Of a DNA stretch of 33,192 bases, positions 1-33,192 are shown piece by piece (position 1 is the first letter of the stretch; each line of letters starts with the position of its first letter). Position numbers and translations under genes: made by a program. Origin of the DNA: Chloroflexaceae bacterium (GTDB lineage Bacteria; Chloroflexota; Chloroflexia; Chloroflexales; Chloroflexaceae). Where the stretch lies: the NCBI GenBank assembly GCA_028282325.1, contig JANQID010000076.1, positions 1 through 33,192 on the forward strand, read 5' to 3'. The notes beneath the pieces were generated by a model. The model was not told the origin of the DNA. It made no database searches and saw only the letters and a list, made by a program, of their open reading frames with translations.

Positions 1-97
1 CGGTCATTCTGAGCGGAGCGAAGAATCCCGGCTGTCGGGGACGCTGAGACCCTTCGCTCCGCTCAGGGTGACATGCGGCCTGTTCATTATCGTTTGG
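1..97 (+). repeat. Dispersed palindromic repeat, copy 1
   Basis: An imperfect hairpin element. The left arm (3-27) begins GTCATTCTGAGCG and the right arm (48-72) ends CTCAGGGTGAC. The arms are inverted copies matching at 21 of 25 positions, with two further positions able to form G-U pairs in RNA. The central 20 bases hold CCGGCTGTCGGG. The whole 97 bases recur inverted at 33087-33183 with only three differences, and a more diverged copy lies at 24232. It has no coding capacity, so it fits a REP/MITE-like element. Confidence 0.85.
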
Positions 98-101
98 TAT
101 T

Positions 102-197
102 ATGAAGCGTTACAACCAGCTTATTGTCTGTACATTCGATGTCGAGCATACAATTGCGCCGGAGGTGATCGAAGCATTAATGAAGGTGGAGGAGTAA
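102..197 (+). CDS. Possible 31-codon leader ORF
   Basis: A short ATG-to-TAA frame (begins MKRYNQLIVC, ends LMKVEE) starts five bases after the repeat. It stops three bases before the TTG start of the membrane protease. Its last codons overlap the GGAGG that serves as ribosome binding site for the next gene, which would allow translational coupling. No Shine-Dalgarno sequence is visible upstream of its own ATG, and I do not recognise the peptide. It could be a chance frame or the remnant of a gene cut by the repeat. Confidence 0.22.
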   Translation: MKRYNQLIVCTFDVEHTIAPEVIEALMKVEE

Positions 198-200
198 ACA

Positions 201-1163
201 TTGATTTCCGGCTTGCTTTCATCGCAAAATCGCCTGTTTGAACTGGCGCGTCCGACCCATCCGCGGGCGCCGCGTTTCGTCGCCGGCAAGCTCTATGCTG
301 TCTTGGCAACGCTCTACGCCTTTCTCGTTCCGATCCTCGGCAGTCTACTTGTCGCCATTCCCATCGTGATCTTTTTTATCGCGCAGGGGAGGCCGCCCGG
401 CCCAAATCCGCTGGCTCTGGGGTTCGGCGGCAGCATCGGGCTGACCATCTCGCTGCTGGTCGCGTTTATTCCGATCTATCTGTTGATCTGGCTCTGGCTG
501 GTAATCTTCGAGCGCCGTCAACTGTGGACGATTGGAATGGAACAACGCAGCGCACTGATGAACTACCTGCGCGGCTGCGCGGTTGGACTGGTGATGTTCA
601 GTGCGTCGGTAGGATTGTTCGCTGTTCCCGGCTATGTCGAGTTCGAGACCGGCGGCGCGCAACTGAGCGGCAGTGCGGCCCTCGGCGGGATCGTGATCGC
701 CTTGATCGGCTGGATTGTGCAGGGCGCCGCCGAAGAGGCACTTGCCCGCGGCTTCATCTTGCCTATCGTCGGCGTGCGCTTCAGCCCGCTGGCGGGCGTT
801 GCGATCTCCGCGCTGATTTTTATGGCGATCCATGCCTTTAACCCGAACCTGAGCTCGATCGCGCTGTTGAACCTGTTTCTCTTCGGCGTCTTCACTGCGC
901 TCTACGCGCTCTACGAAGGCGGGTTGTGGGGCGTTTTCGCCATTCATAGCGTATGGAACTGGGCCCAGGGCAATCTCTTCGGCTTCGAGGTCAGCGGCCA
1001 GGGACTCAGATCGGCGACGCTGATCGATCTGCAAGAGACCGGGCCCAACTGGCTGACCGGGGGCGCGTTTGGCCCGGAGGGCGGGCTGGCAGTTACCGGC
1101 GTGTTGCTGATCAGTTCGGCATTGGTGTGGCTCGCACAGCACTCCCGGCAGACGAGGGCTTAA
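201..1163 (+). CDS. CPBP family intramembrane metalloprotease (CAAX/Abi type)
   Basis: A 320-aa polytopic membrane protein with the three signature motifs of the CPBP (CAAX protease and bacteriocin-processing) family. These are the EExxxR motif (E178, E179, R183), FxxxH (F207, H211) and HxxxN (H249, N253). In family members these residues form the glutamate/histidine active site inside the membrane. Several strongly hydrophobic segments precede the motifs, beginning around residue 30. The start is TTG at 201, preceded at good spacing by GGAGG (188-192). Bacterial members act in bacteriocin self-immunity, protein processing or unknown roles, and no substrate can be inferred here. The gene appears monocistronic and is followed by about 200 bases of promoter-containing DNA. 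Confidence 0.85.
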   Translation: MISGLLSSQNRLFELARPTHPRAPRFVAGKLYAVLATLYAFLVPILGSLLVAIPIVIFFIAQGRPPGPNPLALGFGGSIGLTISLLVAFIPIYLLIWLWLVIFERRQLWTIGMEQRSALMNYLRGCAVGLVMFSASVGLFAVPGYVEFETGGAQLSGSAALGGIVIALIGWIVQGAAEEALARGFILPIVGVRFSPLAGVAISALIFMAIHAFNPNLSSIALLNLFLFGVFTALYALYEGGLWGVFAIHSVWNWAQGNLFGFEVSGQGLRSATLIDLQETGPNWLTGGAFGPEGGLAVTGVLLISSALVWLAQHSRQTRA

Positions 1164-1188
1164 TAACAGGGTGCGGGGTGCGTCATAG

Positions 1189-1216
1189 TTGATCTATTGG
1201 ATCTGCGCGTTATAAT
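1189..1216 (+). promoter_or_regulatory. Candidate sigma-70-type promoter for the sensor kinase cluster
   Basis: TTGATC (1189-1194), a 16-base spacer and TATAAT (1211-1216) form a good -35/-10 pair in the gap between the protease and the first kinase. A transcript from here would carry a leader of about 150 bases. That leader contains a small inverted repeat (ACCTC 1234-1238 / GAGGT 1248-1252). This is the only promoter-like sequence I could pick out in the 208-base gap. It is a sequence-match inference only. Confidence 0.4.
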
Positions 1217-1371
1217 AGAAGCTAGCAAAATACACCTCCACAATTGCGAGGTCGCTGCCATAGCGGCAAACATTGTCATTCACATATGCTCACGTTCTGT
1301 GTCTTTCCCCATAGCGATGGGTTATGTGCTAACATAGCTGTCTAAATACCGGCTATTCAATGGAGAAGCCG

Positions 1372-4300
1372 ATGACTCAACAACCAACTATTCTCCTTAT
1401 CGCTGAAACACCTCCGGTTTGCACCAACCTGGCAGAAAGGCTCACCCAGGACAGATATGATGTGATCGAAGCGTCGCCGGGCAATGGTTGCCTACATCTG
1501 GCTCGCGAGATAGGCCCGGACATCGTCTTGCTCAACGCAACGCCCGGCGATGCTGACAGTCTCGCGCTGTGCCAGGCGCTCAAGTCTGATTCGTGTACGC
1601 CTCCTCCGCTCTGCGCCCTGCTCTACGATGAATACCCTGACACTGCCGAGATCGCTGTGGCCGAACACGATGGCATTGTCGATACCTGGTTTGTGCGGCC
1701 GTTTGCCGACCAGGATTTGCTGGCACGTCTGCGCCTGCTCCTGCGTGTACAGAGTGCCGAATGCACCTGCGCAGCTCTGCGCTACGATATGGGCGAGCGC
1801 GTCAAGGAGCTGCGCTGTCTCTATCACGTTACCAACATTCTTCGCGAGGAGCCGAACCTCGCAACAATGTTCCAACACGTTGTCGACGCGCTACCCGCCG
1901 GCTGGCAGTATCCCGAAGTGACCTGTGCACGCATTCGCTACACCGGCGCCGAATACTGCACGACGCCGTTCGTCGCGACCCCGTGGCGGCTGGCGAGCGA
2001 CATTGTTATCGACGGCGAGCAATGGGGCGCCGTCGAGGTGTTCTACACCGAGGAACGCCCCGAATTCGACGAGGGACCGTTCTTGCAGCAAGAGCGCGAT
2101 ATGATCAATGCCATCGCGCAACACCTTGAGGAAACGATTGAACATCACTATGACGTAAGGGCGCTGCGGCAAAGCGAGGAACGCTTTCGAACCTACTTCA
2201 ACGCGTCGCTGATCGGCATGGCCTTCACCTCGCTCGAAAAGGGCTGGCTCGAAGTGAATGATCAGTTATGCGCGATACTGGGCTATCCGCGCGATGAGCT
2301 TATCGCGTTGACCTGGGCCGAGTTGACTTATCCCGACGACCTGGAGGCCGATGTCCACGAATTCGAGCGCCTGACCAAGGGCGAGATCGACGGTTGTACG
2401 CTCAACAAACGCTTTATTCGCAAGGATGGCGCGATCGTTTATGCCACGATCTGGGCCCGCGCCGTGCGTACGCCCGATGGCGCCATCGATTATTTTGTCG
2501 CTCAGGTGCAAGATATTACCGAACGCATCTATGCCGATCTGGAATATCGCTCGGTGTTGCAAACAACACCGGATGGCTTCTGGATCGTTGATGCCGACAA
2601 CGGGCGTTTTCTTGAAGTCAACGACGCCTATTGCCGGATGATCGGCTATAGCCGCGCCGAGTTGCTGACGATGGGAATTCTCGATGCTGTTGAGCAACCG
2701 GAAGAGACGGCCGTCCACATCGCGAAGGTTGTTGCGCAGGGATTCGATCGCTTTGAAACGCGCCATCGCCGCAAGGATGGCCGGATTATCATTGTCGAGA
2801 TCAGCGCGCGCTATGTCGCAAGTTATGGCGGGCGTTTTATGGTGTTTGTCCGCGACATCACCGAACACTCGCTGTGGGAAGCCGCGCTCCGCGAGAGCGA
2901 GGAACGTTTCCGCACCTATTTCCACGAGTCGCTGATGGGGATGGCGATCACGTCGCCTGAAAAAGGTTGGATTGAAGTCAACGAACAACTGTGCCGGTCG
3001 CTTGGCTACACACGCGATGAACTGCGTGCAACGACCTGGGCCGATTTGACCTATCCCGACGACCTGGAGGCTGATGTCCGCCAGTTCGAGCGCATGGTCG
3101 AGGGCGAGATCAACGGCTACAAGCTCGACAAACGCCTTGTGCGCAAAGATGGCTCAGTGATTCACACAATCTTCTCGGTGCGGGCCACACGCCATCCCGA
3201 CGGTGCGCTGAAATATGTTCTAGCCCAATTGCAAGACATCACTGGTCGCATTCATGCCGAGCTTGAGTATCAATCGATCCTGCAAACAACCTCAGATGGC
3301 TTCTGTGTCGCCGATGCGAGCGATGGACGGCTGATCGAGGCGAACGGCGCGTTTTGTCGGATGTCGGGATATCATCGTGACGAGATATTGCAGATGCGCA
3401 TTCCCGATATCGCCGTCGATAAAACCCCCGAAGCGATCCTGCAACAGATCGCCGATGTGTTGGAATACGGCAGCCGCCGATTTGAAAGCAGTTTGCGGCA
3501 TAAAGATGGCCAGATTATCGCCATCGATGTGAGCGCCCAGTATGTCGCCAGCCGGGACGGCATCTTGACCATCTTCGTGCGCGACATCACCGACCGCAAG
3601 CGCGCCGAGCAGGATCTGCGCGAGAGCGAGGCGCGTTATCGCACGCTGCTCAACGCAATCCCCGACCGGGTCTTCCGCCACGATTCGTCCGGAGCGTTCG
3701 TCGATTACCATGCGCCGCGTGATGCGACGCTGGTGGCGCCGCCGGAGGCTTTTCTGGGCAAACACTATCGAGATGTGATGCCGCCCGCCATCACCGAGCC
3801 GTTCGACGCGGCAATCGAGAGTGCCCGCAACACCGGCAATATCGCCCGCTTCGAGTACGATCTGCCGATGGATGGCAAGATACATTCCTACGAGGCGCGG
3901 GTAGTCGCCGGCGGAGATGGCGATATTGTCTCGATCGTGCGCGACATCACCGACCGCAAGCGCGCCGAACAGGCTTTGCACGAACAGCATGAGCAGTTTC
4001 TGACCATCTTCGATGCGTTCCCAGAGTTCCTCTATGTTGTTGATCCGGCGACCGACGAAGTGCTGTTTGTCAATAAGGTGTTCGGCAATATGCTTAAGCG
4101 CAATCCGGTCGGCGGCAAATGCTATCGCGAGTTCCAACATTTCAACGCGCGCTGCGATTTCTGCACCAACGAGACTATCCTACGCACACGCCAGCCTTAT
4201 ACCTGGGAACACCACAACCCGATCCTGAACGTCGATCTGCTAATTACCGACCAGATTATCCGCTGGCCGGATGGGCGCGATGTGCGCTTTGAGTTGGCCA

Positions 4301-5514
4301 TCGACATCACAGCCCGCAAACAGGCCGAGCGCGACTTGCGCCAATCGCAACAGATGCTCAAGTTGGTGATTGAAACGATCCCAACCTTTGTGTTCTGGAA
4401 GGATCGTAATTCTGTGTATCTCGGCAGCAATCAGAACTTCGCCCGGTTGGTCGGTTTAGCCGGGCCTGATGATGTGATCGGAAAGAATGATTTCGAGCTG
4501 CCCTACTATTCGGAACAGATCGAGGAGTTTCGGGCCAACGACCGGCGCATTATGGAGGAGGGGCAGACCGAACAAGGCCTGATCGAGTCGGCGCAACTGC
4601 CCGACGGTCGCGAGATCTGGGTGGAGATCAGCAAGGCTCCGCTGCGCGATGTGGACGGTACGGTGATCGGCGTTCTCGGCATTTTCAACGACATCACCGA
4701 CCGCAAGTATTCCGAAGACGAGCGTGAACGTTTGACGAAGGAATTGGCCCGCAAGAACGATGAACTCGAACAGGTCGTCTATGTCGCCTCGCACGATTTG
4801 CGTTCGCCGCTCGTGAATGTGCAAGGCTTTAGCAAAGAGCTTCAGGCGTCGTTGAGCGATCTTGCCGCCGAGCTTGATTCGGCGCCTATTCCTGACGAAA
4901 TTCGTGCGCGGCTGGCGTTTACGCTCGAAGATGATATTCCCGAATCGCTCAACTACATTCTGACCAGTACTGAGAAAATGGATACGTTGCTCAGGGGTTT
5001 GCTACGGCTTTCACGCCTGGGCCGCGCAGCGCTGAGCATTGAACCGCTCGATATGGATCGGCTGATTGCCGAGACGATAAGCGCGTTTGACTTCCAGATT
5101 AAACAGGCCGGTGTGCAGATCACGGTCGCGCCGTTGCCACGATGTATGGGCGACGCCACCCAGATCGGCCAGTTGTTCGCCAATCTGATTAGCAATGCGT
5201 TAAAATACCCCGATCCGGCGCGCCCCGGCGTTGTCGCCATCTCCGGTCATACTGCGGACGTGATGGCGGTATATTGTGTGGAAGACAATGGTCTGGGCAT
5301 TGCACCCGAACATCAATCCAAGATTTTTGAACTCTATCATCGCTTGAACCCCGACCAGACCGAAGGTGAGGGGCTTGGACTGACCATTGTACGAACGATC
5401 CTCGATCGTCACAGTGGCTGGATCTGGGTCGAATCGGAACCAGGGGAGGGGAGTCGTTTTTTTGTTAGCTTGCCGGAGGTGTTATGGAACGTAAAAGGAA
5501 CGCTGCCAAAATGA
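1372..5514 (+). CDS. Multi-PAS sensor histidine kinase with N-terminal pseudo-receiver
   Basis: A predicted cytoplasmic sensor kinase of 1380 aa. Order: a receiver-like domain (residues 3-125) with Asn55 where the phosphorylated Asp should be and Arg in place of the conserved Lys; a GAF-like segment (145-262); seven PAS domains (starting near 266, 390, 506, 630, 749, 870 and 990), most ending in the DIT-x-RK linker; a short coiled coil; a dimerisation domain with SHDLRSPL (His1141); and an ATPase domain with N-box Asn1275, G1 box DNGLG (Asp1305) and G2 box GEGLGL. PAS1-PAS2 and PAS3-PAS4 are an internal duplication. PAS6 carries a C-x10-C-x2-C cluster (C917, C928, C931). I chose ATG 1372 over the in-frame ATG at 1360 because GGAG (1361-1364) sits seven bases before it. 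It overlaps the following receiver gene by a few codons, so the two probably form a kinase-receiver pair. Confidence 0.9.
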   Translation: MTQQPTILLIAETPPVCTNLAERLTQDRYDVIEASPGNGCLHLAREIGPDIVLLNATPGDADSLALCQALKSDSCTPPPLCALLYDEYPDTAEIAVAEHDGIVDTWFVRPFADQDLLARLRLLLRVQSAECTCAALRYDMGERVKELRCLYHVTNILREEPNLATMFQHVVDALPAGWQYPEVTCARIRYTGAEYCTTPFVATPWRLASDIVIDGEQWGAVEVFYTEERPEFDEGPFLQQERDMINAIAQHLEETIEHHYDVRALRQSEERFRTYFNASLIGMAFTSLEKGWLEVNDQLCAILGYPRDELIALTWAELTYPDDLEADVHEFERLTKGEIDGCTLNKRFIRKDGAIVYATIWARAVRTPDGAIDYFVAQVQDITERIYADLEYRSVLQTTPDGFWIVDADNGRFLEVNDAYCRMIGYSRAELLTMGILDAVEQPEETAVHIAKVVAQGFDRFETRHRRKDGRIIIVEISARYVASYGGRFMVFVRDITEHSLWEAALRESEERFRTYFHESLMGMAITSPEKGWIEVNEQLCRSLGYTRDELRATTWADLTYPDDLEADVRQFERMVEGEINGYKLDKRLVRKDGSVIHTIFSVRATRHPDGALKYVLAQLQDITGRIHAELEYQSILQTTSDGFCVADASDGRLIEANGAFCRMSGYHRDEILQMRIPDIAVDKTPEAILQQIADVLEYGSRRFESSLRHKDGQIIAIDVSAQYVASRDGILTIFVRDITDRKRAEQDLRESEARYRTLLNAIPDRVFRHDSSGAFVDYHAPRDATLVAPPEAFLGKHYRDVMPPAITEPFDAAIESARNTGNIARFEYDLPMDGKIHSYEARVVAGGDGDIVSIVRDITDRKRAEQALHEQHEQFLTIFDAFPEFLYVVDPATDEVLFVNKVFGNMLKRNPVGGKCYREFQHFNARCDFCTNETILRTRQPYTWEHHNPILNVDLLITDQIIRWPDGRDVRFELAIDITARKQAERDLRQSQQMLKLVIETIPTFVFWKDRNSVYLGSNQNFARLVGLAGPDDVIGKNDFELPYYSEQIEEFRANDRRIMEEGQTEQGLIESAQLPDGREIWVEISKAPLRDVDGTVIGVLGIFNDITDRKYSEDERERLTKELARKNDELEQVVYVASHDLRSPLVNVQGFSKELQASLSDLAAELDSAPIPDEIRARLAFTLEDDIPESLNYILTSTEKMDTLLRGLLRLSRLGRAALSIEPLDMDRLIAETISAFDFQIKQAGVQITVAPLPRCMGDATQIGQLFANLISNALKYPDPARPGVVAISGHTADVMAVYCVEDNGLGIAPEHQSKIFELYHRLNPDQTEGEGLGLTIVRTILDRHSGWIWVESEPGEGSRFFVSLPEVLWNVKGTLPK
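2164..3615 (+). repeat. In-gene tandem duplication of a PAS-PAS unit
   Basis: Within the first kinase, the roughly 241-codon block starting at 2164 (PAS1+PAS2) is followed directly by a second version starting at 2887 (PAS3+PAS4). Both open with a SEERFRTYF segment. Both contain the strings TYPDDLEADV and RKDG, and both end in an FVRDIT segment. The period is 723 bases. The third SE-x-RYRT segment at 3616 (PAS5) is much less similar. The copies have diverged at many codons, so the event is not recent. Confidence 0.85.
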
Positions 5515-5957
5515 GGAAAGAAGTGATAGTGCTCATCGCAGAAGATGATGAGGGCCACGCCGCCCTGATCACCAGGAACTTGAAACGCGCCGGGTTGCAC
5601 AACGACGTTTCGGTATTTAAGGACGGCCAGGAAGTTCTCGATTTTCTGTTCTTTGGCGGCCCCGGGCCGCATCGTATAAAAGGCCAGTCTTATTTGCTGT
5701 TGCTGGACATTCGTATGCCGAAGGTGGATGGAGTTGAGGTTCTGCGTCAAATTAAAGCTGACCCGGAGCTGCGCAAGCTGCCGGTAACGATGATCACGAC
5801 CACCGACGACCCGCGCGAGGTCGAACGCTGCCACGCTCTGGGATGCAGCAACTACGTCACCAAGCCGGTGGATTATGAAAAGTTTGTCGAGGCCGTTCGC
5901 CAACTGGGCTTGTTTCTATCAGTCGTGGAAGTACCGATGATCAACGGGATAACATAG
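5484..5957 (+). CDS. Single-domain response regulator (Rcp1-like receiver)
   Basis: A 157-aa stand-alone receiver with no output domain. Visible features are the acidic pair in the IAEDDEGH segment, the phospho-accepting Asp75 in LLLLDIRMP, and the conserved Lys in the VTKPVD segment. The FFGG insert after helix 2 and the overall pattern resemble the Rcp1/CheY-like partners of phytochrome-type kinases whose dimerisation motif is SHDLR, as in the gene just upstream. ATG 5484 has GGAGG four bases before it and overlaps the kinase end by 31 bases. ATG 5511 would give the classic ATGA overlap and a 148-aa protein. Either start leaves the receiver intact. It is probably phosphorylated by the upstream kinase, and its target is unknown. 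Confidence 0.88.
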   Translation: MERKRNAAKMRKEVIVLIAEDDEGHAALITRNLKRAGLHNDVSVFKDGQEVLDFLFFGGPGPHRIKGQSYLLLLDIRMPKVDGVEVLRQIKADPELRKLPVTMITTTDDPREVERCHALGCSNYVTKPVDYEKFVEAVRQLGLFLSVVEVPMINGIT

Positions 5958-6021
5958 AAAGCTTATCTTCAGAAGTCGGAAAAAAACAACCGAGCCAGCA
6001 AGCGCGACCAGGAGAACACTG

Positions 6022-9006
6022 ATGAACAACATCGAAGCGCTACAGCACTATTTGCAAGATATGCCGGAAACGCGTTTCACACTGATCGTCGTTGAGGATG
6101 ACCAGGGTCTGAATCGGCTTATCCAGAAGCGGTTGCAACGCCAGAGCTTCAATGTCGCCGGAGCATACACCGGCGCCGAGGGCATTCAACTGGCGCGTAC
6201 TCTTCCCGACGCATTGCTCTTGATTGATTATACCCTGCCCGATATGACCGGCAAGGAAATTGTGCTCACGCTGAATCGCGATAAGCATATAACGCCGTTT
6301 ATCGTGATTACCGGGCAGGGCGATGAACGCACCGCCGTGGAGATGATGAAGCTCGGTGCACGCGACTACCTGGTGAAAGATGCTAATTTCCTCGATCTCC
6401 TGCCGTCAGTCGTTCAGCAAATCACCGAGCAACTGGATACCGAGCGACGGTTGCAACAGGCTGAAAGCGCCTTGCGCGAGTCCGAATACCGGTTCAGCCT
6501 TTTATTCCAAAACGCGGCGGTCGGGATCAGTTTGGCTACGTTGGATGGGCGCCCATTGGCTGCGAATGAAGCTACTTTGCGCATGTCCGGCTATGAGCCG
6601 GAAGAGTTGAGCCAGATCAATCTGACCGACACCTATACGAATCCGGACGACCGTGTGCGGATTATCGATATGCTGCGCCGCGACGGTCGCGTGAATAACC
6701 AGGAAGTTCGTCTGAAGCGCAAAGATGGCACGCTCTACTGGGTCAATATGACGCTCGATACGCTGACATTCGAGGGCCAGGAGGCTATGCTTGTCACCTT
6801 CGAAGACATCACCGAGCGCAAGCGTTCGCAGGAACGTGTGAGCTACCTGAATGCCGTGCTGCGGGGCATTCGTCGCGTTAATCACCTAATCACGCAGGAA
6901 AGCGACCGTGATCGGCTGATCCAGGGCGCCTGCAACAGCTTGATCGAGCCATTCGGATATGCCAATGCCTGGATCGCCCGTATGGACCATGCTGGACAGA
7001 TCATCACCGTGGCCAGCGCCGGCTTCAACGGCGCTTTCGTGCGGTTGGATCAGCGAATCCGGCAGGGTGCATCGCCAACATGCGTCCGACAGACGCTCGA
7101 CGATACCGGCGTTGTGGTTATCCATGATCCGTCGGTAGACTGCCCGGATTGCTCGATTGTGTCCGCCTGTCGCAGAGAAGCTCGCCTATCAATCCGGCTG
7201 GCGCATGGTGATCGCATCTATGGCGTCATCGCGGTCGCGGTTGATGCAAGCTTCGTCGATGACGCGGAAGTGCAACGACTCTTCGCCGAAACCGCCCGCG
7301 ATCTGGCCTCCGCGCTCTATAAGATCGACCTGGAAGAAGAACGCCAACGTACCGAAAACGAATTGCGCACCTCGCAAGAGCGTCTGATTACCGCGATGCG
7401 GGCCGGCAAGCTGGCCTGGTGGGAAATGGACGTAGCCAACGGGATAATGGTGAGCGATGATCAGAAGGCATTGATGCTCGGCTTCGAGCCTGACCATTTT
7501 GTCGGCGCTCACCACAGCGCGTTCACCGATTTGCTACACCCCGATGATTGTGAGCGGACGCTCCAGGCAATGCGCGATTATCTCCACGGCGTCGCCGATT
7601 CCTACGATGCTGAATATCGTATCAAGACCCAATCCGGCGCCTGGCGCTGGTTCCATGACTATGGCCAGATCACGCAGCGGGACGCCGACGGACGCCCGCT
7701 GCGCATCACCGGCGTTGTGGTTGATGTCACCGATCGCCAGGAGACTGCGCTCGCGCTGCAACGCACCCTCGACAAGCTCGAAGAGCGAGTCGCCGAACGC
7801 ACCCGCGCGTTGAGCGACGCCAACGCCGAACTGGCCCGCGCCGCGCGGGTCAAAGACGAGTTTCTGGCGAATATGAGCCACGAATTGCGTACACCGTTGA
7901 GCGCCGTCCTCGGTATGACCGAGGTCCTCCGCGACGGCATTTATGGCCCGTTAAACGAGCGTCAGAACACTGCCCTCCAATCTATCGACGAAAGCGGTCA
8001 ACATTTACTTGAACTGATCACCGACATTCTCGATGTGGCCAAGATCGACGCCGGTCGAACCGTGCTGGATTTCGCCGCCGTCAATGTGCAAGAGGTTGTG
8101 AATGCCAGTTTTCACCTGGTTATTCAGCAGGCACGCAAAAAGCAGTTGCACCTCCATTGCGAGTGTGATCCCGCTATCACCGCGCTCTATGCCGATGCAC
8201 GCCGCCTGAAGCAGATTCTGGTAAACTTGCTCAGCAACGCGGTGAAGTTCACGCCGACAGAAGGACAGATCGGCCTGGAAGTTACAGGCGACGTTGAGCA
8301 TAGCGCGGTGCGTTTTAGCGTCTGGGATACCGGCATCGGCATCGCTCCCGATCACCTTCAACATCTCTTCCAGCCGTTCTACCAGGTCGATAGCGGTCTG
8401 GCGCGCTCGTACGAAGGCACCGGCCTCGGTCTGTCGTTGGTCGTGCGCCTCGCCGAGATGCACGGCGGCAGCGTCGACGTGGAGAGTCAGGTCGGCGCCG
8501 GGAGCCGTTTCACGGTCATATTGCCCTGGCGCAAACCGATGACAAACTCGGAGAGCCCGTCGCACATAGCAGATACTGACACGGTTGCAGAAACGATCAC
8601 CAACGTCGCCAACCATCCGCTCGTTTTGGTCGCCGAGGATAACGAAGCCGCGAGCACGCTGATTTGCGATTATCTGAATTCCAGAGGCTTTCGTATCGTG
8701 ACGTCTCGCAATGGCGAGGATGCGCTGCGCCTTGCTGCAAAGATGCATCCAGCGTTAATTGTAATGGACATCCAGATGCCCCGCATAAATGGTCTGGAAG
8801 CGACACGACTCATTCGCGCCGACGCCAATATGGCGGATATTCCGATCATCGCGCTGTCAGCGCTGGCGATACCCGGTGATCGTGAGCGCTGCCTCGAAGC
8901 AGGTGCCAATGATTACATCGCCAAACCGGTCAGCCTCAAACGGCTGATGCAATCAATAACCGGTTTGCTTCAGCCCATAACAACAGAACGCCCACAAGTC
9001 CAGTAG
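6022..9006 (+). CDS. Hybrid histidine kinase: REC-PAS-GAF-PAS-HisKA-HATPase-REC
   Basis: A 994-aa soluble hybrid kinase. An N-terminal receiver (about 20-135, Asp69 in LLIDYTLPD, Lys in YLVKDAN) is followed by a PAS domain (151-277), a GAF domain (about 280-440) with a C-x2-C-x5-C cluster (C374, C377, C383), and a second PAS (about 452-580). A coiled coil (RVAERTRAL region) leads to HisKA with MSHELRTPL (His620). Next come an ATPase domain (NLLSNAVKF, DTGIGI, GTGLGL) and a C-terminal receiver (870-985, Asp916 in VMDIQMP). GGAG (6011-6014) lies seven bases before the ATG. With receivers at both ends it can be both the target of another kinase and the start of a phosphorelay. The last receiver closely resembles that of the next gene. 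No DNA-binding domain is present. Confidence 0.92.
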   Translation: MNNIEALQHYLQDMPETRFTLIVVEDDQGLNRLIQKRLQRQSFNVAGAYTGAEGIQLARTLPDALLLIDYTLPDMTGKEIVLTLNRDKHITPFIVITGQGDERTAVEMMKLGARDYLVKDANFLDLLPSVVQQITEQLDTERRLQQAESALRESEYRFSLLFQNAAVGISLATLDGRPLAANEATLRMSGYEPEELSQINLTDTYTNPDDRVRIIDMLRRDGRVNNQEVRLKRKDGTLYWVNMTLDTLTFEGQEAMLVTFEDITERKRSQERVSYLNAVLRGIRRVNHLITQESDRDRLIQGACNSLIEPFGYANAWIARMDHAGQIITVASAGFNGAFVRLDQRIRQGASPTCVRQTLDDTGVVVIHDPSVDCPDCSIVSACRREARLSIRLAHGDRIYGVIAVAVDASFVDDAEVQRLFAETARDLASALYKIDLEEERQRTENELRTSQERLITAMRAGKLAWWEMDVANGIMVSDDQKALMLGFEPDHFVGAHHSAFTDLLHPDDCERTLQAMRDYLHGVADSYDAEYRIKTQSGAWRWFHDYGQITQRDADGRPLRITGVVVDVTDRQETALALQRTLDKLEERVAERTRALSDANAELARAARVKDEFLANMSHELRTPLSAVLGMTEVLRDGIYGPLNERQNTALQSIDESGQHLLELITDILDVAKIDAGRTVLDFAAVNVQEVVNASFHLVIQQARKKQLHLHCECDPAITALYADARRLKQILVNLLSNAVKFTPTEGQIGLEVTGDVEHSAVRFSVWDTGIGIAPDHLQHLFQPFYQVDSGLARSYEGTGLGLSLVVRLAEMHGGSVDVESQVGAGSRFTVILPWRKPMTNSESPSHIADTDTVAETITNVANHPLVLVAEDNEAASTLICDYLNSRGFRIVTSRNGEDALRLAAKMHPALIVMDIQMPRINGLEATRLIRADANMADIPIIALSALAIPGDRERCLEAGANDYIAKPVSLKRLMQSITGLLQPITTERPQVQ

Positions 9007-9184
9007 AGCAATCACCAAGTGCGGGAGCTGCGCTCCTGCGCGCCTATTGCTCGACACAATCCTACTGTGTGGCACGGTTGATCGTGCACACTTGCGACAC
9101 GTAAGAATCCGATCCTCCGTCTTCAATCTACATCGGCGGAGCATTCTGCGGGCGGATTGAAACACGCCCTCACCGGCAGGCACT

Positions 9185-11734
9185 ATGAGCAACGACGTCC
9201 TCACACCTCAATTGCTGGCGCTCTACAACGAGATCGAACACCTGCAACAGTGCAACGCCAGACTGGCGGCGGAGAATGCAGCTTTGCGGGCACAAACGCC
9301 GACTGATACGGATCAGGCGGAACAGCCCGCGCCCCACCGGCTTGCCCAGACGATCATTCAGGCGATCATTGAAGCATTCGCTGCGAATACTGCGGTGATC
9401 GACGCTGACGGCGCGATCATCGCGGTCAACCGGGCATGGTGCGCATTTGCTGAAGAAAACCAACCGATTCAAGGGAATGTCAATGAAGGCGCCAACTACC
9501 TCGCGGTTGTGGATAAGGCCGTTGGCGAAGCATCCGAAGGCGCTGCGGAAGTGGCTAAAGGCATACGTGTCGTGCTGGCAGGCGAACAGGAACGATTCGA
9601 ACTGGAATATCCTTGCCATATGCCGTGGGAAAAGCGTTGGTTTATTGCCCATATCGCCCGCTTTACAGTCGGCGATGAGGTATACGCCGTCGTTGCGCAC
9701 GAAGATATCACAGCCCGCCGCCAGATTGAAGAGGCGATCAATGAGTTGATGGATCGCCTGAATCTGATTATGGAGCGTATGCCGATTGGCTGTGCGCTCA
9801 CCGACGCGGATCTGCGCTTTATCTACTGGAATCCCGCCGCCGAGCAGATCTTCGGGTACACCGCCAAAGAGATGTTGGGCCAAACGCCCTACGCGACGAT
9901 CTGGGCGCATCTAAGCCATCTTCATTCAGAGAGCATCCGCCAGCGACTGTCCGAGGGGACAATCCCGCCCCATGGCGCCGGCAGCGTGCAGGTCAAAGAC
10001 GGTCGCACGATTATATGCGAGTGGCAAAACACTGTCCTGCGCGATTCACACGGGACATTTGTCGGCTTTCTGGGCATGGTGCAGGATGTGACGGAACGCG
10101 TACAATCCGAGCAGATGCGACAGGAATTGCTGGATCGCCTGAATCTGATTATGGAGCGCATGCCCATTGGTTGTATGACGCTGGACACAGATTTTCGGGT
10201 GACTTACTGGAATCCGGCTGCCGAGGCCATCTTTGGCTACTCCAACGCCGAGATGCTGGGCCAACAGCCTATGCACACATTGATCGCAGAAACGCAGTGG
10301 TCGAAACTGGATGTACTGATGCAATATCTAATGCACTATCCGAAAAACGAGTGCGGCGTGAATGAGAATGTGACGAAAGACGGGCGGATCATCACCTGCA
10401 ACTGGCTGCATACGCCGCTTTATGATGCGGGCGGTGCGCTGATCGGTTTTCTGGCGATGGCCCAGGACATTACCGAACGCAAGGAGTCTGAGCGCAGACT
10501 TCAGCATGCCTTTGATGAGCTTGAGCAGCGCGTCGCCGAACGCACCCGCGAACTAAGCGCCGCTAACGCCGAATTGTCGCGCGTAATGCGGGTGAAAGAC
10601 GAATTTCTGGCCAATATGAGCCACGAGCTGCGTACGCCGCTCAACGCCATATTGGGCTTCTCCGAAATGCTGTATGAGGGCGTTTATGGAGAACTAAACA
10701 GCGAGCAAGCGCAAAAGATTCGCACGGTCGAAGAGAGCGGGCGGCATCTGCTGCAACTCATCAACGATATTCTTGACCTCGCGAAGATCGGTTCAGGACA
10801 TGCCCGACTGATTATCGAGACGGTGCATGTGCCGGAAGTCTGTGAGTCCAGCCTGCGACTAATCAAGCAGATGGCGCATAAGAAGAATTTAGCCGTGCTT
10901 CCAAACCTGAACCCGGCCATCACGACGATGCAGGCCGACGGCCGTCGGCTGAAGCAGATTATAATTAACCTGTTGAGCAATGCAGTCAAATTCACCCCCG
11001 AAGGCGGTCAGGTGGGGTTGGATGTCTCCAGCGAATCGGGATCCGGATTGATCCAATTTAGCGTCTGGGACACCGGCATTGGCATTGCGCCCGAACACCT
11101 GCAGAATCTTTTCCTCCCGTTTGTCCAGGTGGATAGCAGCCTGGCGCGTTCGCACGAAGGCGCAGGACTCGGCCTCAACCTGGTTGCGCAGTTGGCGGAA
11201 ATGCACGGCGGCAGCGTCAGTGTGGAAAGCGCAGTTGGGCAGGGCAGCCGCTTCACCGTCGCGCTGCCCTGGGAGTCAGGATTGCCGGAGCATGTGCGGG
11301 CCGAAGCCGTCGCCTCCGCCGAAGAGTCGGTGACATCCGCCTCGGATTCGCGCCATGCACCGACGCGTGGTGAAGCGCCCTTGATCCTGATGGCTGAAGA
11401 TAATGTGGACTCGCTGGAGATGTTGCTCGAATACCTGGAACTTCGCGGCTTCAGGGTTGTTGTTGCGCACAATGGCGAGGAGGCCATCCAATTAGCCGGT
11501 GAACGCCAACCAGCGATTATCCTGATGGACATCCAGATGCCGCGTGTTGATGGTCTGGAGGCGATCCGCCGCATTCGCGCCGATGCCGAATTAGCGTCCA
11601 TTCCGATCATCGCGTTGACGGCGCTGGCAATGCCCGGCGACCGTGAGCGGTGTCTGGAGGCCGGAGCCAACGATTACCTCTGCAAACCTGTAAACCTCAA
11701 GCTGTTGATGGGGATGATCGACAACCTGTTGTGA
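9185..11734 (+). CDS. Hybrid histidine kinase: coiled coil-3xPAS-HisKA-HATPase-REC
   Basis: An 849-aa soluble hybrid kinase. A leucine-rich coiled coil (about 8-45) precedes three PAS domains (about 50-180, 187-312 and 314-437). The second and third both open with RLNLIMERMPIGC and are a 127-residue duplication. A second coiled coil leads to HisKA MSHELRTPL (His480), then the ATPase domain (NLLSNAVKF, DTGIGI, GAGLGL) and a C-terminal receiver (about 735-845, Asp782 in LMDIQMP, with the KPV lysine). From the HisKA onward it is a clear paralogue of the preceding kinase, but it lacks that gene's N-terminal receiver and GAF. The ATG at 9185 has only a weak AGGC upstream. A 178-base gap with no strong promoter separates it from the previous gene, and a hairpin terminator follows. 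Confidence 0.92.
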   Translation: MSNDVLTPQLLALYNEIEHLQQCNARLAAENAALRAQTPTDTDQAEQPAPHRLAQTIIQAIIEAFAANTAVIDADGAIIAVNRAWCAFAEENQPIQGNVNEGANYLAVVDKAVGEASEGAAEVAKGIRVVLAGEQERFELEYPCHMPWEKRWFIAHIARFTVGDEVYAVVAHEDITARRQIEEAINELMDRLNLIMERMPIGCALTDADLRFIYWNPAAEQIFGYTAKEMLGQTPYATIWAHLSHLHSESIRQRLSEGTIPPHGAGSVQVKDGRTIICEWQNTVLRDSHGTFVGFLGMVQDVTERVQSEQMRQELLDRLNLIMERMPIGCMTLDTDFRVTYWNPAAEAIFGYSNAEMLGQQPMHTLIAETQWSKLDVLMQYLMHYPKNECGVNENVTKDGRIITCNWLHTPLYDAGGALIGFLAMAQDITERKESERRLQHAFDELEQRVAERTRELSAANAELSRVMRVKDEFLANMSHELRTPLNAILGFSEMLYEGVYGELNSEQAQKIRTVEESGRHLLQLINDILDLAKIGSGHARLIIETVHVPEVCESSLRLIKQMAHKKNLAVLPNLNPAITTMQADGRRLKQIIINLLSNAVKFTPEGGQVGLDVSSESGSGLIQFSVWDTGIGIAPEHLQNLFLPFVQVDSSLARSHEGAGLGLNLVAQLAEMHGGSVSVESAVGQGSRFTVALPWESGLPEHVRAEAVASAEESVTSASDSRHAPTRGEAPLILMAEDNVDSLEMLLEYLELRGFRVVVAHNGEEAIQLAGERQPAIILMDIQMPRVDGLEAIRRIRADAELASIPIIALTALAMPGDRERCLEAGANDYLCKPVNLKLLMGMIDNLL

Positions 11735-11790
11735 TCGCGTTGAAAAGACCGCCAATAGCTCCAGAGTTTTCGTACAGATACGAAATGCAG

Positions 11791-11820
11791 AGAGACGCCC
11801 CCATAGGGCGTCTCTCCTTT
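11791..11820 (+). terminator. Intrinsic terminator between convergent genes
   Basis: A perfect 10-bp stem (11791-11800 AGAGACGCCC pairing with 11806-11815) with a five-base loop (CCATA) is followed by CCTTTTC. It lies 57 bases after the hybrid kinase stop and 39 bases beyond the stop of the convergent binding-protein gene. The T-run favours plus-strand termination. The other side gives a weaker tail (CTGCATTTCG). Confidence 0.75.
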
Positions 11821-11858
11821 TCTGCCGCGCGGCAATTAGCCTGTCGGCCTGGCCGCAA

Positions 11859-13211
11859 CTATCCTTCGATGGCCTTGAGGTCTTCGAGGATCGGCTCGGC
11901 AGCCTTGGTCAACTCGTCGTTGATCTCCGCAAAGACAGTGGCCGGCGCCTCGTTGTTCACGACGATGCGTTCCAGTCCCTTGCCGATGATCTGGTCGCCG
12001 TTGCGCACATAGACGCGAGCGGCGTCCTGAGCGCGGGTCTTCGGCAGCTGATCGACGGCGGTCTTGAAGTTCGGGTTCTCTTCGAAGAATTGAACCATCT
12101 CCGGCAACTGCTTGGCGCTGATGCGGGTCGGCATATAGCCGGTCTCGCGCGCCCAGAACCCGGCGTTCTCCGGGTTGGTGACATACGTGATGTACTGCAT
12201 CGCCGCCAGCTTCTTCTCGTCGGGGATGCTGCTGGGAATCGCCAGGCCAGCGCCGCCGGTCGGGCAGCCGAAGTAGGTCTCTTCGGGCAGGAAGCCCACA
12301 CCAACCTCGAAGGAGGCAGTTTCGCTGATGCTCCGGAGCCCGCCGGTCGAGGCCATCATTGATGCGGCCGTGCCGCCCAGGAACTCCTGGCTGATGTCGC
12401 TGGCCAGCAAAGCCCAGCCCAGCGAGTTGGCCGTGTCCTGGTAGAACTGGGCTCCGCGCAGGGTATTCTCGTCGGTCATAGTCATCGTGAAGTCGTCCAA
12501 CGAGTACTGCCCGCCGAACTGCCAGGTAACACCCTGGAACAGCCAGGCTATATAGCTGGCGCTGTTCGGATGGACGAAGGCGGCGCGGGTCATCGTATCG
12601 CCTTCCTTCTGCACCAGTTGCGGCGCCCACTCTATGAACTCAGCCCAGTTGGCCGGCGCGCGGTCTTCCAAACCAGCTTCGGCCCAGATGTCTTTGTTGT
12701 AGTAGAAGAGCGGCGTGCTGCGGCCAAAGGGAATCCAATAGTTCACACCCTGGCGATTTCCCTCGTTGAGCAGCACCGGCTCGAAGTCGGTCAGATCCAG
12801 GCCAGTCTGGGCAGCCAGATCATCAAGCGGGCTGATTGCACCAGCGACATAGAAGGTGAACCACCAGACGTCCGAGAGCAGAACTACTTCGGGAATAGTG
12901 TCGGCCTGCAAACCGGCGGTGAACTTCTGCGCCGTATCCTCATAGCTGCCCTGGAACTGGTACTCAACGACAATCTCATCCTGGGAGCCGTTGAACTTCT
13001 CGACCAGCGCCGTCTCAGCTTCACCGAGACCGCCGCTGTACGATCCCCAGTAGGTCAGATTCACGGTCGAGCCGGTCTCGCTGACCACTGCCGGAGCGCT
13101 GGTCGGCTCCTGGGCAGCAGGCGCCGTGCCACAGGCCGCGAGAACCGCGGCGCCACCACCAACCGTCATCAGTTTGAGCATTTCGCGGCGCGTCATAAAA
13201 CGCTGCGACAT
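11859..13211 (-). CDS. ABC transporter solute-binding lipoprotein, UgpB-like (family 1)
   Basis: A 450-aa extracellular solute-binding protein. The N-terminus has a twin-arginine motif (TRREMLKL, R8-R9) and a lipobox LAAC with Cys27. It is therefore probably exported folded by Tat and lipid-anchored. An acidic/Ala-Pro-rich linker precedes the mature domain, which begins near VNLTYWGSY. Segments GSYEDT, STPLFYYNKDIW, NPENAGFWA and ETGYMPT resemble E. coli UgpB, the glycerol-3-phosphate binder, more than maltose binders. The true ligand could be another glycerophosphoryl compound or an oligosaccharide. AAAGGAG lies eight bases before the ATG. It is the last gene of a three-gene operon with two permeases, and its stop faces a terminator. 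Confidence 0.87.
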   Translation of the reverse strand: MSQRFMTRREMLKLMTVGGGAAVLAACGTAPAAQEPTSAPAVVSETGSTVNLTYWGSYSGGLGEAETALVEKFNGSQDEIVVEYQFQGSYEDTAQKFTAGLQADTIPEVVLLSDVWWFTFYVAGAISPLDDLAAQTGLDLTDFEPVLLNEGNRQGVNYWIPFGRSTPLFYYNKDIWAEAGLEDRAPANWAEFIEWAPQLVQKEGDTMTRAAFVHPNSASYIAWLFQGVTWQFGGQYSLDDFTMTMTDENTLRGAQFYQDTANSLGWALLASDISQEFLGGTAASMMASTGGLRSISETASFEVGVGFLPEETYFGCPTGGAGLAIPSSIPDEKKLAAMQYITYVTNPENAGFWARETGYMPTRISAKQLPEMVQFFEENPNFKTAVDQLPKTRAQDAARVYVRNGDQIIGKGLERIVVNNEAPATVFAEINDELTKAAEPILEDLKAIEG

Positions 13212-13346
13212 CCGGAGTCTCCTTTCTCATCGATTCCGTTGCAGGCACAGACGCTGCGCCTGCGTGATGAAATCTGTATGCACACGGGGTCTCCGCCCCG
13301 AAGCGCCAATTAGGAAGAAGGTGCTGTCATAGCATGCAAGGATTCA

Positions 13347-14234
13347 TTACCCCTTGACTGCTCCGGCGGCAATGCCGTCGACGATATAGCGTTGAGCCCA
13401 GATAAATCCGATCATCACCGGCACAATCAGGAAGAGCGAGCCGGCCATCACCACCCCCCAGTTGACCAGTCCCTCCTGGTCACGCAGCCAGAAGATACCG
13501 ATCGGGAGGGTCCGCATATCGGCTGTGTTCGTTACAATCAACGGCCAGAGAAAGTCATTCCATTTCGCAACGAGTGACAGGAGCGCCATTGTCACAATCG
13601 CCGGTTGGGCCATTGGCGCCACAACCGAGGTCATTGTCCGCAGGTGCCCGGCTCCATCGACGCGGGCGGCTTCGAGCACCTCGTACGGCAGCGCCTTGAA
13701 CGCCTGGCGCAGCAGGAAGGTGCCGTAGGCGATTGCGGCGCCAGGCACGATAATGCCCTGGTAGGTGTTGATCCAGCCCAGGCGGGCGATCGTCAGGTAG
13801 TTGGGGATAATCGTGATCTCGACCGGGATCATCAGCGCCGAGAGCAAGATGATGAACACATAATTCTTGCCGGGAAAACGGACGAACGCCAGAGCATAGG
13901 CCGACATAATCGCCAGCGCCACCTCGGAAAGCGAACCTAGCGCTGTCACGATGATGCTATTGATGTAGTAACGCCCGAACGGCGCCGCATTCCAGGCATC
14001 GGGGAAATTCTGCCAGGTTGGCTCCAGCGGAAACCAGGTCGGTGGAACGCGATAGATTTCGTTGTACAGCTTAAATGAGCCAATGAGCGTCCAGTAGATC
14101 GGCAGTCCGATCACAATGACCACCCCGATCATCGCCAGATAGCCAAGCCAGCGCATTGCACGCGGGCGCGGGCGCGCATCGGCGCGGGGAGCCGGCCCAA
14201 CAACTGTTTCGTACTCAAACTCGCGTGTAGTCAT
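13347..14234 (-). CDS. ABC sugar-type transporter permease, UgpE/MalG-like
   Basis: A 295-aa inner-membrane permease of the binding-protein-dependent family. After a basic, proline-rich cytoplasmic N-terminus (to about residue 30) there are six predicted membrane segments. The cytoplasmic EAA loop that contacts the ATPase reads LEAARVDGAG. The segment ALMIPVEITIIP matches UgpE's MLPVEV region well. It lies 43 bases after the other permease gene and 135 bases before the binding-protein gene. Its Shine-Dalgarno sequence is weak, so coupling to the upstream permease is plausible. It would pair with that permease to form the channel. No ATP-binding subunit is encoded nearby, so it must use one encoded elsewhere, as many members of this transporter class do. 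Confidence 0.88.
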   Translation of the reverse strand: MTTREFEYETVVGPAPRADARPRPRAMRWLGYLAMIGVVIVIGLPIYWTLIGSFKLYNEIYRVPPTWFPLEPTWQNFPDAWNAAPFGRYYINSIIVTALGSLSEVALAIMSAYALAFVRFPGKNYVFIILLSALMIPVEITIIPNYLTIARLGWINTYQGIIVPGAAIAYGTFLLRQAFKALPYEVLEAARVDGAGHLRTMTSVVAPMAQPAIVTMALLSLVAKWNDFLWPLIVTNTADMRTLPIGIFWLRDQEGLVNWGVVMAGSLFLIVPVMIGFIWAQRYIVDGIAAGAVKG

Positions 14235-14277
14235 GAAAACTCAATATCCGTTTGATGTATCCGCCCGACGTGGAAGA

Positions 14278-15186
14278 CTAGCCGTACGACACCTGGCGTT
14301 CGAGGTAGCGCAACTGGATCAGCGTCAATATGAACATGATCGTGAACAGCACCATCGCCACCACTCCAGCCTCGCCGGCATCGTAGCTGACGAAACCCAG
14401 CTCGTAGAGGAACAGGATCAAGGTGCTGGTCGCATTGACCGGTCCGCCGTTCGTCAGCACCTTGATGATGTCGAACGACTGAAAGCTGGTCAGAATGCTC
14501 GTGACCGAGAGGAAAAAGGCGACCGGCGAAAGCCCCGGCAGCGTCACGTTCCAGAACTGAGCCCAGGCGCCGGCCCCATCAACCCTGGCCGCTTCGTAAA
14601 GGTCGCGCGGAATGCCCTGCAAGCCGGCCAGGTAGATCACGACCGCATAGCCGATGTTCTTCCAGATATAGACGATAATTACTGCCGGCATAGCCCAGAA
14701 CGGATCAACCAGCCAGTCCGGCGAATTCAGGCCGACCCAGCCTAGGATCTGGTCGAGCAAGCCATAGCGCGGATCGAAAATGTAGCTCCAGACCACCGCG
14801 ACAACCGCGCCCGACATAACCACGGGCGAGAAGACGATTGCCCGCGCCCCATCGCGAAAACGCAGCGGCTGGTTGATCAACAGGGCAAGTAACAGGCCGA
14901 GCAGCAGCGTGCCGCCCACCGTTGCAACCGTGAAGACCAGCGTATTGCCCATGATTTCCCAGAACTTAGCGTCGGTGAAGGTGTCGATATAGTTATTGAA
15001 CCAGACCCATGGTTTCGTCGGACGCAAGAAATTCCATCTGACGAAACTGAGGTAGAAGTTGTATATCAGCGGCCAGTAGGTGAAAATACTGAACAGCGCC
15101 AGATTCGGCCCGACTAACAAGCCGAAGAGCAGCCATTCGCGGTGTTTACGCTTGGTCCAGGGAAAGGAAATCGCACGCGATGTCAT
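14278..15186 (-). CDS. ABC sugar-type transporter permease, UgpA/MalF-like
   Basis: A membrane permease of about 302 aa with six predicted segments and the EAA loop YEAARVDGAG. Segments such as GPNLALFSIFTYWPL, FSPVVMSG and LTNGGPVNAT are typical of the UgpA/MalF-like half of sugar importers. It is the first gene of the operon, followed by the UgpE-like permease and the binding lipoprotein. The start is uncertain. ATG 15186 (MTSRA) and ATG 15207 (MLGRI) both have only weak purine-rich sequences upstream. The frame also runs open to a TTG at 15288, which I think is too far out because it would add a non-homologous tail. Confidence 0.85.
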   Translation of the reverse strand: MTSRAISFPWTKRKHREWLLFGLLVGPNLALFSIFTYWPLIYNFYLSFVRWNFLRPTKPWVWFNNYIDTFTDAKFWEIMGNTLVFTVATVGGTLLLGLLLALLINQPLRFRDGARAIVFSPVVMSGAVVAVVWSYIFDPRYGLLDQILGWVGLNSPDWLVDPFWAMPAVIIVYIWKNIGYAVVIYLAGLQGIPRDLYEAARVDGAGAWAQFWNVTLPGLSPVAFFLSVTSILTSFQSFDIIKVLTNGGPVNATSTLILFLYELGFVSYDAGEAGVVAMVLFTIMFILTLIQLRYLERQVSYG

Positions 15187-15321
15187 ATCAAATATGCGTC
15201 CCAACATAATAATATAGATACCTGCACGACCGGGACGCAACGGCGCGCTCTTCCCCAAATAATTGCAGCCTGGCTTTGGAGATGGCAAGATTGATAATTC
15301 AGCGCATATGATAGACGAAAC

Positions 15322-15364
15322 GTTTTAACTGCTGAATATGGTTTGATTAATCAATCGTTAAAAA
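15322..15364. promoter_or_regulatory. Operator-like dyads upstream of the ugp-like operon
   Basis: A perfect 12-bp palindrome TTGATTAATCAA (15343-15354) lies inside a wider inverted pair, GTTTTAAC (15322-15329) and GTTAAAAA (15357-15364, seven of eight positions matching). The stretch is markedly AT-rich against its surroundings. It lies between the divergent ABC importer operon and the carboxypeptidase gene, where a ligand-responsive repressor could bind. No regulator gene is present in the cluster. On the carboxypeptidase side a TATAAT occurs at 15439-15444, without a convincing -35. Confidence 0.4.
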
Positions 15365-15487
15365 TGTGTTAGCCGTCGTGCCTGCGCGCTCTGGCTGCTC
15401 GATTGGCAGGAGCGCTGCATACGTCGCTTCTCCGGTGGTATAATCTGACCGGAATCTGGGTCGGTATTGTGGAGATGGACGTCCTGC

Positions 15488-16861
15488 GTGAAGATTCCCT
15501 CAGTTACATCGATAGTGGCGTTGCTGGTTGTCTGCATGCTGGCCATGCCACCCGGTCGCGCCTTCCCGGTTGCCGCTGCCGGCGAATATGCTGAAACGCC
15601 GATCCGCGAGCTGACGTTGGGCGTTTCGGCCCAGGGACGCCCGATCACCGCCGTCCAGATCGGCGTCGGGTCGCGCAAGCTGGTGATTGTCGGCGATACC
15701 CACGGCGGCCCCGAAGCGAATACCCACGAATTGACCGTGCAATTAATCGAACACTTCCGCGCCAACGCCGACCAAGTTCCGCCGCCGACGCGTCTCTACC
15801 TGATCCCGACGATCAACCCCGATGGGCTGGCCCTGGATACGCGTTTTGACGCGGCCGGCGTAGACTTGAATCGCAATATGAACACCAACCACGACGCCTG
15901 CCCGGAGAACGACTGGTCACCAACGGTATTTGGCGCGTATGGCATCGTTTCCGACACCGGCGGCCCGTTCCCCGATTCGCAGCACGAGACGCGCCTGATC
16001 CGCGACTTCCTGCTCGACGCATCGGGGGCGATTTTCCTGCATAGCAATGCGGGGCTGGTCTTTCCGGCTTTCTGTGAGCACGCGCCCTCGATTGCGCTGG
16101 CCCAGGCGTATGCTGAAGCGTCGGGGTATGCGTACAGCCGAACGTGGGAGGCGTACAAGATCACAGGAGGTATGCACGATTGGGCCGGGAGCATGGGTAT
16201 TGCGGCAATTACCCCGGAGCTAATCTCCGGCGTTGATAGCGAGTTTCCGCAGAATCTGGCCGGAGTGCAAGCGGTGCTGGAGCAGGCCGCTGTCCTGCTG
16301 CCGTTGCCGGAAGATCAGATCGCCGCCGATATTCGCGTACCGGCGGTGATCTGGCGCTATTGGAAATCGCACGGCGGCGAAGACATGTTCGGGTTGCCGT
16401 TGGAGACGGCCCGTCGCACGGAGCACGGACTGGTACAGACCTTTACGCGCGCGCGGCTGGAACTCGACGAGGATCGCGCCGATACGCCGTTTCTGGTGCA
16501 ACCAGCCCCGCTTGGCACGCAGAGCGCGGCAGCGCGCAGCTATGGCGGCGATGATGCGGCGTTTGCGCCGGTTGCGCCCGACGCCGCGCCGGTCTTCTTT
16601 CCGGAGACCGGACACAGCCTGCGCGAGGCGTTTCTGACCTACTGGCAACGCCAGAGCGGCCTCGCCGATATTGGGTATCCGCTTTCGGAGGAATTCGAGG
16701 CAACCACCGTCGATGGACGGCGGCGGATCGTTCAATACTTCGAGCGGACGATACTGGCCTACTATCCGGAAGATGACAGCGTGCGCCCGGAGCCGCTCGG
16801 CTGGCGGCAACTGCAACTCGAAGGCGTTGCGGCCCCGTGGATGGCCGCTCAGGTGCGTTAA
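15488..16861 (+). CDS. Secreted M14-family zinc carboxypeptidase with C-terminal GYPL/LGFP-like repeats
   Basis: A protein of about 457 aa with a signal peptide (Lys2, hydrophobic core LLVVCMLAM, cleavage near residue 30). The M14 catalytic domain shows zinc ligands His72 and Glu76 in THGGPEANT, a NPDG segment, the LNRN substrate-binding segment, the third zinc ligand His185 in FLHSNAG, and the general base Glu244 in ITPEL. The C-terminus carries two repeats (about 287-345 and 385-450). The second has DIGYPLSEEF followed by VQYFERTIL. These repeats are thought to mediate wall or surface attachment. I chose GTG 15488 because it gives a compact signal peptide. TTG 15467 in the same frame would add seven residues. 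Likely role: trimming peptides or wall stem peptides outside the cell. It is divergent from the ABC importer. Confidence 0.85.
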   Translation: MKIPSVTSIVALLVVCMLAMPPGRAFPVAAAGEYAETPIRELTLGVSAQGRPITAVQIGVGSRKLVIVGDTHGGPEANTHELTVQLIEHFRANADQVPPPTRLYLIPTINPDGLALDTRFDAAGVDLNRNMNTNHDACPENDWSPTVFGAYGIVSDTGGPFPDSQHETRLIRDFLLDASGAIFLHSNAGLVFPAFCEHAPSIALAQAYAEASGYAYSRTWEAYKITGGMHDWAGSMGIAAITPELISGVDSEFPQNLAGVQAVLEQAAVLLPLPEDQIAADIRVPAVIWRYWKSHGGEDMFGLPLETARRTEHGLVQTFTRARLELDEDRADTPFLVQPAPLGTQSAAARSYGGDDAAFAPVAPDAAPVFFPETGHSLREAFLTYWQRQSGLADIGYPLSEEFEATTVDGRRRIVQYFERTILAYYPEDDSVRPEPLGWRQLQLEGVAAPWMAAQVR

Positions 16862-16911
16862 TGCCGCATACATAGAAATCGTAAATCTAAAGTCTGCAAT
16901 CTCAAATGGTA

Positions 16912-17487
16912 TTACGCGTTGACCCGCTCGATATATATACCGGTGCGGGTGTCGATCTTTAGCACATCGCCCTCGTTGACAAAGCCGGGGACGGAAACCA
17001 CCGCGCCGGTTTCCAACGTGGCCGGTTTGTTCACCGATGTCGCCGTGTCGCCGCGCACCGCTGTCGTCGTCTCGGTGACGGCAAGATTGACGAAGATCGG
17101 CAACTCTACGCCAATCAATTCATTCTTCTCGTCATCAAACAGCAAATCGGCGTTCTCATTTTCCTTGAGGAATTGCGCGCCCTCGCCGATCTGCGCTTCG
17201 GTAACGGCCATCTGGTCGAAGGTCTCGGTATCCATAAAGATGAAGTCGTTGCCGTCGCGATAGAGAAATTGCATTGTGCGGCGCTCAATGCGCACAATGT
17301 CGATGTCTGAACCGGCGCGCACACGATCTTCAATCACCTTGCCGGTCGTCTTGCTTTTCAGCTTCATACGCACGAACGCGCGCCAGTTGCCAGGGCTGAC
17401 ATGCTGAAATTCGACAACCTGGTACAGGTCGTTGTTATAGCGAATAACCATTCCGTTCCGCAGGTCCGAGGTCGTCCCAGACGCCAT
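16912..17487 (-). CDS. efp: Translation elongation factor P
   Basis: A 191-aa EF-P of standard length with the usual three beta-barrel domains. It binds between the P and E sites of the ribosome and relieves stalling at consecutive prolines. The N-terminal NGMVIRYNNDLYQVVEFQH and AFVRMKLKSKTTG segments and the C-terminal FVNEGDVLKIDTRTG signature are clear. The tip of the domain I loop, usually PGK or PGR with a post-translationally modified residue, reads SPGNW here, placing Asn34 at the modified position. ATG 17487 has AGGAGG about eight bases upstream. The frame extends further upstream without a better start. The gene follows a 192-base leader/promoter region with a strong inverted repeat, and no EF-P modification enzyme is seen nearby. 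Confidence 0.95.
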   Translation of the reverse strand: MASGTTSDLRNGMVIRYNNDLYQVVEFQHVSPGNWRAFVRMKLKSKTTGKVIEDRVRAGSDIDIVRIERRTMQFLYRDGNDFIFMDTETFDQMAVTEAQIGEGAQFLKENENADLLFDDEKNELIGVELPIFVNLAVTETTTAVRGDTATSVNKPATLETGAVVSVPGFVNEGDVLKIDTRTGIYIERVNA

Positions 17488-17510
17488 GCACACTCCTCCT
17501 ACACGCTGAT

Positions 17511-17555
17511 AGAGCAATCCTCTACCGATGTATACATACCGCACAGGATTGCTCT
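17511..17555 (-). promoter_or_regulatory. efp leader hairpin / dyad
   Basis: A perfect 11-bp inverted repeat, AGAGCAATCCT (17511-17521) and AGGATTGCTCT (17545-17555), has a 23-base spacer. The spacer contains a further 10-bp palindrome ATGTATACAT (17528-17537). It ends 23 bases upstream of the efp start codon, just before the Shine-Dalgarno sequence. It could be an RNA stem-loop in the leader that modulates efp translation, or a DNA operator. There is no T-run after it, so it does not look like an attenuator. Confidence 0.55.
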
Positions 17556-17580
17556 ATATATTGTTTTATAAAACTTGTCG
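17556..17580 (-). promoter_or_regulatory. AT-rich promoter-like palindrome upstream of efp
   Basis: GTTTTATAAAAC (17563-17574) is a perfect 12-bp palindrome next to TATATA (17555-17560), in an otherwise GC-rich neighbourhood. On the minus strand it supplies plausible -10 hexamers for efp, with transcription then running through the leader hairpin. I could not fix a confident -35. Confidence 0.35.
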
Positions 17581-17679
17581 CATCTGTATATAACCGCGCC
17601 AGTGTAACACGAACAAGCGATCACCGCAAAACCAGATTGACATAATAAACCCTTCCGAAGTGCGGCAGCCTTGCTTCCA

Positions 17680-18543
17680 CTATGCGAAGCGTTGGCGAAT
17701 CCAGCGCACCAGCGCCCGCACCCGGCGGTCGGCCCGGAGGAGTGCCCCGCCGGCAAGCATCAGCGGAATCGCCGGCCACAACGAGAGTAACGAACCATAG
17801 CGGAATCCCGGCAAGTTAGCCGTTAGCCAGAAGCAAAACGCGCCCGCATACCCCGCAACCCCGGCCCGAATGCCGATGAGCAACGCCAGGGTGATCAGCG
17901 CCAGCGGCAGCCCGGCGGTCTGGCTGGGGATCGTACCGAACATGAGCGGCAGGCCGACCAGCGCGACGCCGGCCAGCGCCAATCCCATCGCCAGTGCGCT
18001 GCGCCAGCCGGCCGGCGGCTCGAAATCGACTTCGTTGGGCAACGGCGCGGGTGATGGCGGCAAGAGCGCGTCGAGGTCGGCGGGCAAGCGCGCGGCCGGC
18101 GCATCCTCCGAGAACGCAGCCAGCGCGATGTCGTCGTTGTTATTCGCTGCGAGCAGGCTGTCGAGCGCCGGGCATTGTGCGCACAACGCGTCGCGGATGT
18201 CGGCAGGGAATGCGTGAACCGGAGTCTCGGCGGCGCTGTTCGCCGGGAGGCGTTGAGCCAGATCGGCGGGCAATTTGCAGCAATCAAGCGCGAATGCAAC
18301 GCAAAGCAAATGGTAGACCCGCCCGCCGCGCTGCGGATCGATCAGCAAGGCATCGCGGAGCGGCATCTCCCCCAGGGCGCGTCGCACCCAATCGTGGGTC
18401 AACACCGTCAACTCGTCGATGTCGGCGCTGCTCAACGTCGCGTTAAATTGCTCGGCACGCAAAGCGTCAAACAACCGGTGGGCAGTCCAATCGCGCACCA
18501 GTTCGGTCGTCTGGCGGCGGTTATACAGAAGCGCTATGCTCAT
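17680..18543 (-). CDS. Protein of unknown function with three C-terminal membrane segments
   Basis: A 287-aa protein I do not recognise. Residues 1-160 are soluble, mostly helical and rich in Ala, Leu and Asp, with paired cysteines at 88-89 and a C-x2-C at 121-124. A proline-rich linker (about 162-180) leads to three hydrophobic segments (about 183-202, 211-239 and 250-269) and a very basic tail. The N-terminal half would therefore hang in the cytoplasm. ATG 18543 has GGTGGGG five bases upstream, and a GTG two codons earlier is the alternative. It lies 44 bases after the HAD phosphatase gene, so it is probably co-transcribed with argS and that gene. No function is inferred. Confidence 0.7.
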   Translation of the reverse strand: MSIALLYNRRQTTELVRDWTAHRLFDALRAEQFNATLSSADIDELTVLTHDWVRRALGEMPLRDALLIDPQRGGRVYHLLCVAFALDCCKLPADLAQRLPANSAAETPVHAFPADIRDALCAQCPALDSLLAANNNDDIALAAFSEDAPAARLPADLDALLPPSPAPLPNEVDFEPPAGWRSALAMGLALAGVALVGLPLMFGTIPSQTAGLPLALITLALLIGIRAGVAGYAGAFCFWLTANLPGFRYGSLLSLWPAIPLMLAGGALLRADRRVRALVRWIRQRFA

Positions 18544-18587
18544 ACGCACCCCACCTACCTATGAGTTCAAGCCAATGATTCTGATTG

Positions 18588-19382
18588 CTAGGCGTCGTTC
18601 AGTGCTGCGATCAATCGCGTGAGATCATCAAACACTGCGTCGGGCTGGCGCGGACTGCCGGTCAGATGTTCGCGGGTCGAGACGCCGGTTAACACCAGCG
18701 CGCCGTACATACCTGCCGCGTGCGCCCCGGCGACATCGGTGTCCAGCCGGTCGCCGATAACCAGGGTCGTCTCCGGCGTGCCGTTGATCAACTCCATCGC
18801 CACGCGAAACATCGTCGGCTGTGGCTTGCCGACAATGAACGGCTCGACATCGGCGGCAGCCTGGAGCGCGGCGGTGATTGCGCCGGAGCCGGGCGTCAGC
18901 CCTTCTTCCGAGGGGAACGAGCGATCCGGGTTGGTGACGATGTAGCGCGCCCCGGCGCGAATGCCCAGGCACGCGATACGCAATTTGGCGTAGGTCAATT
19001 CAAAGTCGGCGCTCTGAACAACCAGATCGGGACGTTGCTCGGTGTACACGAAATGGCCGTCGCCGAAGAGCGCATAATGCAAGCCATCCATACCGACAAC
19101 GTAGGCCGTCGTTCCGCGCGGGTAGTTGGCGCGCAGATAGTGGCCGGTCACCATCGCCGAGGTTATCACGTGTGTAGCGGGTATGGACAAGCCCATCGCC
19201 GCGAGCTTCTTGCCATACTGCTCCTGGGTTTTGGTTGCGTTGTTGGTAATGCAAGCGTAGGATATCCCACGTTGATCGAGCAACTCAATAATTTCGCGGA
19301 CGCCGGGGAGTATCTGTTTTCCGCGATAGAGAACGCCGTCCATATCGAAGAGGAACGCGCGGATGCGGGCAAGATCTAGCAT
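18588..19382 (-). CDS. HAD-IIA family sugar-phosphate phosphatase (NagD/PNPPase-like)
   Basis: A 264-aa HAD superfamily hydrolase. Motif I is FDMDGVLYRG with nucleophile Asp13 and acid Asp15. Motif II is ITNN (Thr46), motif III Lys186 in VGKPQPTMF, and motif IV GDRLDTD (Asp211, Asp216). The large cap between motifs II and III (about residues 80-180) places it in subclass IIA with NagD and p-nitrophenyl phosphatases. These dephosphorylate small phosphometabolites such as nucleoside monophosphates, glycolate phosphate or sugar phosphates, and the specific substrate is not evident. It starts nine bases after the argS stop with GAGG upstream, so it is probably translated from the argS message. 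Confidence 0.9.
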   Translation of the reverse strand: MLDLARIRAFLFDMDGVLYRGKQILPGVREIIELLDQRGISYACITNNATKTQEQYGKKLAAMGLSIPATHVITSAMVTGHYLRANYPRGTTAYVVGMDGLHYALFGDGHFVYTEQRPDLVVQSADFELTYAKLRIACLGIRAGARYIVTNPDRSFPSEEGLTPGSGAITAALQAAADVEPFIVGKPQPTMFRVAMELINGTPETTLVIGDRLDTDVAGAHAAGMYGALVLTGVSTREHLTGSPRQPDAVFDDLTRLIAALNDA

Positions 19383-19391
19383 AACATCGCC

Positions 19392-21128
19392 TCACATACG
19401 CTCGGGCACATTGATGCCGAGCAAGGACAATCCATTCTTCAAAGCCTGAGCTGTCGCGGTGACAAGGGCCAGACGTGCACTGCGTAATGCAGATGTCTCG
19501 GCCTTGAGCACCGGGCATTGCTCAAAGAAGATGCCAAACTCACGCGCGGTGGCGTAGCACCAGTCCGCGATCACGAACGGAGCATAGCGCGCCCCGGCCT
19601 CGCGTACAGTGTCCGGCAAACGGGCCAGGTATTTGATCAACTGCTGCTCGCTAGCGTGCAACAGCAAGGTGCAATCGACGGTTGTGAAATCGTCAAGCGG
19701 CCCCTCGGTTGCGGCCCGCCGCAGAATCGAGCGGCAGCGCGCATAGGAATATTGCAGATAGGTTGCGCTGTTGCCTTCAGTCGCCAGCATACGACCCCAG
19801 TCGAGCGTGATGTTTCGCCGCGGATCCTGGTAGAGGTCGTTGTAGACCACCGCGCCAATGCCCACCGCCTCGGCGACGGCAGCTTTTTCGGCGTCAGACA
19901 AGTCGGGGTTCTTGTTTTCAACGACCTCGCGCGCCCGACGCACTGCCTCGTCGAGCAATGCTTCCAGATACACCATATTGCCCTTGCGCGTCGAAAGCGC
20001 GTTGCCGTGGGCGTCAAACACTGTTCCAAATGGGACGTGGACAAGTTCAATATCATGCGCATAGCCCATGGCGCGCACCAACGCAAACAACTGCCGGAAA
20101 TGCAATTCCTGGCGCGCATCGACCACGTAGATTATACGCACGGGATCGAACTCGCGGATGCGAAATTCGATCGTGGCGACATCACGGGTGATATAGAGCG
20201 TGCCGCCGTCGCTGCGCTGCAATAGAAAGGTCGGCAGATTCGGGCCTGCCTCCTCAACGACCGCCGCGCCGCCTTCATCGCGATAGGCGGCCTTGTTGTC
20301 GATAGCTTCCTGAATGACAGCGGGCAGCATATGCTCGTAGAAGCTCTCGCCATAGGCGTGATCGAACTGCACCCCCAGCCGGTCATAGTTGCGCTGGTTG
20401 GCGCGCAGGGTGGCATCGACGCACCACTGCCACAACTCGCGCGCCTGCGGATCGCCCTGTTCGAGCAGCAACGACCAGCGTCGGGCCTCTTCGTCCAGTT
20501 CGGGGTTCTCCTTGATTTCCTCGTTGTAGCGGGCGTAGATGGCCTCAAGCTGGGCCAGTTCGGTTTCGCTGTCGCCGTCGGGCTTGCCGTAGCGCATAAT
20601 AGCGGCGATAATCGCGCCGAACTGCTTGCCCCAGTCGCCGAGGTGGTTGTCGCCGATCACGCGGTAGCCCAGCGCGCGGAAGATGTGAACCAGCGTCTGG
20701 CCGATGATCGTGCTGCGGATGTGGCCGACGTGCATGCGCTTGGCGACGTTGGGCGCGGAGTAATCGACCACAATCGTTTGCTGCTCGTCCTGATCGTCAT
20801 GGCCGTATGCGTCGCCGCGCGCGTGAATCTCGTCCAGCACGGCGCTGGCGAAGCGCTGCGGGTGAATGCTGAAGTTCAGGAACGGCCCTGTCGCCGTAAC
20901 AGCGCCGATCAACGAATCGGCGGGCAACCGGAGCGACGTAGCCAGTTGTTGGGCCAGCTGCAGCGGGGCGACGCCGAGCGCCTTCGCGGCGCGGAAGGCT
21001 GGAAAAGCCAGGTCGGCCGGAATATTGGGCTTGGGGGTTTGCGTCTCAACCAGGTCGGCGGGAACTTTTTCCGTCGCACGGATCGCAGTCGCTACTTCGG
21101 CGACGAAACGATCAAGAGCATAATCCAT
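19392..21128 (-). CDS. argS: Arginyl-tRNA synthetase
   Basis: A 578-aa class I synthetase that charges tRNA-Arg. It has the N-terminal Add-1 domain, the HIGH signature as HVGH (133-136) in APNVAKRMHVGHIRST, the KMSKS-equivalent loop LSTRKGNMV, and a C-terminal helical anticodon-binding domain ending LLGINVPERM. The start is ATG 21128, with AAGGTG about eight bases upstream. The frame continues upstream to 21188, but those residues are not ArgRS-like. The HAD phosphatase gene follows after nine bases. The upstream 315-base region contains no T-box motif that I could find. Confidence 0.96.
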   Translation of the reverse strand: MDYALDRFVAEVATAIRATEKVPADLVETQTPKPNIPADLAFPAFRAAKALGVAPLQLAQQLATSLRLPADSLIGAVTATGPFLNFSIHPQRFASAVLDEIHARGDAYGHDDQDEQQTIVVDYSAPNVAKRMHVGHIRSTIIGQTLVHIFRALGYRVIGDNHLGDWGKQFGAIIAAIMRYGKPDGDSETELAQLEAIYARYNEEIKENPELDEEARRWSLLLEQGDPQARELWQWCVDATLRANQRNYDRLGVQFDHAYGESFYEHMLPAVIQEAIDNKAAYRDEGGAAVVEEAGPNLPTFLLQRSDGGTLYITRDVATIEFRIREFDPVRIIYVVDARQELHFRQLFALVRAMGYAHDIELVHVPFGTVFDAHGNALSTRKGNMVYLEALLDEAVRRAREVVENKNPDLSDAEKAAVAEAVGIGAVVYNDLYQDPRRNITLDWGRMLATEGNSATYLQYSYARCRSILRRAATEGPLDDFTTVDCTLLLHASEQQLIKYLARLPDTVREAGARYAPFVIADWCYATAREFGIFFEQCPVLKAETSALRSARLALVTATAQALKNGLSLLGINVPERM

Positions 21129-21443
21129 CGCAACACACCTTGTGTTTTCTAGTGCTCGCAGCTCGGCGACTACGCGGCATTCCTGCAACCACAGCGGCGG
21201 ACGTGCAAAACCCCGCGCGTTCCGGCTTCAGGGCGCTTCGAGAAATCGCCTCAAGTATATGTCGAGTGCGCTGTGGATGCAAGCCGGGTGGGGCGGGTTT
21301 ATTTGGGCGAGAGCGTAGTTGTCGCGCTCTGGCGGGCGTCGTGCGGGAGCATGCTCCCTGTGCCCGCAGCTTTTCACTTGCCCCGGTTGCAATGAAAAGT
21401 TGCCCCGGTGAAACGGCTGTGGCGTCAAGCACCGTGAGCCGCG
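21129..21443. other. Non-coding gap between argS and the toxin gene
   Basis: No convincing gene in 315 bases. Contents: a perfect 14-bp palindrome GGGAGCATGCTCCC (21345-21358); a 10-base direct repeat TTGCCCCGGT at 21378-21387 and 21400-21409; and the inverted pair TTTTCA (21371-21376) / TGAAAA (21393-21398). The argS promoter must lie here. The small frames across this stretch have arginine- and alanine-rich, non-protein-like translations. Confidence 0.5.
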
Positions 21444-21893
21444 CTACACCCAATCCCTGATTTGGAACGCAGAGTCAAAAGGGTTCACAAAGCGCACACC
21501 ATCGAGGGTGGCGCCCACATTGAAATCCTCACTGAGGATGACTGGGATCTGGTTCAGGCGGGCAGCTGCCCAGATCTGCGCATCCCAGAAGCTGATCTGA
21601 TAGTCGCGCACACCTCGGGCGGCCTCAAGCACGATCAGGCTCGTCAGATCATAGACTATCCAGGCGCGCAGATAGTTCTCGATCCGCACATAGGCATCGG
21701 CGGGGCTCAGCGGGGCAGCCAGCTTGCGTGTAATGACAACAAAAAACTCGGCGAGCACCTGAGTGGTGATCGCGCCGGCGCCACTCAGCACAAGCTGCTG
21801 GAGCACATCGAGCGCCTGCTGCTGCTTCAGCCCTGCCGCACGGTCGTAGGCATAGACGAGCACATTCGTATCGGCGAGAACCCTAGCGCTCAT
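21444..21893 (-). CDS. vapC: PIN-domain ribonuclease toxin (VapC-type)
   Basis: A 149-aa PIN domain protein. The metal-binding acidic residues are in place: Asp8 in LADTNVLVYAYD, Glu49 in LAEFF, Asp104 in SFWDAQIWA, and Asp123 in ILSEDF. PIN toxins are magnesium-dependent RNases that cleave tRNA or rRNA and are neutralised by a co-encoded antitoxin. ATG 21893 is preceded by GAGG at seven bases and overlaps the antitoxin gene by 11 bases. That tight coupling is typical of type II modules. The frame could extend 12 codons further upstream into the antitoxin gene, but without a ribosome binding site. Confidence 0.88.
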   Translation of the reverse strand: MSARVLADTNVLVYAYDRAAGLKQQQALDVLQQLVLSGAGAITTQVLAEFFVVITRKLAAPLSPADAYVRIENYLRAWIVYDLTSLIVLEAARGVRDYQISFWDAQIWAAARLNQIPVILSEDFNVGATLDGVRFVNPFDSAFQIRDWV

Positions 21894-22140
21894 AGATATC
21901 CTCGCGGCGCCAACGCCGCGCTCCCTCAACAGATCCCTGAGCGATGAGCCCGGCGATATAGGCGTGCTCCGCCTCCCATGCGCGCAGATCGCGGCGGCTG
22001 GGCTGCCCGCCTAGAATGTGGCGGTCAATCGCCTGGCGGATCAGATCGGCCTCGGTCACGCCGCTCGTGCGCGATAGCTGCTTCAGTAGCGTCTCCTGGT
22101 CAGGCTCAAGGTAGATCTGTTTGCGAATTTTGGTCGCCAT
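21883..22140 (-). CDS. Ribbon-helix-helix antitoxin (CopG/VapB-type)
   Basis: An 85-aa protein. Residues 5-45 form a ribbon-helix-helix DNA-binding fold (KIRKQIYLEPDQETLLKQL, a turn, then EADLIRQAIDRHI). The rest is a Trp/Arg-rich tail that would wrap the partner toxin. ATG 22140 has a strong AGGAGG six bases upstream. The gene overlaps the PIN toxin downstream by 11 bases. By analogy with the family it should neutralise the toxin and repress its own promoter, where repeats are visible. Confidence 0.87.
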   Translation of the reverse strand: MATKIRKQIYLEPDQETLLKQLSRTSGVTEADLIRQAIDRHILGGQPSRRDLRAWEAEHAYIAGLIAQGSVEGARRWRREDIYER

Positions 22141-22156
22141 CGCAATCCTCCTGATA

Positions 22157-22198
22157 TATACATTACATTATACATCATCAATACCTCGATTGCGAGGT
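22157..22198 (-). promoter_or_regulatory. Toxin-antitoxin promoter with operator-like repeats
   Basis: A minus-strand TATAAT (22172-22167) lies about 30 bases upstream of the antitoxin start. It is embedded in a 7-base direct repeat TATACAT (22157-22163 and 22169-22175, 12-base period), the spacing expected for adjacent ribbon-helix-helix dimers. A hairpin-like palindrome, ACCTCG-ATTG-CGAGGT (22183-22198), covers the expected -35 region, which itself is a poor match. Confidence 0.45.
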
Positions 22199-22375
22199 GC
22201 TGCCGACGATTGGGATAGGCTCTTATAACAATCGGAAGCGGGATTTCGATCACGTCGCCCTGCACGGCTGCCTGCAGGTGCAGATCTTTGACGATGCAGT
22301 CACTGGGGTCAGGGTTCCGGGTGGCCACGCTGCAGTTTGGCATATGCCCGGTGACGCTCGCTCCTGGATCGACCT

Positions 22376-22394
22376 GATCCGCGCTGCGCGGATC
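22376..22394. other. Perfect 9-bp inverted repeat downstream of the SEDS gene
   Basis: GATCCGCGC and GCGCGGATC flank a single central T. It lies 44 bases beyond the stop of the SEDS gene and could be an RNA 3' hairpin. There is no T-run after it on the minus strand, so it is not called a terminator. The rest of the 22199-22437 gap shows only weak overlapping frames. Confidence 0.35.
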
Positions 22395-22437
22395 GCGCCA
22401 GCACCCACAACATATGCTCCCGCCCTCCCGTAATCAT

Positions 22438-23808
22438 TCAACGACTCGAAGCCGAGATGCGCATCAAGAGGCCGATGATCAGAAAGTTGATCAGCACCGA
22501 TGAGCCGCCGTAGGAAATGAACGGCAGAGTGATGCCGGTCAACGGGATCAATCGCAAGTTGCCGCCGATGATGATCAGGGTCTGCACGGCGAGGATCGTG
22601 GTCAACCCGATTGCCAGCAATTGCTCGAACCCGCGGAAGCGCCCCGGCACCGCCAGCGCGATGGAGTAGCCCCGGAAAATCAGGAGGATATAGGCCGCCA
22701 GCAGCCCCAGCGTTCCTGCCAGGCCCAGCTCTTCGCCGATCGCGGTGAAGGCGAAATCGGTGTGAATGGCCGGCACAATCGCCGGGATGCCGCGCCCTAG
22801 CCCGACGCCAAAGACGCCGCCCGACGCTAGAGCATAGATCGCCTGCACGATCTGATAGCCTGTGCCCTGCGCCGTAGCCCAGGGATCGAGCCAGACATCG
22901 ACGCGCAATTTGACCACCGGCACCACCTGATAGAGTGCGATGGCGCCGAGGGCGAACGCCAACATCCCCGCCAGCACATACGCTGTGCGGTCGGTCGCTA
23001 CGTAGAGCATCGCCAGGAAAACGCCGAAGAGCAACAGCGCGGCACCCAGATCGCGTTGAAAGACGATTGTGCCCATCGCGATGCCCCACATGCCGATGAT
23101 CGGCACGAGATAGGGCAGCGGCGGCAGGCGCAGCGGCCCCAGACGATAGCCGGCTTGCACCACTTCGCGGTGCTCATTAAGGTACGACGCCATAAAGATG
23201 ACCAGAATGATCTTGAGCAACTCCGAGGGCTGAAACAGGAACAGACCGAAATTAAACCAAACCTTCACCCCGCTGCCGTTGGGATCGCTGCCAAAAAAGA
23301 AGGTCGCCAGCACCAATCCGAGTCCCAGCGTCAGCCAGACATACCGGTGATGGTCAAGCCAATCCATCAGCGAGGTGCGTTGGAGGCGAATGAAGAGCGT
23401 GTCCCAGGGTATCAGCACAATCGCCGCGAGCACGCAGACGCCGAGCGTCACCCAGAGGGACTGTTTCGCGGCCACCTCGGCGTAGATGTCGTCGTAGAGC
23501 GCGGTGAGGCTAGGTTGCAGCCGGGCGTTGAGCAACAACCCCAGACCGGCGAGCAGCGCGACCAGCGGCAGGAGGATCTGGTCGGCATTCGGACTGCGCC
23601 AGCTCAGCGCCAGCGACATAGCAATGAACAGCAGCAACGGCAGCGTTGACGGCCAGAGGATGCCGAGCAGGCCGGGCACGGTGGCGACAAACTCGCTCTG
23701 GCGCGTAGCAAACGCCGCCAGCAAATACCCGGCGGCGAAAAACAGCAGCACCGTGATCATCAAACGAAACTCGATGGCGCGGAACTGGCGCAGGCGTTGC
23801 ACGAACAT
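22438..23808 (-). CDS. SEDS-family peptidoglycan glycosyltransferase (FtsW/RodA/SpoVE)
   Basis: A 456-aa polytopic membrane protein. SEDS proteins polymerise lipid II into glycan strands during division (FtsW) or elongation (RodA). Diagnostic segments: FQPSELLKI; FQRDLGAALL with the presumed catalytic Asp; DPWATAQGTGYQIVQAIYAL; SGGVFGVGLGRG; HTDFAFTAIGEELGL; and the C-terminal GITLPFISYGGSSVL signature. The N-terminal 110 residues add membrane segments before the core, as in the longer actinobacterial-type members. ATG 23808 has GGAG eleven bases upstream. No class B penicillin-binding protein partner is adjacent, so FtsW versus RodA cannot be decided from context. Confidence 0.92.
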   Translation of the reverse strand: MFVQRLRQFRAIEFRLMITVLLFFAAGYLLAAFATRQSEFVATVPGLLGILWPSTLPLLLFIAMSLALSWRSPNADQILLPLVALLAGLGLLLNARLQPSLTALYDDIYAEVAAKQSLWVTLGVCVLAAIVLIPWDTLFIRLQRTSLMDWLDHHRYVWLTLGLGLVLATFFFGSDPNGSGVKVWFNFGLFLFQPSELLKIILVIFMASYLNEHREVVQAGYRLGPLRLPPLPYLVPIIGMWGIAMGTIVFQRDLGAALLLFGVFLAMLYVATDRTAYVLAGMLAFALGAIALYQVVPVVKLRVDVWLDPWATAQGTGYQIVQAIYALASGGVFGVGLGRGIPAIVPAIHTDFAFTAIGEELGLAGTLGLLAAYILLIFRGYSIALAVPGRFRGFEQLLAIGLTTILAVQTLIIIGGNLRLIPLTGITLPFISYGGSSVLINFLIIGLLMRISASSR

Positions 23809-23910
23809 AACGCGATCACTCCGGCAGCAGCTATCTGATCGAGGGATTATCTAAAGATAACACAACCTTCTGGAGTGCGAGAGTATGGCTCTCGCACTTC
23901 CATCGACACA

Positions 23911-24120
23911 TCAATCATCCAACTCTTCCTTTTTATTGGCTGCGTGCGCCGCGAGGATGCGAAAACGGCGGGCGGTTTCCTTATCTTCAGCCGCCTCAGC
24001 GGCTTTCATCAATAGCCCGGCTGCCATCTGAATATGGTGTAGCTCTTGCCGATTGCCGGTCAGGCGATTCTCGGCGATCAGGCGCTCGAAATACGCGAAG
24101 ATGTCGTTGATCTCCAGCAT
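23911..24120 (-). CDS. Small helical protein of unknown function
   Basis: A 69-aa protein I do not recognise. It is probably all helical, amphipathic and charged, with an Ala-rich middle (QMAAGLLMKAAEAAEDKE) and the acidic end KKEELDD. ATG 24120 has AAGGAG seven bases upstream, which supports a real gene. The frame extends upstream to 24225, but the added part is not protein-like. It lies between the SEDS gene and a dispersed repeat copy and is probably transcribed on its own. Confidence 0.6.
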   Translation of the reverse strand: MLEINDIFAYFERLIAENRLTGNRQELHHIQMAAGLLMKAAEAAEDKETARRFRILAAHAANKKEELDD

Positions 24121-24231
24121 ATGGCCGCTCCTTCTGCATACGATTAGGATAGCTTGTCGCGGTGGCTGTATTGTACCACGCGCCCGACGCCCGATCTGGA
24201 TGCTACCAAACAATATGGGAGACACCGCATA

Positions 24232-24322
24232 GTGTCATTCTGAGCGCAGCGAAGAATCTCAGATTCCCCCAACGCCGAGACCCTTCACGCTGCCGGCGGC
24301 TCCGTTCAGGGTGACATGCGGC
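24232..24322 (+). repeat. Dispersed palindromic repeat, copy 2 (diverged)
   Basis: Same element as at 1-97. The left arm starts GTCATTCTGAGCG at 24234 and the right arm ends TTCAGGGTGACATGCGG. The right arm carries an insertion of about 12 bases (around 24287-24300) and the central part differs, so this copy is older or decayed. It sits just past the stop of the last glycan-operon gene, where its hairpin could also end that transcript. The flanks carry a further short inverted pair (GATGCTACC at 24199-24207 and GGTAGCATC near 24331). Confidence 0.75.
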
Positions 24323-24354
24323 ATGGGTTGGGTAGCATCGTCTGGAAGCAAATC

Positions 24355-25080
24355 TTATATTGGGCTATAGGCCGGGATGTTCAATAATTCGGGCACGGTA
24401 ACGAACTCATACCCTTCAGCACGTAGCGCAGGGACAATATGGCTGATTGCCCGCGTTGTCTCTCGCTTTTCCCATTGACTTTGCATTGAAACGCCGTCGT
24501 GAAAAAGCAAGATCGAACCGGGCCGAGTATCTCTACGCGCTTTTTCTGCCATCAGCACGCCATCAGGTGCTGGCATTACCCAGTCTAAAGTGTAAACATC
24601 CCATCCTATAATATGGTAGTCGCGTTGAATGAGACGCGAAGCCTCCCATGGTGTGAGCCATCCCCACGGCGGTCGATACAAACGTGGTCGAGAACCGATG
24701 ACTTCGGTAATAACCCGCTCGCTCTCATCGATATGGCTACCATCATTGCCAGGCATAAGGCTTCCGCTACGGCGATGAAATTGCGAGTGATTTCCAATCA
24801 CATGACCTTTCTCAAACATGCGCCGAGTCAAATCCGGATGGCAGGAGACATTGAACCCTACACAGAAGAACGTACCTTTGACATTCATCGCATCCATCAC
24901 AGCAACCAACTCTTCGGTACAAGGCAGGCTTGGGCCATCGTCGAACGTCAATGCAATCTTGCGCTCTGTGCGCGGTCCACTATTGCGATAGTAGCCAAAA
25001 CCACCTACTGGAGGGCTAAGCAACAGATTACCACTTTGATTAATTGCTGTTCGTACGAGGTTCGCCACATTCAGCGTCAT
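24355..25080 (-). CDS. Polysaccharide deacetylase (NodB/CE4 fold), copy A
   Basis: A 241-aa CE4-type deacetylase that would remove N- or O-acetyl groups from a glycan, usually with a divalent metal. Motif 1 is TFDDGP (Asp47 base, Asp48 metal). Motif 2 is NHSQFH (His98 and His102, metal). Motif 3 is the YRPPWGWLTPWE segment, and motif 5 is LFHDG. No signal peptide or membrane anchor is evident: the N-terminus (MTLNVANLVRTAINQ) is polar, so a cytoplasmic location is inferred. It is roughly 60% identical by eye to the second deacetylase at 26477. It starts 27 bases after its partner glycosyltransferase, with a weak AAGGG upstream, and is the last gene of the glycan operon. Confidence 0.9.
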   Translation of the reverse strand: MTLNVANLVRTAINQSGNLLLSPPVGGFGYYRNSGPRTERKIALTFDDGPSLPCTEELVAVMDAMNVKGTFFCVGFNVSCHPDLTRRMFEKGHVIGNHSQFHRRSGSLMPGNDGSHIDESERVITEVIGSRPRLYRPPWGWLTPWEASRLIQRDYHIIGWDVYTLDWVMPAPDGVLMAEKARRDTRPGSILLFHDGVSMQSQWEKRETTRAISHIVPALRAEGYEFVTVPELLNIPAYSPI

Positions 25081-25107
25081 TGGAGATAAGCCCTTCTATG
25101 TTAATCA

Positions 25108-26298
25108 TCAGTGCTGCGAAGCTGAAGCAACAGTGCCTGTGCGCCGACCGCCCCCCCGTAGACCTTCCAGATAAATTGTGCCAAGTTTCTGGGCTACGTA
25201 CTGCGCTGAAAAATGATCCCTGATCCGACGGTATGCTCCTTCACTTAACGACTGCTGAAGATCAGGGTTCTGAAAAATTTGGATGACGTATTTCGCAATT
25301 GATTCCGAGTCGCGCGGCTCGGCCCAAAAACCGCTTTCGCCAGGAACAACTGCTTCACCTTTACCACCAAAAGTGATGATAGATGGGAGACGCATCGCCA
25401 TAGCTTCCAACAACCCGATCGATGCTGAGCCAAATGGAACTGGCAACACAAAAACGTCCATCAAGCCATAGTAAGGGCGTGGATCAGATTGAAAGCCGGC
25501 GAAATGCACATATTCGCTCAGACCAAGGTTGGACGCCTGCTGTTCGAGAGCGCCGCGGAGCGAACCATCCCCTACGAGCAGTAGATGTGCATGCGGGCAT
25601 GCGGCACGGATTGACGGCATAGCGTCAACGAGGTAGTTAAGACCCTTTCCAGGCTCGAAGCGAACCGCTGTTCCGACAATCTGCGCATCACTGGGAAGAT
25701 TATGCTGTTGGCGAAGTGGAGTCAGTTGCTGCTCTGGTATCGGTTGAAAGTCATCCATATCGATGCCGTTGTTCACGACGAAAGATCGTTCTGGCGGCGT
25801 ATAGAGAAACTGTGAGCGTGACAGGTAATTCTTCTCCGACACACAGACAAACCCATCAAGCATACGGGTGAAGATATTGCGTACAACTCGCTGCTGAAAC
25901 GGAACTGGCTCCTCAGGTGCAAGATGTTCTGTCACATAGACACTGTAGACTCCAGCTAGTTTGGCTGCCAATAATATAAAGTTCTGACCTAAGTAGGCTC
26001 CATTGTGCATATGCATAACCTGGATACGCCAATCTCGTATCTGCTTAATAAGCCTGGAAAGACTGCTAAACTGATAGCCAATAGGCAGCGCCGCAAAGTG
26101 ATCGCTCTCTTGAGCGATTGACCTGGCAAATGCAGAAACAGAGTCAAAGTCCTGACATATAGAAAATACCTCAAAGTTCTCACGGTTGAGATGGCGAGCC
26201 AGCAACTTCATATGCATTTCCATACCACCCTCGAGCCCGCCCTTAAGCTGTGAATTCGACAAGAGGAGAACCCGAACATTGTCTGCTCGCGCGGTCAT
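25108..26298 (-). CDS. Family 4 glycosyltransferase, copy A
   Basis: A 396-aa GT-B fold retaining glycosyltransferase (GT4). The N-terminal Rossmann domain has a glycine-rich loop (GGLEGGMEMH). The MHMHNGAYLGQN segment and the VVNNGID linker are typical. Donor phosphate contacts are expected at Arg213 and Lys218 (VRFEPGKGL). In the usual EX7E motif only the second Glu (Glu298, LLEAMAM) is present. The first is Gly290 (FGSASIGLLE). It is soluble or peripheral and probably extends a lipid-linked glycan. ATG 26298 has AAGGAG eight bases upstream. A 178-base gap, with no gene and no clear promoter, separates it from the copy B deacetylase upstream. It is paired with the copy A deacetylase downstream. 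Confidence 0.9.
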   Translation of the reverse strand: MTARADNVRVLLLSNSQLKGGLEGGMEMHMKLLARHLNRENFEVFSICQDFDSVSAFARSIAQESDHFAALPIGYQFSSLSRLIKQIRDWRIQVMHMHNGAYLGQNFILLAAKLAGVYSVYVTEHLAPEEPVPFQQRVVRNIFTRMLDGFVCVSEKNYLSRSQFLYTPPERSFVVNNGIDMDDFQPIPEQQLTPLRQQHNLPSDAQIVGTAVRFEPGKGLNYLVDAMPSIRAACPHAHLLLVGDGSLRGALEQQASNLGLSEYVHFAGFQSDPRPYYGLMDVFVLPVPFGSASIGLLEAMAMRLPSIITFGGKGEAVVPGESGFWAEPRDSESIAKYVIQIFQNPDLQQSLSEGAYRRIRDHFSAQYVAQKLGTIYLEGLRGGGRRTGTVASASQH

Positions 26299-26476
26299 TA
26301 GTGCTGCTCCTTACAACTCATATCCCCATCTCACAGCCGCCGTCAGCTATGTTCTCGCTGATGGTTTCGTCACCGATTACCCGAAACCAGCTATTCGGTG
26401 CTGCTCAGCCATTGTCGCCATGTGTGATGATCGACGCCTTTCCAGCACGATATAATCATCTACGTACCATCGCTCG

Positions 26477-27205
26477 CTACTTGCTAAGGTATGCGGGAAC
26501 ACCCAGCAGCTCAGCGACCGTAACAAATTCATAGCCCTCATCTCGCAGCATCGGTACGAGTTTTTCGATTGCGCGGCGGGTCTGCGTCTTAACCCAGGAT
26601 TTCTCCCAGGGTTTGGCATCGTGGAAGCACATGATCGAGCCAGGACGTGTGTCGCAGTAGGCGTCGCGGGCTAGAGTGTGACCATCCACCTCGGGGATAA
26701 CCCAATCGAGGGTATAGACGTCCCAACCGATGATCTTGTACCCTGCCTGCGTCAGCCGTTGGCCTTCCCAGGGCGTCAGCCACCCCCAAGGCGGACGATA
26801 AAAATGCGGCTTTACGCCGATTACTTCACGAATAGCTTGCTCACCCTCAAGAATATGCCGGATATCCGACCCCATCATCAATCCAGTTTTTCGGCTGTGC
26901 CAACCTGAGTGATTGCCAATGATATGGCCCTCGTTATACATCTGGAGAACCAAGTCTGGATGGTATTGAACATTTACGCCAAGACAGAAAAAAGTCCCTT
27001 TCACATCAATCTTACGCATAGCTTCAAGCAGATGTTCTGTAGCTGGACGGCTCGGCCCGTCATCAAAGGTGAGAGCCACTTTCCGTTTATCACGTGGACC
27101 GTGATTAATGAAATAGCCAAAACCTCCAATCGGCGGACTTAGCAATTTAGTACCAACAGTATCAAATGCTTTGACAGCAAGCTGCTTCACGTTCAAGCTG
27201 CTCAT
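26477..27205 (-). CDS. Polysaccharide deacetylase (NodB/CE4 fold), copy B
   Basis: A 242-aa CE4 deacetylase, paralogue of the gene at 24355. It has TFDDGP (Asp48-Asp49), NHSGWH metal histidines (His99, His103), the same YRPPWGWLTPWE and GWDVYTLDWV segments, and FHDA at motif 5 where copy A has FHDG. No signal peptide is seen. ATG 27205 gives a length and N-terminus matching copy A (242 against 241 aa). The frame runs open to a TTG at 27250, but with no ribosome binding site there. It lies 56 bases after the copy B glycosyltransferase. Confidence 0.9.
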   Translation of the reverse strand: MSSLNVKQLAVKAFDTVGTKLLSPPIGGFGYFINHGPRDKRKVALTFDDGPSRPATEHLLEAMRKIDVKGTFFCLGVNVQYHPDLVLQMYNEGHIIGNHSGWHSRKTGLMMGSDIRHILEGEQAIREVIGVKPHFYRPPWGWLTPWEGQRLTQAGYKIIGWDVYTLDWVIPEVDGHTLARDAYCDTRPGSIMCFHDAKPWEKSWVKTQTRRAIEKLVPMLRDEGYEFVTVAELLGVPAYLSK

Positions 27206-27261
27206 ATTATAGATAACCTTACGATACAAATTGGTTGTTAGATTCAGCAAACCAGGAGCTG

Positions 27262-28491
27262 CTAACGCACGTTGTCATATCCCTGCCGATACACATTCCC
27301 TAGTTTGCAAGCAACCCCCTGCGCCGAGAATTCTTCCTCAACGCGACGGCGTGCCGCCTCGCCGAGGATATGCTGAAGATCTGGGTTCTGCAAAATAGTG
27401 GTCACAAAATGGGCTATTGACTCTGGGTTACGCGGCTCGGCGCAGAATCCACTCTCGCCGTGAACGACCGCCTCACCCTTACCGCCAAAGGTTATGACAA
27501 CAGCACGCCCCATAGCCATAGCTTCCAGCAACCCAATCGACATTGAACCAACAGGGACTGGCAATACGAAAGCATCTATCAACCCAAGGAAGGGACGCGG
27601 GTCGCTCTGAAAACCGGTAAAACGAACATAATCGCCAATTCCCAGTATCTGTGCTTGCTGTTCGAGATCGGCACGTAAGGAACCATCGCCTACCATCAAC
27701 AGATACGCGTTTGGACAGGCAACACGAATTGTTGGAAAAGCATTCATTAAGTCATGAAGACCTTTTTCCGGTTCAAAACGTACCACTGTACCAACGATCT
27801 GAGCATCAGGCGGGATCTCGTACTGGCGACGAAGCTCAGACAGATGAGCATCTGCAATTGGCGTAAACTCTTCCACATCAACGCCATTGTTCACGACAAA
27901 TGTACGGTCGTGCGGCGTATAGATATGCAACGCCCGCGCACGATAATTTTTTTCTGAAACGCAAACGATGCCATCGACCATACGGCTAAACAGGTCGCGC
28001 GATAGACGTTCAAAAAATGGGAGTGCAGCATCCGGAGCAAGATGTTCAGTAACATAAATGCGCCCCACGCCAGCCAAACGCGCCACAAGAAATGCCAATG
28101 TTTGTCCGCGATAGGTCGTCGAATGCATATGCATAACTTGAATGCGCCATTTTCGCAGTTGCCTAAAGAAACGAAGGGTTTCGGCAAACTGCTTCCATCT
28201 ACCATGGCGCCGATCCGGCGTTATGTTCACCGCATGATCAACAACCAACCTAAATGCTTGACTGAATTTCTCAGTCGGTTCCCAGTCTGGGCAGATGCCA
28301 AAGACCTCGAATTTCTCGCGATCAAGATGGCGGCCCAGCAACTCAACATGCTCTTCCATCCCACCAACCGCAACACTATTTGCGAAGAGCAACACACGAA
28401 TACGATCTGCCGTATTGAATGCAGATTCGCTGTTGATCTGAGTTCTCACAGACTGGCTCTGGGGAACTAGAACATGCGTCATACGTTGCAA
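27262..28491 (-). CDS. Family 4 glycosyltransferase, copy B
   Basis: A 409-aa GT4 glycosyltransferase, clear paralogue of the gene at 25108 along its whole length. Shared strings include VRFEP-x-KGL, GFQSDPRP and ITFGGKGEAVV. Donor contacts are expected at Arg238 and Lys243. The EX7E first Glu is again Gly (Gly315), with Glu323 kept. The N-terminus is about 24 residues longer than copy A and polar. TTG 28491 has AAGGGG eight bases upstream and is preferred. ATG 28482, three codons later, is the alternative but lies 17 bases from that site. It follows the DegT aminotransferase gene by 34 bases and precedes deacetylase copy B. Confidence 0.9.
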   Translation of the reverse strand: MQRMTHVLVPQSQSVRTQINSESAFNTADRIRVLLFANSVAVGGMEEHVELLGRHLDREKFEVFGICPDWEPTEKFSQAFRLVVDHAVNITPDRRHGRWKQFAETLRFFRQLRKWRIQVMHMHSTTYRGQTLAFLVARLAGVGRIYVTEHLAPDAALPFFERLSRDLFSRMVDGIVCVSEKNYRARALHIYTPHDRTFVVNNGVDVEEFTPIADAHLSELRRQYEIPPDAQIVGTVVRFEPEKGLHDLMNAFPTIRVACPNAYLLMVGDGSLRADLEQQAQILGIGDYVRFTGFQSDPRPFLGLIDAFVLPVPVGSMSIGLLEAMAMGRAVVITFGGKGEAVVHGESGFCAEPRNPESIAHFVTTILQNPDLQHILGEAARRRVEEEFSAQGVACKLGNVYRQGYDNVR

Positions 28492-28525
28492 GACTTTTGC
28501 CCCTTCTGAGTGATAGATAACTTCA

Positions 28526-29686
28526 CTATGCGCGACAAGCTACCCGCAAAGCCTCACATACATAATCCTGCTCTTCAACACTCATCTGCGGGTAGAGCGG
28601 CAGAATGATATGCCGATCCTGCGCATACTCTGATATGGGTAGATTGTAGCCGCCGGCACGCTGGTAGGGCTGTTCACGATGGGCATTCATAATACCGCGC
28701 CGGGTAGCGATACCCCGATCAAGCATCGCTTGCATCACCGCACGCTGGTCGCTCCATTCCGGCAGACGCACCCAGAAACTCTGCCAGTTGGTCCGCGCCC
28801 ACTCTGGATCAAGCGGAAGAAACAACCCCGGTACATCTGCCAACAACTCCTGATAGCGCGCCGTAAGCCGCCGTCGGGTGGCGACGATATCAGGCAATCG
28901 CTTGAGTTGTTCACGCCCCACAGCAGCTTGAATGTCAGTCATACGGTAGTTGTAGCCCAGCACTGCGTGCTCCTCAAAGACAACCTGCTGCGTCCCATGC
29001 CGCACCCGATCACTAACGCTCATACCATGCTGGCGCAACAAGCGGAACTGCGCATCATACTGGGCGTTATTGGTGGTAAGCATCCCGCCGTCGCCCGTGC
29101 TGATGACCTTGCGCGGATGGAATGAGAAACAGGCAATGTCACCGAGCGGACGACCAATAGTTTGCCATTCCCCTTGCCAATGAATCGTGCTACCTATAGC
29201 ACAGGCCGCATCCTCAATAACTGGCAGATTGTGTCGTTGCGTTACATCCAGAATAGCAGCCATATCACAGGGCATCCCCATTTGATGCACTGTCAACACC
29301 GCCTGTGTTCGTGGTGACACCGCCGCTTCGATCAGAGTTGGGTTGATGTTGCCCGTATCTGCCGTAATATCAACGAAGACCGGCTCAGCACCGCAATAGC
29401 GTATACTATTGGCGGTCGCGATATATGAATGGCTGACGGTGATAACCTCGTCGCCGGGCTGAACGCCAACCGCTAGTAGCGCGAGATGTAGCGCAGTTGT
29501 GCAACTCGACACAGCGCAGGCATGCTCAGCGCCAGCGTAAGCCGCGAATTCCTGCTCGAAGGCTGCAACTTCAGGACCCTGCGTTACCCAACCCGATATG
29601 ATCGGGCGACGCGCAGCCTCGGCTTCAGACTCGCCCATCAACGGGCGAGTCAGTGGAATGTTGCGGGCAGGCGTCTCATTGCTCAT
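28526..29686 (-). CDS. DegT/DnrJ/EryC1/StrS sugar aminotransferase, first
   Basis: A 387-aa PLP enzyme of the sugar aminotransferase family, which transfers an amino group from Glu or Gln to a nucleotide-linked keto sugar. PLP lysine Lys193 lies in FSFHPRKVISTGDGG. Asp159 in VIEDAACAIGS pairs with the pyridine nitrogen. The phosphate-binding SSCTTALHLALLA segment and the opening IPLTRPLMGESE (compare the IPLSRP start of many family members) fit. ATG 29686 forms an ATGA overlap with the stop of the upstream epimerase gene and has GGGAG about eight bases before it. It is only distantly related to the other DegT gene in this operon, so it probably acts on a different sugar or position. Confidence 0.92.
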   Translation of the reverse strand: MSNETPARNIPLTRPLMGESEAEAARRPIISGWVTQGPEVAAFEQEFAAYAGAEHACAVSSCTTALHLALLAVGVQPGDEVITVSHSYIATANSIRYCGAEPVFVDITADTGNINPTLIEAAVSPRTQAVLTVHQMGMPCDMAAILDVTQRHNLPVIEDAACAIGSTIHWQGEWQTIGRPLGDIACFSFHPRKVISTGDGGMLTTNNAQYDAQFRLLRQHGMSVSDRVRHGTQQVVFEEHAVLGYNYRMTDIQAAVGREQLKRLPDIVATRRRLTARYQELLADVPGLFLPLDPEWARTNWQSFWVRLPEWSDQRAVMQAMLDRGIATRRGIMNAHREQPYQRAGGYNLPISEYAQDRHIILPLYPQMSVEEQDYVCEALRVACRA

Positions 29687-30666
29687 ACAGCCACTCCCTT
29701 CTGCGCGCGCCACCAGGCAACGAGATCGCGCAGGCCTTGCTCAAGATCAACCTGAGCTGCAAAGCCAATCATCTCACGAGCCTTGCTTGTATCTGCCAGT
29801 CGCCGCGGCACCGGGTTCACTTTTCGCTCCGGTCCGTATTCTGGCTGCAGATCTGATCCCATCACACGCAGCAATGCGTAAGCCAGATCGTTCAGGCTCG
29901 TCTCAACTCCGCTGGCTACATTAAATGCCTCATCATTCACGTCAGCCTTCGCTGCGAGGATGTTTGCACGCGCAATGTCGGCAACATGAACGAAGTCCAT
30001 CGTCTGCTTGCCATCACCAAAGATGAGCGGCGGTTCGCCGGCAATGATGCGATCCATCCAGCGAATCAGCACTTCGGTATATGCTCCGTAAATATCCATC
30101 CGCGGCCCATAGACGTTGAAATACCGCAGCGCCACATAATTTAGTCCGTACATTTCGTTGAAGCTGCGCAACAGACCCTCGTTGAATGCCTTCAACGCGC
30201 CATAGAGCGTACGGTTATTGTAGGAGTGCTGGCGCTCGGTGGTTGGAAGCTCGTCAGCCAGACCATAGACCGAAGCTGATGATGATGCAATGACCTTCTT
30301 CACACCCGCCTGTACCGCAGCATCCAACACATTAAATGTGCCGTTACCCAATACGTCCATCGCCAGGCGCGGCTCTTCGGCACACTGGGTGATGCGAATT
30401 GCCGCCAGGTGGAAAACCAGGTCAATATCTTGCATAACTTCGGACAACAGTTCCCGGTCGCGAATATCGCCCTCAATCAATTTGATCGGGCCACGTTCCA
30501 TAGCGCCGGCCAGGTTTTCCACCCGACCGCGTATAAAGTTATCCAGGACAATGATATCGCTGTACTTGCCCTGCTCTTGGCCGTCCATCAGCAGATCGAC
30601 GATATGCGATCCGATTAAGCCGGCGCCGCCAGTGAGCAGCACGCGTCGCGGAAGGGTATCGTTCAC
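29683..30666 (-). CDS. NAD-dependent nucleotide-sugar epimerase/dehydratase (extended SDR)
   Basis: A 327-aa extended short-chain dehydrogenase. The NAD-binding TGGAGLIGS (Gly13, Gly16, Gly19) and the IVLDNF and EGDIRD segments are clear. The catalytic residues are Ser131 or a neighbour in ASSSASVYG, and Tyr155/Lys159 (YGALK). RYFNVYGPRMD and IFGDGKQTMDFVHV are typical of UDP-glucose/UDP-GlcNAc 4-epimerase or 4,6-dehydratase-like enzymes. The exact reaction is not decided by sequence alone. The GTG start has AAGGAGG six bases upstream. It is translationally coupled to the following aminotransferase, which suggests the two act in sequence on one nucleotide sugar. Confidence 0.9.
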   Translation of the reverse strand: MNDTLPRRVLLTGGAGLIGSHIVDLLMDGQEQGKYSDIIVLDNFIRGRVENLAGAMERGPIKLIEGDIRDRELLSEVMQDIDLVFHLAAIRITQCAEEPRLAMDVLGNGTFNVLDAAVQAGVKKVIASSSASVYGLADELPTTERQHSYNNRTLYGALKAFNEGLLRSFNEMYGLNYVALRYFNVYGPRMDIYGAYTEVLIRWMDRIIAGEPPLIFGDGKQTMDFVHVADIARANILAAKADVNDEAFNVASGVETSLNDLAYALLRVMGSDLQPEYGPERKVNPVPRRLADTSKAREMIGFAAQVDLEQGLRDLVAWWRAQKGVAV

Positions 30667-30724
30667 TAGAGCCTCCTTAGTATATTCCTATGATTATTCA
30701 GTTCTTTTCCACAGTAGTTTGGAT

Positions 30725-31843
30725 CTACGGTTTCACTGTCGGTTCGCGTTCCACCCAGGCGCGCAGCGCTTCCGCTACCTGATCCTGCTGATCGGGACGC
30801 AGTTCCGGGAACATTGGCAAGGAAAGAACTTCGTTTGCGGCCTGCTCGGAATGCGGGAAATCGCCGGCTTTATACCCCAGTTCGGCAAATGCTTTCTGGA
30901 GATGCACCGGGACGGGATAGTGAATACCTGTACTCACGCCGCGCTCTTGCAGGAACGGCTGTAATAGCTCACGCTCGTTGGTGCGGATGGCATAGACGTG
31001 ATAGACATGGCGACGCTCTGGAAATGCGGCAGGAAGCGGAATGCCTGTATCGGCCAATAGCGTGTTGTAGTAGGCTGCATGGGTGCGGCGCGCTTCGGTC
31101 CACTCCTCGATATATTTCATCTTCACACCCAAAACCGCGCCCTGGACGCCTTCCATCCGATAGTTGAAGCCCTTGAGATCGTGGTAATACTTGCGCTCAG
31201 CGCCCCAGTCGCGCAGCATCCTCACGATACGTGCCATCTCAGAGTTACTGGTTGTTACTGCTCCGCCCTCACCATAAGCGCCGAGATTCTTGCCTGGATA
31301 AAAACTGAAACATCCCAGATCGCCCATACTGCCGGCGCGACGGCCCTTATACTCGGCGCCATGAGCCTGGGCCGCGTCTTCAATCACGACCAGGCCATGA
31401 CGTCGTGCAATTTCCAGAATTGGATCCATATCGGCGGGCTGGCCATAGAGATGCACCGGTATAATCGCCTTCGTGCGCGGCGTGATCGCCGCCTCGATCA
31501 ACGCTGGATCGATAGTGAACGAAATGGGATCGATATCGACAAAGACCGGACGCGCACCGGTATAATCGATCGCTGAAACTGTCGCGATAAAGGTAAACGG
31601 CGTCGTAATTACTTCGTCATTGGGGCCAACGCCAGCAGCAAGCAATGCGAGATGCAAAGCGCTGGTGCCTGAATTCACGCCGATAGCCTGATCAGCCTGA
31701 CAATAGGAGGCAAACTTCCCCTCAAAAGCCGCCACTTCACGTCCGAGAACAAACTGCGTGCTCCCCAGCGTGCGTAGCACTGCTGCATCAATTTCGTCTT
31801 TAATTGCCAGATACTGGGTTTTAAGATCAACAAAGGGGATCAT
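30725..31843 (-). CDS. DegT/DnrJ/EryC1/StrS sugar aminotransferase, second (WbpE/WlbC-like)
   Basis: A 372-aa PLP aminotransferase beginning IPFVDLKTQY. PLP Lys185 lies in FYPGKNLGAYGEGG and Asp156 in VIEDAAQAHGAEYKGR. The NSGTSALHLAL phosphate loop is present. The N-terminal signature and the GKNLGAYGEGG loop are typical of enzymes making 3-amino sugars (WbpE/WlbC, FdtB and QdtB groups). With the adjacent Gfo/Idh oxidoreductase it recalls the WbpB-WbpE pair that makes UDP-GlcNAc(3NH2)A. That specific product is an inference. ATG 31843 has GAGGAG about eight bases upstream. The open frame continues to 32137, but those residues are unrelated to the family. Confidence 0.92.
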   Translation of the reverse strand: MIPFVDLKTQYLAIKDEIDAAVLRTLGSTQFVLGREVAAFEGKFASYCQADQAIGVNSGTSALHLALLAAGVGPNDEVITTPFTFIATVSAIDYTGARPVFVDIDPISFTIDPALIEAAITPRTKAIIPVHLYGQPADMDPILEIARRHGLVVIEDAAQAHGAEYKGRRAGSMGDLGCFSFYPGKNLGAYGEGGAVTTSNSEMARIVRMLRDWGAERKYYHDLKGFNYRMEGVQGAVLGVKMKYIEEWTEARRTHAAYYNTLLADTGIPLPAAFPERRHVYHVYAIRTNERELLQPFLQERGVSTGIHYPVPVHLQKAFAELGYKAGDFPHSEQAANEVLSLPMFPELRPDQQDQVAEALRAWVEREPTVKP

Positions 31844-31910
31844 AATAAGCTCCTCAATTGGCATAATAGAGTGATTGAGTAACCAATCCGATGAGCACTG
31901 CTCTGCTACA

Positions 31911-32921
31911 TTACGAGATCTCCACCGGCTGGCCATGGTTTGCCATGGAGCGCGTAGCCGCCTCCAGGATACGAATGACTCGCAACCCAGCCTGGCCATC
32001 AGAAAGAGGACGCCGATTGTTGTTGACACAGTCAACAAAATGCTCAGCTTCGATCTTGAGCGCTTCAACGTTGTCCAGACGCGGCGCCCACATATCTCCG
32101 GTGCGATAACCGACGTGGCGCTGATACACAGCTTCATCGGCGTCGCTTACGATAATGCCTTTGTCATAGACCTTAATCTTCTCACTCATCTCGATATCGT
32201 CATAGACGATCATCTTCTCAGAGCCGCCAACCAACGTCTGGCGCACTTTCACCGGTGCGAGCCAGTTAACGTGAAAGTGAGCAATCAGGTTATTGTCAAA
32301 GAAGCACGTGAGGTACGCCATATTCTCCGGTCGCCCTGACACATGCGCCATACCGGTGGCCGCGATCATCTTCGGACTACGCTCAACCAGGTAGTCCATA
32401 ATCGACAGATCATGGACGGCTAGATCCCACAACACACTGACATCGCTCTGAAACAGACCCAGGTTGACGCGAACGGAGTCATAGTAGTAGAGGTCACCGA
32501 TCGCACCGCTCGTCACCAGATCTTTGATCTTGCGCACTGCGCTGGTATAGATGAACGTATGGTCAACCATTAGCACACGCTGGCGTCGTTCGGCTTCCTC
32601 AACGAGACGCTCAGCCTGTTCGACAGTTGAAGCAAACGGTTTCTCGACAAGCACATGCCTTCCGGACTGGAGCGCCTGCAAAGCTAGCTCGTAATGCGAG
32701 AGCACCGGCGTAGCGACGACAACCGCATCAACAGCAGGGCTATCCAACATTTCGCTTACTTCGGCATACGTTACGACTGACGGATAGATCTGCTCCACTT
32801 TTGCACGACGTTCAGGGCGTTGATCACAAACCGCAACCACTCGCGCCCCATCGACTTGCGCGAAGTTGCGCACCAGATTCGGCCCCCAGTAGCCATAGCC
32901 AATGACACCGATTCCTATCAT
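31911..32921 (-). CDS. Gfo/Idh/MocA family oxidoreductase (WbpB/WlbA-like)
   Basis: A 336-aa NAD(P)-dependent oxidoreductase. The N-terminal Rossmann fold is GVIGYGYWGPN. The cofactor/catalytic loop is EKPFAS with Lys94, and LWDLAVHDLSIMDYL carries the conserved HD pair of the C-terminal domain. Its placement directly before a DegT aminotransferase suggests it oxidises a nucleotide sugar (for example C3 of a UDP-sugar acid) to the keto form the next enzyme aminates. ATG 32921 has GGAAGG about eight bases upstream. GTG 32939 is possible but overlaps that site. It is the first gene of the eight-gene glycan operon; the next gene begins 67 bases downstream. Confidence 0.92.
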   Translation of the reverse strand: MIGIGVIGYGYWGPNLVRNFAQVDGARVVAVCDQRPERRAKVEQIYPSVVTYAEVSEMLDSPAVDAVVVATPVLSHYELALQALQSGRHVLVEKPFASTVEQAERLVEEAERRQRVLMVDHTFIYTSAVRKIKDLVTSGAIGDLYYYDSVRVNLGLFQSDVSVLWDLAVHDLSIMDYLVERSPKMIAATGMAHVSGRPENMAYLTCFFDNNLIAHFHVNWLAPVKVRQTLVGGSEKMIVYDDIEMSEKIKVYDKGIIVSDADEAVYQRHVGYRTGDMWAPRLDNVEALKIEAEHFVDCVNNNRRPLSDGQAGLRVIRILEAATRSMANHGQPVEIS

Positions 32922-33036
32922 TGCTGCACCTTCCTGCACACTAATTCGACCAGGGTATAGAATGGTCGAGTTGCCTTATCCTCTCTGCACCGTAATATTG
33001 GCTGTTGAATAACGTGTGATACTATTACGAGAAGAA

Positions 33037-33054
33037 CATAACATATCTGTTATG
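33037..33054. promoter_or_regulatory. Palindrome upstream of the glycan operon
   Basis: CATAACA (33037-33043) and TGTTATG (33048-33054) form a perfect 7-bp inverted repeat around TATC, in an AT-rich patch about 115-130 bases upstream of the first glycan gene. It is a reasonable operator candidate. No clear -35/-10 pair could be assigned in 32922-33086. Confidence 0.35.
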
Positions 33055-33086
33055 CCAGCTATGTTGAACCCAGCAAAATCTCGACA

Positions 33087-33183
33087 CCAAACAATAATGA
33101 ACAGGCCGCATGTCACCCTGAGCGGAGCGAAGGGTCTCAGCGTTCCCGACAGCCGGGATTCTTCGCTGCGCTCAGAATGACCG
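33087..33183 (-). repeat. Dispersed palindromic repeat, copy 3 (inverted)
   Basis: Read on the minus strand, it matches 1-97 at 94 of 97 bases, including the spacer and the outer GCCTGTTCATTAT tail beyond the hairpin arms. Copies 1 and 3 are thus far closer to each other than to copy 2. The match stops at both ends within a base or two, which defines the element borders. Confidence 0.85.
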
Positions 33184-33192
33184 CTTGCGGTA

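Follow-up and report, generated by a model that had tools for sequence, protein, structure and literature searches.

Two diverged glycosyltransferase-deacetylase cassettes at the end of an amino-sugar operon in a Chloroflexaceae bacterium

Introduction

What does it mean when a glycan operon carries the same kind of gene pair, a glycosyltransferase followed by a deacetylase, twice in a row? Two such pairs, here called cassettes B and A, are found in a Chloroflexaceae bacterium that has Oscillochloris, Chloroploca, Viridilinea and Chloroflexus among its relatives. The window, that is, the whole stretch of DNA analysed (33,192 nucleotides), is a complete contig (C106) of a 4.6-Mb genome, which is 99.98% complete. 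An earlier note on this DNA had described the pairs as a tandem duplication of one cassette, in which each glycosyltransferase would add a sugar that the neighbouring deacetylase then unmasks.

Results

Layout of the operon

The operon is transcribed from the minus strand. In the direction of transcription, a Gfo/Idh gene, a DegT gene, an epimerase/dehydratase gene and a second DegT gene are followed by GT_B, CE4_B, a spacer, GT_A and CE4_A. The two glycosyltransferase (GT)-CE4 cassettes thus form the end of an amino-sugar operon, and all four of their genes are intact. As the earlier note had stated, the two pairs are adjacent and share order and strand, with open reading frames at the positions below and Pfam domains confirming them.

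31911..32939, minus strand: Gfo/Idh/MocA sugar-nucleotide oxidoreductase, first operon gene on the contig; its family (F5) is conserved in 17 related loci
30725..31828, minus strand: first DegT/DnrJ/EryC1 aminotransferase, by domain and nearest solved structures
29683..30666, minus strand: NAD-dependent nucleotide-sugar epimerase/dehydratase (GalE/WbpP-like), by domain, curated-profile and structure matches
28526..29713, minus strand: second DegT aminotransferase; nearest solved relatives are ArnB and perosamine synthase, with ArnB the closest
27262..28491, minus strand: GT_B, GT4-family glycosyltransferase of cassette B, by Pfam, tree and fold model; start codon uncertain (TTG listed)
26477..27250, minus strand: CE4_B, CE4 deacetylase of cassette B, by Pfam, catalytic motifs, hydropathy and fold model
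26299..26476, no strand: 178-bp spacer between cassettes B and A, the junction of both modules
25108..26298, minus strand: GT_A, GT4-family glycosyltransferase of cassette A, by Pfam and tree; closest relative in the bin W4 (75%)
24355..25080, minus strand: CE4_A, CE4 deacetylase of cassette A and last operon gene, by Pfam, motifs and tree; closest relative in W4 (79%)

The best curated match of the Gfo/Idh/MocA protein is a UDP-GlcNAc 3-dehydrogenase, at a sub-threshold score. For the first DegT protein, the listed open reading frame extends to 32137 and overlaps the upstream gene, and the domain begins near 31805. Its nearest solved relatives include the 3-amino-sugar enzymes 2oga transaminase, QdtB and WbpE. 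Together with the closeness of the second DegT protein to ArnB, this indicates that the operon makes amino sugars.

Gaps of 11-34 bp separate each GT gene from its CE4 gene, and the upstream DegT gene from GT_B; the exception is the 178 bp between CE4_B and GT_A. This spacer has no similarity to the junctions of relatives past the end of the CE4 gene. Remnants of the genes found downstream in relatives (FemAB, GT2, acyltransferases) were sought in the spacer and after CE4_A, and none were found. Promoter and terminator scans returned sites no more numerous than in shuffled sequence. After CE4_A, the contig switches to housekeeping genes, for example those of an FtsW-like protein and of ArgS, and the G+C content is about 0.50-0.56 across the glycan region versus about 0.60 alongside.

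In many relatives a hexapeptide acyltransferase (F9) heads the operon. It is absent from the 250 bp left on the contig, and elsewhere the window genome has only a 47% homologue, which weighs against the masking step proposed below. The contig end upstream of the operon (33100-33192) resembles a palindromic intergenic repeat (GTCATTCTGAGCGCAGCGAAGAATC ... TTCGCTCCGCTCAGGGTGAC), which may have caused the assembly to break there. The FemAB gene (F8) and the acyltransferase F6 had no match elsewhere in the window genome at the thresholds used. The GT2 gene F11, which stands further down the operon in relatives, has a likely orthologue (61%) on another contig (C51, 8863-10838 of locus L109), where this orthologue adjoins a second GT2 gene. 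The ancestral glycan cluster seems to be split in the window genome.

Two diverged but intact enzyme pairs

The two copies are full-length paralogues, and the earlier estimate by eye of roughly 60% identity between the deacetylases was close to the mark: CE4_A and CE4_B are 59% identical over 237 positions, and GT_A and GT_B 57% over 381. At the nucleotide level, the two GT genes still align in blastn over 687 bases (68%, E 2e-64), the two CE4 genes over no more than 239 (63%, E 1e-5), so that the likeness is not due to chance and the copies are not an assembly duplicate. These two are the only close copies of each family in the window genome, the next GT (35%) and the next CE4 (33%) both matching over partial length.

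Both deacetylases match Polysacc_deac_1 (PF01522; E 5e-25 and 1.5e-27) and carry the full set of catalytic motifs (TFDDGP, NHSxxH, RPPWGW, D-W and FHD), with the Asp-His-His metal triad. The fold model of CE4_B (pLDDT 82) matches the CE4 enzyme Bc1960 of Bacillus, with a TM of 0.73-0.88. By domain, five motifs and fold, CE4_A and CE4_B are CE4 carbohydrate esterases.

GT_A and GT_B both carry the Pfam domains Glycos_transf_1 (PF00534) and Glyco_transf_4 (PF13439), and the nearest solved folds to the GT_B model (pLDDT 87) are the GT-B enzymes PimB', HepE, BshA and MshA. In all members of this GT4 family (16/16, from Chloroflexota and Actinomycetota), Gly replaces the first Glu of the EX7E motif (Gly314 in GT_B, alignment A1), and the second Glu is kept. 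The other GT4s of the window genome mostly keep the first Glu; the one at locus L003 has Asp. As some GT4s do without this otherwise typical motif, the assignment of GT_A and GT_B to GT4 by GT-B fold and domains stands. Activity cannot be assumed, since all GT4s of the family are without the first Glu. In PglH, this residue contacts the N-acetyl group of the donor, and the enzyme is about 300-fold slower without it (PMC5792488); in GnaT, its removal abolished activity (PMC12856342). The invariant Gly, as seen in the alignment, argues for an adapted enzyme rather than for decay, and perhaps the Gly-type GT4s accept an unusual donor.

Distribution in the order Chloroflexales

We surveyed 82 genomes of the order, accepting members of the GT4 family at E values up to 1e-60 and of the CE4 family up to 1e-45. 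The GT4 family was found in 10 and the CE4 family in 21 of the 82 genomes, and every genome with the GT4 also has the CE4. In 20 of these 21 the upstream gene was readable, and in all 20 the CE4 gene lies directly downstream of a GT gene on the same strand; the genome left out (G039) has the genes on different contigs, with the GT near a contig end. The gene before the CE4 is a GT2 in 11 of the 20, a GT4 of the window family in seven (the window genome included), and another GT4 in two, and in both of the latter that GT4 stands behind a family GT4.

Chloroploca and Chloroflexus share the conserved core Gfo/Idh - DegT - epimerase - DegT - GT - CE4, as does W4, where one extra GT2 gene stands ahead of the cassette. 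Chloroploca has a single GT4-CE4 pair at the same operon place, as do the available parts of the O. fontis and Viridilinea loci. In W4, a single GT4 precedes two CE4s; W4 is a Chloroflexales bin of 9.3 Mb with 7% contamination, so that it is not certain which host the A-type relative belongs to. Two complete cassettes occur only in the window genome among the 82.

The second CE4 of W4 (L039:8795-9517, JAAXUL010000008.1) comes immediately after the A-type CE4. Two of its three metal ligands are gone (TFDEGP, NNSxxH), but it is otherwise full length. Judged by these motifs, it is probably a CE4 pseudoenzyme beside an active relative. In the single-contig genome G006, a CE4 gene behind a GT2 gene (C1:2880232-2880669) contains an in-frame TAG that interrupts it. 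In Chloroploca and O. fontis, FemAB-like genes come after the CE4 (L036:8869-10884, L034, L023), and for the one tested, from Chloroploca, the sole NCBIfam match was TIGR03019, the XrtA-associated FemAB, below cut-off.

XrtA/PEP-CTERM exopolysaccharide loci combine a TIGR03088 glycosyltransferase, a TIGR03006 deacetylase and a TIGR03019 FemAB, and TIGR03088 is the best curated match of the window GT4s. Membership of the cassettes in this system was rejected, because all matches are below cut-off (38 and 34 bits for the CE4s on TIGR03006, cut-off 276) and the XrtA exosortase (TIGR03109) has no match in the window genome and none above cut-off in eight genomes. Literature searches on XrtA with FemAB and on Oscillochloris exopolysaccharide found nothing in the collection searched.

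GT and CE4 as a matched unit

Distances among the GTs follow those among their partner CE4s (Mantel r 0.84, with none of 10000 permutations as high), although sequence kinship inflates this statistic, and r falls to 0.64 when the partners in the window are swapped. A CE4 tree built from 20 Chloroflexota sequences requires a single change of partner type (GT4 or GT2), a count likewise favoured by kinship, whereas shuffled labels lead one to expect 6.5 changes (0 of 500 shuffles were as low). The branch dividing GT4- from GT2-partnered CE4s has a support of 93/89. We consider this split the best evidence that a GT and its CE4 form one functional unit. Among the Oscillochloris-named genomes, O. 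fontis is of the GT4 type and the others are of the GT2 type, which means that modules were replaced within a narrow lineage.

That a GT and a CE4 gene are neighbours is no proof that the CE4 acts on the sugar added by this GT. Co-regulation of a polysaccharide locus could be all that lies behind the gene order, with the CE4s acting on peptidoglycan or on the polymer once it is finished and exported. Among curated models and solved structures, both CE4s indeed match mostly peptidoglycan GlcNAc deacetylases best. However, all models for such deacetylases score far below their cut-offs (for NF045821, 121 and 125 bits versus 400), and the CE4 family members examined have neither a signal peptide nor a transmembrane helix, as judged by hydropathy, a weak test of location. 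The strict GT neighbourhood and the co-segregation with GT type also speak against action on a finished polymer, and we regard it as rather improbable.

Descent of cassettes A and B

In the GT tree, GT_A groups with W4 (support 100/100), and GT_B, weakly, with fontis/Chloroploca/Viridilinea (63/86). The CE4 tree places CE4_A with W4 (99/98) and CE4_B with O. fontis/Chloroploca/Viridilinea (100/100). Sisterhood of A and B was rejected by AU tests in both trees, the constraint costing 180 and 140 log-likelihood units. These tests, together with the low DNA identity, rule out a recent local duplication. Between genera of the family, ArgS proteins share 67-72% identity, compared with 57-59% between A and B, so that the A/B split looks older than those genera. 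As far as trees and identities can tell, cassettes A and B are two separately descended, distant modules that were brought together, and not fresh copies. The refutation criteria named in the earlier note thus give a divided answer. The local duplication is not supported, the copies being sisters in neither tree and no other genome of the order having two complete cassettes, while the GT-CE4 cassette as a unit holds up, its partners staying adjacent and co-segregating.

The trees alone would fit both the acquisition of a diverged module and an ancient tandem duplication with differential loss. In the latter case, the ancestor had B and A, most lineages kept only B, W4 kept only A, and the window would represent the ancestral state, with the cassettes functioning as in our preferred explanation. 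The age of the A/B split agrees with such a history, the A-W4 identities (75-79%) resemble those of vertically inherited genes, and both cassettes occupy the operon position of the cassette in single-cassette relatives. On the other hand, many independent losses of A would be needed, as the A type is present in two of the 10 genomes of the order with the GT4, the whole module was swapped for the other type within one genus, which favours exchange, and the G+C content of the glycan region differs from that nearby. An ancient duplication is possible but, in our opinion, doubtful, and we infer the acquisition of A rather than its loss elsewhere.

One of the cassettes might also be redundant or decaying, a dispensable backup with no specificity of its own. 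Decay is known in this family, namely in the second CE4 of W4 and in the TAG-interrupted CE4 of G006. In contrast, both window cassettes are full length, with all CE4 catalytic residues intact, and they descend from separate lineages, neither being a fresh copy of the other, so that redundancy or decay appears quite unlikely.

Discussion

The explanation that we favour, with moderate confidence, is that a conserved Chloroflexales glycan operon has one position at which a GT and a CE4 are passed on and exchanged together, as matched partners. There they would carry out an Arn-like step, adding a masked amino sugar to a cytoplasmic intermediate and then unmasking it, and this step would be doubled by a second, diverged module. 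Starting from the gene identities, intact motifs, adjacency, partner co-segregation and non-sister origin computed above, we infer a cytoplasmic location, a lipid-linked acceptor, an order of reactions and the sugars as follows. The nucleotide donors made by the operon would carry N-acetylated amino sugars, of one kind or several. The GT4 of each cassette would transfer an N-acetylated sugar, on the cytoplasmic side, to an acceptor that is still growing and probably lipid-linked, and the CE4 encoded next to it, also cytoplasmic, would then strip an acetyl group from the newly added residue, exposing an amine. The resident cassette B would have been joined by the anciently diverged cassette A, and with A beside B, the glycan most likely either receives two different sugars one after the other, each unmasked once added, or comes in two glycoforms. 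Two putative specificities and a repeated step are plausible.

Pairs of a glycosyltransferase and a deacylase comparable to the cassettes are already known, and the pairing is not unprecedented. They are built from various enzyme families: ArnC is a GT2-type enzyme and NodC a processive GT2, ArnD is a NodB-homology (CE4-like) enzyme, the deacetylases BshB and MshB belong to the LmbE/PIG-L family and not to CE4, and HpnI and HpnK belong to other enzyme families. The earlier note had called the pairing unusual on the grounds that deacetylases generally act on finished polymer; this view is too narrow, because de-N-acylation after glycosyl transfer, with the glycan still incomplete, is established in the following systems.

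In the Arn pathway, the DegT enzyme ArnB makes the amino sugar nucleotide, ArnC uses the N-acylated donor as its substrate and loads the sugar on a lipid carrier, and the deformylase ArnD unmasks it after transfer (PMC12748117). The Arn mask is a formyl group, and there is one sugar and one pair, whereas the window has GT4s, presumably an acetyl mask, and two diverged pairs. NodB, which follows NodC, is an intracellular CE4 of Nod-factor synthesis and works during glycan assembly (PMC5855634), but the window CE4s score well under the NodB cut-off (TIGR04243, 104 and 99 versus 240 bits). In bacillithiol and mycothiol synthesis, a GT4 (BshA or MshA, both among the nearest solved folds of GT_B) adds GlcNAc, and a later enzyme (BshB or MshB) deacetylates it (PMC4360819); unlike in our proposal, the acceptors are small molecules. 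For hopanoid glucosamine, HpnI puts GlcNAc on the lipid and the deacetylase HpnK follows (PMC12583986), although as a single pair.

More tentatively, the GT-CE4 pairs could be exchangeable specificity modules of a Chloroflexales surface glycan, each of which attaches an amino sugar in masked form and removes the mask inside the cell, a second module meaning a second unmasked position. The GT4s might, as a subfamily, have dropped the first Glu of EX7E, which contacts the donor sugar in PglH, possibly to accommodate a modified sugar, for example a 3-acetamido sugar.

A transferase and a deacetylase can pass as a matched pair, swapping as a unit in a glycan operon, even across unrelated GT folds. 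If sugars are indeed added and then unmasked, the positive charges of the surface glycan would be placed sugar by sugar during assembly and not once the polymer is complete. The number of cassettes would then predict how many amines are free.
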